The translations under genes and the position numbers were made by a program. The notes beneath the pieces are model-generated. The model was not told the origin of the DNA and did no database searches. It saw only the letters and a list, made by a program, of their open reading frames with translations. Source: Clostridium sp. 'deep sea' (GTDB taxonomy: Bacteria; Bacillota; UBA994; PWPR01). Taken from it: DNA of 64,000 nucleotides. How positions within the stretch are numbered: the stretch's first letter is position 1; every line of letters begins with the position of its first letter. Positions 1 to 64,000 of the stretch are shown piece after piece. Where the stretch lies: positions 2,728,001 through 2,792,000 of the forward strand of contig NZ_CP063353.1 of assembly GCF_014931565.1 (NCBI RefSeq), in the 5' to 3' direction.

Positions 1-651
1 GAGGCAGTATTTAACTTTGATGTACCTCAAAATGAAGAATATTATGTACACCGTATTGGTAGAACAGGTAGAGCTGGCCGAGATGGTACAGCATTTACTC
101 TAGTAGCAGGAAAATCAATTTATAAGCTAAAAAATATACAGCGTTATACAAAAACAAAAATTAAAATTAAAGATGTTCCCTCTCGTGGAGACATTGAAGA
201 GGCCAGAACAGCTAAATTAATGAAATCAATAAAAGAAGTATTGGATAATGGGTATTTAAAAGACCAAGTTAAAGTAATTGAGACCTTCTTAGAAGAAGAA
301 GATTACTCACTCTTAGATGTATCTGCAGCATTATTAAAAATGGTTACCCAGCCTAATGAAAATAAAGATGACATAGAAACAACAACAATAGCTGATACCG
401 GTGCTGAACCAGGCATGGTAAGACTATTTATAAATGCTGGTAAAAAAGATAACATTAGAGCTAGAGATATTGTTGGTTCAATAGCTAGTGAAACAGGAAT
501 TCCAGGAAAAGTAATTGGGGCAATATCAATTCATAATAACTTTACCTTTGTAGAGGTGCCAAGAGAGCACGCTCGCGAGGTACTTAAAATAATGAATAAT
601 TCAAAAATTCGTGGCAATGCGATCAATATAGAGCCAGCAAAACCCCGCTAA
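1..651 (+). CDS. DEAD-box RNA helicase, C-terminal part (5' end outside window)
   Basis: The reading frame is open from base 1, so the gene starts before the window. The first residues carry helicase motif VI ([11 protein letters not shown] at bases about 49-81), which contacts ATP and RNA. The last ~75 residues ([19 protein letters not shown] onward) look like the DbpA/CsdA-type RNA-binding domain that follows the helicase core in DeaD/CshA-like proteins. These enzymes unwind structured RNA during ribosome assembly, mRNA decay and cold growth. The family assignment is secure. Whether it is DeaD/CsdA or DbpA cannot be settled without the N-terminal half. Confidence 0.93.
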
Positions 652-663
652 AAATTACAATAA

Positions 664-765
664 TGCCCTCTCTCCGCGTTATACGCAAATTTTTGAACTC
701 TGGAGTACAGCTTGTACACCTGCGTTAAAAAATTAGCTAGTGCCTTGATAGAGAACATTATTGAA
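664..765 (+). repeat. Intergenic repeat, family R1, copy 1
   Basis: About 100 bp that recur with few changes at 897-995. Both copies share a stretch running from CTCTCTCCGCGTTATACG to TTAGCTAGTGCCTTGA. Copy 2 begins AATGTTCTCTC and copy 1 ends GAGAACATT, which are inverted complements, so the full unit has short terminal inverted repeats like a small non-autonomous element. No protein-coding content is visible. Confidence 0.75.
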
Positions 766-802
766 ATTTTTAGGACTTTTAGGTAATAATAAAATTAAAA
801 TA

Positions 803-851
803 ATTGCGACTTCAGCATACTACTGGTATGGCTTCAGCCGCAATTTTTTTT
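803..851 (+). terminator. Probable intrinsic terminator hairpin after the helicase gene
   Basis: AATTGCG pairs with CGCAATT, with an inner CTTCAG/CATAC...GTATG pairing, and the 3' arm runs into eight T. It lies 150 bp after the helicase stop and may derive from the surrounding repeat, since a related CTTCAGCATACT hairpin lies at 12280-12300. Confidence 0.6.
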
Positions 852-896
852 GTGTCTTGACAGAGAACAATCTCAAAAATCTTATTATTAATGAAT

Positions 897-995
897 AATG
901 TTCTCTCTCCGCGTTATACGCAAATTTTTGAACTCCGGAGCACAGCTTGTACACCTGCGTTAAAAAATTAGCTAGTGCCTTGACAGCGAACATTC
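897..995 (+). repeat. Intergenic repeat, family R1, copy 2
   Basis: Second copy of the unit at 664-765, same orientation and about the same length, differing at only a few positions over the core. A third partial 3' end (TTGACAGAGAACA) lies at about 856-868 between the two copies, so the area has been built up by repeated insertion or duplication. Confidence 0.75.
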
Positions 996-1104
996 TTAAC
1001 CTAAATAATCAGCTACAATAACACGTTGTAAACCATATCAATTGTCCCCATGTAGGGGGATGCATTTTATGCATCTCGTTGTGTGGCATTACGTAAATTG
1101 CCAT

Positions 1105-1260
1105 TATAACTCTAACTAACATTTTCTTATAATCAACAAATGTAAATTACGAGTAAGGGGTCAGGCCCCTTATTCGTAATTTAGCATGTGCTTTACCAAT
1201 ATTGTTTGCAATAACAGTCATGTTGAGGCCATACTCCCGTAAAGCTAGCCATACGTTAGA
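1105..1260 (-). repeat. Dispersed repeat, family R3, inverted relative to 12296-12463
   Basis: The minus strand here matches the plus strand at 12296-12463 in order and spacing. Exact shared blocks are GGCCTCAACATGACTG and ATGTTAGTTAGAGTTAT, with a GGCCTGACCCC core between them. Inside it, 1147-1181 is a strong palindrome (ATTACGA, TAAGGGG / CCCCTTA, TCGTAAT) that could form a hairpin in RNA. One minus-strand frame reads about 30 codons without a stop but no family is recognised. Confidence 0.65.
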
Positions 1261-1362
1261 TAATTATAGATATTAGCCCTAAAATGTAAATTAATACTAT
1301 TGTTGTAGCCTAAATAATATATTATGATACATATAGTATTATTTAATAAAGGGGGGAGATTA

Positions 1363-2091
1363 TTGCTTCAGTTAAAAAAAGATATGGAGCTCCAGTTCGA
1401 GAAACCTAAGGTTAAGTTTACTGTTAAAAAGATACTATTCACTATTGTTTACGCTCTTTTATTACAGGCTGTTATTGTAGTATTAATTGGCTCGGTTCTA
1501 GGAACTAACTCAACCTTTATGAAAACACCTGCTGGTAAACTAATCATTAACTTTATTACTGCGGCTACCTTTATATTAGGTGTTTGCGTAATATATAATC
1601 CAACTAAAATTTACAATGAACTATTTAAACAAAACCTAAATATTAAGGTAATATTTAGTGGCTTAAAATGGGGTCTAACAGCGTTTTTAGCTGGATGGCT
1701 GACAAATTGGTTAACATACACAATATATAGCCTAATCGCAGTCAATCCTGAGCCGCAATCAGCCTCACTATTACTTAATTCTTTATCTAATAAACTATTT
1801 GTACCAGCAATAATACTTGTGGGTTTTATAGCACCATTATACGAAGAGTTAGTTTTTAGAGGCCTTATTCAAAGAACCATATCGCAGTATACCTCACCGC
1901 TATTAGGGGTTATAGGAAGTGGATTTTTATTTTCAATAAGCCATTTTGATTTGTACCAAATACCAGGGCTGTTTGTAATGTCATTGTGTTTTAGCATTAC
2001 TTATAAACGCTCTAAAACACTATATACACCAATAATAGCTCACATGGTTAATAACGTTATATTTATAGCATGCTTTGTGTTAATATCTTAG
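1363..2091 (+). CDS. CPBP family intramembrane metalloprotease
   Basis: Multi-pass membrane protein of about 242 aa. It carries the three CPBP (Abi/CAAX-processing-like) motifs in order: EELVFRG (the EExxxR metal/catalytic motif) near the middle, then SHFDLYQ, then HMVNN close to the C-terminus. These conserved Glu, Arg and His residues form the glutamate-type protease site within the membrane. In bacteria such proteins cleave membrane-bound substrates or protect against bacteriocins, but the substrate here is unknown. I choose the TTG at 1363 as start because a GGGGGGAG ribosome site lies just upstream; an in-frame ATG at 1324 has no SD. It stands alone, 113 bp before the nucleosidase gene. 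Confidence 0.85.
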   Translation: MLQLKKDMELQFEKPKVKFTVKKILFTIVYALLLQAVIVVLIGSVLGTNSTFMKTPAGKLIINFITAATFILGVCVIYNPTKIYNELFKQNLNIKVIFSGLKWGLTAFLAGWLTNWLTYTIYSLIAVNPEPQSASLLLNSLSNKLFVPAIILVGFIAPLYEELVFRGLIQRTISQYTSPLLGVIGSGFLFSISHFDLYQIPGLFVMSLCFSITYKRSKTLYTPIIAHMVNNVIFIACFVLIS

Positions 2092-2203
2092 TTTAATTTA
2101 ACCCAAATAAAATTTACGATAGAATTGCTTTTTAGCAGTTCTTTTTTATATCATACATATGCGTAATTGTGTTATAATTACAAAAATCTTAGGGGGTGTT
2201 TTT

Positions 2204-2875
2204 ATGGCTATTGGTATTGTTGGGGCAATGGGCTTAGAGATAAAGTTAATTAAGGAAAAAATGATTAATGTAAAGAACTACAAGTATGCGAGTGTTGAGT
2301 ATTATAAAGGCTTACTAAATGGGGTAGAGTTAGTTTTATTTGCATGTGGTGTTGGCAAGGTAAATGCCGCTATTTATACCCAAATAATGCTAGATAAATT
2401 TAAGATAGATTTTGTTATTCATACCGGTATAGCTGGTGCAATGGCTAGCCATATAAATAGAGGAGATTTAGTAATTGCTAATGATATCACCTACCATGAT
2501 GTTAGGGCTAACCAAATGAAATCACTGTTTCCTTTCTGTGAAAGCTTTCAATGCGACACTAAACTAGTATCATTAGCTAAAAACGCTTGTGAAGGTAATT
2601 TTGAATACCATATTGGTAGAATTGTTACTGGTGACTGCTTTGTTGCAAATAATACCTTAAAGAATAGCATTAAAGAGACCTACAACCCACTTTGTGTAGA
2701 AATGGAGGGTGCGGCAATTGCTCATGTTTGTACCGTAAACAAAGTGCCATTTGTGGTTATACGCTGTATTTCAGATAACGCCGATGATAACGCCAAGTTC
2801 GATTATGACGAGTTTGAGACTTTTTCGGCAAATAAAGCAGCTAGTGTAGTTAATGATATTGTAACAAGTTTATAG
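2204..2875 (+). CDS. mtnN: 5'-methylthioadenosine/S-adenosylhomocysteine nucleosidase
   Basis: Cytoplasmic hydrolase that splits MTA and SAH to adenine plus the thioribose sugar, feeding the methionine salvage and activated-methyl cycles. At about 223 aa it has the normal size. The N-terminus MAIGIVGAMGLE places the conserved Glu at residue 12, as in the E. coli enzyme. VEMEGAAIAHV carries the substrate-binding Glu pair, and RCISDNAD the catalytic Asp. The start is the ATG at 2204 after AGGGGGTG; an in-frame ATG at 2159 would add 15 unrelated residues and lacks an SD. A hairpin at 2881-2913 follows directly. Confidence 0.93.
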   Translation: MAIGIVGAMGLEIKLIKEKMINVKNYKYASVEYYKGLLNGVELVLFACGVGKVNAAIYTQIMLDKFKIDFVIHTGIAGAMASHINRGDLVIANDITYHDVRANQMKSLFPFCESFQCDTKLVSLAKNACEGNFEYHIGRIVTGDCFVANNTLKNSIKETYNPLCVEMEGAAIAHVCTVNKVPFVVIRCISDNADDNAKFDYDEFETFSANKAASVVNDIVTSL

Positions 2876-2880
2876 TAACT

Positions 2881-2913
2881 AAAAAGGGGATATAGCATTA
2901 AATGCTTATCCCC
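2881..2913 (-). terminator. Hairpin between mtnN and the convergent gene; T-run on the minus strand
   Basis: GGGGATA and TATCCCC pair around an inner AGCAT/ATGCT stem. Read on the minus strand it ends in TTTTT and lies just after the stop of the gene at 2922, so it is a good terminator for that strand. It may also end the mtnN transcript. Confidence 0.75.
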
Positions 2914-2921
2914 AAGTTATA

Positions 2922-3446
2922 TTATTGCTTAGTATCATCTTTTACCTCAATGCCGTTAATACAGTATTTATCTTCTTTATTTTTAGTAATATCAAATAAG
3001 AGATATTTTCGCTCATTATTATAGTCTGTATAAAGACCAATAGAAGAAAATCCAGTTTTATATAATACGAATGAATTGAACTTAATTTCTTTAAAACAAT
3101 CTTTAGGTAAATGAACTGTTCTCGGACCGTATCTGTGATTAAAAGTAAGAATAACATTGTCTTTTGCAGGAGATACATCAAATTCGTCGTTAATCTCCTT
3201 TGTTAACCATAATGATTTAATTTTTTCATAGTTTTCACTATTATAATAGTTAATAAATTTTTCTATTAACACAAATACCTCTACAGGTCTATCAAAATCC
3301 TTAATATCTGGTATGGAACTGTCGAGTATAGCTAGTAAAGTAGCTTGATTGTTTTGTAGCAAATTTAACTTATTAAAAATAAAAATATTTAGTATGACAC
3401 TTAAAATAAGTAAGATAATTATATATTTAAGTTTAATATTATTTAT
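2922..3446 (-). CDS. Small membrane-anchored protein, unknown function (apparent AUA start)
   Basis: No family recognised. The frame encodes about 174 aa if read from 3446: a hydrophobic N-terminal segment (IIILLILSVILNIFIFN), then a soluble domain. It resembles the neighbouring gene product in layout and in the stretch INYYNSENYEKIKSLWL, matched by ISYFNEQDFENIKKLWL there. The pair therefore looks like an old duplication. The perfect SD AAGGAGG at 3454-3460 is followed after 7 bases by ATA (3446); ATC is 3 bases earlier. A TTG at 3362 would delete the membrane anchor and has no SD. The gap to the upstream gene is only 21 bp, so they form an operon. Confidence 0.6.
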   Translation of the reverse strand: MNNIKLKYIIILLILSVILNIFIFNKLNLLQNNQATLLAILDSSIPDIKDFDRPVEVFVLIEKFINYYNSENYEKIKSLWLTKEINDEFDVSPAKDNVILTFNHRYGPRTVHLPKDCFKEIKFNSFVLYKTGFSSIGLYTDYNNERKYLLFDITKNKEDKYCINGIEVKDDTKQ

Positions 3447-3467
3447 GATAAAACCTCCTTTCCTATG

Positions 3468-3962
3468 TTAGATATCTGTTTCAAAAAAATCTATTTTCCA
3501 ATTATTATCTGAGTCCCTTTTGAGGTAAAAGGTAAGGTATCCAACACTCGATTCACCTATAGATACTAAAGATAAGAAAGATTCTGATTCATTAAATGAA
3601 AAATAATGGAGACTATGGGCATAATCAAAAATATTTTTACGAAGCATCCATTCCCATGAATCTGAAGTTTTACAGAAAACAATAAATTCATCTTCAATTT
3701 TTACTTCAACATTTAGCCACAGCTTTTTAATATTTTCAAAATCTTGTTCATTAAAATAACTAATGAAATTATCAATCAAATTATATATCTCTTCACTTTC
3801 TGAAAGATTATTACTATGTGGTTTTATAGCATTTAGTTTGAAAGATAAAGACGATACAGCTTTTTTAGCAGATGATAACTGATAATAACCATAAGCATTT
3901 ACTAAGATACTGACAGTTAACAATAAAATACCTATTATAGTAACTATTTTTTTTGTGGTCAT
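3468..3962 (-). CDS. Small membrane-anchored protein, unknown function
   Basis: About 164 aa, unrecognised. A signal-anchor segment (IVTIIGILLLTVSILVNAYG) is followed by a soluble region with the motif ISYFNEQDFENIKKLWL shared with the downstream gene. The likely topology is one membrane helix with an extracytoplasmic domain. I take ATG 3962 because AGGAG lies 7 bases upstream; the ATG at 3968 is too close to that SD. It is first in a two-gene operon that ends at the hairpin 2881-2913. Confidence 0.6.
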   Translation of the reverse strand: MTTKKIVTIIGILLLTVSILVNAYGYYQLSSAKKAVSSLSFKLNAIKPHSNNLSESEEIYNLIDNFISYFNEQDFENIKKLWLNVEVKIEDEFIVFCKTSDSWEWMLRKNIFDYAHSLHYFSFNESESFLSLVSIGESSVGYLTFYLKRDSDNNWKIDFFETDI

Positions 3963-4096
3963 ACACATACTCCTAAAAAGATTATTTAACCAATATTTTA
4001 CATTCCATATCTTTATTTGTAAAGTATTTGAATAATTTTATATATTATCCTTATTGATTATATTAAAATAATATTTCAGATTTACTTTATTAGTTT

Positions 4097-4125
4097 AAAA
4101 GAGACGTCACTTTGACGTCTCTTTT
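4097..4125. terminator. Perfect bidirectional terminator hairpin
   Basis: A perfect 13-bp stem (AAAAGAGACGTCA / TGACGTCTCTTTT) with a 3-base loop. It has A-rich and T-rich ends on both strands and lies between the YeiH-type gene (stop at 4180) and the operon starting at 3962. Confidence 0.85.
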
Positions 4126-4179
4126 GTATCAAATAAGAAAATGATATATTAAGTCAAATAGTAGTTAATACATATTTAT

Positions 4180-5163
4180 CTAAAAAGAAAAGAAACAAAA
4201 TAACCCAGCCACAACACTTATTGCAACAAAAATAACTACAGCAGAGATACCAGCTTTGGCTCCAAAGGATTTAATATTACTAAAATTAACACCCAAGCCC
4301 ATTGCTATCATCGACCATAAAATAAGCTCTTTACTTATTATTTTTAAGATATTTTTAGTAGCTAATCCATAAATATTAAAGTTTAATAATCCTACTGAAG
4401 AAACAACTGCAACCAAAATAAACAATATAATATAGGTAGGAATTTTAGCGTGGCTTTTATTAGCACTACCTTTATTAAAATGTGCACTAAGAAAAACAGA
4501 TACGGGTGCTATTAATACTACTCTAGCCATTTTTACATAGGTAGCCATTTCTAGAGCAACATTATTCCTAGCACCAGCGGCAGCCAAAGCATGAGCTACC
4601 CCCTGTAAAGAGCTACCAGTCCAAAAGCCATATTGGGTATCACTAAAGTTTATAACATTGCCTAATAACGGAAAAATTAATACCCCAACAGCACCTAATA
4701 AACTAATAATGGCAACAGATAGAGCGGTATCATCTTCTTTGGCCTTTATAACAGGAGCAACAGCTACAATTGCCGATGTGCCGCATATTGCTGATCCTAC
4801 ACCAAGTAGAGTAGCTAGTTTAAAACTTAGCCCTAAAAATCTACCAATAACAGGGGCCACAAACACCCCTAAAAACACAACTGTAAAAGCTAAAACAATG
4901 ATTTTAGGTCCTGCCTGATATAAAGCCACAAAATTAAGCTCTACCCCTAATAAGATTATGCCTAATTTTAAAAGCTTTTTAACTGTGTATTTAGTACCAA
5001 TTTGTAAGTGTTTATGCAAGCCAACTGTATTGTTATATAAAATTCCTAAAATAATACCTATTGTTAAGCTATTTATAGGTAAATAATTAGCGAGGGTTTT
5101 TGAGATATATGCTAAAGTTGCACAAAAAAGGATTCCGGGTAATGCTTTACAAAATTTTTTCAT
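4180..5163 (-). CDS. YeiH/UPF0324 family membrane transporter (putative sulfate exporter family)
   Basis: About 327 aa with roughly ten hydrophobic segments and the conserved GSAICGTSAIVAVAPVI stretch near residue 130, the hallmark of the YeiH/UPF0324 family. Some members are annotated as sulfate exporters; the true substrate here is not known. The start is ATG 5163, which has AGGTGG just upstream, rather than the in-frame ATG at 5178 that lacks an SD. The gene is transcribed alone and ends at the perfect hairpin 4097-4125. Confidence 0.85.
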   Translation of the reverse strand: MKKFCKALPGILFCATLAYISKTLANYLPINSLTIGIILGILYNNTVGLHKHLQIGTKYTVKKLLKLGIILLGVELNFVALYQAGPKIIVLAFTVVFLGVFVAPVIGRFLGLSFKLATLLGVGSAICGTSAIVAVAPVIKAKEDDTALSVAIISLLGAVGVLIFPLLGNVINFSDTQYGFWTGSSLQGVAHALAAAGARNNVALEMATYVKMARVVLIAPVSVFLSAHFNKGSANKSHAKIPTYIILFILVAVVSSVGLLNFNIYGLATKNILKIISKELILWSMIAMGLGVNFSNIKSFGAKAGISAVVIFVAISVVAGLFCFFSF

Positions 5164-5398
5164 AGTACCACCTACCATTTTCTAAGATGTATATCTATTA
5201 GCTTACCCAAAATTAGTATAGTAATCAATATATCTTTAACTAGATTTTTAATTGATTTTTGCTGTAGTAGTAATCATTATTGCCATATGGTTATAAAAAT
5301 CAAAATAAACTATTTATAAAATAGGATTGAGTCTAGCAGGAAATGATTGTCATGTGTTTAATAACTAAGTTACCTAAAACAGCATAGGGGGTAAATGA

Positions 5399-6046
5399 AT
5401 GGAAGAAGAGATTTTTTATAGCCCAAAAGAGATATTAACAAGAATACTTGTAGCATTATTTACTCTAAGCCTAATACTTAATGTTTTTATGGTTATTAAG
5501 CTAAGTAAGTATAAAAATATTTTGCATGTTACTGAAACATTATTGCAAACAGAACAGTCTAGATTACAGAAATATATAGCTGGTGAGCAAACTAGTAAAC
5601 AGGAAGAAAAAACAATAATACATATTACTGGGGCAGTAAAAAAACCAGGGGTGTACGAGTTTACAGAGCAAGTTCGTCTTTTTGAGGTAATAGAAAAGGC
5701 TGGAGGCGCACTAGATACTGCTGATTTAGGTGTATTAAATTTAGCCCAAAATGTTTGTGATGAGACTAAAATTTATGTACCCAAAAAGGGAGAAATAGCA
5801 AAGGACATAACTATAAATAACACTAATAGCTCTAGCCCAAATAATGTAAACTCTAAAATAAATATTAATACAGCTACTGCTGATCAGTTAACAAATTTGG
5901 TTGGTATTGGTGATAGCAAAGCTAAGGATATAATAGCGTATAGGAAAACAAATGGAGCGTTTAAAAAAACTGAAGATATTATGCTTGTTAAAGGCATAGG
6001 TGAATCAACATATGATAAAATAAAATCAGTAATTATAGTTAAATAA
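5399..6046 (+). CDS. comEA: ComEA-type DNA-binding competence protein
   Basis: A 215-aa membrane-anchored receptor for incoming double-stranded DNA. An N-terminal helix (about residues 14-33) precedes a linker, then an SLBB domain (HITGAVKKPGVYEF, about residues 75-120), and finally a helix-hairpin-helix domain beginning ININTATADQL and containing GIGDSKAKDIIAYR and VKGIGESTYDKI. This is the standard Gram-positive ComEA order. The start ATG 5399 lies 7 bases after GGGGG. It opens the competence block with yibE/F and comEC. A GCAGGAAA motif at 5336, 63 bp upstream of the start, recurs before three other genes in the window. Confidence 0.92.
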   Translation: MEEEIFYSPKEILTRILVALFTLSLILNVFMVIKLSKYKNILHVTETLLQTEQSRLQKYIAGEQTSKQEEKTIIHITGAVKKPGVYEFTEQVRLFEVIEKAGGALDTADLGVLNLAQNVCDETKIYVPKKGEIAKDITINNTNSSSPNNVNSKININTATADQLTNLVGIGDSKAKDIIAYRKTNGAFKKTEDIMLVKGIGESTYDKIKSVIIVK

Positions 6047-6330
6047 CTAAATATAGGGTACCAAGATGAAGTTTTATTAGGTGAGGTATTGTGATAATAA
6101 AATGTAAATAAGCATTAATTAATATAGCTATATTATTGAGAAGTTAGTTTAAGTGTATAATGGAATAGACTCATTTACCATTTAAAAACTATAAAGTTAC
6201 TAAAGGATTTATTATTAGTGATATTGAATTTTGTAACTATAAGCTAGTTTTAAAAATGAGTATTTTAAAACTAATGAAAATAGTAATAGTTTATTAAGTA
6301 ATTATTGAAAACTAGGAGAAAATATTTAGA

Positions 6331-7455
6331 ATGATAAAAAGGTTTAATAAAATAATTGTATTAACAACTGTTTTTATTTTGGCATTTACCTTGTTTGCAA
6401 ATATTGCAAATGCTGAGGAAGATATGTGGGAGAATTATGAGGAGAACAGAGCTAGGGCCGTAGTTCTCAGTGTAAAAAATATAGAGGTGCAACCTTCTGA
6501 TTTTATTAAAGGCAAACAAGAGGCAATTGTTAAAATAACTCATGGCAAATATAAAGGTCAGCAGTTAACAATAGAAAACACTTTTTCAGGAAACCCTGCT
6601 TTTGATCTTCACCTTAAAAAAGGTGATAAAATTATCTTACTACTTGAGTTCGAAGGCGATAAAATATCGGTTGCTTATTTAGAGGATTATCACCGATTAA
6701 CCATGGTTTATATTTTAGTTGCCCTATTTGCTTTTCTAGTAATTTTAATAGGGGGCTGGAAAGGTGTTCGTTCATTATTAACACTTATTCTTACGGTATG
6801 TTTAGTGTGGTTTATATTAGTACCATTCACTTTAAAAGGTGTTAACCCTGTTTTTGTGAGTGTAATTGTAGCTATTATAGCAGTTATCTGTACATTTTTT
6901 ATAGTTGGAGGCATAAATAAGAAAAGCATTACAGCTATTTTGGGTACAGCTGGTGGTATTATTTTAAGTGGTCTGTTGGCTATGTTCTTTAGCCAAGCAG
7001 CAAGACTAACTGGCTTAAGTATGGATGAGTCTCAAATGTTAACCTATGCTCCCCAGCAAATAGCTTATAACTTTAGGGGTTTATTGCTCTCAGGAATAAT
7101 TATAGGTGCACTGGGTGCTGTTATGGATATTGGTATGTCTATTGCATCATCTATGCATGAAATTAAACAACAGGCTCCTCACTTAGAAACTCGACAGCTA
7201 TTTAGGGCAGGTTTAAATGTTGGTAAAGATGTAATGGGTACTATGGTTAATACCCTAATATTAGCTTATGCAGGTACTTCTTTACCTTTATTAATGTTAT
7301 TTAGAGCGTACAAAATGCCATTAGTACGAGTATTGAATATGGATTTGGTTGTTAGTGAAATAGTTAGGTCACTTGCTGGTAGTATTGGTTTAATTTGTTG
7401 TATACCTTTAACAGCGTTAATAGCAGCTGTCATATACACTAGAAGTAATGATTAA
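6331..7455 (+). CDS. YibE/F family membrane protein, first copy
   Basis: A 374-aa protein with a signal peptide (cleavage expected after ANAEE), an extracytoplasmic beta-rich domain (residues about 30-120) and at least seven membrane helices from residue ~125 to the end. The YibE/F-type core includes GGWKGVRSLLTL and GALGAVMDIGMSIASSMHEI. The function of YibE/F is unknown; a transport role has been suggested for the family. The SD is AGGAGAAA. It is nearly identical to the copy at 7792, differing mainly in the soluble N-terminal domain (for example PSDFIKGKQE against PTFDIKGIQE). Its stop codon overlaps the start of a dead comEC fragment. Confidence 0.88.
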   Translation: MIKRFNKIIVLTTVFILAFTLFANIANAEEDMWENYEENRARAVVLSVKNIEVQPSDFIKGKQEAIVKITHGKYKGQQLTIENTFSGNPAFDLHLKKGDKIILLLEFEGDKISVAYLEDYHRLTMVYILVALFAFLVILIGGWKGVRSLLTLILTVCLVWFILVPFTLKGVNPVFVSVIVAIIAVICTFFIVGGINKKSITAILGTAGGIILSGLLAMFFSQAARLTGLSMDESQMLTYAPQQIAYNFRGLLLSGIIIGALGAVMDIGMSIASSMHEIKQQAPHLETRQLFRAGLNVGKDVMGTMVNTLILAYAGTSLPLLMLFRAYKMPLVRVLNMDLVVSEIVRSLAGSIGLICCIPLTALIAAVIYTRSND

Positions 7456-7622
7456 CACAAGTAACAAAACAACTAAAAAACAAATTAACCACAGATTGAG
7501 TGATTTAATAATCAATCTGTGGTTTTATTACTTTGTTTGCTTCCATTAATTATAACAAGACAGCTATCTTCTTAAATAAGCTATGATAACAGTAAGTTAC
7601 TTATCTTTGTTATAGATTATAT
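7448..7622 (+). pseudogene. Decayed 5' fragment of comEC left by the tandem duplication
   Basis: Begins at the same ATG-overlap position relative to yibE/F as the intact comEC at 8909 and encodes a matching start (MINTSNKTTKKQINHRLSD against MINTSNNTIKKQINHRLSD). It then loses frame through a deletion around 7508-7510 and hits a stop after 30-odd codons. Similarity to comEC continues to about 7622 and then ends. It cannot give a useful protein. Confidence 0.9.
7487..7530 (+). terminator. Terminator-like perfect hairpin inside the comEC fragment
   Basis: AACCACAGATTGA (7487-7499) pairs perfectly with TCAATCTGTGGTT (7512-7524), followed by TTATTAC. The intact comEC has only an imperfect version, so the dead copy now holds a better hairpin. 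It could reduce readthrough from the first yibE/F into the second. Confidence 0.5.
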
Positions 7623-7717
7623 ACACGCAGTTATACAATAAGAACTGAGAATTTGCAAAAAATTTATGATTTAAGGTACTAAGTTTTAATTTAAATCTAA
7701 TTTTCATATCTAGCTCA

Positions 7718-9085
7718 ATGAGTATTTTAGTACTTATATAAATAGTATTGGTTTATATAAAAATTATTAAAACTAGGAGGAAATATTTAAAATGATAAAA
7801 AGGTTTAATAAAATAATTGTATTAACAACTGTTTTTATTTTGGCATTTACCCTGTTTACAAATATTGCAAATGCTGAGGAAGACATGTGGGAGAATTATG
7901 AAGAGAACAGAGCTAGAGCTGTAGTTCTCAGTGTAAAAAATATAGAGGTGCAACCTACTTTTGATATTAAGGGTATACAAGAGGTTCTTGTTAAAATAAC
8001 ACACGGAAAATATAAAGGTCAGCAGTATACAATAGAAAATACTTTTTCGGGAAACCCTGCTATTGATATTACCCTTAAAAAAGGTGATAAAATTATCTTA
8101 CTACTTGAGTTCGATGGTGATAAAATATCGGTTGCTTATTTAGATGATTATCACCGATTAACCATGGTTTATATTTTGGTTGCCCTATTTGCTTTTCTAG
8201 TAATTTTAATAGGGGGCTGGAAAGGCGTTCGTTCATTATTAACACTTATTCTTACGGTATGTTTAGTATGGTTTGTATTTGTACCGTTTACTTTAAAAGG
8301 TGTTAACCCTGTTTTTGTGAGTGTAATTGTAGCTATTGTAGCGGTGATCTGTACATTCTTTATTGTGGGAGGCATAAATAAGAAAAGCATTACAGCTATT
8401 TTGGGTACAGCTGGTGGTATTATTTTAAGCGGTCTGTTGGCTATGTTCTTTAGCCAAGCAGCAAAACTAACTGGCTTAAGTATGGATGAGGCTCAAATGT
8501 TAACCTATGCTCCCCAGCAAATAGCCTATAACTTTAGGGGTTTATTGCTCTCTGGAATAATTATAGGTGCACTGGGTGCTGTTATGGATATTGGTATGTC
8601 TATTGCATCATCTATGCATGAAATTAAACAACAGGCTCCTCACTTAGAAACTCGAGAGCTATATAGAGCAGGTTTAAATGTTGGTAAAGATGTAATGGGT
8701 ACTATGGTTAATACCTTAATATTAGCTTATGCAGGTACTTCTTTACCTTTATTAATGTTATTTAGAGCTGACAAAATGCCACTGTTACGAGTATTGAATA
8801 TGGATTTGGTTGTTAGTGAAATAGTTAGGTCACTAGCTGGTAGCATTGGTTTAATTTGTTGTATACCTTTAACAGCATTAATAGCAGCTGTCATATACAC
8901 TAGAAGTAATGATTAACACAAGTAACAATACAATTAAAAAGCAAATTAACCATAGATTGAGTGATTTACTTTATAGTAATCAGTCTGTGGTTTTATTGCT
9001 TTGTTTGTTTCCATTAATCTTAACAAGCCAGCTATCTTCTAAAATAAGCTTTATGATAACAGCAAGTATCTTGCTTTTACTTGCC
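7718..9085 (+). repeat. Tandem duplication unit, copy 2 (yibE/F plus start of comEC)
   Basis: Second copy of the unit at 6255-7622. This copy keeps the intact junction into comEC. The stretch 7623-7717 between the units has no counterpart that I can see. Confidence 0.9.
7792..8916 (+). CDS. YibE/F family membrane protein, second copy
   Basis: Also 374 aa, with the same signal peptide, soluble domain and helices as the first copy. The SD is stronger (AGGAGGAAA against AGGAGAAA). Its stop overlaps the comEC start by 8 bases (ATGATTAA), which suggests translational coupling to DNA uptake genes. Both copies are full length with no disrupting change, so both are probably made. A link to competence is only inferred from position. 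Confidence 0.88.
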   Translation: MIKRFNKIIVLTTVFILAFTLFTNIANAEEDMWENYEENRARAVVLSVKNIEVQPTFDIKGIQEVLVKITHGKYKGQQYTIENTFSGNPAIDITLKKGDKIILLLEFDGDKISVAYLDDYHRLTMVYILVALFAFLVILIGGWKGVRSLLTLILTVCLVWFVFVPFTLKGVNPVFVSVIVAIVAVICTFFIVGGINKKSITAILGTAGGIILSGLLAMFFSQAAKLTGLSMDEAQMLTYAPQQIAYNFRGLLLSGIIIGALGAVMDIGMSIASSMHEIKQQAPHLETRELYRAGLNVGKDVMGTMVNTLILAYAGTSLPLLMLFRADKMPLLRVLNMDLVVSEIVRSLAGSIGLICCIPLTALIAAVIYTRSND

Positions 9086-11230
9086 TTTGTTGTAGATAAA
9101 ATTCTTAATGATAAACTATTTAAGATAAAGAGATTAGTGTTGTTAGCAATGTTTATTTCAGCAGTAACCTTTGTACTATGCCCTAGCATAATTCCTTTTA
9201 ACAATAAAACTAATATTTTTAGTGGAACAGTTTACAATGTAAAAGGTAAAAATATTGATGTAAAAATTAAAACCTATAATAAAAAGTCCTTATTTCCTGC
9301 TGCTAGAGTAAGAATTTATTCAGACAATAAACTTAGTATTGCAGATAAAATAATATTTAAAGCTAATTTAGAAGAGCCTAATATAGCAACTAACCCCGGT
9401 CAATTTAACTATAAAACTTATCTAAATAACAAGGGTATCAATTACATATGTTACAAACCAAAAATTATTAGTGTCTCTAGTACTTTTTCAATTAAAAAAG
9501 TGCTAGTTAATTATAGAAAAAAACTGTTACAGCCAGCAAAAGATAAATTATCTCAACCTATTTTTAACTTGTACAGCGCCATGATTTTAGGAGAAAAAGC
9601 AGGCATAGATAAAGAAGTGTATAGCTATTTTCAAGGAGCTGGGTTATCCCATATTCTTGTTATTTCTGGATTGCATTTAAGTCTACTAACAATGTCTTTA
9701 CTTTATCTCTTAAACAAGCTCAAAGTAAAACAAAAATTTACTATAATTATTACTCTTTTTTTTATATGGTGTTACGCTTTAATTACAGGCTTTTCTGTTT
9801 CAATAATAAGAGCTACTTTAATGTTAACAATTTTTTTACTTTCTAAAAGCCTTTATCAAGTACATAAACCCATAAATACATTATGTTTTGTAGCAGTTGT
9901 AATGATAATAGCTAGCCCCCTAATAATAACCAATTTAAGTTTTCAACTCTCATTTAGCGCTACAGCTGGAATACTAATAATAATGCCAATTATCAATAAG
10001 TTTTTTGGCTGTCATAAACTTGTTGGCCTAGTTGGTTCAGTAATTGCTGTTCAGCTAATTAGCTTACCAGTAATTGCAAATAGCTTTTATATGTTTGCTT
10101 TATATGCTATACCTGCAAACTTAATATTATCTCCACTTGTCACAATAATTTTGGTTTTAGGGGTTCTCTCTCTTGTGCCTTATATTGGAGTTGTCATGCT
10201 TTATCCACTATCTTTTATGCTTAAGATAAGCCTTGTAATTGCAAAGTTTTTTAGTCAGTTACCAATGGCTCAAATATCTCTTAAAAAATGGTCTTTAGCC
10301 TTTACAATCTTTTATATTATAGCCTTATTTACAATTTTAGCACTGATAAAATTACATAAAAATAAAGCAGTTATAGCGGTTATGTTAACAATAATTATAT
10401 GTTCTGTCTTTACCTCAATAATGAGTAATAAGGGGCTGGAGATAACCTTTTTAGATGTAGAACAAGGAGATAGTGCTGTTTTAACATGGGCAGATAATTA
10501 TGTTATGGTTATAGATGGTGGTCAAAATAATGAGTTTAAAAACTATGGAGAGTCAGTCTTAGTGCCCTATTTGCGTCAATCAGGAATAAACAAAATTAAT
10601 GCCCTGGTAGTAAGCCATAGTGATAATGATCATATTGGTGGATTATTAACAGTTGCGGAGCAATTTAAAATAGATACCCTATATATATCTCCTCAAGCCT
10701 ATTATAAAGGTAATGAATTTACTGAAAAAATAGTAGAGATTTGTTTAAAAAATGGTACAATAATTGAACATTTAGCTGAAAATGATATGATAAAGATAGC
10801 TGCGAATAGTTATATAGAGGTTTATAGTCCTATAGATAGCATAACAGAGGATAACAACAATACCTCCATAGTTTTAAGAGTTGTTTATGGCAAAACCTCG
10901 GTTTTATTTACGGGCGATATAGAAAAAGAAACAGAATTACGTTTAACAACAAAGTATAAAAGTTTATTACAATCACAAATTTTAAAAGTTCCTCACCACG
11001 GTAGTAAATCTAGTTCTACACCAGAGTTTTTAGAACAAGTAGAGCCAGAAATCGCAGTATGCTCTTTGGGTAGAAATAACAGATTTGGACACCCCCATAA
11101 AAGTATTGTAGAAAGGTATAGTAAAAGACAAATAGATTTTTGGAGAACAGATAAAAACGGTGCTGTTACTATTAATAGTAACGGCTATAATATAAAAATT
11201 AAAAGTTATTTAGGTAATAAAAATAAGTAG
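8909..11230 (+). CDS. comEC: ComEC/Rec2 family DNA uptake channel
   Basis: A 773-aa polytopic membrane protein that carries single-stranded DNA across the cytoplasmic membrane in competent cells. Order of parts: N-terminal helices, a soluble DUF4131-like domain (residues ~95-200), the ComEC membrane core beginning YSAMILGEKAGI and continuing with LSHILVISGLHLSLL, and a C-terminal metallo-beta-lactamase-like domain with FLDVEQGDSAVL, VVSHSDNDHIGG (metal ligands) and VPHHGSKSSSTPEF. The length is normal for the family. The start ATG overlaps the yibE/F stop. Confidence 0.94.
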   Translation: MINTSNNTIKKQINHRLSDLLYSNQSVVLLLCLFPLILTSQLSSKISFMITASILLLLAFVVDKILNDKLFKIKRLVLLAMFISAVTFVLCPSIIPFNNKTNIFSGTVYNVKGKNIDVKIKTYNKKSLFPAARVRIYSDNKLSIADKIIFKANLEEPNIATNPGQFNYKTYLNNKGINYICYKPKIISVSSTFSIKKVLVNYRKKLLQPAKDKLSQPIFNLYSAMILGEKAGIDKEVYSYFQGAGLSHILVISGLHLSLLTMSLLYLLNKLKVKQKFTIIITLFFIWCYALITGFSVSIIRATLMLTIFLLSKSLYQVHKPINTLCFVAVVMIIASPLIITNLSFQLSFSATAGILIIMPIINKFFGCHKLVGLVGSVIAVQLISLPVIANSFYMFALYAIPANLILSPLVTIILVLGVLSLVPYIGVVMLYPLSFMLKISLVIAKFFSQLPMAQISLKKWSLAFTIFYIIALFTILALIKLHKNKAVIAVMLTIIICSVFTSIMSNKGLEITFLDVEQGDSAVLTWADNYVMVIDGGQNNEFKNYGESVLVPYLRQSGINKINALVVSHSDNDHIGGLLTVAEQFKIDTLYISPQAYYKGNEFTEKIVEICLKNGTIIEHLAENDMIKIAANSYIEVYSPIDSITEDNNNTSIVLRVVYGKTSVLFTGDIEKETELRLTTKYKSLLQSQILKVPHHGSKSSSTPEFLEQVEPEIAVCSLGRNNRFGHPHKSIVERYSKRQIDFWRTDKNGAVTINSNGYNIKIKSYLGNKNK

Positions 11231-11239
11231 GTGAAGAGT

Positions 11240-12241
11240 ATGGCTAATATGACTGCAATAGCTGCCCTTAAAAGATTAAATAAAGAAAACCCTAATGTTA
11301 TACTAGTTTTTGGTGAAGAGTCAATGCTCATAAAGGAGATTGTAAGTAAATACTTAAAGGTAAATAAGATACTTAATAATAATGATATAAACTTTACTAA
11401 AACCACCAGCGATGCAATTGAAGACAGCCTAAAAAATATTATAAATATGCCCCCTATGTTTGCAGAGAGCAGAGTTATCGTTATTGATGATTTTGAAAAG
11501 GTATGGAGTAATAGCTCTTTAAGAGAGAGCTTTAATGATAGCATTAAAAAACTTCCTAACACAACAAAGCTGTTATTAATAGATAATGAAAAACCAAATA
11601 AAAGAATAAAAGTTTATAAAACAATTGCAAAGCTAGGACTAATTATTGAGTGTAATGAAATGAACACTGCAGAGCTCATTCAGTGGATAAATAGAGAATT
11701 TAAAAGAAATAAAACAGCAATAAATAAACAAGCTATTGAGTACTTAATTTCTCAAGTGGGTACCTCCATGCATAATTTAATTAGTGAAATCCATAAACTA
11801 ATTGCATATTGTGCTAGTGATAAAACTGTAACAATAGCAAATATAGACACGGTGGTAATTCCCTCTGTTGAAGCAGGTATTTTTGCTTGTGTAGATGCCC
11901 TAGGTCAAAGAAATATTAAAACTGCTTATCTACAGCTTAAAGTACTTATTGAAAATGGTGAGCCACCACTTAGAATATTGGCAATGTTTATAAGACAAAT
12001 AAGACTAATATTAAGAACAAAGCTCTTACAAGAACAAGAATTCTCTACTTTTTATATTATGAAGGAGCTAAGCATACCTGAGTTCGTCGTAAAAAAAATC
12101 TACAAACAAACAAGCAAATTTACAGTTAATGAATTAAAAACCTTATTACTTTCATTAAATGAAACAGAATACAAAATAAAAACAGGTAAGTTAGAAGCGA
12201 AGTTAGGTCTTAAAACGTGGTTGCTTAATACAGCAAATTAA
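11240..12241 (+). CDS. holA: DNA polymerase III delta subunit
   Basis: About 333 aa. Delta is the clamp-loader subunit that opens the sliding clamp. The N-terminal part has NVILVFGEESMLIKEI in the place of the AAA+ first strand, followed by the middle and C-terminal helical domains typical of HolA (for example LISEIHKLIAYC and LRILAMFIRQIRLILR). The position right after comEC and before rpsT is the usual Firmicutes order. ATG 11240 is preferred over GTG 11231 because AGGTG lies 6 bases before it. Only 9 bases separate it from the comEC stop. Confidence 0.92.
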   Translation: MANMTAIAALKRLNKENPNVILVFGEESMLIKEIVSKYLKVNKILNNNDINFTKTTSDAIEDSLKNIINMPPMFAESRVIVIDDFEKVWSNSSLRESFNDSIKKLPNTTKLLLIDNEKPNKRIKVYKTIAKLGLIIECNEMNTAELIQWINREFKRNKTAINKQAIEYLISQVGTSMHNLISEIHKLIAYCASDKTVTIANIDTVVIPSVEAGIFACVDALGQRNIKTAYLQLKVLIENGEPPLRILAMFIRQIRLILRTKLLQEQEFSTFYIMKELSIPEFVVKKIYKQTSKFTVNELKTLLLSLNETEYKIKTGKLEAKLGLKTWLLNTAN

Positions 12242-12295
12242 GAATTACGAAGTAGCTCTGCGTTGTACGAAAATTTACAACTTCAGCATACTAGC

Positions 12296-12463
12296 TCGTA
12301 TAGCTTACCTAACGGTGAGGTCTGGCCTCAACATGACTGCCACAACAAAGCTTTTTAGTTGAAATATGATTGAAAGCACAAACTAAATTACTTAATATAG
12401 GCCTGACCCCAAACACGTAATTTGCATGTGTTGAATTTAAGAATATGTTAGTTAGAGTTATAG
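12296..12463 (+). repeat. Dispersed repeat, family R3, plus-strand copy
   Basis: Counterpart of the inverted copy at 1105-1260. It keeps GGCCTCAACATGACTG, the GGCCTGACCCC core and ATGTTAGTTAGAGTTAT in order. An R1-like segment (CTCTGCGTTGTACG, about 12256) precedes it, so families R1 and R3 occur side by side at both places. Confidence 0.65.
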
Positions 12464-12544
12464 TAAAAGACACGCTTACTAAAAAACATATAGCATACCT
12501 CACGGTGGGGTCTGACCTCTGTTGTAATAAAATCTAAAGCTTAA

Positions 12545-13055
12545 CTTAACGGTTACTAAAAATCATAAAAGTACGCAAAGCAGTAAAGAGCTCAATTACA
12601 AAGGGTTCCGTGGAACTAACAAACTACCAGTTAGGTACTACGTGGCTTACAGAATTATGCCCAGCTCAAGGAATAGAAGAAATTTTTAACAAAGACAATA
12701 CAAGTGATATGTCTTTGAGAAAATTTTCTTTGTAACGATAGTAAAACATTATACCAAAAGAAACAAATCATATATACAGCAGATGGAGTATGGAAGTATC
12801 CGTGGAACTAACAAATTACCAGTTAGGTACTACGTGGCTTACAGAATTGTTTTATATCAAGGCGTTAGCAAAAATTTACTACATAGATAATACGTATGGT
12901 ATATCTATGAGGAAATTTATTGCGTACAACGCAGAGATAAAGCAATTGTGGAAGCGTTCGTGGAACTAACCAACTACCAGTTAGGCACTACGTGGCTTAC
13001 AGAATTATGCCCAGCTCATGGAATAGAAGAAATTTTTAACAAAGACAATACGAGT
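12545..13055 (+). repeat. Tandem repeat array, family R2 (units b, c and first half of d)
   Basis: Units begin GTGGAACTAACNAACTACCAG at 12610 (b), a closely related form at 12802 (c), and 12960 (d). Units b and d are one subtype, and c plus the unit at 14834 are another, so the order is b-c-d-e and a block of about 350 bp has been doubled. A worn 3' end of a further unit lies at 12545-12609. Each unit keeps an open frame (see 12790-12969). Unit d is split by the IS3-family element. Confidence 0.85.
12790..12969 (+). CDS. Repeat-encoded small ORF of 59 codons, unknown function
   Basis: Reads MEVSVELTNYQLGTTW, then WLTELFYIKALAKIYY, DNTYGISMRKF, and ends EIKQLWKRSWN. The sister subtype at 12610 and 12960 has CPAHGIEEIFNKDNTSGMSLRKFSL in the same frame and register, so differences between subtypes respect codons. 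A diverged copy at 32583-32750 (minus strand) still reads DNTGWYVYEIKFLYDAEI in that frame. There is no good SD, so expression is doubtful. It may be the remains of a duplicated gene family. Confidence 0.35.
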   Translation: MEVSVELTNYQLGTTWLTELFYIKALAKIYYIDNTYGISMRKFIAYNAEIKQLWKRSWN

Positions 13056-13124
13056 TGAACTGATCCTCCCAAAGTAGACACGTAATTAATTAAAATTACA
13101 AGACTACAATGGGAGGTTTATAAA

Positions 13125-13835
13125 ATGACAAGAAAATATAAATATAGTAAAGAAGAAAAAATAGCAGCATGTAAAAAATACATTGAAGGAAACATGGGAT
13201 ACAGAGGGGTAGCCAAGGAGTATGGTTGTAACCATATGATGCTAAGACAGTGGTGTTTGACGTATAAGATTCATGGAGAAAAAGCATTCGATCCTAAAGA
13301 AAAGAATAGACAGTATACAAAAGGATTCAAAGAATCAGTAATTAAAGAATATCAAACAGGAGAATATGGGCTGCAGGATTTAAGTGCAAAATACGATATA
13401 ACATCTACAACTATTTCTAAGTGGATCAGTAAGTATTATAATGGTATAGATTTAAGAAATTATAAGACTAAAGGAGAAATCTGTACCATGAAATCTCATA
13501 AAACAACCTTTGATGAACGGTTAGAAATAGTTAAGTGGGTTATTGAGAATGGAATGAACTATAAAGAGGCTACAAAGAAGTTTAATAATGCCTACCATAA
13601 TATATACAATTGGACTCAGTCTTATTTAAAAAATGGTGCAGATGGACTTAGACATCAGAAGCGTGGTCCAAAAAAATTAGAAGACATAGATTTATCTAAA
13701 CTAAGTGAGGTAGAGAGATTAAAGCTTGAGCTTAAAATGGAGAGAGAGCTTAGAAAAAGACGAGAATTTGAGATTGAAGTACTCAAAAAAAAGAGGAGTT
13801 TCAAAAAAATATACTCTCTCAAAAGTAAGAAATGA
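13125..13835 (+). CDS. IS3-family transposase OrfA (helix-turn-helix subunit)
   Basis: 236 aa with repeated helix-turn-helix units: YRGVAKEYGCNHMMLRQW, then LQDLSAKYDITSTTISKW, then YKEATKKFNNAYHNIYNW. A basic coiled region (EVERLKLELKMERELRKR) follows at the C-terminus. This is the IS150-type OrfA that binds the element ends. The SD GGGAGG lies upstream of ATG 13125. A run of eight A (13786-13793) near the end is where IS3 elements normally shift into the orfB frame. Confidence 0.9.
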   Translation: MTRKYKYSKEEKIAACKKYIEGNMGYRGVAKEYGCNHMMLRQWCLTYKIHGEKAFDPKEKNRQYTKGFKESVIKEYQTGEYGLQDLSAKYDITSTTISKWISKYYNGIDLRNYKTKGEICTMKSHKTTFDERLEIVKWVIENGMNYKEATKKFNNAYHNIYNWTQSYLKNGADGLRHQKRGPKKLEDIDLSKLSEVERLKLELKMERELRKRREFEIEVLKKKRSFKKIYSLKSKK

Positions 13836-14699
13836 ATCTAGTTACAAAACAGTAAAATATTACAGTGAAAAGGGTTATAAAGTAAGCATAATCTGTAATG
13901 TCTTAGGAATCTCACGAAGTGCATATTACAAACATAGGAATAGAGAAAAATCTATAAAAGAAAAGAACGATGAATTAGTATGTACTTTAATAAAAGAGTA
14001 CCATTCAACCTTTGACGGTATTCTGGGCTATAGAAGAATGACCATGTTTATAAATAGGCTTAACCATAAGTCTTATTCAAAGGGATATATTCATCGCTTA
14101 ATGAAATTTCTAGGCATCAAAGCTAGAATTAGGTTGAAGAAAGTAAGTCGCAAAATAGTTGAACCCAATTACACTAAGGATAATGTGTTAGCTAGGAATT
14201 TTAAAGCAGAAAAACCAAATGAAAAATGGCTCACTGATGTAACAGAGTTTAGTATTCCTAATGACAGTCGTAAACTCTTTTGAGTCCTATAATGGATCTA
14301 TATGATAATAGCATTATTGAATATAAGTTATCCTTTAGGAATAATAACCAACTAGTGTTTAGCATGTTTGATAATGCGATAAAAAAATATCCTAATGCTA
14401 AACCAATATTTCATAGCGATAGAGGTTTTCAATACACTACAAGTCTTTTTAAGAAAAGAATTAAGGATTCTGAGATGATTCAAAGTATGTCACGTGTTGG
14501 TAAGTGTATTGACAATGGTCCAATGGAATGCTTCTTTGGCATACTTAAAACAGAGATGTTCTATGGTAAAAAGTTTAATTCATTAGAAGAGTTAAAATCT
14601 AAGATTATTAGCTATATTAAGTTTTACAATGAGAAAAGGTTTCAAAAAAAGCTAAGGTGCTTAGCTCCTTTAGAGTTTAGAAGACAAGCACCTATTTGA
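13800..14699 (+). pseudogene. IS3-family transposase OrfB (DDE integrase), frameshifted
   Basis: Reads the DDE catalytic core in two pieces. The first ends at 14283 with WLTDVTEFSIPNDSRKLF; the second (from about 14280) continues SPIMDLYDNSIIEY, then FHSDRGFQY and DNGPMECFFGILKTE. The three acidic residues D (LTDVTEF), D (HSDRG) and E (ECFFG) are present, but one T has been lost near 14277, so no single protein contains all three. The frame offset from orfA is also +1 instead of the usual -1, which fits a further lost A in the A7 run near 13803-13809. Confidence 0.88.
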
Positions 14700-14734
14700 T
14701 TTTATTTATTGTCTACTTTCAATGGGTCAGTTCA

Positions 14735-15000
14735 AGTGGTATGTCTTTGAGAAAATTTTCTTTGTAACGATAGTAAAACATCATACCAAAAGAAACAAAT
14801 CATATATACAGCAGATGGAGTATGGAAGTATCCGTGGAACTAACAAATTACCAGTTAGGTACTACGTGGCTTACAGAATTGTTTTATATCAAGGCGTTAG
14901 CAAAAATTTACTACATAGATAATACGTATGGTATATCTATGAGGAAATTTATTGCGCACAACGCAGAGATAAAGCAATTGTGGAAGCGTCCGTGGAAAAA
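14735..15000 (+). repeat. Tandem repeat array, family R2 (rest of unit d, and unit e)
   Basis: Continues the array across the insertion sequence: the second half of unit d (GGTATGTCTTTGAG onward) and unit e from 14834, which copies unit c with two or three changes. The array ends where the rpsT terminator begins. Confidence 0.85.
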
Positions 15001-15046
15001 AGCAATAAATAAAAAAACGACCCACACCCGGTCGTTTATTTTATAG
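14822..15046 (+). CDS. Repeat-encoded small ORF of 74 codons, unknown function
   Basis: Same frame as the ORF at 12790, with one His for Tyr change (FIAHNAEI). It lacks the TAA that ends the other copy and runs on through the rpsT terminator region (KKAINKKTTHTRSFIL), so its last ~18 residues are of chance origin. There is no recognisable SD. It is listed because the frame is kept, not because expression is shown. Confidence 0.25.
   Translation: MEVSVELTNYQLGTTWLTELFYIKALAKIYYIDNTYGISMRKFIAHNAEIKQLWKRPWKKAINKKTTHTRSFIL
15011..15037 (-). terminator. rpsT transcription terminator
   Basis: Read on the minus strand, AAACGACC and GGTCGTTT form an 8-bp stem with a short loop, followed by a run of T. 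It lies about 85 bp after the rpsT stop. Confidence 0.85.
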
Positions 15047-15122
15047 ATAATTTTTAATATTACTGTTATGTGCACATATCAGTTGTATTAATTTTTAATA
15101 CGTAATTGTATTATTTAACGTA

Positions 15123-15380
15123 TTACTGGTTGTTAAACTTTTTCATTAAGCGAGATTTTTGTCTTGCTGCTTTATTTTTATGAATAACGCCTTTTGTAAC
15201 TGCTTTATCAACTGTTTTAAGAGCAACTCTTAATTTATCTTGAGCAGCTGTTTTGTCTGTTGGTAGTAAATCTTCAAAACGACGTACAGCAGTCTTAACT
15301 TGAGACTTAACTGTTCTATTGCGAATTGTGCGTTTTAAATCTTGACGTACTCTTTTTTCAGTAGATTTATTGTTAGGCAT
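15123..15380 (-). CDS. rpsT: 30S ribosomal protein S20
   Basis: 85 aa, Lys/Arg-rich and helical, starting MPNNKSTEKRVRQDLKR. The C-terminal motif GVIHKNKAARQKSRL is typical of S20. It binds 16S rRNA early in assembly of the small subunit. The ATG at 15380 is chosen because GGAGG lies 8 bases upstream and because S20 proteins start with MPNxKS; a longer frame from 15395 adds only the SD region. The promoter at 15450-15478 fits. The orientation opposite to holA and gpr is common in this block. Confidence 0.96.
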   Translation of the reverse strand: MPNNKSTEKRVRQDLKRTIRNRTVKSQVKTAVRRFEDLLPTDKTAAQDKLRVALKTVDKAVTKGVIHKNKAARQKSRLMKKFNNQ

Positions 15381-15449
15381 TTCCTTCACCTCCACCTTAG
15401 TTTAAATTTATAATTAGGGGCAAATCTCGGATATTGCAAAATCCCAATT

Positions 15450-15478
15450 ATTTTATCACGTACTAACTACTATTGCAA
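15450..15478 (-). promoter_or_regulatory. Likely sigma-A promoter of rpsT
   Basis: On the minus strand, TTGCAA and TAAAAT are separated by 17 bases, about 70 bp before the rpsT start codon. Confidence 0.6.
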
Positions 15479-15547
15479 CCTTGCAAGCATAAATGAGTTT
15501 AAATTTTATTAGTTTGTCAACAATATTTACTAAGGAGGAGGTATTTT

Positions 15548-16474
15548 ATGAATAGTATTAACATTAGTGATTTGTTGCAGCGTTGTGATTTAGCTTTAGA
15601 GGCCCAAGAAATGGTAACTAAAGGGGTACGGGGTAATATAAAAGGTGTTCAAACAGAAACCATAAAAACTGAACATGCTATTATTCACAGAACCACAGTT
15701 TTAAACGAACAAGGTGCCAGAGCTATAGGTAAACAGCCGGGCCGATACATAACCCTAGAAGTGCCTAAAATACGTATGCAGGATTTTGAGGCTAATGACA
15801 AAATTAGTTATGTTTTTGCCAAAGAACTTAGGGGTTTGTATAACCTTAATCCTAACACTGTTGCCTTAGTAGTAGGTTTAGGTAACTGGAATGTTACTCC
15901 CGATGCACTAGGACCAAAGGTTGTCAGTGAATTATTTGTAACAAGGCATTTATATACCTACATGCCCGAGGTGCTCGAAAAAACAGCGCATAATGTAGCA
16001 GCCATAGCTCCAGGTGTTTTAGGCATAACTGGTGTTGAGACTGGAGATATCATTAAGGGTGTAGTAGATCAAGTTAAGCCAGATGTTATATTCTGTGTAG
16101 ATGCATTAGCAGCCAATAATATCGATCGCCTAAGCACTGTAATCCAAATTGCCGACACAGGCATTCACCCAGGCTCGGGGGTTGGAAATAAGCGTAAATC
16201 AATTAGTAAAGAATCAATGGGTGTTCCTGTTATAGCTATTGGAGTGCCAACAGTTGTGCATGCCATAACCTTAATTAGTAATGCCGTTAATTTAATAGCA
16301 AATCAACGACGTATGGATCTTGGTCCAGACCATGACAATGTTATTAGGAGAACATTAGATCCATATGTAGGGGCATTAGTAGTAACTCCAAAAGAGGTAG
16401 ATGTATTAATTGAAGATATTGCAGCTGTAATTTCTAATGGATTTAACAATTATTTTCACGATCATCATGCATAA
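15548..16474 (+). CDS. gpr: GPR germination endopeptidase
   Basis: 308 aa. GPR degrades the small acid-soluble DNA-protecting proteins of the spore when it germinates, and is made as a zymogen in the forespore. The N-terminus contains RCDLALEAQE, close to the site where the propeptide is removed in the family. The core has GLGNWNVTPDALGPKVV, GIHPGSGVGNKRKSIS and GVPTVVHAITL. It has a strong SD, AAGGAGGAGG, before ATG 15548. It lies beside spoIIP as in most spore-formers, and is good evidence that the host makes endospores. Confidence 0.95.
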   Translation: MNSINISDLLQRCDLALEAQEMVTKGVRGNIKGVQTETIKTEHAIIHRTTVLNEQGARAIGKQPGRYITLEVPKIRMQDFEANDKISYVFAKELRGLYNLNPNTVALVVGLGNWNVTPDALGPKVVSELFVTRHLYTYMPEVLEKTAHNVAAIAPGVLGITGVETGDIIKGVVDQVKPDVIFCVDALAANNIDRLSTVIQIADTGIHPGSGVGNKRKSISKESMGVPVIAIGVPTVVHAITLISNAVNLIANQRRMDLGPDHDNVIRRTLDPYVGALVVTPKEVDVLIEDIAAVISNGFNNYFHDHHA

Positions 16475-16525
16475 TAATTATATATACGCATAATGTAAAA
16501 ATGAAACCCATTAAAAAAGATTGGG

Positions 16526-17647
16526 GTGAGGAGTATTAAAAATAAAAATATCCACAAGCTAATTTTTACTAAACTAGTTATATTAGCTGTTGTTGGTATA
16601 TTTTTATCTGTATCACTCTTATTTTTAACTGCTTGGGCAATGCAAGGTCCTAGTGAAGTAGGCAACGCAGTTTATAGCGACCATCGCACATCAGTTAAGT
16701 TTCGTGTAAGGGAAGTTTTGCTGGGCGATAACCAAGTATGGAATAGTATTATTAATAGTCAAGTAAAAATTAATAATAACAAGTCTAGCAATATTATTGC
16801 ACTTGGTTATGTTTTAACAGGCATAGATTTATATCGCCCTATAACATTTTTACAAAGTCAATTTCAGTGGTTTAATAGCACTAATGTTATAACAAGCCCC
16901 TCTATAGAAGGTGATATTGTGGACAATACAGTATCTGAATCAGCTGGGCCAACTATAAATAAGTCTGGGGTAGAAAATGGTGCTGGTCAAGAAGTAGATG
17001 TTTCTAAAACACAAACGATTAATAGCGACAAACCTCTTGTATTTATTTATCATACTCATAATACTGAGGCCTATTTACCCGATAGTGGTGTAAGATACCA
17101 AACTAAAGGTAATAATTGCACAGTAGTACAACCCGGTATTCAGTTGGCTAGTATTCTAAAAGACGATTATGATATTCCAGTACTGCACTCTCAAAAAAAC
17201 CATATTTGGGAGCCGTTTTGGGCCGCTTATTCTCATAGTTTACAAACCCTAGAGGAAACCTTAAATAAACATGATTCTATAAAATATGTTTTAGATATAC
17301 ATAACGATGGGGTAGGTAAAGAGTTAACTACAGTAAAAATAAACGAAAAAAAGTATGCTAGAATTTATTTTGTAGTAGGCTCAGACCGTGTAAGAAATCC
17401 AAAGTGGCAAAAAAACTATAAATTCGCGCTAAGATTACAGCACAAATTAGAGCAACGTTATCCGGGGTTATCTAGAGGTATCTTACTACAAGAAACAGCT
17501 CGCTATAACCAGCATTTAGTTAATAACTCAATATTGATTGAAATGGGTGGTTATCAAAACTCGCTAGCGGAAGCCCGTAGGAGTACAGATATACTAGCAA
17601 AGCTTTTAGCAGAGGTAATTTTAGAAGATTTATCTCAAAAAAGTTAA
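16526..17647 (+). CDS. spoIIP: Stage II sporulation protein P (peptidoglycan amidase/endopeptidase)
   Basis: About 373 aa with one N-terminal membrane helix (residues ~15-38), a variable linker, and the SpoIIP hydrolase domain: FIYHTHNTEAYLPDS (zinc-binding His and Glu), LDIHNDG, and ETARYNQHLVNNSILIEMGG. With SpoIID and SpoIIM it thins the septal wall during engulfment. The start is uncertain. GTG 16526 sits inside the SD-like GGGGTGAGGAG, so translation might start at ATT 16535. A terminator follows at 17665. Confidence 0.93.
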   Translation: MRSIKNKNIHKLIFTKLVILAVVGIFLSVSLLFLTAWAMQGPSEVGNAVYSDHRTSVKFRVREVLLGDNQVWNSIINSQVKINNNKSSNIIALGYVLTGIDLYRPITFLQSQFQWFNSTNVITSPSIEGDIVDNTVSESAGPTINKSGVENGAGQEVDVSKTQTINSDKPLVFIYHTHNTEAYLPDSGVRYQTKGNNCTVVQPGIQLASILKDDYDIPVLHSQKNHIWEPFWAAYSHSLQTLEETLNKHDSIKYVLDIHNDGVGKELTTVKINEKKYARIYFVVGSDRVRNPKWQKNYKFALRLQHKLEQRYPGLSRGILLQETARYNQHLVNNSILIEMGGYQNSLAEARRSTDILAKLLAEVILEDLSQKS

Positions 17648-17664
17648 TAAACAATAAATGAATA

Positions 17665-17705
17665 AAAATACTATCTTTAAAGTTACTTTGAGGATAGTAT
17701 TTTTT
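17665..17705 (+). terminator. Terminator after spoIIP
   Basis: AAATACTATC pairs with GATAGTATTT, then a run of T, 18 bp after the spoIIP stop. Confidence 0.8.
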
Positions 17706-17817
17706 CATGTTAAAAATTCACATTTTGCTCTCAAATACTGTAGATTATTATACTTATAAGGTATTCTATGCTATAATTACTGCTGTTATTAAGATATTAA
17801 AGTTGCAGGTGAGATAA

Positions 17818-19626
17818 ATGAATAACATACGAAATTTTTGCATTATTGCTCATATAGATCATGGTAAATCCACATTGGCAGATAGAATTTTAGAGTTAAC
17901 AGGCGCAGTAGAAACACGGGATATGCAAAACCAGTTACTGGATAGCATGGATCTTGAAAGAGAGCGTGGAATCACTATTAAGCTACAGGCTGTAAATATG
18001 CCTTATATTGCTGAAAATGGAAATGAATATGTACTTAATTTAATAGATACACCCGGTCATGTTGACTTTAGCTATGAGGTTTCTCGTAGTTTAGCAGCCT
18101 GTGAGGGTGCTTTATTGGTAATAGATGCAGCCCAAGGTATAGAGGCACAAACACTAGCTAATGTTTATTTAGCCCTAGAAAACGACTTAACTATAATCCC
18201 GGTTATCAATAAAATTGATTTGCCAGGAGCAGATCCAGAGCGAGTAAAAAAACAACTAGAAGAAGAAATAGGTATAGATGCCTCAGAGGCACTATTAATA
18301 TCGGCTAAAGTAGGTACTGGTGTAAAAGAAGTTTTAGAGGCAGTTGTTGAAAAAATACCAGCCCCCGAGCAAACATCAGATAAAGAATTAAGAGCATTAA
18401 TATTTGATTCCCACTATGATTCATATAGAGGCGTTATTGCTTATATTAGAGTAGTAGATGGCGAAGTAAAAGCCTCTCAAAAAATTAAAATGATGGCAAC
18501 TAATGATATCCAAGAAGTGAGTGAGGTTGGTGTATTTACTCCCAAAATGAAACCAGTAAAGACCCTAAAAGCTGGTGAAGTAGGTTATTTAATAACGGGT
18601 GTTAAAGAGATTAAAAACATGAGTGTTGGTGATACTATTACAAATGCTAATAATCCAGCACCTCAGGCATTACCTGGTTATCGAAAAGCTACTCCAATGG
18701 TTTATTGTGGGCTTTATCCAACAGAGGGTCCAGACTACGAATTTTTAAAAGATGCACTCGAAAAACTACAGTTAAACGATGCATCTTTAATATACGAGCC
18801 AGAGACATCAGTTGCTTTAGGATTTGGTTTTAGATGTGGCTTTTTAGGCCTTTTGCATATGGAAATTATTCAAGAACGTTTAGAGAGGGAGTATCAATTA
18901 AGTTTAATTGCCACTGCTCCGGGCGTTGCTTATAAAGTTAATATGGCAAATGGTGATGTAAAAGAAATAGAAAATCCGTCATTAATGCCACCAGTAAAAG
19001 AGCGAGCTAGCATAGAAGAGCCTTATGTAAAGGCCACAATTTACTCTCCAGATGACTATATAGGAAATATTATGGAGATAACCAGAAGCCGGAGAGGTAT
19101 ATTTAAAGATATGCAATACGGTAGTGATGGTAAACGAGTAACATTAATTTATGAAATTCCATTAGCTGAAATTTTATATGACTTTTTCGACCAATTAAAA
19201 TCTAAAACAAGAGGTTATGCTTCTTTTGATTATGAGTTTATAGGTTACCGTGTAAGCGACCTTGTAAAGTTAGATATTTTAGTAAATGCCGAAAATGTTG
19301 ATGCATTATCAATGATTTGCCATAAAGAAACTGCCTATTATCGTGGTCGAAAGGTAGTTGAAAAACTAAGAAAACTTTTACCAAGAAAACAATTTGCAAT
19401 ACCATTACAGGCAGCAATTGGTCAAAAAATTATTGCTCGTGAAACAATATCTGCTTTACGTAAAGATGTTTTATCTAAGTGTTATGGTGGAGATATATCT
19501 CGAAAAAGAAAGCTGCTGGAAAAACAACGTGAGGGTAAAAAGCGTATGAAGCAATTAGGAAGTGTTGAGATACCTCAAGAGGCTTTCTTGGCAGTGTTAC
19601 AGGTTAAAGAAAACGATAAAAAATGA
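17818..19626 (+). CDS. lepA: Elongation factor 4 (LepA)
   Basis: 602 aa, the usual length. This translational GTPase acts on stalled or misplaced ribosomes. The G motifs are intact: [13 protein letters not shown] (P-loop), RERGITIK (switch I), [17 protein letters not shown]-like domains follow, then the LepA-specific C-terminal domain ([31 protein letters not shown]). The SD AGGTGAG precedes ATG 17818. Its stop overlaps the hemW start in ATGA, so the two are translationally coupled. Confidence 0.97.
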
Positions 19627-20765
19627 TAAATGGTGGTATTTATATACACGTTCCGTTTTGTTTAAGTAAATGTTATTATTGTAATTTTTACTCAGTGCCA
19701 GTAAATGATTTATTAATAGAGGATTATTATAGTAGTTTAGTTAAAGAAATAAATACAGCTGCTAATAAATATCCCTTAGCAGCCCAAACGTTATACTTAG
19801 GTGGTGGAACACCATCTATTTTATCAACTCACATATTAGATAAAATAATAAGTTTAGTAACTAAAAAATTTAATTTAACAAAAAATGCAGAAATAACTTT
19901 GGAAGTAAATCCCGATACCGTAACTTTGCAAAAGGCTAAGCAATGGCGAAAAATTGGTATCAATAGAGTAAGCATGGGGTTTCAGTCTACCAATAACCGA
20001 ATACTACAGGCTATTGGTAGAAGACATAATAAAAAACAAGCCATAATGGCCTTAAACTACTTAGAGTTAGCAGGAATAAATAACATAAATATAGATTTAA
20101 TGTATGGTCTACCATATCAAACTATAAATGACTGGCAAGATACTCTAAATTGTTGTAGAAAATTTAATATAACTCATTTATCTGCATATCCATTGCAAGT
20201 AGAGGAGAATACTAAACTAGCAGACAAAATAGATAACAAAGAGTTAGAAGTTGCAGATGAAGACACTGTTGTAGAAATGATGTTTATGGCAAAGCAGTTT
20301 TTAGAACAGCAAGGATTTAATCACTATGAAATTGCTAATTATGCTTTACCTAGTTACCAAAGTAAACATAATTTGGGTTATTGGCATTATGAGCCTTATT
20401 TAGGTTTTGGCCCAGCTGCTGCCTCTTTTTATAATAATATAAGGTGGAGTAATAGTGCTAGTTTAAAGCAATATGCCCAGCAATTAGTAGCAAGTTGTGT
20501 TAATATTGATTTAGATAGTAATAAGCGTGAGGTGCAAATGGCAGAATACTGCTTTTTATCACTGAGGTTACTTAAACAAGGATTAAACAAAGACCAGTTT
20601 AAGGATAAGTTTAATACTAATATAGAAGATGTTTATGGTGAAAAGCTGTTAGAGCTTGTAAATAATCAATTATTATTAAATACGGGTAATAAATATTGTT
20701 TATCTACTAAAGCCATACCACTTGCAAATCAAGTTTTTATAGAATTTTTACCAGATTGCGAATAA
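19623..20765 (+). CDS. hemW: HemW-like radical SAM heme chaperone
   Basis: 380 aa. The radical SAM cluster motif CxxxCxxC is seen in [14 protein letters not shown] at the N-terminus, followed by LGGGTPSIL (SAM binding), LEVNPDT and NRVSMGFQS. The C-terminal domain is of the HemN/HemW type. The lepA-hemW order and the absence of a long N-terminal extension favour HemW, which carries heme, over true coproporphyrinogen oxidase HemN. In many Firmicutes hrcA-grpE-dnaK follows; here it does not. Confidence 0.92.
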
Positions 20766-20925
20766 TTATCGATTTAAAGTGGTATATAGTAGTGTAAGAT
20801 GATTAATGTTGTTATTAGGCTAAATAAATTAATATCTTTACATTTCTTAAGGAAATCTTAAAAGAATATTAATACTTTAATTTGCCTTATGTCCTAAAAT
20901 GAAATTAAGGATGGAGGTGCATAGA

Positions 20926-21465
20926 ATGACAAAATTATATCGATATCTCAAAATTAAAGATGTTGATTTGCTTTATTTTTTTAATCACAGATTACAAAAA
21001 GACTTTTTAGATCCAATTATGATGATTATTACCCAGTTAGGCTCATTTGGATTTGCTTTATCGTTACCTTTAATATTAATTTGCTCACGTTCATATCATG
21101 TTCATAGTCTAGGACTAAGTTTAGCCATTGGCTTATTCTGTAGCTCACTAATAGTATTTGCCATTAAAATTGCATTTCAAAGACCTCGTCCATGTGCCAT
21201 GTTTGAGGATATAAGGGCTAGATTAATACCAAAAGATAAAAACTCTTTTCCTTCGGGTCATACATGTGCAGCCCTAACTATTAGTGTAATATTAGCACAG
21301 TCATTGCCAAACTCAATATCGTATGCATTTGTTGTTCTAGGAGTACTGGTTGGCATATCAAGAATGTATCTTGGAGTTCATTATCCAAGTGATGTACTAT
21401 TTGGTGGTTGTATAGCATTAATAACATCTCTTAAGCTAGTTCCACTTTTAATAGTAATTTTTTAA
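20926..21465 (+). CDS. PAP2-family membrane phosphatase
   Basis: About 179 aa with five to six membrane helices. The three PAP2 signature blocks are present in order: KIAFQRPRP, PSGHT, and SRMYLGVHYPSD. Such enzymes remove phosphate from undecaprenyl pyrophosphate, phosphatidylglycerophosphate or phosphatidate; which one cannot be told here. ATG 20926 is chosen for its GGAGGTG site 7 bases upstream; the in-frame ATG at 20899 lies before that site. Confidence 0.88.
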   Translation: MTKLYRYLKIKDVDLLYFFNHRLQKDFLDPIMMIITQLGSFGFALSLPLILICSRSYHVHSLGLSLAIGLFCSSLIVFAIKIAFQRPRPCAMFEDIRARLIPKDKNSFPSGHTCAALTISVILAQSLPNSISYAFVVLGVLVGISRMYLGVHYPSDVLFGGCIALITSLKLVPLLIVIF

Positions 21466-21484
21466 TAATTTAAGCAGGAATTAT

Positions 21485-21526
21485 CACCTCCGGCACATAA
21501 TATTATGTGTGTATGGAGGTGTTTTT
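21485..21526 (+). promoter_or_regulatory. Hairpin that locks the SD of the VOC gene; terminator-like
   Basis: CACCTCC (21485-21491) pairs with GGAGGTG (21515-21521), and an inner perfect palindrome CACATAATATTATGTG extends the stem. The 3' arm is itself the SD of the next gene (ATG 21527) and is followed by five T. The structure could therefore block translation or end transcription from the PAP2 gene. This is seen directly in the sequence; any control by it is inferred. Confidence 0.65.
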
Positions 21527-21937
21527 ATGGTTCTAGACATTTCGTCGCAAATAACTTTTCTCTATTATCAAGACTTAGTAGAGGCGGAGAATTTCTTTAG
21601 TGATGTAATGAACTTAAGACTTGCCCAAGATGAAGGTTGGGCTAAAGTTTACCAAATCAATGATACTTCTTTCATAGGCGTTGTTGACGAAAATAAAGGA
21701 ATAGTTAGAACAAAAGGTGAAAATGCAGTAGTTGTAACACTGTGTGTGGAAAATGTTGATAAGTGGTATAACCACTTGCTTAAAAAAGACGTAAAAATTC
21801 TTAAAGAGGTCGCTGAATGTAAAGACTTACAGTTGAAAAATTTTTTTGTTAAAGGGCCAGGAAATTATATGTTTGAATTTTTGCAGTATTTAAGCCCTAA
21901 TGCAAGAAAGGTATTTCACAAACAAAATGATTGTTAA
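21527..21937 (+). CDS. VOC (glyoxalase/bleomycin-resistance-like) family protein
   Basis: 136 aa with the paired beta-alpha-beta-beta-beta pattern of the vicinal-oxygen-chelate fold. The first half is ITFLYYQDLVEAENFFSDVM to FIGVVDENKG; the second is VVVTLCVENVDKWYNHLLKK to GNYMFEFLQYL. Substrate and metal use are not clear. ATG 21527 follows GGAGGTG, which is held in a hairpin. The end overlaps the next gene by about 11 bases, so the two are one transcription unit. Confidence 0.8.
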   Translation: MVLDISSQITFLYYQDLVEAENFFSDVMNLRLAQDEGWAKVYQINDTSFIGVVDENKGIVRTKGENAVVVTLCVENVDKWYNHLLKKDVKILKEVAECKDLQLKNFFVKGPGNYMFEFLQYLSPNARKVFHKQNDC

Positions 21938-22385
21938 ATTAGGTAACAAGCAAACACAGGACTGTTTATGTATAGCTAAGCAATTACCCAACTATTTTAA
22001 TAAAAATGGTCTTATAGACATGGAGAGAGATTTAAAAAGTCATCAAGTTTATGCATATAATTACAATAAACAAATAATAGCATTTATATCATTTTATTTT
22101 TTATCATATTTAAAAGCAGAAATTAGTTGGATGGCAGTTCATCCAAATTTTCAACAAAAAGGTTATGGAACAGATTTAGTTAAATTTTTAATAGATAGTC
22201 TAAAAGAACTTGATGTAGCAGAAATATGTGTTAAAACCTTAGCTCCAACAGTAGCATATAAGCCATATGAAACTACAAGAAAATTTTACGAAAAAAATGG
22301 ATTTGAGCTTCGTGAAATAATAGACCCCTACGAACCGTGGGGTGAGGGTAATCCTTGTGCAATTTATGTAAAAAACCTGCTCTAG
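21927..22385 (+). CDS. GNAT family N-acetyltransferase
   Basis: About 152 aa. The acetyl-CoA binding motif A is visible in ISWMAVHPNFQQKGYGTDLVKF (Q/R-x-x-G-x-G/A type: QQKGYG), with the C-terminal KFYEKNGFELRE typical of GNAT enzymes. The substrate is unknown. The start ATG 21927 overlaps the end of the VOC gene; no strong SD is seen, which suggests coupling. A clear terminator follows. Confidence 0.85.
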   Translation: MIVKLGNKQTQDCLCIAKQLPNYFNKNGLIDMERDLKSHQVYAYNYNKQIIAFISFYFLSYLKAEISWMAVHPNFQQKGYGTDLVKFLIDSLKELDVAEICVKTLAPTVAYKPYETTRKFYEKNGFELREIIDPYEPWGEGNPCAIYVKNLL

Positions 22386-22402
22386 TAAGCAGGTTTGTTT
22401 TT
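22371..22402 (+). terminator. Terminator after the GNAT gene
   Basis: AAACCTGCT pairs with AGCAGGTTT across a 6-base loop (the stem starts inside the last codons), followed by GTTTTTTTA. Confidence 0.85.
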
Positions 22403-22425
22403 TTATATAAAGTTAATAGTATAGT

Positions 22426-24039
22426 TTACCAAGCAGCTACAGTTCCATCAGTACGTGACTCAGTTCCTCCAACTAAAACACCAGACTCTGGGTCGCGCCA
22501 AATTATTTGACCTCTTCCAAAACCTCCAGTGTTAGGTTGAACTTTTATTTTATGGCCTTTACGAATTAAAGCATTTATAATATGTTGAGGGAATCCCATT
22601 TCCATGCTTACTTCCATACCTTTGTCCCATCTCCAACGAGGAGCATCTAAAGCCGCTTGTGGATTAAGATTAAAATCTATGGCATTCATTACAACCTGCA
22701 TGTGCCCTTGGGGCTGCATAAATCCACCCATTACACCAAAAGGACCTACTGGTAAATCACCTTTAGTTAAAAAACCAGGAATAATGGTATGGTAAGTTCT
22801 TTTATTAGGTGCCAAATGATTATCATGGTTAGGATCTAAGCTGAAGTTTTTGCCTCTATTTTGTAAAGCAATACCAGTTCCTGGTACAACCAAACCTGAT
22901 CCAAATCCCATATAATTGCTTTGAATATATGAAATCATATTCCCATCATTATCAGCAGCGCATAGATATACTGTTCCGCCACTCTTAGGCTCACCAGCTT
23001 CTGGCTTAAGTGCTGTATCTTTTATTAAAGCTCTACGTTTATTGGCATAAGTCTCAGATAACAATTGATCTGTAGTAAAACGCATGTCTTTATGTTCTGT
23101 TATATATTTTTGACCGTCGGCAAAGGCTAGTTTAATAGCCTCAATTTGGTTGTGAAGGGTTTCAACATCGTCTCTTCCGTCCATTTTTAATTCCTTAGCA
23201 ATGTTTAGAGCCAATAAAGCAACTAACCCTTGTCCATTTGGTGGTATTTCCCAAACTTTATAACCATGGTAATCCACGCCAATAGGGTCTACCCACTCAG
23301 GCTTGAAAGATGCTAAATCGTCATAGCTAATAAAAGCATTATATGCTTTAGAAAAGGCAGCAATTTTTTCTGCTAGTTCACCTTGATAAAAGGCCTTTGC
23401 ATTTGTTTTGCCAATAAGCTCTAGGGTTCGTGCATGATCAGGTGATGACCACATTTCACCAGCTTTAGGAGTTTTGTTATGTGGCGCAAATATTTTAAAC
23501 CATTCATCGAATTGTGTTCCTTCGGTTTTTTGTTTAAAATTATGATAAGCACGATTCCAATAGTATGAGGCTACTGGAGATACTGGATAACCATTTTTGG
23601 CATATTCAATAGCTGGCTGTAATACTTCGCTAAGTGGTAATTTACCAAACTTATTGTTAAGTTCAGCCCAAGCAGCAGGAATACCTGGTACAGTTACTGG
23701 TATAAAACCATAAGTTGGCATTTCTTCATAGCCAAGAGCTTTTACAGCTTCTATGGATATGCTTTTAGGGGCTGGCCCACTTGAGTTAAGTCCATGTAAC
23801 TTGCCTTTGGTCCAAACTAAAGCAAAACCATCTCCTCCAATGCCATTTGAAGTTGGTTCGAGCACAGTTAAACATGCAGCTGTAGCTACAGCGGCGTCAA
23901 TGGCATTTCCACCTCTCTTTAAAATATCTAGCCCTGCTTGTGCAGCTAGAGGCTGTGAGGTGGCAACCATACCGTTACGAGCAAATACAGCTCTTCTTCG
24001 CGCGGGGTAAGGATAGTACAATGAATCATTCTTGAGCAT
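22426..24039 (-). CDS. Gamma-glutamyltransferase family protein
   Basis: 537 aa, an Ntn-hydrolase made as one chain that cuts itself to expose a Thr nucleophile. The start of the small subunit is visible at KSGGTVYLCAADNDG. Other family blocks are GGNAIDAAVATAACLTVLEP, GIGGDGFALVW, and GFGSGLVVPGTG. The enzyme transfers or hydrolyses gamma-glutamyl groups, as in glutathione or poly-gamma-glutamate. No signal peptide is present, unlike most secreted GGTs, so it may act in the cytoplasm. The SD GAGGT lies 8 bases before ATG 24039. Confidence 0.9.
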   Translation of the reverse strand: MLKNDSLYYPYPARRRAVFARNGMVATSQPLAAQAGLDILKRGGNAIDAAVATAACLTVLEPTSNGIGGDGFALVWTKGKLHGLNSSGPAPKSISIEAVKALGYEEMPTYGFIPVTVPGIPAAWAELNNKFGKLPLSEVLQPAIEYAKNGYPVSPVASYYWNRAYHNFKQKTEGTQFDEWFKIFAPHNKTPKAGEMWSSPDHARTLELIGKTNAKAFYQGELAEKIAAFSKAYNAFISYDDLASFKPEWVDPIGVDYHGYKVWEIPPNGQGLVALLALNIAKELKMDGRDDVETLHNQIEAIKLAFADGQKYITEHKDMRFTTDQLLSETYANKRRALIKDTALKPEAGEPKSGGTVYLCAADNDGNMISYIQSNYMGFGSGLVVPGTGIALQNRGKNFSLDPNHDNHLAPNKRTYHTIIPGFLTKGDLPVGPFGVMGGFMQPQGHMQVVMNAIDFNLNPQAALDAPRWRWDKGMEVSMEMGFPQHIINALIRKGHKIKVQPNTGGFGRGQIIWRDPESGVLVGGTESRTDGTVAAW

Positions 24040-24163
24040 ATTCTCATACCTCTTTCTGTAGACTAAAACAGGTTTAGTATAACATATTTTGATTCTCGAA
24101 GTTGTTTAAACCTAAAAAAAATGGGTAAAACTATAGTGTTAGCTGTAAATGGGAGGGATTCGA

Positions 24164-24880
24164 GTGTTAAAACTAAGTAGCTTAACTAAAAATTATGATG
24201 GAAAAAAATTGGCTGTTGATAGTATTGATTTATCAGTAAATCATGGTGAAATATTTGGTTTTATAGGACCAAATGGTGCTGGTAAAACTACTACTATTAA
24301 AATGATTACCGGAATGTTATTGCCTACATCGGGACAGGTATTAATAGATAACGTAGATATAAGTAAAGAGCCTGTAAAAGCAAAAAATAAATTTACTTTT
24401 GTTCCTGATCATCCAGAGATATTTGATTCTATAAGTGGCTTTGATTATTTAAACTTTATCGGTGATATTTATGGAATAAACCAAGATATACGCCAGCAAA
24501 GAATTGAAAAGTATGCTAAAACCTTTGAGATTTATGATAGCCTAGGTAAGGCAGTTAGCTCTTATTCTCATGGTATGAAGCAAAAACTACTAATAAGTGG
24601 AGCATTATTACCTAATCCTAAATTATTTATCTTAGATGAACCATTAGTTGGTTTAGATCCTAGGTCTGCCAGGATACTTAAAGATATTATGAGAGAGCAT
24701 TGTCAAACGGGTGGTACAGTCTTTTTCTCATCTCATGTATTAGAGGTTGTAGAAAATCTTTGTGATAGAATAGCTATTATAAAAGATGGCAAAATTATTG
24801 CATTAGGCACAATTGATCAAATTAAAGATCAAGATGAATCACTAGAAGAAATGTTCTTGGAGTTAACAGAAAATGAATAA
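24164..24880 (+). CDS. ABC transporter ATP-binding protein (exporter type)
   Basis: 238 aa with Walker A GPNGAGKTTTIK, signature YSHGMKQKLLISGALL, Walker B LFILDEPLVGLDP, and the switch His in FFSSHVLEV. The form of the signature and the partner permease fit the ABC-2-like exporter group. GTG 24164 is chosen because GGGAGG lies 7 bases before it; the ATG at 24149 is upstream of that site. Its end overlaps the permease gene by 8 bases. Confidence 0.9.
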   Translation: MLKLSSLTKNYDGKKLAVDSIDLSVNHGEIFGFIGPNGAGKTTTIKMITGMLLPTSGQVLIDNVDISKEPVKAKNKFTFVPDHPEIFDSISGFDYLNFIGDIYGINQDIRQQRIEKYAKTFEIYDSLGKAVSSYSHGMKQKLLISGALLPNPKLFILDEPLVGLDPRSARILKDIMREHCQTGGTVFFSSHVLEVVENLCDRIAIIKDGKIIALGTIDQIKDQDESLEEMFLELTENE

Positions 24881-26501
24881 ACTATGGTCATTAACAAAAG
24901 TTCAGCTTAAAAATTACTGGACTAAAACCATGCAAAACATGGGCTCGGGCAAGAGAAAAGGCTTAATGTCTTTAGCATTAATTTGGCTAGTATTTGTATT
25001 TGGCATGATGGCCTTTCAGATGGCGAATACTATCTATGATGTTACTGCCCAAATGGGCATTCCAGAATTATCTTTTGCGTTGCCCTATATTATGGTTTCA
25101 TTAGGGGTAATGGTTTTATCTATTACGGCGTTAATAAACCTCTTTTATTATTCAGATAGTACCGGTTTTTTATTAACACTTCCAATTAAAGAGAATAGTA
25201 TTATTTTGTCTAAACTAGCGGTTCAGTATATATTCAGCTTTTTTATGACTGCCTTATTTATTGTTCCTACCTTGTTTGTGTATTTTAGTAAAGCTGGTTT
25301 TAATTTAGTTGGATTTATAGGTGGTTTGGTGGCAGTTGTAACCATGCCCATTGTGCCACTTTTAATTGCTTCAATTATAGTAGTGTTATTAATGAAAACA
25401 GTTGGTAGATCCATTAATAGAAGAGCAATGTCTGTAGTAATAAGTATATTGGTTATGATTTTGGTATTTAGCTTTAATATAATTGTTTCTCGATCTGCTC
25501 AATCGAATGATTTTTTATTAAATATTTTAAACTCTCAGGATGGAGTTTTAAAGTATATTGGCTTACAGTTTCCACCTGTAGTGTGGGCCACAAAAATGAT
25601 TGCGGGTTCACTACTGCATTTAGGTCTATTTATAGTTCTTAATTTAGGTTTAATAGTATTGTTTAATATAATTGCTCAGCCTTTAGTTAAAACAACACTA
25701 AGAAACTTTAATCAGGCTGAATCAAAGGTAATAGTTAAAAAAGCATCTTACCAAGGGCGTTCTCAAATAGGGGCATTGGTAAGAAGAAATATTCAAATTA
25801 TATATAAAACACCAGCATTTTTAATGAACACCTTAATGTTATTATTGTTTCCATTTATCATGGTTGCAATTACTTCGTTATCTAACCCAGATAGCGCGAA
25901 AGGTATAGCAATGCTGCTAGATTCCTTAGGCTCTAGTAGTGCAGCACCTTATCGACCCGTTATACTAACTATTGCTTTTATTGCACCAGTATTAATGGGA
26001 GCGCTAAGTGCTACAGCAATTACTCGTGAGGGTAAGTATTTATGGCAAGTTAAAATAATGCCAATAAGCGCAAAAAACGATATTAATGCTCGCATTATAA
26101 GTTGTGCAGTTTTAATTGGGGCAGCAATATTAGTTATATTGGGTTTTGCAGTTTACTTTTTGCCAATTACTATTATAGATATTGTTTGGTCTTTATTGAT
26201 TGCTATTCCTGCAGTGTATGGTATGTTAGCCATTGATATGTGTATAGATATAGCACGACCAATTCTAACATGGAGTAACCCAACCCATGCTATGAAAAAC
26301 AATATGAATATCTTGGCTGCCCTTGCCTGGAAAGCTCTGTTAGGAGTAGTAGTATTTATAGCAGTTAAAGCTATTGTAAGTGTTGCCGGAATATATGCCT
26401 TAACATATAGCTTGTTAGCTATGGCACTTATTTTGGGTGGATTAGGATTTATGTTGTTAAACAATGCCGTAAAAAAATATAATAAGCTAGAAATTAAATA
26501 G
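24873..26501 (+). CDS. ABC transporter permease (large ABC exporter subunit)
   Basis: 542 aa with about twelve to fourteen hydrophobic segments and a soluble stretch in the middle (residues ~275-300). It pairs with the ATPase just upstream. The layout (long permease, N-terminal soluble KLWSLTKVQLKNYW) resembles uncharacterised Firmicutes exporters. The cargo is unknown. A strong terminator follows the stop. Confidence 0.82.
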   Translation: MNKLWSLTKVQLKNYWTKTMQNMGSGKRKGLMSLALIWLVFVFGMMAFQMANTIYDVTAQMGIPELSFALPYIMVSLGVMVLSITALINLFYYSDSTGFLLTLPIKENSIILSKLAVQYIFSFFMTALFIVPTLFVYFSKAGFNLVGFIGGLVAVVTMPIVPLLIASIIVVLLMKTVGRSINRRAMSVVISILVMILVFSFNIIVSRSAQSNDFLLNILNSQDGVLKYIGLQFPPVVWATKMIAGSLLHLGLFIVLNLGLIVLFNIIAQPLVKTTLRNFNQAESKVIVKKASYQGRSQIGALVRRNIQIIYKTPAFLMNTLMLLLFPFIMVAITSLSNPDSAKGIAMLLDSLGSSSAAPYRPVILTIAFIAPVLMGALSATAITREGKYLWQVKIMPISAKNDINARIISCAVLIGAAILVILGFAVYFLPITIIDIVWSLLIAIPAVYGMLAIDMCIDIARPILTWSNPTHAMKNNMNILAALAWKALLGVVVFIAVKAIVSVAGIYALTYSLLAMALILGGLGFMLLNNAVKKYNKLEIK

Positions 26502-26511
26502 AGATAACCAA

Positions 26512-26552
26512 AAGCCTACTTTCACTAAGATACAGAAAGTAGGCTTATATTT
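26512..26552. terminator. Terminator between convergent genes
   Basis: AAGCCTACTTTC and GAAAGTAGGCTT form a perfect 12-bp stem with an 11-base loop, followed by T-rich sequence. It serves the permease gene and possibly the convergent transporter gene. Confidence 0.85.
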
Positions 26553-26571
26553 TTAGTTTATTTTTTAGTAA

Positions 26572-27921
26572 TCATTTTGAAACTTGCTTAAGCTCTTTTA
26601 GTTTAGCTAATTTAAGGTAAGCAAATCTTAGCACAATCAGTTCTGCCAATAAACCAACTAAGGTACCAATAGCCCCAGCAATAGCTCCTATTGCTGGATT
26701 TATAGCTGCCAACGTTAATATTGTAATAGTTACTGTAGTCATATTAGTAATTTTAGCTACACTTAGTATTTTGGTGTTATTAAGGGTCATCAATAAGCCA
26801 ATGTAAAACTCATTCCAAGCTAAAATAAGTGGTGATGCTATAAGCAGTATTAAAATACCCTTACTCGCTGAAGCTAACTCTGGACTAACCTTAATTATAT
26901 TTAATAAAGTAAATTGACCTAATGGAGTTAAAGCCAATAAAGAAAGTAAACATGCTAAGATAATACTAATAACTAGCGTAAACTTTTTTAAGTACTTTAT
27001 TCTATCTTTGGTAGTACCAAATATTAAACTAACTTGCCTAATATTATTCTCTAAGAAACCCATAAGAATCCAAGCAAAACTTTGTGCCACTTGAAATGTA
27101 GCAAGAGCCTTTTCGGGGTCAGTAGTTTTTGATAAACCAAAGTTGATAAGAGGTTTTCCTAAAGTCCATACAAAAGACATCAACATAAGTGGCCATAAAA
27201 AACTGAAGGCTTTGTTTACACTAAAAGACTTACCGGTATCAGTCTCAGATTGCTCAGGTAGCTTTTTGTACTGAGGTATTGACCATAAAAAATTTAGAAT
27301 AGCCTCACAAGACATACCCAGAGTCCAAATTAAAATACCTACAGCAGCCCCATTTAGCCACTTAATTTTAGGTAAAAATGAAGCCAAGAAAACCATAAAT
27401 ATAATTCTTACCACAACAGAGTAAGTAAGGTATTTTGTTTTCTTCTGTACCATTAAGACTCCCTGACTATATGCCCTTAAGGTATAAATAAAGGGTAGTA
27501 GTAAACAAAACTTAGCGGCAGACTTAATCTCTGGAAAGAGCTTAGTTGGTGCTTTAAATACCTGTAAAAATACAAACTCTCCAAGTGGGGTAAAAGCTAA
27601 AAGACCTAAAATAGCTAAAGAGGCAATTCCTAGCTTAATCATTAAAGATAAACTGAGTCTAAAACTCTTTTTATCTCTTGCCATAGCAACCAACATTTGC
27701 CTGCTTGTAAAAGCGGGAGATGCAAACATATTCATAATACTCATTGTTAAAGCATAGGCAGCTAAAGCAATTTGAGGACTGTTTGTTCTACTGACACCTG
27801 CATTAATAACACTATGACTTGTTAACATTATCATAGAGTAGATACCTAAAGGCACATAAAACCTTAAAATATCGGGTAATAAATTGCTTTCATCATTCTT
27901 GATGCTATTTACATTTTTCAT
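26572..27921 (-). CDS. MATE/MOP-superfamily-like membrane transporter
   Basis: 449 aa with about twelve membrane helices in two similar halves: AFTPLGEFVFLQVFK in the first and ALTPLGQFTLLNIIK in the second occupy matching positions. This internal repeat and the overall plan fit the MOP (MATE/flippase-like) superfamily, but it is clearly unlike the NorM-type MATE at 31181. The substrate is unknown. The SD region GGGTGAAGG precedes ATG 27921. It is transcribed alone. Confidence 0.65.
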   Translation of the reverse strand: MKNVNSIKNDESNLLPDILRFYVPLGIYSMIMLTSHSVINAGVSRTNSPQIALAAYALTMSIMNMFASPAFTSRQMLVAMARDKKSFRLSLSLMIKLGIASLAILGLLAFTPLGEFVFLQVFKAPTKLFPEIKSAAKFCLLLPFIYTLRAYSQGVLMVQKKTKYLTYSVVVRIIFMVFLASFLPKIKWLNGAAVGILIWTLGMSCEAILNFLWSIPQYKKLPEQSETDTGKSFSVNKAFSFLWPLMLMSFVWTLGKPLINFGLSKTTDPEKALATFQVAQSFAWILMGFLENNIRQVSLIFGTTKDRIKYLKKFTLVISIILACLLSLLALTPLGQFTLLNIIKVSPELASASKGILILLIASPLILAWNEFYIGLLMTLNNTKILSVAKITNMTTVTITILTLAAINPAIGAIAGAIGTLVGLLAELIVLRFAYLKLAKLKELKQVSK

Positions 27922-28074
27922 CCTTCACCCATCCTAACTAACTGTATTCTATAGTTTTGCCTTATAAAGGTCAATCATATTATAAAAAAATTTTCTGTAA
28001 TCGAAATATATGCAGGAAAGCAATACATAAGTATCAAATTAATTCATTACACAGTAAAAAAAGGAGGAATACTA

Positions 28075-29397
28075 TTGAGATATAATGATCAGTTAAAAAA
28101 ATTTACCTTAACTGCTACTGGAGATATATTTATAACGCGTAGGCTAACACCTTATAATGAACCTGCCTATTTAGAGATGTGGAATATCCTAAAAAACAGT
28201 GATATAAAATTTACTAATTTCGAAATGTTAGTGCATGATTTTAATGGCTATCCTGTAGCGGAGAGTGGTGGAACCTATACTCAGGTAGATTCAGAGGTAT
28301 TTAATGACTTGCAGTTTGCTGGTTTTAACCTGTATTCATTAGCTAATAATCACTCCTTAGATTACGGAATAAAGGCGATGCTGCATACTAAACAGCTTTT
28401 AAAAATACATAAGTTAGTAAATGCCGGTACAGGTATTAATTTAGCAGACGCTCGATCCGCCAGTTATTTAGATTTAAACTGCGGAAGGGTGGCGCTAATA
28501 GCCGCTTCATCAACCTTTGCCTCTTTTGGCAGAGCTGGACATGCGAGGGTTGATTCTATAGGAAGACCAGGCTTGAATCCAGTTAGGTTTCATTCCTACA
28601 TAGAGGTTGATGATAAACACTATAACATGATAAAAGAGTTAGAGAAACATACCGGAATTAAGAGTCAGAAACAGAGGTATTTTAAAATGGGATGGCTAAA
28701 ATCAGAACCAAGTGGGGTTTGTAAACTTGAAAATCTAAAGTTTATTAAAGGAAATAATCCCGGAATACATACCATTATTAATGATCAGGATAGAGCTGGT
28801 AATATTAAATGGATTAAAGACGCTTCTGACCAAGCAGATATTGTAGTATATAGTCTTCATCTCCACCAAGGTGATGCAATGAACCCTTGGAAGCCAGCAG
28901 AATTTCAATTAAAATTCGCTCACGAATGCATAAATGCAGGGGCAGATGTTTTTATTGCTCATGGAGCTCATTATATAAGGGGAATTGAAATATATAATAA
29001 TAAACCTATATTCCATGGTTTAGGTAACTTTATCTTTCAAAATGAAACAGTTCTTAAGTTACCTCAAGATGTATATGATTTAAACGGGCTAGGTTATGAT
29101 GCTACCCCAGCTGATTATTATAATAAAAGAAGCAATAACGATCAACAAGGGTTTCCGACTCAAGAGAGATTTTGGCAAACAGTATTGCCGTGGTGTAGAT
29201 TCAATAATGGCAAGGTTGTAGAAATAAAACTCTATCCTATAACGTTAGGATTTGGTAAAAAAAGAACAGTCAGAGGAAGGCCCATGTTGGCAAAAGATGA
29301 GGAAGGAGAGAGAATACTAAATAGAATTAGAGAACTTTCAGCACCATTTGGTACTAAAATAAATATTATCAATAATATTGGTATTGTAGAACTATAA
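28075..29397 (+). CDS. CapA-family (PGA_cap) metallophosphatase-like protein
   Basis: 440 aa. CapA/PgsA-type motifs: LTATGDIFITRRL at the N-terminus, TNFEMLVHD, SLANNHSLDYG, and near the C-terminus AHGAHYIRGIEIYNNKPIFH and GLGNFIFQ. The family is calcineurin-like and includes proteins for poly-gamma-glutamate capsule export and retention, but many members do other jobs. No signal peptide or anchor is visible, so a cytoplasmic hydrolase is possible. The start is TTG 28075 after AAAGGAGG. It is followed after 17 bp by an M24 peptidase gene in the same operon. A GCAGGAAA motif lies 63 bp upstream. Confidence 0.85.
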   Translation: MRYNDQLKKFTLTATGDIFITRRLTPYNEPAYLEMWNILKNSDIKFTNFEMLVHDFNGYPVAESGGTYTQVDSEVFNDLQFAGFNLYSLANNHSLDYGIKAMLHTKQLLKIHKLVNAGTGINLADARSASYLDLNCGRVALIAASSTFASFGRAGHARVDSIGRPGLNPVRFHSYIEVDDKHYNMIKELEKHTGIKSQKQRYFKMGWLKSEPSGVCKLENLKFIKGNNPGIHTIINDQDRAGNIKWIKDASDQADIVVYSLHLHQGDAMNPWKPAEFQLKFAHECINAGADVFIAHGAHYIRGIEIYNNKPIFHGLGNFIFQNETVLKLPQDVYDLNGLGYDATPADYYNKRSNNDQQGFPTQERFWQTVLPWCRFNNGKVVEIKLYPITLGFGKKRTVRGRPMLAKDEEGERILNRIRELSAPFGTKINIINNIGIVEL

Positions 29398-29414
29398 ATA
29401 GGAGGTATTAAAAC

Positions 29415-30710
29415 ATGAGAGAGGTTACCGTTAAAGAGCAAGTTAGTTTAGGCAATGTATCACATTTTGCCAACAAGATAATTCCACTACGCAGTAGAGC
29501 TAAAGTTCAAAATAAATGGCTTAAGTTTCGTTTAAAAAACGTTTTACCTATGCTCATGAAAAGAGCCAAATTAGATATGTGGATTATAACTGCTCGGGAG
29601 TATAATGAGGATCCAGTAATGATGTCCTTATTGCCTGCTGAGCAATTCTCAGCTAGAAGAAGAACAATATTGGTATTTTATTTGCAAAAAGATGACTCTG
29701 TTGAGTGTTTAACTTTATCTCGGCCAGTTCCTGCTTTAGAGCAACTCTACAAAGCAGTTTGGACTGATGATAGTATAGATCAGTATGTTAGGCTAGCCGA
29801 GATTATAACAGAGCGTGATCCAAAAACAATTGGTATAAATGTTAATCATGACTTTAGCTTTGGAGACGGATTAGCCCATGGAGAGTATATTAATTTAGTA
29901 GAATCGCTACCCGATAAATACTTAGAGCGTTTAAAATGCTCTATTGAGCTTTGCATTGGTTGGTTAGAGTACCGCACTGAGCAAGAAATAATGGCTTACT
30001 CTGGTATAAATGAAATTGCACATGGCATAATAGCAGAGGCTTTTTCTAGCAGAGTAGTTTTACCAAGTGTTACTACTGCTTTAGATGTTGCCTGGTGGAT
30101 AAGGCAAAAAATTTGTGACCTAGGACTCGAAACTTGGTTTATGCCATCCGTTAGTATTCAAAGACAAGGCACAAAAAGCGTTGCTAAAGATGAAGTTATA
30201 CTTGCGGGAGATATCCTTCACTGTGATGTTGGCATAAAATACCTTGGTTTATGTACCGATACTCAACAGCATGCCTATGTATTAAAGCTAGGTGAAACTG
30301 ACGCTCCAGAGGGATTAAAACAGGCTTTAGCTTGTGCTAACCTGCTTCAAGATATCCATGCTAAAGAAATGATATTAGGTAAAACAGGAAATCAAATACT
30401 GCAAAACATAAGAAAAAATGCAATACAAGCGGGGCTTGAGCCCTGTGTATATTCGCACCCAATTGGTTATCACGGTCATGGAGCAGGTCCAACAATTGGA
30501 TTATATGATCATCAAGAAGGCGTGCTTGGACGAGGAGATTATCCACTAAACAACAATACAGCATATGCAATGGAGTTAAACATTAAAAAAGATATTATTG
30601 AATGGAATAATCAAAAAGTAATGATAGCGTTAGAACAAACTATTATTTATACCAATAATGAAGTACACTTTTTAGGTGGTAGGCAAAAAGAGTGGCATTT
30701 TATAAGATAA
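29415..30710 (+). CDS. M24-family metallopeptidase (Xaa-Pro peptidase-like)
   Basis: 431 aa. The N-terminal creatinase-like domain is followed by the pita-bread M24 domain. The five metal ligands can be placed: D in ILHCDVGIKY, D in LCTDTQQH, H in HPIGYHGHGAGP, E in YAMELNIK, and E in ALEQTIIY. Members cleave N-terminal residues before proline or act on related substrates. The SD AGGAGG lies before ATG 29415. It forms an operon with the CapA-like gene, which suggests a shared peptide or amide substrate, though this is inference. Confidence 0.88.
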   Translation: MREVTVKEQVSLGNVSHFANKIIPLRSRAKVQNKWLKFRLKNVLPMLMKRAKLDMWIITAREYNEDPVMMSLLPAEQFSARRRTILVFYLQKDDSVECLTLSRPVPALEQLYKAVWTDDSIDQYVRLAEIITERDPKTIGINVNHDFSFGDGLAHGEYINLVESLPDKYLERLKCSIELCIGWLEYRTEQEIMAYSGINEIAHGIIAEAFSSRVVLPSVTTALDVAWWIRQKICDLGLETWFMPSVSIQRQGTKSVAKDEVILAGDILHCDVGIKYLGLCTDTQQHAYVLKLGETDAPEGLKQALACANLLQDIHAKEMILGKTGNQILQNIRKNAIQAGLEPCVYSHPIGYHGHGAGPTIGLYDHQEGVLGRGDYPLNNNTAYAMELNIKKDIIEWNNQKVMIALEQTIIYTNNEVHFLGGRQKEWHFIR

Positions 30711-30737
30711 GAAATAATCTTGAATATTAAAATTTTA

Positions 30738-30790
30738 TTTAGAGGGCTGGTACATTAGCAAAATTAAAAAGTTCGTGTGCCAGCCTCAAT
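30738..30790 (+). terminator. Probable terminator after the M24 peptidase gene
   Basis: GAGGGCTGGTACA pairs with TGTGCCAGCCTC across about 24 bases. The T-run is weak (AATTTAT). Confidence 0.5.
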
Positions 30791-30904
30791 TTATATTAGA
30801 AAACGTATGTTATGTGCAATATAATCTAAGTTTATTTTATATAAAATATTAATTTAATGACTTATTTACTTTATAAGTAGTTCTACAAAATTTATAGTAG
30901 AAAT

Positions 30905-31003
30905 CTATTTAATCAACCTAAAAACCAAAGAAAATCCTACCAAAATAAAAACTCCCATACCTAAAAGCAATAAAATTAGTTGATAAACATTTTTATATTT
31001 CAT
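30905..31003 (-). CDS. Predicted 32-residue single-helix membrane peptide
   Basis: ATG 31003 to TAG 30905 encodes MKYKNVYQLILLLLGMGVF followed by ILVGFSLVFRLIK: charged start, one hydrophobic helix, and a basic end. AAGGT lies 8 bases upstream. It occupies the centre of an otherwise empty 470-bp gap between the M24 and MATE genes. The composition looks like a real small membrane protein, but nothing in the window shows what it does. Confidence 0.4.
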   Translation of the reverse strand: MKYKNVYQLILLLLGMGVFILVGFSLVFRLIK

Positions 31004-31180
31004 AATGTCTTACCTTCAATCTATGATATAATGAAGCTCAGGCTTTAATAGTACTATACACGAAATATTGTATTTCAATAACACTATTCCCTGAAATAAA
31101 TAAATATATTTGTTGTTATTATATATGTTTGTTTACTAACTAGCAAATAATAATGACAGCATTAAAGGGGGGAAATTGTA

Positions 31181-32563
31181 ATGTCTCAGCAAGATAGAGC
31201 AAAACAAAAAACAAGACGCAATTTAATTAGTAGTGACTTGCCACTTAATAAAGTTGTATTTATGTTAGCTGCACCTGTAATGGCACAAATGTTACTACAA
31301 ACTCTTGCTCAAATTGTAGATATGTCTATGGTGGGTAAGTTAGGATCTGAGGCAATAGCAGGTATTGGACTAAGTTTTAGACCACTTTTTGTAGCTATGT
31401 CAATCTTTTTGGGTTTAGGTGCTGCCACTACGGCTCTCGTTGCTCGCTCAATAGGAGCAAATAAAGAAGATGAAGCCCGTGATTCTGCAACTCAGTCAAT
31501 TATAACAGGAACAATGATATCTTTTGTATTAGCAATATTTACTTTTTTTGCGGCCAAGCAAATTATATTGTTTATGGGAGCGGAAGATGGGGTTATTAAT
31601 AACGGAATTTTATATTTAAAAGGCTATAGTCCGGGTATGTTTTTTGCCTTTATTGGATTGCTTGTAACAGCCAGCTTACGGGGTGCAGGTGATACAAAAA
31701 CTCCTTTTATTGCAGGTTTTGTTGAAAACTTTGTTAATGTAATAGGAAACTATATATTAATATTTGGTAAGTTTGGTTTCCCTGCTTTTGGGGTATTAGG
31801 GGCAGCTATTGCCACAAGCATTGCTCGTTTAGTAAGCTTATCTATTATGATGTATATCTTAGTAAAAGGAAAAGCAGGTTTACACATTAAGCTAAAAGAC
31901 TTTTTCATTATAAAAACGTCTGTAATAAAAAGATTATTTAAAATAGGAATACCAGCAGCTTTTGAGCGGTTAACCCAAAGTGTAGCGTTAATGTTTACAA
32001 CTAAAATAGTGGCCTCCTTAGGTACTACTGCCGTAGCTATAACTACGTTAAGTGGCAATATAGAGCAATTATCTTTTATGCCGGCCATTGGATTTTCAGT
32101 AGCTGCAGGAACATTGGTAGGCCAAAACTTAGGTGCTAAACATCCAGCTAACGCTGAAAAGAGTGGCTGGACAGCTGTAAAAATGGCAATGTTGCTTATG
32201 GGAATAATGGGTGCCTTGTTTATACTGATACCTGAGGTATTTATTAGAATATATACTAACGAAGCAGATGTAGTAGCTGGTGGTAAGCTAGTATTAAGAA
32301 TACTAGGGTTAGCTCAAGTGCCTCAGGCAGTGGCCTTTGCTGTAAGTGGAGGACTAAGAGGAGCAGGAGATACAAAAGCTGTATTATACATTAGCTCATT
32401 TGGTAACTTTGTAATTCGTTTAGGATTAACTTGGCTCTTCATAAACGTTTTTCATTGGAGTTTATGGAGTGTTTATTTTGTAATGGTATTTGACTGGTTT
32501 GTAAGAGGCGCATTGTTAGCTTTGCGGTTTAGGCAGGGTAGTTGGAAGAATATTAGAGTATAA
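31181..32563 (+). CDS. MATE family efflux transporter (NorM-like)
   Basis: 460 aa with twelve helices. Family features: PVMAQMLLQTLAQIVDMSMVG at the N-terminus, GLGAATTALVARSIGA, SLRGAGDTKTPF in the first half, and GLRGAGDTKAVL in the second, which shows the usual internal repeat. MATE pumps export drugs or metabolites using Na+ or H+ gradients. The SD is AGGGGGGAAA before ATG 31181. It is a single gene. Confidence 0.92.
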   Translation: MSQQDRAKQKTRRNLISSDLPLNKVVFMLAAPVMAQMLLQTLAQIVDMSMVGKLGSEAIAGIGLSFRPLFVAMSIFLGLGAATTALVARSIGANKEDEARDSATQSIITGTMISFVLAIFTFFAAKQIILFMGAEDGVINNGILYLKGYSPGMFFAFIGLLVTASLRGAGDTKTPFIAGFVENFVNVIGNYILIFGKFGFPAFGVLGAAIATSIARLVSLSIMMYILVKGKAGLHIKLKDFFIIKTSVIKRLFKIGIPAAFERLTQSVALMFTTKIVASLGTTAVAITTLSGNIEQLSFMPAIGFSVAAGTLVGQNLGAKHPANAEKSGWTAVKMAMLLMGIMGALFILIPEVFIRIYTNEADVVAGGKLVLRILGLAQVPQAVAFAVSGGLRGAGDTKAVLYISSFGNFVIRLGLTWLFINVFHWSLWSVYFVMVFDWFVRGALLALRFRQGSWKNIRV

Positions 32564-32582
32564 CATTAGCATTTTAATCAAC

Positions 32583-32750
32583 GGACGCTTTCATAATTGA
32601 GCTATTTCGGCGTCATACAGGAATTTTATTTCATAGACATACCACCCTGTATTGTCTATTTCAATAAAATTCCCTATTCCTTAAACTAGCCTCAATTCTG
32701 AAAGCCACGGCATAATGGGGCGTTCAGTTGGTTAGGTCAAGTTTTTTTGC
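32583..32750 (-). repeat. Degenerate copy of repeat family R2 (minus strand)
   Basis: Read on the minus strand it follows the R2 unit: CTAACCAACTG, CCGTGGCTTTCAGAATTG, GACAATACAGGGTGGTATGT, TATGACGCCGAAATAGCTCA, ending AAGCGTCCG. In the R2 coding frame it gives DNTGWYVYEIKFLYDAEIAQL with two stops, so it is a diverged relative of the array at 12.6-15.0 kb. Confidence 0.7.
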
Positions 32751-32817
32751 AAACGATTTCATAATTAAAACCTAGCTATGCCTTTATATTCTTTATTATT
32801 TATCACAGGAGGTTGAA

Positions 32818-33264
32818 ATGGAAACTATAATAAGGAAAATTACACCATCAGACTATACGGAAGTAGTATTACTTTGGCGTAATGAAATTGGGAATCCAAA
32901 TGTTAATGAAGAAAACATAACCAGTGTGATGACTAAAATGAACAAAGACGATAATTATAGAACATTTGTTGCAGTATGTGAGAATAGGGTTGTGGCTTTT
33001 ATCACAACATTACAAGCACTATCAATAGGGAATGAAGTTGGTTTTTTATGGATTTGTGGTTTAGCAGTATCTCAAGCCTTTCAGAATAAAGGGATCGGTA
33101 CAAAACTGCTTAATTATATTGAAAAGTATGCTTGTGAAAGAAGGCTATCAAGTATAATTTTAAACAGTGGTTTTGAGAGAAAAGAGGCTCATGCATTTTA
33201 TGAAATAAATGGCTATGAGAAACACTCTTACTGTTTCACAAAAAAACCTAACAGCCACCAATAA
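32818..33264 (+). CDS. GNAT family N-acetyltransferase
   Basis: 148 aa with the GNAT fold: IIRKITPSDYTEVVLLW at the start, WICGLAVSQAFQNKGIGTKLLNY containing the acetyl-CoA loop (QNKGIG), and AHAFYEINGYEKHSYCF at the end. The SD AGGAGG lies before ATG 32818. The substrate is unknown. Degraded R2 repeats lie on both sides. Confidence 0.87.
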   Translation: METIIRKITPSDYTEVVLLWRNEIGNPNVNEENITSVMTKMNKDDNYRTFVAVCENRVVAFITTLQALSIGNEVGFLWICGLAVSQAFQNKGIGTKLLNYIEKYACERRLSSIILNSGFERKEAHAFYEINGYEKHSYCFTKKPNSHQ

Positions 33265-33334
33265 AAAGAGTAAGATATGTTTTCTTTTGAAGTTATATGG
33301 AGCATGTGATTATTTATTAATTAATCATTTCGTT

Positions 33335-33362
33335 AAGAGTCATTATATTGGCTCTTTTTTTG
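33335..33362 (+). terminator. Terminator after the GNAT gene
   Basis: AAGAG and CTCTT pair around a 12- to 14-base loop, then seven T. Confidence 0.6.
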
Positions 33363-33477
33363 AATTTAGGATTAAATAAAGCGGTGTAATAAGTGCCTAA
33401 AATAATAAAATACTGTAACGCCTTAATTAAGTAGTGGCTTTTAAAATTGATCATAGATTAAGGAACTAAAAAAAACA

Positions 33478-33570
33478 TTTACAAAGATAATACAAGGTGC
33501 GTATATCTTTTTAAATGTTTTTTTGTATGACGCAGAGATGTGATTAATTATGGAAGCGTCCTTCGAAAAG
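33478..33570 (+). repeat. Degenerate copy of repeat family R2
   Basis: Keeps AAAGATAATACAAG, TTTTTTGTATGACGCAGAGAT and TATGGAAGCGTCC in the order of the R2 unit. It is too worn to code. The rest of the gap 33363-33477 shows nothing recognisable. Confidence 0.6.
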
Positions 33571-33581
33571 ACCTCCAAGCA

Positions 33582-34154
33582 CTACCAGACACTTTTACTA
33601 TTCTTCTTATCATACAACAACTGCAATAACTCACCAAAACGTTGAAAATGTACAACTTCGCGAGCACGTAAAAATCTGAGAGTATCTGTTACTCCAGCAT
33701 CATCAGATAAATTTAGTAAATAATCATATGTAGCACGTGCCTTTTCTTCTGCATCTAAATCCTCTGTTAAGTCGGCAATTGGGTCGCCTTTACACTGAAT
33801 ACCACTGGCTGACCAAGGTATACCATTAGGGTCAACATAAAATACACCTCTGCCGTGGTTGGTGTAATAACCATCCATACCAGCTTCTTTAATTTGCTCT
33901 AGCGAGGCACCCTTAAGTAGATTGTAAACCAATGTTCCCATTATCTCCATGTGAGCTAACTCTTCTGTACCAATATCTGTTAAAGCACCACGGGCCTCTG
34001 GCATAGTCATGGTATATCGTTGGGTTAAATAACGTAGTGAGGCTCCTAGCTCTCCATCTGGTCCACCATATTGAGCAATTATAACCTTTGCTAGCTGAGG
34101 GTTAGGTCGATCAACCCTAGCTGGGTATTGTAAATGTTTTTGATAAATCCACAT
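33582..34154 (-). CDS. cotJC: Spore coat protein CotJC (manganese-catalase-like)
   Basis: 190 aa. The chain belongs to the dimanganese catalase superfamily: E and H ligands are visible in GTEELAHMEIMGTL and in LRAREVVHFQRF. It starts MWIYQKHLQYPARVDRPNP, as CotJC proteins do. CotJC is a component of the spore coat made in the mother cell. It follows cotJB by 13 bp. The gene ends beside an R2 repeat and no obvious terminator is seen. Confidence 0.93.
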   Translation of the reverse strand: MWIYQKHLQYPARVDRPNPQLAKVIIAQYGGPDGELGASLRYLTQRYTMTMPEARGALTDIGTEELAHMEIMGTLVYNLLKGASLEQIKEAGMDGYYTNHGRGVFYVDPNGIPWSASGIQCKGDPIADLTEDLDAEEKARATYDYLLNLSDDAGVTDTLRFLRAREVVHFQRFGELLQLLYDKKNSKSVW

Positions 34155-34167
34155 ATATATGCCTCCT

Positions 34168-34419
34168 TTAACTCTCTAATTGCCAAGGCCAAGGGTCGTT
34201 AATCCATTGCCATTTGCTATAATCACAGGTTACATCTGTATACATTAATGGTCCGTATTCCATAACATATTTTTGGTATATTTCAGTATGCTGTTTGTTT
34301 ATTTCATCAAACTTTTTTAGCATTTTGCTGTCATGGGGATGGGTATCTAGGTAGAGGTTTAAATCTAACAAACAAAAGCTAAGTTCCATTACTTTTTTAA
34401 GCATTTCCATTCTATCCAT
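34168..34419 (-). CDS. cotJB: Spore coat protein CotJB
   Basis: 83 aa, the family length. Characteristic stretches are VMELSFCLLDLNLYLDTHP and the C-terminal CDYSKWQWINDPWPWQLE. It works with CotJA and CotJC in coat assembly; its exact role is not known. It lies between cotJA and cotJC in the conserved order. Confidence 0.93.
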   Translation of the reverse strand: MDRMEMLKKVMELSFCLLDLNLYLDTHPHDSKMLKKFDEINKQHTEIYQKYVMEYGPLMYTDVTCDYSKWQWINDPWPWQLES

Positions 34420-34432
34420 TTACTTAAATCCT

Positions 34433-34588
34433 CTATCCTTTCTTTATTTTATAGGGTCGATATAACTCCGGAAAAACAGTACCTTTATTTAAGGCCTCAG
34501 CAGCAGGAAAAATTCTATTCGCTTTTTGATAAACTATGTATATTCTAGCTAGTTCTTTATCGTTCTTTTTATTACCGAAGACTTTCAC
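34433..34588 (-). CDS. cotJA: Spore coat associated protein CotJA (51 aa, GTG start)
   Basis: Short ORF from GTG 34588 after AGAGGGGGA. The product contains LARIYIVYQKANRIFP and ALNKGTVFPELYRPY; the last block (GT-FPELYRPY) is the CotJA signature. It ends 13 bp before cotJB, completing a cotJABC operon. The usual N-terminal part is slightly short, but the gene is intact. Confidence 0.88.
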   Translation of the reverse strand: MKVFGNKKNDKELARIYIVYQKANRIFPAAEALNKGTVFPELYRPYKIKKG

Positions 34589-35008
34589 AACTGTCCCCCT
34601 CTCTAATTTCTCATTAACATACTATGAGTAAAGATGGTTAAAGGTTAGAAAAAAGCCTAATAGTATTTATTTATAAAGATAAATCTTTTCTATTTTTTTT
34701 ATAAACTCTAATATACAATGACTATATGAATAAAAATTGTGTAAAAATAACGTTGGAGAAGATAAAATAGATATTAAATGGTCTCTTGATAATACAGGAA
34801 CAATTAATGTACATAAATTTAAAGTTTCAAATTAAACAGATGATTTTAACAGAAAATAAGTATTTATAGTTATGATATATTGATAATAAATACTATATAG
34901 GTTATTTTATAGTAAAGTGTTAAATTTATTAATCAAAGTAAATTAAGAACATGTTTTTTTGTAATAGAACAAATTTAGGTACTATATTACAATCGAAGGA
35001 GATTAATT

Positions 35009-35104
35009 TTGAAGAAAAATATATTTATCTTAAATAGCGATGGGCATAAACTGGGGTATATCTTGGTGATATTTATTCCAGTATACAAAAATACTCTGAG
35101 CTAA
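35009..35104 (+). CDS. Possible 31-codon leader ORF before the gene at 35118
   Basis: TTG 35009 is preceded by GAAGGAG with a 7-base gap, and the frame reads LKKNIFILNSDGHKLGYIL and on to a stop 13 bases before the next gene. It may be a short leader peptide or a decayed gene. The rest of the gap 34589-35008 is AT-rich, lies between divergent genes, and must hold their promoters. A 20-codon fragment at about 34770-34835 (KWSLDNTGTINVHKF) may be another relic. Confidence 0.25.
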   Translation: MKKNIFILNSDGHKLGYILVIFIPVYKNTLS

Positions 35105-35117
35105 GCGAAGATAATAA

Positions 35118-35780
35118 ATGGTAAAAAAAATATTAATAATCTTTGTAGCTGTTGTTGTGATAGTATTTGTGGCAATGAATGTTTTTAATATAAATAGTAA
35201 TCATGATAAAAGTAAATATCAAGCAGTTGATGATTATTATAATATGCCTTTTGAATTACGAACAGTTACTAGTTTCACGCTTAAACGTGCTGATGTTATC
35301 AAGCAAAACGGTGAACCAGATGAAATTGGTGATTGTAATGATTTATCGTATATAATATATCATAAAGAAGATATGGCAAGACAGTTTATCTTTTTTAATA
35401 AAAGTACTGATGTTTTATGGCATTCATGGACTTGTAATCGTATTTTTTTCTTAAGTGATTTTACGGATATTAAGGAAGGTCATAGTACTGAAAAAGATGT
35501 GTTGAAAATTGACAAGTTTTTATCTTTGATATTTACAGGAGAAGATTTAGCTTTAAGCGAACATTTAATTAATAACGCACGTTCTCTGCTTATTAATTAT
35601 CGACTTATTGATGATAATTGGATTGTGACAAAAACAGAGGTAATTGAAAATGAACCTTCTAAAACTTCAATACTGATTGAAAATTATTATAATAAAGTAA
35701 AAGGTGGAGCCTTGAGTGTAGAAAACATTATAAGGTACACCAAAAAGAGCTCATTAAACCCTTGTTTAATTCTATATTGA
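35118..35780 (+). CDS. Membrane-anchored protein, unknown function
   Basis: 220 aa. The N-terminal helix (ILIIFVAVVVIVFVAMNVF) acts as signal or anchor, and the rest is soluble and probably outside the cell. LKRADVIKQNGEPDEIGD followed by YIIYHKED recalls the small SmpA/OmlA-like or lipoprotein domains found in exported proteins, but no firm family can be named. The SD is weak. It stands alone between the cotJ operon and a flavoprotein gene. Confidence 0.6.
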   Translation: MVKKILIIFVAVVVIVFVAMNVFNINSNHDKSKYQAVDDYYNMPFELRTVTSFTLKRADVIKQNGEPDEIGDCNDLSYIIYHKEDMARQFIFFNKSTDVLWHSWTCNRIFFLSDFTDIKEGHSTEKDVLKIDKFLSLIFTGEDLALSEHLINNARSLLINYRLIDDNWIVTKTEVIENEPSKTSILIENYYNKVKGGALSVENIIRYTKKSSLNPCLILY

Positions 35781-35939
35781 ACAGGTGTTATTTTACAAAA
35801 ATTAACTTTTACTTTCTAAAACCAATAAACAAAGAATAACATATGTATACATATAAAAGTATTTTCTTCATAATAGAAATATATTTAAAAGTAGTGCCTA
35901 AAGGGTGAAATGGATCAACATACAATGGAGGAAATCAAC

Positions 35940-36425
35940 ATGAGCAAATATCATATGCGTAGAAAAGACTTGCTAATAGATAGTAAAAGTGAGTTAGTAA
36001 AAATTCTAAAACAGGGCAAATATACAACCTTAGCTTTATGCCGAAACAATGAGCCTTATGTTGTTACCATGAGCTACGCCTATAGTGAACAAGATAATGC
36101 CCTTTATATGCATTGTGCTCAAAAGGGTTTAAAGTTAGATTTTATTAATGAAAATCCAGCAGTATGTGCTACAGTAATTGAAGATAAAGGTTACTTAGAG
36201 GGTTTATGTGATCAAAAATACTCATCTGTGGTAATAAGGGGTAAACTAGAATACGTTAACGGTGTAGCAGAAATAAGAAAAGCCTTTTTATTAATGGTAG
36301 AACAACTAGAGAGTAATCCAGAGCCCCAACGCAGTAGAATAATGAAAATTGGAGATTCCATAGCGAGAATTGTAATGTTGAAGCTAAGTATAGAAGAGAT
36401 AACAGGAAGACATAGTCGCAAATGA
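35940..36425 (+). CDS. Pyridoxamine 5'-phosphate oxidase family (FMN-binding split barrel) protein
   Basis: About 161 aa. The split-barrel pattern is visible: YTTLALCRNNEPYVVTMSYAY, then LYMHCAQKGLKLDFIN, then VVIRGKLEYVNG. This matches the small flavin-binding proteins annotated as PNPOx-like or nitroimidazole-resistance-like (NimA-type). The first residues KYHMRRKDLLID are typical of the latter group. ATG 35940 is preferred for its GGAGG site 8 bases upstream; ATG 35910 also has a nearby AAGGGTGA. Confidence 0.82.
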   Translation: MSKYHMRRKDLLIDSKSELVKILKQGKYTTLALCRNNEPYVVTMSYAYSEQDNALYMHCAQKGLKLDFINENPAVCATVIEDKGYLEGLCDQKYSSVVIRGKLEYVNGVAEIRKAFLLMVEQLESNPEPQRSRIMKIGDSIARIVMLKLSIEEITGRHSRK

Positions 36426-36433
36426 GTTTAAAA

Positions 36434-36540
36434 TGCTCTAGCAAAAATTTACTTCATAGATTTACATATGTATATCTATGAGGAAATTTATTGCGTACAA
36501 GATAGAGATAAATCAAGTATGGAAACGTTTGTAGAATAAA
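36434..36540 (+). repeat. Degenerate copy of repeat family R2
   Basis: Matches the c/e subtype: GCTCTAGCAAAAATTTAC, TATATCTATGAGGAAATTTA and TTGCGTACAA occur in order and end near GGAAACG. A small deletion in the middle breaks the R2 reading frame. Confidence 0.7.
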
Positions 36541-36548
36541 AGTGATAA

Positions 36549-36782
36549 CTACCCACCTGCTATTGGCGGAAAAATCTCAATAGTATCTCCATCTTTCAAT
36601 TGATAGTTATCATGTACTACAGTTTTATTAACTGTGGCTATCCAATAGGCTTTGGGTGGAAAATCGTGTTGGCTTAAAAAGTCACCTAAAGTACTACCTG
36701 GCTCAAACTCAAACCATTCTTGCTCTATTAATTCTGCAAATCTATCTGTTAAGCCACCAAACACCTTAAATCTTAATTTTAT
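36549..36782 (-). CDS. ThiS/MoaD-family sulfur carrier protein (apparent AUA start)
   Basis: About 77 aa, ending in the diglycine tail IFPPIAGG, which is adenylated and thiocarboxylated in this family. The N-terminus should read KLRFKVFGGLTDRF, as MoaD proteins begin with a KV-F-G-like strand. Those codons lie upstream of the only ATG/GTG-type start (GTG 36764). The perfect SD AGGAGG (36791-36796) sits 8 bases before an ATA at 36782, or 5 before an ATT at 36785. No moaE, thi or tungsten-enzyme gene is nearby, so the partner is unknown. Confidence 0.75.
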   Translation of the reverse strand: MKLRFKVFGGLTDRFAELIEQEWFEFEPGSTLGDFLSQHDFPPKAYWIATVNKTVVHDNYQLKDGDTIEIFPPIAGG

Positions 36783-36949
36783 AATAATAACCTCCTATAG
36801 CTGACTTAAAATAATTATACCGTATTGATTATTATTATAACAGCAAAAATTACTATGGAGTAAAAGAATTGATTATTACATAAGCTAAATAGCAGGAAAG
36901 CCAGTATAGGCATTGAATAAACTCATATACAAAGAAAGGGTGGAGAGTA

Positions 36950-38272
36950 ATGAGCTATAAGTGGAATACATTTGAAGATTATGTTAAGGGTTTAATGCTG
37001 GAAGAACATATAGCTGGAGCTGCAGTGGCAATTAGCAAAAATGGCAAAATTATATACCAGCAAGGCTTTGGTCAGCGTGATGTAGAAAAAGGTTTACCTG
37101 TTACCCCTAATACCATTATGGGAATTGCCTCAGTAAGTAAATCTTTCACTGCACTACAGATTATGAGATTAGCAGCTAAAGGTATATTGAGTGTAGATGA
37201 TTTAGTTATAAAGCATTTACCAGAATTAAAGTTGCCTAATATGGAGATGAATAAGGTTAAAATTCATCATCTTCTTTCGCATACAACCGGTTTACCACCA
37301 ATTGAACGTCATCAGGATCACAAGTCTTTTGATTGTCACATTGAGTATTTAAATTATTACAAAACAGAGCCATTGGGCGAACCTAGCCAGTACTTTAGTT
37401 ATGCTAACGATACCTTTTTATTGTTAGGAGCTATTATAGAGAAATACAGTGGCAAGCTTTATAACAGAGCCATGACCCAGCTTTTAGATGAACTAGAAAT
37501 GAATCGCTCTACTTATTATATAGAAGAACTAGACAAATTTAATGATGTTACAGAGAATTATACCTATAGTAAAGCTTTAGCAGAATGGCAAAGCTGTAAT
37601 TGGCCACAGCTGGGAGTTTTTGAGGTTGGCGGAGGAGTTCGCTCCTGTGTTACAGATTTATTGAATTATGGCGAGCTGTATGTTAATAATGGATTTTTTA
37701 AGGGCAAAGAGATTATTCCAAAGGAATATTTGCAAAAGATGTGGCAACCAGTTTATGAGGTGAGTAAAGGGCAGTACTATGGTTATGCCTTAAAATCTAC
37801 ACCAGCTTATGCGGGAGTAACAGTTGTTGAACATGGTGGTTCCCAGCCGGGTGTAGCATCTAATTTTGGTTTTGTACCAGAAGAAAAACTAGTGGTAGCA
37901 GTTTTAAGTAATGTATCGGGTGCACCTGCTAATAGTATTTTCACAGCTGCAGTAAATACTGTTTTAGGGTTAGATATAGACTTTAAACCATTAAAACAAA
38001 CTAAAACTAACTTAACAAATGAGCAAGTAGATAAATTAACAGGTTATTATGCCTCAGATGAAGGTGGCAACATACTTATATATAGAGATGGCAAAAATAT
38101 TAAAGCTGTTTCAAATAATGAGCATTTCACTTTGTACGCTTTAAGTGAAACTATGTTAGCAATTAACGAGAAAAAAATAAAAAATACTATAAAATTTTAC
38201 TTAAAAGAGGGCAAAGATAAAGCTTGGGCCGTATTCTTAGGTTCTAGGGTATTGTGTAGGGTAAAAGAATAG
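36950..38272 (+). CDS. Serine hydrolase, beta-lactamase class C/PBP-like
   Basis: 440 aa. The active-site motifs are ASVSKSF (SxxK), SYANDTF (YxN) and EHGGSQPG (HxG). The C-terminal ~90 residues form a separate domain (KLTGYYASDEGGNILIYR) often attached to such hydrolases. No signal peptide is apparent. Members include esterases, D-aminopeptidases and beta-lactamases; the substrate cannot be predicted. The SD is AAAGGGTGGAG. A GCAGGAAAG motif lies 58 bp upstream of the start. Confidence 0.88.
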   Translation: MSYKWNTFEDYVKGLMLEEHIAGAAVAISKNGKIIYQQGFGQRDVEKGLPVTPNTIMGIASVSKSFTALQIMRLAAKGILSVDDLVIKHLPELKLPNMEMNKVKIHHLLSHTTGLPPIERHQDHKSFDCHIEYLNYYKTEPLGEPSQYFSYANDTFLLLGAIIEKYSGKLYNRAMTQLLDELEMNRSTYYIEELDKFNDVTENYTYSKALAEWQSCNWPQLGVFEVGGGVRSCVTDLLNYGELYVNNGFFKGKEIIPKEYLQKMWQPVYEVSKGQYYGYALKSTPAYAGVTVVEHGGSQPGVASNFGFVPEEKLVVAVLSNVSGAPANSIFTAAVNTVLGLDIDFKPLKQTKTNLTNEQVDKLTGYYASDEGGNILIYRDGKNIKAVSNNEHFTLYALSETMLAINEKKIKNTIKFYLKEGKDKAWAVFLGSRVLCRVKE

Positions 38273-38410
38273 TTTTTGCCCAAAGATTTCTTGTATCTTC
38301 GTAGTCCAGCTAGCATTAGTCAATAAGAAATAAAAAAAATAAGAGTAGGTATAAGAGTACACTTAATAAGGCTTCCGAAAAAGCCGAACAATAAAAAATG
38401 AAGTATAGTA

Positions 38411-39715
38411 TTAGGCAGCTAAGATATTTTTCTTAGAATTGTTTTCAACAAACATCCTTTTATGAATTTTAGGGTCTCTAACAACATAAGGATTTCTATT
38501 CTTAAGAACAGAAAAAACATATCTAAGTAACTTATTCATAACAGCAACAACGCGAACTTTCTTTTTCTTATGCTTTAATTGCTCATGGTAATAATGATGA
38601 AGAGTAGAGTTTACAGGTTTTTGGTTAGGGCTTTTTCTAATACAGTGTAGAGCAAAAGAATATAATACCTTTCTACCAATAGAAGTACCTCTTTTAGACA
38701 TCTTATTTTTGTCACCTTTAAACTTACCAGATTCATTAACACTAGGATCAACACCAAAAAAGGCAACTAATTGCTGTGGTTTAGAAAAATTATCAATAGA
38801 GCCTATAGCCGAAAGTAAGGTAATAGCAGTCATTGAACCTAGACCTTTAAAAGAAGATAATAGGTCTAAATCCTCATGGAATTTAGCTCCAAAATCAGCA
38901 TCATTAATATAAACATTAATTTCAGCATAAAGATCATCAATCAGTTCAGTATGGAACTTATAACTAGCAAGAAAACGTGTAACCTTACGAGCAAAAAAAT
39001 TGAGTTAATGCCTAAAAAAGAGCCTCATTAGCTATTTGAAGTAGTTCTAGATACTTTTTGTTAGACCATTCTAAGCCACATTTTGCAGTTGTTCTTAGTA
39101 AATGAATTACATCATCTTGCACTGCATCAATAAAACTTTGAGGAGTAGGATAGTTTTCAAAAAAAGCGAGAGCTGTCTTAGAACATATATTAGAGAAAGC
39201 TTTCTTTAACCCAGGGTAATAAACATTCAAGGAATTAGAAAACTCTTTTTTAACATTAGCCCTATCATCTATCCGGTTATAATATTCTCTAACTAAAAAT
39301 TTAAGGTGCAAAAAATCTTCTGGAATATCCATTGAAGTTTTAACATTGTCGAATTTACCAAGCTTTGCAAGAGAAAGAGAGTCTCTTTTATCATTTTTCA
39401 CTTTTCTAATATTAAAATTCCTGTTAGAATTAGATATCAGAGGATTTATCACAGATATATCCTTCTGGTTTTTTCTAAGGAAATGAAGAAGAGTTAAGTG
39501 ATATATTCCCGTGCTTTCACAAAATAACTTGGGACTATCACCAAACTCTTCTTCTATTTTATTAATAAGATTTACAAGCTTGGTTAGTCCATCAAGATTA
39601 TGATGAAACTTCAAATTTTTTTATAAATATCTCCATTAGGAGATAGAATTGTAACAACTGAGAAGTTTGCAGCAACATCAATTCCAGCAACAGGTACGTT
39701 ATAATAATTAGCCAT
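38411..39715 (-). pseudogene. IS110-family transposase, broken by two frameshifts
   Basis: The coding region reads in three pieces on the minus strand: VAGIDVAANFSVVTIL from ATG 39715; KFHHNLDGLTKLVNLI to 39012, with ESTGIYHLTLLHF and KVKNDKRDSLSLAKLG; and from about 39000 LNFFARKVTRFLASYKF into LLSAIGSIDNFSKPQQL and SKRGTSIGRKVLY. These are the N-terminal DEDD domain and the C-terminal Transposase_20 domain. The first break lies at an A7 run near 39620, the second near 39010. The copy is therefore inactive unless frameshifting or slippage occurs. Confidence 0.9.
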
Positions 39716-39720
39716 AGTAA

Positions 39721-40020
39721 GTTCCTTTCTATCCAAAATGAGAGTAATATTGTGAGTCATTAACCTTGTTCGTTACCCGAATAGTTCTCTTGCTTATGAT
39801 CAAGAGAAATTCAACCAGCTAAACCAATGAAACTCACATAATTACAGACTACGTCACGAATATAAACTCTTAAGAGTCATTCAAGGGGCGTACGTATATC
39901 TCTCATAGCATTATGTTACTATGAATTTAGAGTAAGGTTAAGTGGTTGAACTTCTATTCAATCACAAACAATACTTCTGAATACCTAACTATTATTCGTT
40001 TTAATCCTTATTCATTTTTT
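39721..40020 (-). other. Non-coding end of the IS110 element; place to look for a bridge RNA
   Basis: 300 bp with no ORF upstream of the transposase start. It contains TTCTCTTG...CAAGAGAA, a perfect 8-bp stem at about 39785-39811, and CTCTTAAGAG. IS110 elements are known to encode a bridge RNA in the non-coding end next to the transposase; this stretch has the right place and size. The exact IS end and RNA boundaries cannot be set from one copy. Confidence 0.4.
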
Positions 40021-40033
40021 ATATCTTAATTAT

Positions 40034-40063
40034 ACAAGGGGCTGGTCTTGTACCAGCCTTTTG
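40034..40063 (-). terminator. Terminator of the Nudix gene
   Basis: GGCTGGT and ACCAGCC with flanking CAAGG/CTTTTG form a long stem just after the stop of the minus-strand gene at 40073. Confidence 0.7.
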
Positions 40064-40072
40064 TATTGTGTT

Positions 40073-40681
40073 TTACTTCAGTAAAGAAATAAAATTCATA
40101 ATAATCCTAGCAGTTAACCCCCAAATAATTCGATGCTGATAGTAGTAAAAGGGTACGTCAAAATTCCCCCTATGCCAAGTGTATTCACGTCCATTGGGTA
40201 TTTGGTCGTATGGAAAGGTTTCGTCGGGGTGACAATTAACAGCTACTAAATAGGTGTCTGGCTGTGTGTTAATAAAAAAATGTAAAGGTACAGTAAAAAT
40301 TTCAGATACCTCACTTGCATTTGGGTGCATATCATTTAAACTACAGTTTACTTCAGCCAAACCGGTATGAATAGTTTTAGTATGAGAAGCAGAGACAATA
40401 TCTAACTCACAAATCCAATTAAAACAGGTTTTAGCTATGCCTAGTTCCTCAGTAGACTCTCTTATAGCGGCCTCTTGCCAAGTCTCTTTATTCTCAACTC
40501 TTCCGCCCGGAAAAGATATTTCACTGGGTTGGTTTTTGAGCGTGGCTGCTCTTACTTCAAATAATAAATGAAGCTTATTGTTGATTTCAACTAAAGGCAC
40601 AAGAACTGAATAGTGCTTATGTTTGTAAGCATAGGTTTCTGTTCTATTTTGTAATTTGTTTTTAATTTCTGTTATATGCAT
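40073..40681 (-). CDS. Nudix hydrolase, coenzyme A pyrophosphatase type
   Basis: 202 aa. The Nudix box GGRVENKETWQEAAIRESTEELG matches Gx5Ex7REUxEExGU with all catalytic Glu present. The preceding stretch LKNQPSEISFPGGRVE fits the CoA-pyrophosphatase branch (NudL/YeaB-like), which carries a conserved block before the box. These enzymes cleave CoA or its oxidised forms. The start ATG 40681 follows GGGAAGAG. It is a single gene. Confidence 0.87.
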   Translation of the reverse strand: MHITEIKNKLQNRTETYAYKHKHYSVLVPLVEINNKLHLLFEVRAATLKNQPSEISFPGGRVENKETWQEAAIRESTEELGIAKTCFNWICELDIVSASHTKTIHTGLAEVNCSLNDMHPNASEVSEIFTVPLHFFINTQPDTYLVAVNCHPDETFPYDQIPNGREYTWHRGNFDVPFYYYQHRIIWGLTARIIMNFISLLK

Positions 40682-40783
40682 TTATATCTCTTCCCATGGT
40701 ATAATAGTGATAGTACAGTATAGATTATTATATGTAATATAGTAATGTAAAAAGCAGTACAAAGTCAAAAAGAGGTGAAAGTT

Positions 40784-41293
40784 ATGTTATCTAAAAAACT
40801 AGCCCAAGCTATTAATGATCAAATGAATTTTGAGCTTTATTCTGGGCACGTATATGTTGCTATGTCTGCTTGGTGTGCTGCAAATGATTTGCCAGGTTTC
40901 GCTAATTGGTTTGTAGTACAAGAACAAGAAGAGCGATTTCATGGTATGAAATTCTTTGGATTTTTAACAGAGATGGACGAGCGTCCAATTTTAACTGGTA
41001 TGCCTGATCCCAAGAACGAATATGAGAGTTTAACAGAGGTATTTGAAGCGGCACTTGATCATGAAAAAGAAGTTACCTCAAGAATATATAATTTAATGGA
41101 TATAGCTCATGACGAACGAGAGTACCGAACAATCAGTTTACTAAATTGGTTTATTGATGAACAACGCGAAGAAGAAGACACTGTTTCTGGCTTATTGGCA
41201 GTGATTCGTAGAATAGAGAGTAAGGGTTCTGAAATTTATCAGCTAGATAAAGAGGCAGCTACTAGAGTCTTTACACCCCCAACAACAGCTTAA
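40784..41293 (+). CDS. Ferritin (FtnA-like)
   Basis: 169 aa four-helix bundle. Ferroxidase residues are visible: E in NFELYSGHVY, E and H in QEQEERFHGMKF, and E in IDEQREEEDTV. Such proteins assemble as 24-mers that oxidise and store iron and limit oxidative damage. ATG 40784 follows AGAGGTG; GTG 40775 is part of that SD. The next gene starts 3 bases after the stop. Confidence 0.93.
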   Translation: MLSKKLAQAINDQMNFELYSGHVYVAMSAWCAANDLPGFANWFVVQEQEERFHGMKFFGFLTEMDERPILTGMPDPKNEYESLTEVFEAALDHEKEVTSRIYNLMDIAHDEREYRTISLLNWFIDEQREEEDTVSGLLAVIRRIESKGSEIYQLDKEAATRVFTPPTTA

Positions 41294-41296
41294 TTC

Positions 41297-41920
41297 ATGA
41301 CAAATAAAAACAAAAAACTGCTAGTTGCTTTTATTGGCATACTGGCAGTTTGTTTCTTTACCTTTTTACTAATTTTTAATCCTTTACCTATTAAAGCCAC
41401 AAATCCTTGTGATACAGTAGATAGATATGTAATTAATACCCACAATAATAGCTTTCCAAAGCAAGGCAAAAATCAGTGTTCTGCTTTTAGTAGCGCCTTT
41501 ATTTTAAGACACTTAGGACACAGTGTAGATGGAGCAACTATTTATGAAAATATAAGTGGTAAAATTAGTTTACCACCCTGGAGAGGTTATGTTTTTTACA
41601 CAGGCATAATAAAAATGTTTAAATCTTATGGTTATAACATGAAAATTTATGTAGGTAACTTGGCATCATTAAGAACTACTCTTACTAATGAAATACCTCT
41701 TATAGTGCAAGTAGGCAACGGTTTAAAGTGGCAACATTATATGGTGTTAATTGGTTATGATAAATATCTAAAAGAGCTTTATTTTTATGACCCCAATAAA
41801 CATAGCGATACAAACAATGAACAACCAGGTAATAGAACCTTAAATGAAGAAAAGTTTTTAGAGCTTTGGAATAACAAAACTTTTTTATTCAATAGAAGTT
41901 ATTTTGTAGTTGAAAAATGA
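41297..41920 (+). CDS. Secreted C39-like (papain-fold) cysteine peptidase
   Basis: 207 aa. A signal-anchor segment (LLVAFIGILAVCFFTFLLIF) precedes a peptidase_C39_2-like domain with a candidate Cys in KNQCSAFSSAFIL, His in LKWQHYMVLIGYD, and Asn/Asp in YFYDPNKHSD. It is probably exported. The start lies 3 bases after the ferritin stop, which suggests one transcript, although a functional link is not obvious. The substrate is unknown. Confidence 0.75.
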   Translation: MTNKNKKLLVAFIGILAVCFFTFLLIFNPLPIKATNPCDTVDRYVINTHNNSFPKQGKNQCSAFSSAFILRHLGHSVDGATIYENISGKISLPPWRGYVFYTGIIKMFKSYGYNMKIYVGNLASLRTTLTNEIPLIVQVGNGLKWQHYMVLIGYDKYLKELYFYDPNKHSDTNNEQPGNRTLNEEKFLELWNNKTFLFNRSYFVVEK

Positions 41921-42057
41921 TTTAGGTATAGATTTTAACAAAGCAATTAACACCTATTAGCTTTATTTGGCTATGAAAAAAAATAATACTTAAAATTTTT
42001 ACTTATAATCAGAGTTAAATATACATAATTTATGTATAAAAAAGTTTAATAAATTTA

Positions 42058-42106
42058 CTAAAACACAAAAAACAGCCTAAAATAAGCTTATTTTTGTGTT
42101 TTTTTA
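42058..42106 (+). terminator. Terminator before the first peptide-transporter operon
   Basis: AAACACAAAAA pairs with TTTTTGTGTTT across about 20 bases, followed by T-rich sequence. It ends the ferritin/peptidase unit. The following 240 bp up to oppA hold the operon leader, including an SD-preceded 31-codon frame starting with ATT at 42193 (CDRYEHIKKICFL and on), of doubtful meaning. Confidence 0.7.
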
Positions 42107-42353
42107 TTTTTCCTATTGCATATTTATAAATTATGATGTATATTTATACACAACACAAAAAAGTGTTAAGAAAAAATTAGGGGGTGGTTGTTATTTGTGA
42201 TCGATATGAGCATATCAAAAAAATATGCTTTTTAAGGTGCGATAAGTTACGGATCAAAAACAAGCTACCCATGTTACCAAGATATTAAACTTAAAAATAG
42301 AAAATTAGCAAAATTCTATAGATAAAATTTAAAAATAAAGTGGAGGATAACAA

Positions 42354-43997
42354 ATGAAAAAATATGGCTTTTTAATATGTTTGTTAATAGTATCAGTGTT
42401 GGCGGCAGGTTGTAATTCCGCATCTGGACCCATAAATAATCCAAGTGATACTAATGGGCCGGTATTTGGCGGGCAGTATACCTATGGCATTACGGGTGAA
42501 CCTACAACCCTTAATCCTATCTTCTCAACAGATTCAGCTACTAGTGGTATTACAAATTTAGTTTATGATAGCTTGCTTACTATCGATGAGAATTTAGAGG
42601 TTGCATCTGAGTTAGCTACAGACTGGACTATTTCAGAAGATAACAAGGTATTGACTTTTAATTTGAAGCAGGATGTAAAATGGCATGACGGAGAAAAATT
42701 TACTGCTGAAGATGTAAAATACACCTACGATGTAGTAATGCACGATGATTATACTGGGGTTAGAGCAAAGGACTTAAAATATGTTGAAAAAGTAGAGGCT
42801 ACTAGTGAGTATGTAGTGAAAATTTATCTCAAACAAGTAGATGCACCTTTAATGACTAAATTAGCTGGTTCAGCTTTAGGAATTTTGCCTAAACACATTT
42901 TTGAAAATACAGCAGTAAAAGATTTAAAAGAGCATGTAAATAGTTGGAACCCAATTGGCACAGGTCCATATAAATTTGTAGAGTATAAACCAGGCCAGCA
43001 CACAATTTTAACAGCCAACACCGAGTACTATGGTGACGGTCCATATATTGAAACAATTATGGTAAAAACTTATCAGGATACTCAAGTATTATTAGCTGCT
43101 TTTGAAAACGGGGATGTAGACTATATTGATGAAATTCCTGTTAATGATATAGAGCATGTTAAAAGCTCCTTAAAAGATACCGTAGAATTTAAAGAAGGGC
43201 CTCAAAACAGATATAACTATATTGGTCTTAAACAAAATCATCCAATTTTGGGTGACCTAAAAGTTCGTCAGGCATTAATGTATGCCCTTGATCGTGACAC
43301 AATTATTAATACTGTTTTTAAGGGTTATGGTACAGTAGTTAACTCGCATGGCGTGCCATTTTCATGGGCTTATTCTGATGATGTTAATAAATATGAGCAA
43401 AATAAAGATAAAGCAATTAGCTTACTAGAAGAAGCTGGTTGGGACAAAGTTGGATCAGATGGTATTCGTGTTAATAACAAAGGTGATAAGCTAACTTTTG
43501 TTATGGTGTCAGCTACTGGTAATGAAGATATTTCAAATGTTATTTCTATGATAGATGAACAGTGGAAGGCTATTGGTATTGATGTAGTAGTTGAATACTA
43601 TGAGCGTTCAGTATTATTTAGTAAATATTTAGATGTCGGTAAGTTTGAGGCCTATATGTGGGGCTGGAACCTAGGGGTAGACCCTGATTCTTATTTAATG
43701 TTCCATAGTGATTGTGCTTTAGATGAAAATGGAGTATTACAAGGATTTAATGACGTTGAATATAAAAACGATGATATTGATACATGGTTAGTAGATGGAC
43801 GTAAAACCTTTGATATTGAGCAGCGTAAAGCAATTTACGCTAAAATATCTAAAAAACTAAATGAAGAATTACCATATGTATTTCTTTATACAAACAATTT
43901 AGTTAAGGGCATGAATAATAAAGTTAAAAATGTAGTTTGGTCACCACTTGAGCCAATTAAGATTAATAAGTGGTATATAGATCCAGCATTCCATTAA
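42354..43997 (+). CDS. Peptide ABC transporter substrate-binding lipoprotein, operon 1
   Basis: 547 aa of the SBP_bac_5 (OppA/DppA) family. The lipobox LAAGC at residues ~16-20 shows it is a lipoprotein held on the outer face of the membrane. GEPTTLNPIFSTDS, the conserved FHDGEKFTAEDVKYT-like block (WHDGEKFTAEDVKYTYD) and WNPIGTGPYKF are family blocks. It captures peptides, or possibly metal complexes, for the permease encoded downstream. The SD is GGAGG. It is a clear paralogue of the gene at 48293. A stem-loop lies between it and the permease gene. Confidence 0.93.
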   Translation: MKKYGFLICLLIVSVLAAGCNSASGPINNPSDTNGPVFGGQYTYGITGEPTTLNPIFSTDSATSGITNLVYDSLLTIDENLEVASELATDWTISEDNKVLTFNLKQDVKWHDGEKFTAEDVKYTYDVVMHDDYTGVRAKDLKYVEKVEATSEYVVKIYLKQVDAPLMTKLAGSALGILPKHIFENTAVKDLKEHVNSWNPIGTGPYKFVEYKPGQHTILTANTEYYGDGPYIETIMVKTYQDTQVLLAAFENGDVDYIDEIPVNDIEHVKSSLKDTVEFKEGPQNRYNYIGLKQNHPILGDLKVRQALMYALDRDTIINTVFKGYGTVVNSHGVPFSWAYSDDVNKYEQNKDKAISLLEEAGWDKVGSDGIRVNNKGDKLTFVMVSATGNEDISNVISMIDEQWKAIGIDVVVEYYERSVLFSKYLDVGKFEAYMWGWNLGVDPDSYLMFHSDCALDENGVLQGFNDVEYKNDDIDTWLVDGRKTFDIEQRKAIYAKISKKLNEELPYVFLYTNNLVKGMNNKVKNVVWSPLEPIKINKWYIDPAFH

Positions 43998-44002
43998 AAA
44001 TT

Positions 44003-44034
44003 GGGGGTCAGGTTAGAAAATTAATCTGACCCCT
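44003..44034 (+). promoter_or_regulatory. Stem-loop between oppA-like and oppB-like genes, operon 1
   Basis: GGGGTCAGGTTA (44004-44015) pairs with TAATCTGACCCC (44022-44033) with one G-T pair and a 6-base loop. No T-run follows, so it is more likely to protect or process the mRNA, or slow the polymerase, than to stop it fully. The second operon has a hairpin at the same place. Confidence 0.7.
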
Positions 44035-44095
44035 AGAGATTAACTTAAAGAAGTGGTCCTAGGTCAAGAAAAAAGACAAAGTGAGGTGAAAGTGT

Positions 44096-45067
44096 ATGGG
44101 TAAGTATATAGTTCGTCGTATTTTTCAAATGATAATTGTTTTAATTGGGATTTCATTAATCTCCTTTTCTATAATGCAACTAGCACCAGGAGACCCTATT
44201 GATTTATTAGCCGATAGAAATTCAACACCAGCAGAAAAAGCCCATATTCGATCACTCTATGGCTTAGATAAACCCCTACTAGTTCAATATTATAATTGGA
44301 TTAGCCAGGTGTTAAGAGGAAATTTTGGCACATCATTTATAACTGGACAGCCTGTTTTAAAAATGATTATGGATCGTCTTCCTGCAACCCTATGGTTAAA
44401 TTTTTGGGCTATGATCTTAATTTATTTATTAGCAATACCTATAGGTATGTTATCTGCTTTAAAGCAATACTCGTGGTTTGATCAAATTGTGACAACAATT
44501 GCTTTTTTAGGAAAAGCACTACCTCAATTTTGGTTTGCCTTAATGCTTATTTACTTGGTAGGTATGAGATTTGACTTTATTGAAATTTCCAGAATGTCTA
44601 CCTACGGAGTTACTATTGCTAAATCTGGTTTTTTAGCAGTAGTGGTGGATAGATTAAAGTATATGATTTTGCCTTTAACTGTTTTAACCTTTAGTGGTAT
44701 GGCTGGTATTGCCCGTTATATGAGAGCGAGCATGTTAGATGTTAAACATCAAGACTATATTAGAACAGCTAGGGCTAAGGGCTTATCAGAAAAGCAGGTT
44801 GTAACAAAACATGCCTTTAAAAACTCGCTATTACCTATTGTTACTCTAATTGGCTTTGAACTGCCCATTATGTTTAGCGGATCTGTTGTTATCGAAACTA
44901 TTTTTTCATGGCCGGGTATAGGTTTATTGGCTGTTAACTCCATATTTCAGCGCGATTATATGGTGGTTATGGCTTTTAATATGTTAGGGGCTGTAATGAC
45001 AGTATTAGGTATGTTTTTAGCAGATTTACTTTATGTTGTTGTAGATCCAAGAATTAAGCTAAAGTAG
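44096..45067 (+). CDS. Peptide ABC transporter permease (OppB type), operon 1
   Basis: 323 aa with six helices. It starts MGKYIVRRIFQMIIVL, has APGDP after the first helix as OppB/DppB permeases do, and carries the coupling motif EAA-like stretch YIRTARAKGLSEKQV near residue 220 that contacts the ATPases. It forms the membrane channel with the next gene product. The SD GAGGTG is 7 bases before ATG 44096. Confidence 0.92.
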   Translation: MGKYIVRRIFQMIIVLIGISLISFSIMQLAPGDPIDLLADRNSTPAEKAHIRSLYGLDKPLLVQYYNWISQVLRGNFGTSFITGQPVLKMIMDRLPATLWLNFWAMILIYLLAIPIGMLSALKQYSWFDQIVTTIAFLGKALPQFWFALMLIYLVGMRFDFIEISRMSTYGVTIAKSGFLAVVVDRLKYMILPLTVLTFSGMAGIARYMRASMLDVKHQDYIRTARAKGLSEKQVVTKHAFKNSLLPIVTLIGFELPIMFSGSVVIETIFSWPGIGLLAVNSIFQRDYMVVMAFNMLGAVMTVLGMFLADLLYVVVDPRIKLK

Positions 45068-45075
45068 AGGTGAGC

Positions 45076-45954
45076 ATGGTGTTTAAAATAACAAAAAAAG
45101 CAAAAATTAATAATAATACAAGCTATGCTCAAATGGTGTGGAAGCGCTTTAAGCGCCATAAACTAGCTTTAGTTAGTTTGATTTTTTTAGCCACTATTAT
45201 TGTTTTAGCTATCTTAGCTCCTATTATAACTAGTTATAGTTATGAAGAGACAGATGTTGAACATAGTATGCAGCCTCCCAGTAAACTTCATTGGTTAGGA
45301 ACAGATAGAATCGGTAGAGATATCTTTAGTAGAATGGTTTGGGGTAGCAGAATAAGCCTTAGTGTTGGTTTAGTTGCTGCTGCTGTTTCTGTTTTTGTAG
45401 GAACTTTAATAGGGGCAATAGCTGGCTACTTTGGTGGTATAGTAGATGATATTTTAATGAGATTTACTGAAATGGTAATGTCTTTTCCAGTTATATTTTT
45501 GTTATTAACTATTATTTCTATTGTTGAACGTAGTGTATTTAACGTAATGTTAGTAATTGGCTTAACATCATGGCCAGGGTTAGCCCGTTTAATTAGAGGT
45601 CAGTTTTTGTCTCTACGTGAAACTGGCTATGTAGAGGCTGCAAAGGCCTTAGGGGCAGGACATAAACGAATTATTTGTAAACACATGTTATTAAACTGTA
45701 TGGCTCCTATTATTGTAAATGCAACCCTTAGGGTAGGTAGTGCTATTTTAGCAGAGAGTAGTTTAAGTTTTTTGGGCTTAGGAATAACTGATCCGCCTAG
45801 TTGGGGTACTATATTAAACTCTGGTAGGCACTACATGCGTAACGCAGCTTGGATAACTATTTTTCCGGGCATAATGATATTTTTAACTGTCTTAGCATTT
45901 AACTATGTGGGTGATGGTTTGCGTGATGCTTTAGACCCACACTTAAAGCGCTAG
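45076..45954 (+). CDS. Peptide ABC transporter permease (OppC type), operon 1
   Basis: 292 aa. The N-terminal soluble segment SYAQMVWKRFKRHKLAL precedes six helices. GTDRIGRDIFSRMVWG and the coupling helix YVEAAKALGAGHKRI are typical of OppC/DppC. ATG 45076 is preferred, with AGAGG five bases before it; the GTG at 45070 lies inside that site. It is located 8 bp after the OppB-type gene. Confidence 0.92.
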   Translation: MVFKITKKAKINNNTSYAQMVWKRFKRHKLALVSLIFLATIIVLAILAPIITSYSYEETDVEHSMQPPSKLHWLGTDRIGRDIFSRMVWGSRISLSVGLVAAAVSVFVGTLIGAIAGYFGGIVDDILMRFTEMVMSFPVIFLLLTIISIVERSVFNVMLVIGLTSWPGLARLIRGQFLSLRETGYVEAAKALGAGHKRIICKHMLLNCMAPIIVNATLRVGSAILAESSLSFLGLGITDPPSWGTILNSGRHYMRNAAWITIFPGIMIFLTVLAFNYVGDGLRDALDPHLKR

Positions 45955-45966
45955 GGGGAGATAATA

Positions 45967-46941
45967 ATGAATAAATTATTAGAGGTACAGGGTTTAAAAA
46001 CGGTATATGATACTGAAGATGGCAGGCTAGTGGCTGTAGATAATGTTTCGTTTAATGTATTACGAGGCGAAACTCTTGCTATTGTAGGAGAGAGTGGCTC
46101 TGGTAAAAGTCAAACTGCCTTTTCTATTTTACAACTAATATCACAGCCGGGCAAAATTATTGCTGGCAGTGTTAAATACGAAAATCAAGAATTGTTAAGT
46201 TTAAATAATAAACAAATGCAAAAGATTCGTGGAAACGAAATCTCAATTATTTTTCAAGAACCTATGACAAGCCTTAATCCTGTTCAAACAATAGGTAAAC
46301 AAATTGCAGAGGGTTTAATACTTCATCAGGGATTAACTAAAAAACAGGCTCTAGTAAAAGCCGTAACGTTATTAAAGCAGGTAGGTATATCTGATCCTCA
46401 AAAAAGAGTCAAGGAATACCCTCATCAAATGTCTGGTGGTATGAGACAAAGGGTAATGATTGCCATGGCTTTAGCTTGTAAGCCAAAGCTATTAATAGCC
46501 GATGAGCCCACAACAGCCTTAGATGTAACTATACAGGCTCAAATATTGGCAGAAATGGATAAACTAAAACAGAAACTAGATATGAGTATTTTGCTCATCA
46601 CTCACGACCTTGGTGTAGTTGCAGAAATGGCAGATAGGGTAGTAGTTATGTATGCTGGTCAGGTAGTTGAGGTGAGTAGTGTTTTTGAGATATTTGAGTC
46701 TCCCAAACACCCCTATACCATTGGCTTAATAAAATCCATGCCAACATTACATGACGAAAAAGAATGGCTAGCAGTAATCAAAGGAAGTGTTCCTGATCCA
46801 TTGCAGAAACCACAGGGCTGTAAGTTTCACCCTAGGTGTGTATACGCTAAAGAGAAATGTAAAACTTCCTCACCACCTATTACTGAGTTAAATAATAATA
46901 GCTGTGTTAGGTGCTGGTATCCTCAAAATATACAAGGGTAG
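45967..46941 (+). CDS. Peptide ABC transporter ATPase (OppD type), operon 1
   Basis: 324 aa. Walker [10 protein letters not shown], signature [15 protein letters not shown], Walker [13 protein letters not shown], and switch LITHDLGVV are present. The C-terminal extension has the Cys-rich oligopeptide-transport block ([15 protein letters not shown]...RCWYP), which in some homologues binds an iron-sulfur cluster. It works as a pair with the OppF-type ATPase. The SD is AGGGGGAG. Confidence 0.93.
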
Positions 46942-46950
46942 TGATAGCTT

Positions 46951-47919
46951 ATGAAGAATAAAATTTTACAAGTGAATAACTTGAAAAAGCACTACCCAAT
47001 TAGTGGTGGTTGGTTTAGTAAAGATAAAAAGTCAGTTAAAGCAGTTGATGGCATTAGTTTTGAAGTCTTTGAGGGAGAGACACTAGGTATTGTGGGGGAG
47101 AGTGGCTGCGGTAAGTCTACAATGGCTCGTACTCTATTAGGACTACACGAGGCAACGGCTGGAGAAGTTCTTTATAACAATACAAATATCTTAAAACTTA
47201 AAGGTAATAAGCTAAGAGCTATAAGGCAAGAAATGCAAATTATTTTTCAGGACCCTTATTCATCGCTTAACCCCCGCTTAACTATAGAGCAAATTATTAA
47301 AGAACCTTTAGAGATTCATAAGTTAGGTAGCGAAAAACAGCAACAAGATAGAGTGGTAGAACTAATAGAAACAGTTGGTTTAACAGTACAGCACTTAAAA
47401 AGATATCCCCATGAATTTAGTGGTGGTCAGCGTCAACGTATTGGCATTGCCCGGGCTTTAGCCTTAAATCCTAAGCTATTATTATGTGATGAACCTGTAT
47501 CTGCTTTAGATGTTTCTATTCAATCACAAATACTAAACTTATTAAAGAAGTTACAAAAAAGCTTAAACCTAACCTATATATTTATAGCCCATGATTTAAG
47601 TGTTGTTAAACATGTTAGTGATAGAGTTGCGGTTATGTATTTAGGCAAAATAGTTGAAATTGCAGATGCTAAAGAGTTATATGAAAACCCAAAACACCCC
47701 TATACTAAGGCCTTATTATCTGCTATACCTGAGCCTAATCCTAGGGTAAAAAAACAGCGAATCATTTTAAAGGGTGATGTACCTAGTCCTACAAACCCAC
47801 CTAATGGTTGTAGTTTTCATACTCGCTGTGTAAGTTGTGAACAAATTTGCACTAAACAAATGCCTGAATTAAAACCGGTTGCTGAAAATCATCTAGTAGC
47901 TTGCCATATAAATAAGTAA
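46951..47919 (+). CDS. Peptide ABC transporter ATPase (OppF type), operon 1
   Basis: 322 aa. Walker A GESGCGKST, signature FSGGQRQRIGIARAL, Walker B LLLCDEPVSALDVS, switch FIAHDLSVV. The C-terminal Cys motif (GCSFHTRCVSCEQIC) matches OppF/DppF. It is the last gene of the first operon and is followed by a strong terminator at 47951. Confidence 0.93.
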   Translation: MKNKILQVNNLKKHYPISGGWFSKDKKSVKAVDGISFEVFEGETLGIVGESGCGKSTMARTLLGLHEATAGEVLYNNTNILKLKGNKLRAIRQEMQIIFQDPYSSLNPRLTIEQIIKEPLEIHKLGSEKQQQDRVVELIETVGLTVQHLKRYPHEFSGGQRQRIGIARALALNPKLLLCDEPVSALDVSIQSQILNLLKKLQKSLNLTYIFIAHDLSVVKHVSDRVAVMYLGKIVEIADAKELYENPKHPYTKALLSAIPEPNPRVKKQRIILKGDVPSPTNPPNGCSFHTRCVSCEQICTKQMPELKPVAENHLVACHINK

Positions 47920-47950
47920 ACTAGCTATAACAACTAATAAAATAATAGTA

Positions 47951-47985
47951 AGACTGCATCACTAAACTAGTGTGCAGTCTTTTTA
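47951..47985 (+). terminator. Terminator of peptide-transporter operon 1
   Basis: AGACTGCA with CACT pairs with AGTG and TGCAGTCT around a short loop, followed by TTTTTAT. The next 300 bp before operon 2 are AT-rich and hold no ORF that I can support. Confidence 0.85.
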
Positions 47986-48292
47986 TTTACGGTATTTTCA
48001 GCAAAAGAGAACTATTTAATATCATGATAAATATAAGCAAGATTTAAGACTTTTAACTAAAAAATAATAGCAAAAATAAATGCAAATATAGAATGAAAAA
48101 TAGAGTGCTTGTATATATATTTATATAAGACAAAAATACTAAGTTATATCTGAGAAGTTGCTATAACAAATTGTTAGGCTCTTTACCATGCAAAAATATC
48201 TAATTAAAATGAGGTGATAAAAAATAAACTAATTGTAAGTATTAGTCAGTTTGAACTGTTGTTAAAATTAATTTTTGTAGGGGGAGAACTTT

Positions 48293-49924
48293 GTGAAAAA
48301 ATATTCTATAGTAATTATTACTGCTTTAATAATATTATTAGTTTTTGCAGGTTGTACAAAAAGCACAACTCCAACTGACAACAAAGATACTACGCCTAAG
48401 TATGGAAATATGTACAGAATTGGTTCCATTGGTGAACCAACAACCTTCAGTCCAGTTTTTGCAACCGATGCTAGATCATCTTTTATAATAAATTTATTGT
48501 TCGATAGTTTATTAGATACAGATGAAAACCTAGAGATAAAAGCCCAAATAGCTAAAACTTGGGATATATCTGAAGATGGTTTAGAATTAACTTTTTACCT
48601 AAGAGACGATGTTTATTTTCATGATGGGGAAAAATTAAATGCTGATGACGTAGAGTTTACTTATAATGTGGTTTTGCATGATGATTATGCTGGTGTAAGA
48701 AAAGAAGACCTAAAATTTGTAGATTCTGTTGAAGCTGTAGATGATCATACCTTTAAAATTTATATGACTAAACCAGATGCAGCTTTAATGTTTTCGGTAG
48801 CTAGTTCAAGCTTTGGTATTATGCCTAAACATATCTTTGAGGATACTGCAATTGCTGAAATAAAAGAACATGAAAACAGTTGGGATCCAATTGGAACTGG
48901 TCCTTATAAATTTAAAGAATATACCTCTGGTCAGCGAATTGTATTAGAAGCAAATGAAGACTATTACGATGGTGCTCCGCAAATTAAAACAATACTAGAA
49001 AAAGTGTATCAGGATTCTCAGGTAATGTTAGCGGCCTTTGAAAATGGAGATTTAGACTACTTTGGCAGTATTCCCAAAGATGATGTGGACCGTGTTCAAG
49101 AGACTTTAAAAGATGAGATGCAGTTTAAGAGAACTCCTGCCTTACAGTATAATTACATCGGCCTAAAACAAACCCATCCCATCTTTAAAAATAAAACAGT
49201 ACGCCATGCTATGATGCATGCTTTAGATCGAAAAATCATTATTGATACAATCTTTAGAGGTTATGGCACAATGATTAACTCAGCTGGTGTTCCATTTCAG
49301 TGGTCATATAGTCCAAAAGCTAAATTATATGACGGTGGATCAGCTGAGGCTATTCGTTTATTAGAGCAAGCTGGTTGGTCTACTGTTGGCGATGATGGAA
49401 TTCGTGTTAACGAAAGTGGCGAGAGATTTTCTTTTACTCTAGTAACCGGCTCTGGTAATGAAGAGAGATCTAATATGTTAGCAATGATTAAACAGCAGTG
49501 GAAAGAAGTAGGTATTGAAATGGAAGTTGAAGAAATGGAGACTTCAGTATTATTTGAAAAATATCTTGATGCCTTTAACTTCGATGCTTATTTTTGGGGT
49601 TGGAATTTAGGGCTAGATCCAGATTGCTCATCTATGTTCCATAGTAGCAGTGGACGAGATAAAGATGGCAACCCTGCAGGCTTTAATGATGTTGAAATTT
49701 ACAATGAAGAACTAGATAGCTTATTGGATCAAGGCCGTTCTATCTATGATATTGAAGAGCGTAAGGTAATTTACCATCAGGTTCAAGAGTTACTTAATGA
49801 AGAGTTACCATATATATTCTTATATACAACAGATTCAGTACAGGCAATGCATAAGAGAATAAACAATGATGTATGGTCACCATTAGGTCCTATGTGGATT
49901 CATAAGTGGAGCATAGAAGAGTAA
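48293..49924 (+). CDS. Peptide ABC transporter substrate-binding lipoprotein, operon 2
   Basis: 543 aa, SBP_bac_5 family, GTG start with GGGGGAG upstream. The lipobox VFAGC is near residue 20. The family blocks match those of operon 1 (GEPTTFSPVFATDARSS, FHDGEKLNADDVEFTYN, WDPIGTGPYKF). It is clearly paralogous to 42354-43997, yet many residues of the binding-site region differ (for example ALQYNYIGLKQTHPIFKN), so the ligand range may differ. A perfect stem-loop follows the stop. Confidence 0.93.
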   Translation: MKKYSIVIITALIILLVFAGCTKSTTPTDNKDTTPKYGNMYRIGSIGEPTTFSPVFATDARSSFIINLLFDSLLDTDENLEIKAQIAKTWDISEDGLELTFYLRDDVYFHDGEKLNADDVEFTYNVVLHDDYAGVRKEDLKFVDSVEAVDDHTFKIYMTKPDAALMFSVASSSFGIMPKHIFEDTAIAEIKEHENSWDPIGTGPYKFKEYTSGQRIVLEANEDYYDGAPQIKTILEKVYQDSQVMLAAFENGDLDYFGSIPKDDVDRVQETLKDEMQFKRTPALQYNYIGLKQTHPIFKNKTVRHAMMHALDRKIIIDTIFRGYGTMINSAGVPFQWSYSPKAKLYDGGSAEAIRLLEQAGWSTVGDDGIRVNESGERFSFTLVTGSGNEERSNMLAMIKQQWKEVGIEMEVEEMETSVLFEKYLDAFNFDAYFWGWNLGLDPDCSSMFHSSSGRDKDGNPAGFNDVEIYNEELDSLLDQGRSIYDIEERKVIYHQVQELLNEELPYIFLYTTDSVQAMHKRINNDVWSPLGPMWIHKWSIEE

Positions 49925-49930
49925 TTTTAT

Positions 49931-49966
49931 ATAAACATGTGGCGAGTTAGCTTGCCACATGTTTAT
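49931..49966 (+). promoter_or_regulatory. Stem-loop between oppA-like and oppB-like genes, operon 2
   Basis: ATAAACATGTGGC (49931-49943) and GCCACATGTTTAT (49954-49966) form a perfect 13-bp stem with a 10-base loop, no T-run. It lies at the same place as the hairpin of operon 1 but is unrelated in sequence. Confidence 0.75.
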
Positions 49967-49986
49967 TATACACAAGGAGAATTTAT

Positions 49987-50970
49987 ATGGGAAAATATAT
50001 TGCTCGAAGAATTATGCAAATGATAATTGTTATTATAGGTATAACAGTTATCTCATTTACTATAATGCAACTTGCTCCCGGTGACCCTGTAGATATTTTA
50101 GCTGGCCGTACAGCAACTCCCGAGCAAAAGGCACATATAAAACAACTATACGGATTAGATAGACCTGTTCTTGAGCAGTATTTTAACTGGGTCAGTAAGG
50201 TGTTTAGGGGTGATTTTGGCCATTCATTTATCACTGGGAAACCAGTATTAAGAATGATATTAGAGCGTTTACCCGCAACTTTACCCGCAACTTTATGGCT
50301 CAATTTTTGGGCAATGATTATAATCTATGTATTAGCAATTCCTATAGGCATGATATCTGCCTTAAAGCAGTACTCATGGTTTGATTATATCTCTACAACT
50401 TTAGCATTTTTGGTTAGAGCAATGCCTGCTTTTTGGCTGGCTTTATTGTTAGTTTATTTTGTTGGCATGAAAGTTGAGGGTATAGAGATTTCTGGCATGA
50501 CTACCTATGGGGTTAACTGGGGTCAGCTACCATTTTTCACTGTTCTAAAGGATAGACTAAGTTACATAATTTTACCCCTAATTGTACTGTCCTTTGGTGG
50601 AATGGCTGGCATAACTCGTTTTATGAGAGCAAGCATGTTAGATGTAATTCATCAAGACTATGTACGAACAGCAAGAGCTAAAGGTTTACCAGAAAAAAAG
50701 GTTATAACAAGGCATGCTATGCGTAATGCATTGCTTCCTATTGTAACTTTAATTGGCTTTGAGTTACCAATACTGTTTAGTGGTTCAGTCATAATAGAAA
50801 CCATCTTCTCGTGGCCAGGCATTGGATTATTAGCAATTAACTCAATATTCCAAAGAGATTACTTAGTAATTATGTCGTTTAATCTTATGGGTGCCATTAT
50901 GACAGTAATCGGAATGTTTATTGCTGATATGCTTTATTTAGTTACCGATCCACGAATAAAGTATAATTAG
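49987..50970 (+). CDS. Peptide ABC transporter permease (OppB type), operon 2
   Basis: 327 aa, like its paralogue in operon 1 in length, APGDP motif and coupling stretch YVRTARAKGLPEKKV. It carries a small in-frame tandem duplication of 12 bp (ACCCGCAACTTT at 50271-50282 repeated at 50283-50294), which gives PATLPATLWLNF where operon 1 has PATLWLNF. The extra four residues lie just before a membrane helix. The SD is AAGGAGA. Confidence 0.92.
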   Translation: MGKYIARRIMQMIIVIIGITVISFTIMQLAPGDPVDILAGRTATPEQKAHIKQLYGLDRPVLEQYFNWVSKVFRGDFGHSFITGKPVLRMILERLPATLPATLWLNFWAMIIIYVLAIPIGMISALKQYSWFDYISTTLAFLVRAMPAFWLALLLVYFVGMKVEGIEISGMTTYGVNWGQLPFFTVLKDRLSYIILPLIVLSFGGMAGITRFMRASMLDVIHQDYVRTARAKGLPEKKVITRHAMRNALLPIVTLIGFELPILFSGSVIIETIFSWPGIGLLAINSIFQRDYLVIMSFNLMGAIMTVIGMFIADMLYLVTDPRIKYN

Positions 50971-50982
50971 GGGGGCTTCAAA

Positions 50983-51861
50983 ATAGTTAAATTTAAAAAC
51001 AAACAAATGCTGGCACAGTTAGAAGAGACCTATGCCCAAATGGTTTGGAGAAGGTTTAAACGACATAAATTAGCCCTTATAAGTTTAGTTTTTTTAGTAT
51101 TTATATCTTTCATTGCTATATTTGCACCCCTAATATGCCCCTATGATTATGAGCAGATTAATACGGAACATATCTTAAAGCCTCCCTCAGCTCAGCATCT
51201 GTTTGGAACAGATAGAATAGGCAGAGATATATTCAGTAGAATAGTTCGGGGCAGTAGAATTAGTTTAAGTGTTGGTTTTATAGCAGCGGCCGTATCCGTG
51301 ACAATTGGTACTGTAATTGGGGCACTTGCTGGTTACTTTGGTGGAATAGTTGATGATATTTTAATGAGATTTACTGAAATGGTAATGTCCTTTCCAGTCA
51401 TATTCCTATTACTAACTATTATTGCTGTAGTTGATAGGAGTATATTAAATGTTATGTTAGTAATTGGTTTTACCTCATGGACTGGCTTGGCTCGAATAGT
51501 GAGAGGGCAGTTTTTGTCTTTGCGTGAAATGGATTACGTTGAGGCAGCAGAGGCCTTAGGAGCTAGTCATAAAAGAATAATTCTTAGGCATATGTTGCTT
51601 AACTGTATGGCTCCTATTATAGTTAATGCCACCCTAAGAGTAGGGGGAGCTATTTTAGCCGAATCGGGTTTAAGTTTTTTGGGGTTAGGTGTTGTGAATC
51701 CTCCTAGTTGGGGTGCTGTGCTTAACTCAGGTAGGTCTCATATGAGGTCAGCCCCTTGGATTACTTTAATACCTGGATTTATTATATTTTTAACAGTCTT
51801 ATCCTTTAACTATATTGGAGACGGTCTACGTGATGCCTTAGACCCTCACCTAAAAAGATAG
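50983..51861 (+). CDS. Peptide ABC transporter permease (OppC type), operon 2 (apparent AUA start)
   Basis: About 292 aa if read from ATA 50983, giving VKFKNKQMLAQLEETYAQMV, which lines up with VFKITKKAKINNNTSYAQMV of the operon-1 protein. The first ATG, at 51007, has no SD. The strong AGGGGGG site (50969-50975) lies exactly 7 bases before the ATA. The rest matches the OppC family: GTDRIGRDIFSRIVRG and the coupling helix YVEAAEALGASHKRI. Confidence 0.88.
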   Translation: MVKFKNKQMLAQLEETYAQMVWRRFKRHKLALISLVFLVFISFIAIFAPLICPYDYEQINTEHILKPPSAQHLFGTDRIGRDIFSRIVRGSRISLSVGFIAAAVSVTIGTVIGALAGYFGGIVDDILMRFTEMVMSFPVIFLLLTIIAVVDRSILNVMLVIGFTSWTGLARIVRGQFLSLREMDYVEAAEALGASHKRIILRHMLLNCMAPIIVNATLRVGGAILAESGLSFLGLGVVNPPSWGAVLNSGRSHMRSAPWITLIPGFIIFLTVLSFNYIGDGLRDALDPHLKR

Positions 51862-51876
51862 GGGAGAAGTGCAACT

Positions 51877-52875
51877 ATGAATGAAATATTGTTAGATGTG
51901 CAAGATTTACGAACTGTTTATAAAACAATTGCTGGCGATATAGTAGCCGTAGATGGGGTTTCTTTTAGAGTTTATAAAGGAGAAACTTTAGCAATAGTAG
52001 GTGAAAGTGGTTCTGGAAAAAGCCAAACTGCATTCTCAATACTAAGATTAATTCCTCAACCACCCGGAAAAATAGAAAAAGGCAGAGTTTTTTTTAAGGG
52101 TAAAAATTTATTAGAGTTAAAAAACGAAGATTTGCAAAAGGTTAGAGGTAACGAAATATCTATTATATTTCAGGAGCCAATGACAAGTTTAAACCCAGTT
52201 CATACAGCAGGAAGGCAAATAGCTGAAGTCCTAGAATTGCATCAGGGGCTAAATAAAAAAAAGGCCTTGCAGAAGGCAGTTGAAATGCTAAAAATAGTGG
52301 GCATTCCAGATCCCCAACAAAGAATTAATGAGTACCCTCATCAGTTGTCGGGTGGCATGCGCCAACGGGTAATGATTGCTATGGCATTGGCCTGTAAACC
52401 AAGCCTCTTAATAGCCGACGAGCCAACTACTGCTTTAGATGTAACTATTCAGGCTCAAATATTAGCAGAGATGCAACGCTTAAAAGATAAATTTACTATG
52501 AGTATTATGTTAATAACCCATGATTTAGGGGTAGTTGCAGGCATGGCAGATAGGGTTGTGGTTATGTATGCTGGTCAGGTTGTAGAGGTCAACGACATAC
52601 GGTCACTGTTTAAAAAGCCAATCCATCCCTATACTATAGGGCTACTTGAATCTATTCCTAAAATGGATCAAGATAATGAATGGCTTGAAGTTATTGATGG
52701 TAATGTGCCCGATCCCCTGCTAATGCCTAAAGGCTGTAGATTTAACCCTAGATGTAAATATGTTACCAAAAAATGTTTAACAGAAATGCCTCCTTTAATA
52801 ACTATAGCTAATGATGTAAGTTATCGATGTTGGTATCCACATAACTTAACAAAGGGAGGTAGTAAAAGTGAGTAG
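51877..52875 (+). CDS. Peptide ABC transporter ATPase (OppD type), operon 2
   Basis: 332 aa. Walker [10 protein letters not shown], signature [15 protein letters not shown], Walker [13 protein letters not shown], switch LITHDLGVV. The C-terminal Cys block is [15 protein letters not shown]...RCWYP. The SD GGGGAGAAG precedes ATG 51877, and the end overlaps the OppF-type gene by 8 bases. Confidence 0.93.
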
Positions 52876-53839
52876 TAATACCCTTTTAGAAGTAAAAAAA
52901 CTTTATAAGTATTTTCCTCAAGGAAAAAATTGGTTTAAAAAAAACACCTCTTTTGTAAAAGCCGTAGATGGGGTCAGTTTTCATGTTAATAAGGGGGAAA
53001 CTTTAGGAGTTGTTGGTGAAAGTGGTTGTGGCAAATCAACTTTGGCACGTACAATACTACGGCTACATAAAGCCACTGGTGGAGAAGTAAAATATAAAAA
53101 TACCAATATAGCAAAGCTAACAAATAAAGAGATGCGACAGTATAGACAACATATGCAAATTATCTTTCAAGACCCTTATTCATCATTAAACCCCCGTTTA
53201 ACTGTTGAGCAAATAATTAAAGAGCCTTTAGATATTCATCATTGGAAAACAAAAAATGAACGAAGCCAGCGTGTTAAGCAACTTATTGAAATAGTAGGGT
53301 TAACTACAAGGCATCTTAAACGTTACCCTCATGAATTTAGCGGTGGCCAAAGGCAGAGAATTGGCATAGCGAGAGCATTAGCTTTACAGCCTGAGCTAGT
53401 AATTTGTGATGAGCCTGTTTCTGCCCTAGATGTTTCAATTCAGTCTCAAATCTTAAATCTGTTAAGAAAATTGCAAATTGAATATAAGCTTACTTATATA
53501 TTTATTGCCCATGATTTAAGTGTAGTTAAACACATTAGTAATCGGGTTGCCGTAATGTACTTAGGTAAAATAGTTGAAATAGCAGCCGCCAAACAACTCT
53601 ATAATAAGCCGACTCACCCCTATACTCAGGCTTTATTGTCTGCGATACCAGAGCCGGATCCCGACCTAAAAAAGCAAAGGATATTGCTGAAGGGTGATGT
53701 TCCTAGTCCCTGTAATCCACCTTCGGGATGTAGGTTTCACACAAGGTGTATGCATTGTATGGATATATGTAAAATGCAAGAGCCAGCTACAGTTGAAATA
53801 GCTAAGAATCACTTTGTATCTTGTCATTTAATTACATAA
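52868..53839 (+). CDS. Peptide ABC transporter ATPase (OppF type), operon 2
   Basis: 323 aa, GTG start after GGGAGG inside the upstream gene. Walker A GESGCGKST, signature FSGGQRQRIGIARAL, Walker B LVICDEPVSALDVS, and the C-terminal Cys motif GCRFHTRCMHCMDIC. It is the last gene of operon 2; no strong terminator is seen before the promoter of the Tet-like gene. Confidence 0.93.
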   Translation: MSSNTLLEVKKLYKYFPQGKNWFKKNTSFVKAVDGVSFHVNKGETLGVVGESGCGKSTLARTILRLHKATGGEVKYKNTNIAKLTNKEMRQYRQHMQIIFQDPYSSLNPRLTVEQIIKEPLDIHHWKTKNERSQRVKQLIEIVGLTTRHLKRYPHEFSGGQRQRIGIARALALQPELVICDEPVSALDVSIQSQILNLLRKLQIEYKLTYIFIAHDLSVVKHISNRVAVMYLGKIVEIAAAKQLYNKPTHPYTQALLSAIPEPDPDLKKQRILLKGDVPSPCNPPSGCRFHTRCMHCMDICKMQEPATVEIAKNHFVSCHLIT

Positions 53840-53864
53840 ATTATATTGAGCTATGATGGTAACG

Positions 53865-53894
53865 TTTACAGATAATAATTAAAGATGATATAAT
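53865..53894 (+). promoter_or_regulatory. Likely promoter of the Tet-like ribosomal protection gene
   Basis: TTTACA (53865-53870) and TATAAT (53889-53894) are separated by 18 bases. It lies about 30 bp before the first short leader ORF and nearly 500 bp before the main start codon. Confidence 0.65.
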
Positions 53895-53924
53895 AATCTA
53901 GAAACATAATAGGAGTGATTTCTT

Positions 53925-53951
53925 ATGAGAAAGGCAAACAGTATTTTATAA
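53925..53951 (+). CDS. Leader peptide MRKANSIL of the Tet-like gene (8 aa)
   Basis: ATG preceded by AGGAG with a 7-base gap; the frame encodes MRKANSIL and stops. Its place at the start of the transcript, ahead of hairpins (53965-54005 and GCTCTTT/AAAGAGC at 54013-54027) and an intrinsic terminator, is that of a regulatory leader peptide, as known upstream of tet(M) and other ribosome-targeted resistance genes. Confidence 0.55.
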   Translation: MRKANSIL

Positions 53952-54112
53952 ATTTTATATTTAACATAAACAGTTTTAAAAGCCTCACATTTGTGATGCT
54001 CTGTTAATGTTGCTCTTTAAAAGAGCTATTATGCTGTAGTGCTTTACTTATAATGATTTCTAGATACTTATTAAACATATATTTATGTTTAGTTAGTTTA
54101 TTAAAAGTCTCT

Positions 54113-54145
54113 AAAGACACAGGGTAATTCTCTGTGTCTTTTTTT
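54113..54145 (+). terminator. Intrinsic terminator inside the leader of the Tet-like gene
   Basis: AAAGACACAG (54113-54122) and CTGTGTCTTT pair around a 9-base loop and run into seven or more T. It lies between the promoter and the gene, so transcription must read through it for expression. That suggests attenuation. Confidence 0.8.
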
Positions 54146-54248
54146 ATTTTTAAAGAAAGTAACGATTTTCTTTACTAGATTATCTAATTGAAATTGTTGT
54201 AAGTAATCAGCTTCAGGTGTTTCAAAAAATTTAAGGAGTGAATATTTT

Positions 54249-54311
54249 ATGTTAAAAACAAAGCTAATAAAAACAGGAAAAGAAACTTGGGTAAAGGATG
54301 ATAATTGGTAA
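54249..54311 (+). CDS. Second leader ORF before the Tet-like gene (20 aa)
   Basis: ATG 54249 is preceded by AAGGAG and encodes MLKTKLIKTGKETWVKDDNW. Its last codons contain the first arm of the switch described at 54295-54363. It could be a leader peptide that places ribosomes over that arm, or a separate small protein. Confidence 0.5.
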   Translation: MLKTKLIKTGKETWVKDDNW

Positions 54312-54363
54312 ACAATTAACAACAAAATAACTTTAATTATCATCCTATAATTAATGGAGGATG
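54295..54363 (+). promoter_or_regulatory. Three-segment RNA switch over the SD of the Tet-like gene
   Basis: Segment 1 AGGATGATAATT (54295-54306, at the end of the 20-codon leader ORF) is perfectly complementary to segment 2 AATTATCATCCT (54335-54346). The CATCCT end of segment 2 can instead pair with segment 3 AGGATG (54358-54363), which includes the SD. A ribosome covering segment 1 would free segment 2 to block the SD; a ribosome stalled earlier would leave the SD open. The complementarity is seen; the control model is inferred. Confidence 0.6.
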
Positions 54364-54366
54364 TTA

Positions 54367-56301
54367 ATGGTAATAAAAAATATTGGAATTTATGCTCATG
54401 TAGATTCAGGCAAAACTACAATTACTGAAAATCTGTTGTATAGTGTGGGGGTTATTAAATCAATAGGTAGAGTAGACTCAGGAAATACCAAAACCGATTC
54501 TATGGAACTAGAGAAAAAAAGAGGTATTTCAATTCAAGCTGCTCCTGTATCTTTTAAAATTAAAGATACAAAAATCAATTTAATTGATACCCCCGGCCAT
54601 GCAGATTTTGTGGCAGAAGTTGAGCGCTCTATGAATGTATTAGATGGTGCTATATTAGTAATATCAGCTAAAGAGGCAGTGCAGTCTCATACCTGTTTAT
54701 TGTTTGAAGCCCTAAACAGAATGAGTATACCCACAATTATCTTTGTTAATAAAATAGATAGAATTGGGGTAGATATCTCTTATGTATTAAAGGATATTAA
54801 AGAGAACTTAAGCAAAAAGACTTTGCCAATTCAAACAGTAAAGAGGGTGGCAAATAAACGCTGTTTTGTAAGCGAATTATTTAATTATGACTGCTTAAAA
54901 ACAGTAGAGTTTCTAGCAGATTATAATGATGTAATGTTAAAAAACATTATTGAGGGAATTGAAACCAGTAAGGATTTAATAAGGTCTACTATAATAAAGC
55001 TTACAAAAAATAATACTATATACCCAATATTGTTTGGTAGCGCATTACATGGTATTGGTATTAGTGAGCTAAAAACCGCTATAGAGCTATTACTTCCTAA
55101 TAGCTTGCGTGCTACAGAGCAGGATTCCAGCGGAGTTGTATTTAAGATTAAACGCAATAAAAATAATGAACGTAAAATATATATTAGGCAGTATACAGGA
55201 AGTTTACAGGTTAGAGATTATGTTAATGGTGAAAAAATAACTAAAATAGAAAACTTAATAGCTGGCAAAGAAGTTGCCAAAGATAACATAAAGTCAGGTG
55301 ATATAGGTATTATTTATGGTGTTAATAGTTTTAGAGTTGGAGACAGCTTTGGTTCTTTAAGTAAAAAACTAAATGCTAAGTTAGCAACCCCAACTGTTAA
55401 GGTGGAGATAAAACCAATTAACACCCAAAAAAGACATAGCCTGTTAAAAGCTTTAGTGATTATTTCAGAAGAAGATCCCTTTTTACAGTACGAAATAAGT
55501 GAAATAGAACACTCTATTTTTTTAAGTATTTTTGGGGAGATTCAAATGGAAATTATTGAGTATAGGTTATGGCATGAGTTTTCCATTAAAGTTGAGTTTA
55601 GTGATGCTAAAACGATTTATAAAGAAGCGCCTATTGGTACAGGATATGCAGTAATGCGAAAATATAGCAAAGGAAATCCCTTTTATGCTACAGTTGGCAT
55701 AAAGGTAGAACCAGCAAAACTGGGTAGTGGCGTAGAGTTTGTATCACAAGTTCCTACAGGTCATTTGCCTCAAACTTTTCAAAATGGCATAGTAGATGGC
55801 ATAAATCATTATAAAACACAGGGTTTAAAAGGTTGGGAGCTTAATGACATAAAAATATGTTTAGTAGATGGAGATTACTGTAGCGTTAATAGTACTCCTG
55901 CCGATTTTAGAAATTTAACACCTATGGTTTTATTAGAAGCAGTAGCAAATGCCCAAACTAAACTTCAATGGCCTTTATTTAGCTTTAAGCTAAAGGTGCC
56001 TTTTTTTGCAATTGGCAAAGCTGTTGCTGATTTAGCCAGAATGAAAGCAGAGTTTAATAACCCTAAACTAATGGAAAATTATTATCTTATTGAGGGAACT
56101 ATACCAGCTGATTTATGTGGCAAATACGACCTAGAGGTGCGATCATACACAGCAGGAAAAGGTGTATTTATAACTAAATATTATCTTTATGCAGATGCAC
56201 CAACCGATATAAAACATACCAGAATTAAAACTAAAGTTGATCCACTTAATAAAACTAGGTATATTTTATCCAAACGTGGAGCACTAAATAACCATTATTA
56301 A
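54367..56301 (+). CDS. Tet(M)-like ribosomal protection GTPase (EF-G family)
   Basis: 644 aa, close to the 639 of Tet(M). G motifs: AHVDSGKTTITENLL, KKRGISIQ (switch I), DTPGHADF, NKIDRIG, and a G5-like GSALHG. The domain-IV loop that reaches the decoding site reads SVNSTPADFRNL, matching the STPADFR motif of tetracycline ribosomal protection proteins, and the C-terminal part also follows that family. It is therefore likely to dislodge tetracycline-like drugs from ribosomes, though overall similarity to known Tet proteins is only moderate and a housekeeping role is possible. ATG 54367 has GGAGG six bases upstream; ATG 54361 abuts that SD. Confidence 0.88.
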   Translation: MVIKNIGIYAHVDSGKTTITENLLYSVGVIKSIGRVDSGNTKTDSMELEKKRGISIQAAPVSFKIKDTKINLIDTPGHADFVAEVERSMNVLDGAILVISAKEAVQSHTCLLFEALNRMSIPTIIFVNKIDRIGVDISYVLKDIKENLSKKTLPIQTVKRVANKRCFVSELFNYDCLKTVEFLADYNDVMLKNIIEGIETSKDLIRSTIIKLTKNNTIYPILFGSALHGIGISELKTAIELLLPNSLRATEQDSSGVVFKIKRNKNNERKIYIRQYTGSLQVRDYVNGEKITKIENLIAGKEVAKDNIKSGDIGIIYGVNSFRVGDSFGSLSKKLNAKLATPTVKVEIKPINTQKRHSLLKALVIISEEDPFLQYEISEIEHSIFLSIFGEIQMEIIEYRLWHEFSIKVEFSDAKTIYKEAPIGTGYAVMRKYSKGNPFYATVGIKVEPAKLGSGVEFVSQVPTGHLPQTFQNGIVDGINHYKTQGLKGWELNDIKICLVDGDYCSVNSTPADFRNLTPMVLLEAVANAQTKLQWPLFSFKLKVPFFAIGKAVADLARMKAEFNNPKLMENYYLIEGTIPADLCGKYDLEVRSYTAGKGVFITKYYLYADAPTDIKHTRIKTKVDPLNKTRYILSKRGALNNHY

Positions 56302-56373
56302 AAATACAGTATATACAGAAATAAATATATATGTTACTCTTAATACATTAAAAGTTAAAAGGGGGTGTGAACA

Positions 56374-56460
56374 ATGTGCGTATTAAAAACTATTGTAATA
56401 ACTAACGTGCATTTTAACATACAATTAAATAAATGTTCACAGCCTTTTGTAATAAATTAA
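56374..56460 (+). CDS. Possible 28-residue peptide inside a long hairpin
   Basis: ATG 56374 follows GGGGGTG. The peptide begins MCVLKTIVITNVHFNIQLNK and contains two Cys. Arms AAAAGG+TGTGAACA (56357-56373) and TGTTCACA+CCTTTT (56434-56448) can pair and would hide the SD. It could be a leader peptide for the genes at 56984 onward or a free-standing small gene; no family is recognised. Confidence 0.3.
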   Translation: MCVLKTIVITNVHFNIQLNKCSQPFVIN

Positions 56461-56528
56461 GTCTAACTATTATTTACTTAATCTTTAATGAGGCTGTGTA
56501 AGTAGCCTATAACTAAAACTATAAAACG

Positions 56529-56568
56529 AATGGGTTTTGCTAATAGGCAAAACCCACTTTTGTTTTGT
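56529..56568 (+). terminator. Terminator-like hairpin after the 28-codon ORF
   Basis: TGGGTTTTGC (56531-56540) pairs perfectly with GCAAAACCCA (56547-56556), followed by CTTTTGTTTTGTT. It separates the small ORF from the structured stretch downstream. Confidence 0.75.
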
Positions 56569-56629
56569 TGGCTTTAGCCAGTTAAGGTAGTACATTCAGT
56601 AATCTATTTATCTTTTACACTTTTTAAAA

Positions 56630-56965
56630 AACATGAATGGACTATTGATGAAGGTGCTGAGGCACGGAATTGACGGTCAGCAATGATACCTTCTTTTCTC
56701 TTCGTGTGCTTTGTGGTTAAACAAAGAACGTAACAATTGAGAAAAGATATACTTGAGCGATAGCAGCTGACAATATAGTCTTAAGACAACTGCTAAGCTT
56801 TATAGGAAGAACCTGTTACTACTACATTTAGAATGCAGTTTAAACGGTTAAAGACAATGTGGCTTGAACATAGTGAAAGTTAGTGTCTTGAGGCGCTTGT
56901 CGGTATCAACCCCTTATAGGGGTAGTGTAAACCACTTTAACGGGTGGTCCTAATTAAAAAAAAGA
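56630..56965 (+). ncRNA. Candidate structured RNA, class not recognised
   Basis: About 335 bp without an ORF, with a higher G+C content than its surroundings and a chain of local pairings: GAAGGT/ACCTTC with inner GCTGA/TCAGC; TTTTCTC/GAGAAAA with inner CTTTGT/ACAAAG; TAGCAG/CTGCTA with GTCTTAAGAC inside; AAGACA/TGTCTT; ACCCC/GGGGT; ACCAC/GTGGT. This order of nested stems is what a large riboregulator or a mobile-element RNA would show. It ends about 20 bp before the SD and start of the GNAT gene. I do not recognise T-box, RNase P, tmRNA or SRP RNA signatures. Confidence 0.45.
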
Positions 56966-56983
56966 TAAAAAGGAATAATATAA

Positions 56984-57778
56984 ATGATAGAAATTAAATA
57001 TAACCAAAAAAACTTAAAAAATAATTATACTTCATTAAAAAGGGATTTTATCTTTGATTCAATATTTCAAGGCTTAACTCCAGCTAAGGTTTATGTTAAT
57101 AACAATAATGATAACTGTTTATCAATAGTTCAAGAGGGAGTGGCTTATTACTTTGGTGGTTTTAGTAAAAATGAATCTGAATACCAAGCGGTTATTGATT
57201 TTTATATTAATACCTTAGTAGAAAAAAGAACCCATAAATATCATATAGCTAAAATATTCTTTAGCTCTTTAAAATGGAAAAACTTATTGTTAAGTAAATT
57301 AAGTAGTTATAATATAAAATTGGTTAATTACAATTTATATCAACACAGTTTAGAAAATATACCAAAGCAACAGGCCTGTAACTATAATATTGTAGCTATA
57401 GATAAACAATTACTACAAAAAGAATTAAAACATAAAGCTGGTTTAGTAGCAGAACTTAACTACATGTGGGGATCAGTAGCAGGTTTTTTAAATAATGGCT
57501 TTGGCTCATGTACTGTAGACAATCAGACGATTACTGGCTGGTGTACTGCAGAGTATGTTAGTGATAAAAACTGTGGTATAGGTATAGAAACAGTAGAGCA
57601 ATATCAAAAACAAGGTATAGCCTATAATAATGCCTGTAATCTGTTAAAGATGTGTAAAGAAAAAAAACTCACTGCTCATTGGGATTGCTGGGATAGTAAC
57701 ATGGGCTCAGTGAAAACAGCTGAGAAATGTGGTTTTAACAAAATTTTAAGCTATAAGATAATATTTTTGAAGTACTAA
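56984..57778 (+). CDS. GNAT family acetyltransferase (two-part GNAT_acetyltran type)
   Basis: 264 aa. The C-terminal ~130 residues hold the GNAT core: ITGWCTAEYVSDKNCGIGIE, then EQYQKQGIAYNNACNLL (acetyl-CoA loop QKQGIA), then HWDCWDSNMGSVKTAEKCGF. The N-terminal half is a separate domain, as in the PF12746-type group. The substrate is unknown. The SD AAAAGG lies upstream of ATG 56984. It is first of three genes for transfer or phosphate enzymes downstream of the Tet-like gene; a hairpin at 57810 separates it from the next. Confidence 0.83.
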   Translation: MIEIKYNQKNLKNNYTSLKRDFIFDSIFQGLTPAKVYVNNNNDNCLSIVQEGVAYYFGGFSKNESEYQAVIDFYINTLVEKRTHKYHIAKIFFSSLKWKNLLLSKLSSYNIKLVNYNLYQHSLENIPKQQACNYNIVAIDKQLLQKELKHKAGLVAELNYMWGSVAGFLNNGFGSCTVDNQTITGWCTAEYVSDKNCGIGIETVEQYQKQGIAYNNACNLLKMCKEKKLTAHWDCWDSNMGSVKTAEKCGFNKILSYKIIFLKY

Positions 57779-57809
57779 AATAATTTAAAATCAAGATTTA
57801 ATTACAGTA

Positions 57810-57856
57810 TTTAGCATAAACAGACCAATTTACTTACTGTTTATGCTAAACTTATT
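57810..57856 (+). terminator. Perfect hairpin between the GNAT and HAD-kinase genes
   Basis: TTTAGCATAAACAG (57810-57823) and CTGTTTATGCTAAA (57837-57850) form a perfect 14-bp stem, followed by CTTATTTT. It is probably a terminator or partial terminator. Confidence 0.7.
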
Positions 57857-57880
57857 TTAAAACAAGAAAGGTAGCGATAA

Positions 57881-59173
57881 ATGAAAAAACTAATTATATT
57901 TGATTTAGATGGAACCCTTTATAAAACTGATACTGTCTTATTAAAAGCTATTGAAAAGGCCTTTAATGACATGCATTTAAGCTCTCCAGACAAGAATAAT
58001 ATTTTAAAATTAATAGGTGAAAAATCTGAGGACTTTTTTAATAAGTTGTTAAATGGTTATGAAAACATAAATAAGCAAAAGATAATTGAAAAAATTAGCT
58101 ATTATGAAAAAGAACTGCTAAAAGAACATGGAGAGCTTTATTTAAATACTATTAGCACCCTTAGAAAATTAAAGGGAAATGATTACCAGTTGGCTCTATG
58201 CTCTAATGGGAGCAAAGAATATGTTGAGAAGATTTTATATGCACATCATATTAAAGAGCTATTTTCTGTTATTAAACATAAACAAATTAACAAAAGCAAA
58301 TCAGATCAGGTAAAAGAGATAGCTATTAATCTTAATACTGAGTTTGTAATAGTTGTGGGGGATAGTTATCACGACATACAAGCAGCTGTAGACAACAATT
58401 TTATAAGTGTGGCAGCCAATTATGGATACCAACTTGGTAGTGAAGTAAATGCTGATTTTGGTATAAATGAAATATCGGAGCTATTTCCCTTAGTATGTAA
58501 ACTTGAAATAGCTTATAACATTGAAGCTAGGCTTCTAAAATTACCCCAAAATCAAAGTAAAGTAATAGGTATTAATGGTGTAGATACAAGTGGAAAAACT
58601 ACTTTTGCTAGGTTTTTAGTTAAATTTTTAACAAATAAAAATTATAAAGTTCAAAGTATTGGTATTGATGAGTTTCATAACGCCAGTAAGAAACGTAATA
58701 GTGGAAATAATCCTATTGATAGCTATATTGATAATGCCTTTAACCTTGATTTGCTTAAAGAGGAAATACTTCAGCCCCTTAAAAATAAACAAGTAGTTAA
58801 AAAGCAGTTAAAACTATTGGATTTAGATTCTGACCTATATACGAATGTTAAAGATATAGACATAGATATGAATACAATAGTGATTATTGAGGGTGTGCTT
58901 TTATATAGAGAACCTATAGAAGAATATCTCAATATCAAGATTTACATAGATATATCATTCAACGAGGTGTTAAAAAGAGCTGAAATAAGAGATGTACCTA
59001 AATATGGAGTAAAGTTTTTAGCTAAATATAAAAATAAGTATATTCCTATTCAAAAAAAATACCTTAAAAAATACAAACCCAAACACAAAAGTGACTTTAT
59101 TATAGATAACAATAATTTTAATGAACCAAAACTAATAAAATATAAGGCAAATAATGAAAATACTAAAAGATGA
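57881..59173 (+). CDS. HAD-family phosphatase fused to a uridine-kinase-like P-loop kinase
   Basis: 430 aa in two domains. Residues 1-~205 are a HAD hydrolase of the phosphoglycolate phosphatase type: FDLDGTLYKTD (nucleophile Asp), LALCSNGSKEYV, KSKSDQVKEI (Lys), VVGDSYHDIQAA (acidic motif). From residue ~225 the chain is a P-loop kinase: GINGVDTSGKTTFARFL (Walker A), GIDEFHNASKKR, IVIIEGVLLYRE, and RAEIRDVPKYG (lid), like uridine kinases. Phosphatase and kinase in one chain could act one after the other on a sugar or nucleoside. Its end overlaps the APH-like gene by 20 bases. Confidence 0.87.
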   Translation: MKKLIIFDLDGTLYKTDTVLLKAIEKAFNDMHLSSPDKNNILKLIGEKSEDFFNKLLNGYENINKQKIIEKISYYEKELLKEHGELYLNTISTLRKLKGNDYQLALCSNGSKEYVEKILYAHHIKELFSVIKHKQINKSKSDQVKEIAINLNTEFVIVVGDSYHDIQAAVDNNFISVAANYGYQLGSEVNADFGINEISELFPLVCKLEIAYNIEARLLKLPQNQSKVIGINGVDTSGKTTFARFLVKFLTNKNYKVQSIGIDEFHNASKKRNSGNNPIDSYIDNAFNLDLLKEEILQPLKNKQVVKKQLKLLDLDSDLYTNVKDIDIDMNTIVIIEGVLLYREPIEEYLNIKIYIDISFNEVLKRAEIRDVPKYGVKFLAKYKNKYIPIQKKYLKKYKPKHKSDFIIDNNNFNEPKLIKYKANNENTKR

Positions 59174-60059
59174 ATATAATGTACAAAATATAACTTCAAT
59201 AACTAAGCCCAATACAGGAAGTGGTAATACCTTATTAATAGCAACAGTTAGCGGTAAGTATGTATTAAAAAAGAATGAAAGAGATGACTATGTAGCAGTT
59301 TATAATAAGGCTCAAAAACATTTAACTAAAAAGGGTTTTAGGCAAAGTAAAATAGTATTAACTAAAGATAAAAAGCTAAAAACAGCTAACAACTATGTTT
59401 TATATGAGATGATAGCTGGTCAAACCATAACAGACTTTAATAATAAACAACTTAAAAATGCTTTGCAATATCTCAAACATTATAATATTGCTTTAAAGAG
59501 CCTTGATTTTTGTGAGAGTGAAATTAAACAGGTAAATAATTGGGATTTGGCTAAATCACTTAACTATATGCTAAACATTTTTAGAAAAGAGCTTAATTTT
59601 TACCTAAACAAACAAGAAACTCAGGATATTTTAATAAGCGCTTTAGATTATTTAGCATTCCATAAACAGCTTTTAGCTAATAGCCAAAAACAACTAATCC
59701 ATAGTGATTTAGGTATAGATAATTTTTTATTTAATGAAGATGAAGTAGTATCAATAATCGACTTTACTCCAGAGTATGAACATGAATATTATTCGTTATG
59801 TCAATTTTATTATTGGAACTTTTTATATAAAGAAAATGACTATAATCACGATAGTGTTAATAAGGTACTTTTCCTTTATTTAAACAGCCAAATAAAAAAT
59901 CAAAATAAGCTATTATTTAATGTGCTTTTATTAAAGGCTTGTTTATTTAGGGTGATTGGTCCATTATTGAATAGTAAAAATGAAGAACCTTCAGCTGGTC
60001 TTAATAAAAGAATTAAGCTAATAGACAAGGTACTGCAAAAAATAAAACTCATAAAATAA
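59154..60059 (+). CDS. APH/choline-kinase-like phosphotransferase
   Basis: 301 aa with the protein-kinase-like fold of aminoglycoside phosphotransferases. KYVLKKNERDDY carries the ATP-binding Lys, LIHSDLGIDNFLF the catalytic HxDxxxxN motif, and VSIIDFTPEYEHEY the metal-binding Asp. The family phosphorylates antibiotics, choline, homoserine or sugars, and the substrate here is open. The SD AAGG lies inside the end of the HAD-kinase gene, so the two are translationally coupled. Confidence 0.83.
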   Translation: MKILKDEYNVQNITSITKPNTGSGNTLLIATVSGKYVLKKNERDDYVAVYNKAQKHLTKKGFRQSKIVLTKDKKLKTANNYVLYEMIAGQTITDFNNKQLKNALQYLKHYNIALKSLDFCESEIKQVNNWDLAKSLNYMLNIFRKELNFYLNKQETQDILISALDYLAFHKQLLANSQKQLIHSDLGIDNFLFNEDEVVSIIDFTPEYEHEYYSLCQFYYWNFLYKENDYNHDSVNKVLFLYLNSQIKNQNKLLFNVLLLKACLFRVIGPLLNSKNEEPSAGLNKRIKLIDKVLQKIKLIK

Positions 60060-60082
60060 TAAGTGCTGTAAGGAAGATATTC

Positions 60083-61465
60083 ATGAAAAAAAATAAAAAA
60101 ATACTTTTGATGTTAGGAACAATAGGTATCTTATTAGGTGTGGCTTATGTATTTTATTTTTCAAAAATAGCACAACCTGCTGTATTAGTAGCACCTCGAA
60201 CAATAACTGAGATTGAACAGCGATTAAGTCAAGAGACTGGTGTTAGTAATATCACTATATCTCATAATAAAAAAATGCTAGTTTATAATAAACAAGCTGA
60301 TAGTAAAGTAACAAGTTATTTATGGAGAATAAATGAGCTAGGTGCTATGGAGTTACTTAATTTTACTGGTCAATATGTAGCTTTTGCATATAGTAAACAT
60401 GACAAAAATCTTATTATCAGTGAACAAATAGGCAATGAAGTCAGGTCACACTTGGTAAATACCATAACTGGTCAGGTAAGTGAAAAACAACTTGTTACAT
60501 TAAATACCCCTATGTGGTCACCAACTGAAAATATCTTTGCTGTATTAACTCAAAATGAAAGTGAAATGTTTTTAAAAATCTTCTATAGTGATTTTAAAGA
60601 ATTTCAAACTATCACTAAAACTGCAGCAAATCAAAGTTATCAGTTGTTAAGCTGGGATCAAAATAACAATATTAGCTATTTAGTAATTAATAAAGATTCA
60701 TCAATAACAAGGTCTTATAACTATAGTAGAAAGATACATGAAATTTTAGGAGACTCAAATAAACTCTCTCCAAATAGCTGGCAGAGCATGTTAAATTGGC
60801 GTAGTGTTACAGTAGCTAAAGCCCGTTATAATGCTAAAGATTTATTTATTAATGGTGAGAGTGAAAAAAAGAAGATTGCTATAACCTTTGATGATGGACC
60901 AGACAAAAAAAATACTGCTAAAATTTTAGATATACTAAAAAAGTATAATGTAAAAGCTAGCTTTTTTGTTGTTGGTGATAAGGCAGAAAAGTACCCGGAA
61001 TTAGTTAAAAGAATGTATAATGAGAACCATTTAGTACTTAACCATAGCTATAATCATGCTAATTATGAGTATAAAACTGCTGAGCAAATTAAAACTGATA
61101 TTTTAAAAACCCAAGATATTATTAACAGTATTATTGCTGTTAAACCGCTTTTAATTCGCACCCCATATGGAGTTGTTAATGACAAAATATTTAATGTTAC
61201 CAGAGATATCAACCATAAAATAATACTATGGAGCATTGATAGCCTAGATTGGTCTCAAAAAGAGGCAGATAATATCATTAAAAACACCTTAAATAATGCT
61301 AGATCAGGAGATATCGTATTGTTACATAGCGTTGCATTTACTACCGAAACAGTAAAAGCCCTGCCAGCTATAATTGAAAAATTAACTGAGCAAGGCTTTA
61401 GTTTAGTGGATGTGGCAGAGCTATTAAATGTAAAAGCATATCTAAACGAATCTGAAAAAAGTTGA
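60083..61465 (+). CDS. Exported polysaccharide deacetylase with a beta-propeller-like N-terminal domain
   Basis: 460 aa. An N-terminal membrane anchor (ILLMLGTIGILLGVAYVFYF) is followed by about 220 residues with repeated strand pairs of propeller type (TISHNKKMLVYN, VAFAYSKHDKNLIIS, PMWSPTENIFAVLT), then a NodB domain: TFDDGP (catalytic Asp and metal Asp), NHSYNH (metal His pair), RTPYG, DSLDW, LLHS. It probably removes acetyl groups from peptidoglycan or another cell-surface polymer. It starts 23 bp after the APH-like gene, so it may be part of the same transcript. Confidence 0.88.
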   Translation: MKKNKKILLMLGTIGILLGVAYVFYFSKIAQPAVLVAPRTITEIEQRLSQETGVSNITISHNKKMLVYNKQADSKVTSYLWRINELGAMELLNFTGQYVAFAYSKHDKNLIISEQIGNEVRSHLVNTITGQVSEKQLVTLNTPMWSPTENIFAVLTQNESEMFLKIFYSDFKEFQTITKTAANQSYQLLSWDQNNNISYLVINKDSSITRSYNYSRKIHEILGDSNKLSPNSWQSMLNWRSVTVAKARYNAKDLFINGESEKKKIAITFDDGPDKKNTAKILDILKKYNVKASFFVVGDKAEKYPELVKRMYNENHLVLNHSYNHANYEYKTAEQIKTDILKTQDIINSIIAVKPLLIRTPYGVVNDKIFNVTRDINHKIILWSIDSLDWSQKEADNIIKNTLNNARSGDIVLLHSVAFTTETVKALPAIIEKLTEQGFSLVDVAELLNVKAYLNESEKS

Positions 61466-61507
61466 TCATTATCAACAAAGTACAAAAGAAGGTTCGTTAG
61501 CCCTCTC

Positions 61508-62032
61508 TTAATTATTTTTGAAGTCTTTATACAAAAGACTGGCTTGTATGCCTTGATTGTTTTGATATTTACCACTCCTATAGAGTTCATAATCACCCTC
61601 TATGGAGTGGTAATAGATTTGGCATATTTCAACACTAGGATAAATAATAATAGGCTGAATACAAAAAATCTCCAGAGTCCAATAACCTGCAAAACCAATA
61701 TCTCCAAAGCCAGCCGTTACATGAATAAATAAACCTAGTCTGCCTGTAGAAGATCTTCCCTCCAACATAGGCACATATTTATCTGTTTTGGTGTATTCAA
61801 TAGTTCTTCCCAAATACAATTTTCCTGGTTCTAATAATAAACCTTCTTCTGGTATTATAATTTTGTTTGTGGGGTTAGGTTTTTTCATATCCAGTACACT
61901 ATTTTCATATACTAAAAGCTCGTTATGTAAACTCAAATTGTAGCTATTAGGGTTAATTTTGCTTTGATAAAAAGGATCAATGAAAATATCCTTGCCTATT
62001 TTTCTTTTAATTTCTTTGCCAGATAATATCAT
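61508..62032 (-). CDS. dcd: dCTP deaminase
   Basis: 174 aa. Family blocks: DPFYQSKINPNSYNLSL, PMLEGRSSTGRLGLFIHV, TAGFGDIGFAGYWTLE (catalytic Glu), CQIYYHSIEG. The enzyme converts dCTP to dUTP, a step toward dTTP; some family members also make dUMP directly, or act in phage defence, but this one has the housekeeping length. The SD GAGAGGG precedes ATG 62032. Convergent with the deacetylase gene. Confidence 0.93.
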   Translation of the reverse strand: MILSGKEIKRKIGKDIFIDPFYQSKINPNSYNLSLHNELLVYENSVLDMKKPNPTNKIIIPEEGLLLEPGKLYLGRTIEYTKTDKYVPMLEGRSSTGRLGLFIHVTAGFGDIGFAGYWTLEIFCIQPIIIYPSVEICQIYYHSIEGDYELYRSGKYQNNQGIQASLLYKDFKNN

Positions 62033-62612
62033 AAAAATACCCTCTCTTTAAACATTTTATATAACATTATTTTAAGGATAAAGTTCACAGTGGTCAATTA
62101 TTAATAATATTTGTTGTAATTATAATAATTATCGTCATGTTTCAACACATTTATTAAGGCATTGCCTGTACAATGAAGCTGTAGTTATAGTTATTACTAT
62201 ACTTAACTTCAACTTTAGCTTTGCTCTTATATATAAACATATCTTTTTAGCAGCTTTAAGTAAAGGAAGAATATTGTAACATTATTAACTGTAATAAATT
62301 ACTTTAAATTCATAGTTATTAAATACGCTTTTAGCTTAACTAACTTTACTGAGATTATACGGGTTGCTACTCACATTAAAGTCCATATCTAAGCCCAAAA
62401 TACTTCACTAATTTGTAAACAAAATAAACATACTTATTATCTGTTGACTAAGTTCTATATACCTTAGCATGTACATACTTATTTTAAAAATAAAAATAAT
62501 GATGTTATTTAGGTTAGTTAAATTTTTAACCACAAAAAAATTATATTAAGGGGTGATTCAAGATACATTTTGGTTGCTGTCGATTGAGGCTATTAATATA
62601 AGGAGAAAGTAT
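62033..62612. other. Gene-free, AT-rich gap between dcd and the DUF3798 gene
   Basis: 580 bp. It must hold the promoters of both divergent genes. I see a weak imperfect hairpin at about 62172-62225 (AAGCT...AGCTT) but no ORF, repeat or riboswitch that I can support. Confidence 0.5.
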
Positions 62613-63785
62613 ATGCAAAAAAGACTGTTTATTTTTATACCACTATTAGTTTTAATGCTTGTTTTTACTGGGTGTAACAAAGCTGTTGAGCCAGCCCCTG
62701 TTGTTGATGACGGAGATGAAGAACCAGCCTATAAAATTGGTATTATGACTGGTACGGTATCTCAAAATGAAGAGGAATATAGATCAGCTGAAAAAATGAA
62801 AGAAAAATATGGTGATATGATTATTACCACTACTTTTCCCGATAACTTTAATACTGAACAAGAAACCACAATATCTAATATGGTTGCCATGGCAATGGAT
62901 GAAAAGGTAAAAGTCATTATTATGAATCAGGGTGTTCTTGGTGCAGCAGCTGCTATTGACAGAGTTCGAGAAATAAGACCAGACATGCTATTTATTTTAG
63001 CCCATGCTGCTGAAGATCCAGATGTAATTTCATCCAAAGCAGATATCATTTTAACAACAGACACTATAAAACGCGGAACTTCAATAATAGAGCAGGCTCA
63101 TAAAATGGGAGCAAAAAAGTTTGTACATTATTCATTTGCACGTCATTTATCTTATGAATCTATTGTTAAGCGGTTAGCAATATTTAAAGAAACAGCTGAA
63201 AATTTAGGTATTGAGTTTATTGAGTCTGATGCTCCTGACCCAACTAGTGATGCGGGTACATCAGGAACTCAGCAATTTATTATGGAAGATATTCCACGTA
63301 AAGTTGAACAATATGGTAAAGATACAGCCTTCTTTGGCACAAACTGTGCCATGATGGAGCCCATGATAAAACAATCTGTAGCTTATGGTGCCATTTTCCC
63401 AGTGCAATGTTGTCCATCTCCTTACCATGCCTTACCAGGTGCTTTAGGTATTAAAATACCTGACGATAAAAAAGGCGATGTTAAATGGCTATTATCGGAG
63501 ATTGATAATACATTAAAAGGAACACAAGCAGATGGTAGGGTTGCTACTTGGCCGGTACCTGTAAGCATGTTGTCGACCGAAGTTGGAGTAGAGTATGGCA
63601 TTCAGTACTGCGAAGGCAAAACCGATGGTAAGCTAGATGTTGAAAAAATAAAAGCATTATTTGAAGAAATATCTGGTGTTAGTATTAGCCTAAATAAGTG
63701 GGTAAGCACTATTACAGATCAACCATTAGATAATTACCTAATGTTACACCTTGATTATTACACATTTGGTACACAAAAAGAATAG
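62613..63785 (+). CDS. DUF3798 lipoprotein, periplasmic-binding-protein-like
   Basis: 390 aa. Lipobox VFTGC at residues ~17-21, then an acidic linker (VVDDGDEEPAYKIG) and a domain with the alternating strand-helix pattern of type-I binding proteins (IGIMTGTVSQNEEEYRSAEK, VIIMNQGVLGAAAAIDRV). It fits DUF3798. An ABC ATPase gene starts 146 bp later, so this is likely the binding component of an importer, perhaps for a sugar or nucleoside. ATG 62613 follows AAGGAG; an upstream in-frame GTG adds residues without signal-peptide character. Confidence 0.85.
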   Translation: MQKRLFIFIPLLVLMLVFTGCNKAVEPAPVVDDGDEEPAYKIGIMTGTVSQNEEEYRSAEKMKEKYGDMIITTTFPDNFNTEQETTISNMVAMAMDEKVKVIIMNQGVLGAAAAIDRVREIRPDMLFILAHAAEDPDVISSKADIILTTDTIKRGTSIIEQAHKMGAKKFVHYSFARHLSYESIVKRLAIFKETAENLGIEFIESDAPDPTSDAGTSGTQQFIMEDIPRKVEQYGKDTAFFGTNCAMMEPMIKQSVAYGAIFPVQCCPSPYHALPGALGIKIPDDKKGDVKWLLSEIDNTLKGTQADGRVATWPVPVSMLSTEVGVEYGIQYCEGKTDGKLDVEKIKALFEEISGVSISLNKWVSTITDQPLDNYLMLHLDYYTFGTQKE

Positions 63786-63823
63786 AGAAATTTAAATAGT
63801 AACTCTATTATAAACATTGGCAA

Positions 63824-63862
63824 AGCTACTCAAATTCTTTTAGAGTTTGAGTAGCCTTTATA
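63824..63862 (+). terminator. Hairpin after the DUF3798 gene
   Basis: GCTACTCAAA pairs with TTTGAGTAGC around a short loop, followed by CTTTATA. It may lower expression of the transporter genes relative to the binding protein. Confidence 0.65.
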
Positions 63863-63931
63863 CTTGGGTACTAAAGCTAGTTAAATAAACAGTAATTTTG
63901 TTTATGGGTGCTACTAAAGGGGGGATATAAC

Positions 63932-64000
63932 TTGGATAATTACCTTTTAAAATTAAAAGCAATAGGTAAGGTATATAGTGGTACCAGGGTACTTAATAAC
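63932..64000 (+). CDS. ABC transporter ATP-binding protein, first 23 codons (3' end outside window)
   Basis: Frame from TTG 63932 with AAAGGGGGG 6-7 bases upstream: LDNYLLKLKAIGKVYSGTRV. The start LKAIGKVYSGTRVLNN is what ABC ATPases of the sugar/nucleoside import type show before Walker A. The Walker motifs would lie beyond the window. Confidence 0.7.
   Translation, partial: MDNYLLKLKAIGKVYSGTRVLNN

Follow-up and report, generated by a model that had tools for sequence, protein, structure and literature searches.

REPINs are short palindromic intergenic repeats that occur in many copies as hairpin-forming doublets, and their proposed mode of spread is the action in trans of one small enzyme, RAYT, whose gene lies beside the same repeats (Bertels and Rainey 2011, PMC3116915). 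Prokaryotic MITEs are non-coding, shorter than 600 bp, intergenic, present in many copies, and bounded by terminal inverted repeats, and a related element that carries a gene is presumed to mobilize them in trans (review PMC10969869).

Here we compare with these systems a stretch of 380 bases that precedes a GNAT gene in Clostridium sp. 'deep sea', within the window (i.e., the whole 64,000-nucleotide stretch of DNA analyzed). In our judgment this stretch is very probably not a new RNA but a pair of old mobile DNA fragments, R1 and R2, one stacked on the other. R1 resembles REPINs in being a many-copy palindromic intergenic repeat that also occurs beside a nuclease-type gene, but its partner is a PD-(D/E)XK protein of the GxxExxY family (PF13366) rather than a Y1 HUH transposase, and its ends consist of 9-bp CRCRAAG units. 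R1 was rejected as a REPIN/RAYT member: the Y1 TnpA-like open reading frame (ORF) of this genome is linked to R2 and not to R1, whose neighbor is PF13366. R1 is like MITEs in its many copies, short length of <600 bp, non-coding nature, and intergenic position, and its complete copies, which lie in tandem arrays, carry inverted ends; it differs in that the related gene-bearing element has no known IS transposase. With the GxxExxY family (TIGR04256/PF13366, PDDEXK_3) R1 shares the family-typical flanking repeat and a core that lies 3' of a member gene, but the copy in the window has no gene.

Composition of the stretch upstream of the GNAT gene

What the preliminary description had read directly from the sequence holds. 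All of the stems that it named were found where it had placed them, between 56694 and 56950 (Table 1). The stretch is gene-free, as no ORF of at least 40 amino acids (aa) occurs in 56302-56983; its G+C content is above that of its surroundings (36.7% versus 32.6% for the whole window); and it lies between a terminator on its 5' side and the GNAT gene on its 3' side. Folded as RNA, 56560-56985 beat 100 of 100 dinucleotide shuffles on either strand, with z-scores of -2.6 on the plus strand and -4.4 on the minus strand. The fold is stronger on the minus strand, which is opposite to GNAT, and palindromic DNA would account for this no less well than a plus-strand RNA. When 56500-57000 was searched against its own genome, 18 matches were recovered, in pieces.

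Table 1. Features upstream of the GNAT gene, in window coordinates
Feature	Position	Strand	Remark
Short leader ORF, 28 aa, ...NKCSQPFVIN	56374-56460	+	Upstream of GNAT, outside the repeats
Intrinsic terminator	56531-56556	+	Upstream of the insert
Possible left end of IS200-type remnant, GTTTTGTTGGCTTTAGCCAGTTAAGG	56560-56590	+	Directly behind the terminator
R1, dispersed repeat, long form	about 56577-56840	+	Shared largely with L009, L010, and L011
R1 core, ~90 nt	56629-56718	+	Common to ~40 copies
Stem TTTTCTC/GAGAAAA	56694-56700 with 56739-56745		
GxxExxY-type right terminal repeat, CTTCGTGTGCTTTGTGGTT	56700-56718	+	Two 9-bp units
Stem CTTTGT/ACAAAG	56709-56714 with 56721-56726		
Stem TAGCAG/CTGCTA	from 56761 with 56790-56795		
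R2, right end of IS200-type (Y1 TnpA) element	about 56861-56955	+	
Stems ACCCC/GGGGT and ACCAC/GTGGT	both within 56909-56950		

Assessment of the proposed structured RNA

The stretch had been proposed to be a riboregulator of the downstream genes, a remnant of a mobile element RNA (e.g., HEARO or omega-RNA), or a new RNA class. A functional structured RNA, acting on GNAT or in trans and repetitive by coincidence, would agree with the stability of the fold relative to shuffles, with the position immediately 5' of GNAT, and with the retention of the R1 core hairpin in 81% of cells. However, this hairpin is not conserved beyond expectation, being paired in 80.9% of cells versus 79.6% in shuffles, and its covariation score was equalled or exceeded by 64 of 500 shuffles; RNAalifold predicted 13 pairs from 20 R1 cores, with two-sided change in none of the 13. 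The TTTTCTC/GAGAAAA and CTTTGT/ACAAAG stems have lost 1 to 2 pairs, uncompensated, in the three copies closest to that of the window; the next copies lack their 3' arms altogether. Rfam 15, including HEARO, introns, and leaders, gave no match in the window at gathering thresholds; a relaxed search gave sub-threshold hits only, none of them credible, and a tRNA/tmRNA search found none. No sigma-70-like promoter was found on the plus strand of 56250-57050. In addition, copies occur at many unrelated intergenic places on both strands, and a species of the same genus lacks the insert before GNAT. With no covariation, no Rfam match, no promoter-like site on the plus strand, and no insert of this kind in the same-genus species, neither the proposal of a new RNA class nor that of a riboregulator is supported. 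We consider a functional RNA at this place very improbable.

The suggestion of a mobile-element remnant was right in kind, R2 being assigned to an IS200-type right end and R1 to a GxxExxY-linked dispersed repeat. The TnpB zinc ribbon (PF07282) had no match in this genome, whereas 6 of 14 control genomes were positive. An omega-RNA or HEARO is therefore unlikely, given that neither this domain nor any Rfam model was matched.

The GNAT leader in a species of the same genus

In a species of the same genus (L175), a leader and a terminator-like stem precede GNAT, with ...NRPCSQPAKRHVVW in the matching leader position behind an identical AGGGGGTGTGAACAATG, and the leader ORF, GNAT, and the next gene (HAD/kinase) are all kept. 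The distance from the leader stop to the GNAT start is ~120 nt in that species versus 523 nt in the window, with base-by-base alignment possible in the leader only and boundaries accordingly approximate. At its GNAT site there is no R1- or R2-like sequence, and just one 28-nt chance hit was found elsewhere; on this comparison the insert is not a conserved regulator of GNAT. Very probably, two decayed mobile elements inserted between the leader and terminator and the GNAT start. The insert would add ~400 nt to the untranslated region before GNAT, and its hairpins would be a by-product of palindromes at the DNA level.

Upstream of GNAT in both species, the leader ORF has a ribosome-binding site and ends in ...CSQP... 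(~4264-4359 in L175), and it is followed by CACAGCC/GGCTGTG repeats and a terminator. This conserved leader is likely a ribosome-mediated attenuator, of which the terminator in the window would be a part.

R2 and IS200-type elements

R2 comprises two small hairpins, ACCCC/GGGGT and ACCAC/GTGGT, and has three other clear matches in the genome. In L020, an intact TnpA gene (a 150-aa ORF that was identified as Y1 TnpA-like by eye) is followed immediately by sequence that R2 matches, both hairpins included (72% over 100 columns, E = 3.6e-10). Because of this match, R2 is taken as the right end of an IS200-type element. Sequence behind the terminator (56560-56590) is similar to the left ends seen in L020, L007, and L011, which lie behind terminator T-runs, although the similarity is weak (E ~0.1); the left ends of L007 and L020 match each other at E = 9.6e-6. 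The R2 remnant lies behind a terminator, as other copies do, but it differs from IS200/IS605 elements in being an end only, without tnpA or tnpB, and its left end is uncertain. R1 and R2 share a strand in the window, whereas at 2.568 Mb each is on a different one, and therefore they are separate units.

The R1 repeat family

Pieces 82 to 91% identical to long R1 are present at 2567897, 1655415, and 1963756 of the same contig (G000:C1). Four long R1 copies have ~110 nt in common past the terminal repeat, and so the unit copied in their case was a larger one. The R1 core forms an imperfect hairpin, GAAGGTGCTGA...TCAGC...ACCTTC. A core model built from 20 copies had 42 matches in this genome and none in the 14 relatives searched alongside it, and the exact core pattern was not found in GTDB contigs or IMG/VR. 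The inspected copies (30 of 30) lie outside ORFs of at least 100 aa. The copies thus occupy many unrelated intergenic places, as the search for further copies suggested in the preliminary description brought out.

Some R1 copies are arrayed in tandem (49.5-51 kb, 114.5-118.6 kb, and 3345.7-3346.3 kb). Complete members, found in these arrays, have inverted ends of 9-bp units, AACCACNAAGNGCACAAAG ... CTTCGTGCACTTTGTGGT; of the 30 inspected copies, 14 have a left repeat, 77 to 89 bp before the core, and all 14 belong to tandem arrays. In the window copy, the right terminal repeat corresponds to a minus-strand occurrence of the motif CRCDAAGNNCRCDAAG (G000:C1:2784700), and no left terminal repeat is present within 260 bp. 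Because it has the right end only, the window copy is probably an immobile, dead derivative.

Several R1 cores (L041, L052, L054, and L055) are nested in a further MITE family, whose elements are longer and have GGGGCTGTCGCACTAA-like ends. An insert of 50 to 60 nt like TTTTTAAGGTAATGATTTTACTCCATTTTATTTCGTAAAACAT occupies the identical position in several cores (L034 (L011), L043, and L044), and parts of it recur at ~1740 of L011 and in L007. The array at 114-119 kb is situated in a flagellar gene cluster and includes an IS110-like transposase gene, apparently interrupted (L021, 3382-4732).

GxxExxY genes in this genome

The genome has two TIGR04256 genes, one intact and one broken. An R1 core (114477-114566; 61 bits, E = 2.5e-16) lies directly 3' of the intact GxxExxY gene (TIGR04256/PF13366; 114042-114392), which has no clear 5' repeat. 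The broken gene contains a stop and has inverted ends on both sides, AACCGCAAAG...CGCTAAG and CTTTGCGCTCTTTGCGGTT. The GxxExxY partner matches PF13366 at E = 8.8e-41, and the invariant residues of the family (E18, D58, E68, K70, Q82, and Y86) include the catalytic D, ExK, and Q residues of PD-(D/E)XK nucleases. Its predicted structure, at a pLDDT of 92.5, is a confident one, and the predicted fold appears closest to Cas4-like SSO0001 and lambda-type exonucleases among PDB entries, with modest scores (E ~2e-3, TM 0.45 to 0.56).

In light of these associations, R1 very probably derives from a GxxExxY element that has decayed and lost its gene, and before GNAT it is nested with the remnant of an IS200-type element. 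R1 might instead be a purely IS-derived MITE, of IS200 type or of the GGGGCTGTCGCACTAA-ended family, in which the CTTYGTG motif is a chance passenger and has no functional tie to GxxExxY. The cores contained in GGGGCTGTCGCACTAA-like-ended elements and the IS200-type ends that accompany long R1 copies agree with such an origin. On the other hand, one GxxExxY gene of this genome is followed immediately by a core, the cores in tandem arrays have their own paired ends of 9-bp units, and in many phyla the motif is found beside GxxExxY genes far more often than in controls (see below). We regard an exclusively IS-derived origin as improbable and retain derivation from a GxxExxY element.

Repeats flanking GxxExxY genes across phyla

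A search with four close sequences as the query was used to collect the best 80 loci by similarity from GTDB genomes of many phyla, several of these loci being related to each other. The strict motif CRCDAAGNNCRCDAAG occurred within 200 bp of the gene 27 times upstream on the plus strand and 31 times downstream on the minus strand in the 80 loci, and almost never at 2 to 5 kb from GxxExxY genes. In a motif-free test, the 250 bp on either side of each gene were compared in inverted orientation and the best match was scored, with 13 as the threshold. Inverted repeats scoring at least 13 were found in 58 of 78 GxxExxY loci versus 0 of 50 flanks taken 3 kb away, and other ORFs of the same loci gave 8 of 390. 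The mean end-to-end match was 18.5 within one locus versus 10.0 between loci. Direct repeats between the gene flanks are also common (29 of 78 loci), owing to the tandem or nested copies present at several of them, and the inverted signal was therefore judged against the far-flank, other-ORF, and between-locus controls. The usual flanking repeat is AACCRCRAAG-NN-CRCRAAG, with 9-bp CRCRAAG units (L085-L164).

A phage search for GxxExxY gave no match, and a plasmid search gave 8 records. In the literature searched, with subscription papers and preprints outside its scope, the R1/GxxExxY repeat strings and PDDEXK_3 were not found, and GxxExxY itself had few mentions; inverted CRCRAAG repeats around GxxExxY genes would thus seem to be undescribed.

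Signs of mobility and possible roles of the nuclease

GxxExxY genes occur in up to 6 to 7 copies per genome, at different sites. Downstream of hemW in Flavobacterium, some species have a repeat-gene-repeat arrangement, and others have a gene-less palindrome of roughly 60 bp made of the same units. The motif CRCDAAGNNCRCDAAG has 75 sites in this genome and 93 in a relative with a 1.4-Mb genome (G013), compared with 0 to 6 in 19 other relatives. In G013 a GxxExxY gene lies between ATCCACGAAGGACACGAAG and CTTCGTGGAT, and the CRCDAAGNNCRCDAAG sites are often plus/minus pairs 33 to 100 bp apart, so that this GxxExxY genome has a large palindromic repeat family of its own. Three further GxxExxY genomes (G009, G012, and G014) have no amplified motif.

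These observations raise the possibility, for which we see about as much reason to believe as to doubt, that GxxExxY proteins are the enzymes of widespread, undescribed mobile elements of ~0.5 kb, each made up of a single PD-(D/E)XK nuclease gene bounded by inverted repeats of 9-bp CRCRAAG units, and that they also spread gene-less palindromes, of which R1 would be one family. A more doubtful explanation, though one deserving attention, is that GxxExxY is a nuclease useful to the host (e.g., in defense or repair) rather than an enzyme of mobility, with R1 copies as by-products and the repeats kept as binding sites, for example for its own regulation. Conservation of the catalytic residues is consistent with usefulness to the host, as is the finding that some copies occupy a single conserved site throughout many species of Flavobacterium, which suggests long retention. 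Yet the copy number per genome at different sites, the presence or absence at one site, and the many gene-less palindromes in gene-bearing genomes all look like mobile DNA.

If GxxExxY is a mobility enzyme, the nuclease may recognize the repeated 9-bp units and cut the palindromic ends or the target, and in this way it could mobilize the repeats. R1 would then be a MITE-like, gene-less derivative of the GxxExxY element whose copies spread by repair or transposition, comparable to the presumed spread of REPINs by RAYT transposases. Beyond the removal of a false candidate RNA class, the association gives a common family named only by its motif a testable role as a nuclease tied to inverted repeats, and GxxExxY elements would explain where the ACCACNAAG / CTTNGTGG repeats between genes, which otherwise lack an explanation, come from. 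Should the nuclease indeed move the repeats, the system would resemble that of REPINs but rely on an enzyme of another fold.

Further Flavobacterium species (L215, L216, L219, and L226) carry at the hemW site an unrelated repeat, AACGCTGATAAAA...CCGTAAAATCCGCGTT, which suggests that the site is a hot spot or that there is a second type of repeat.
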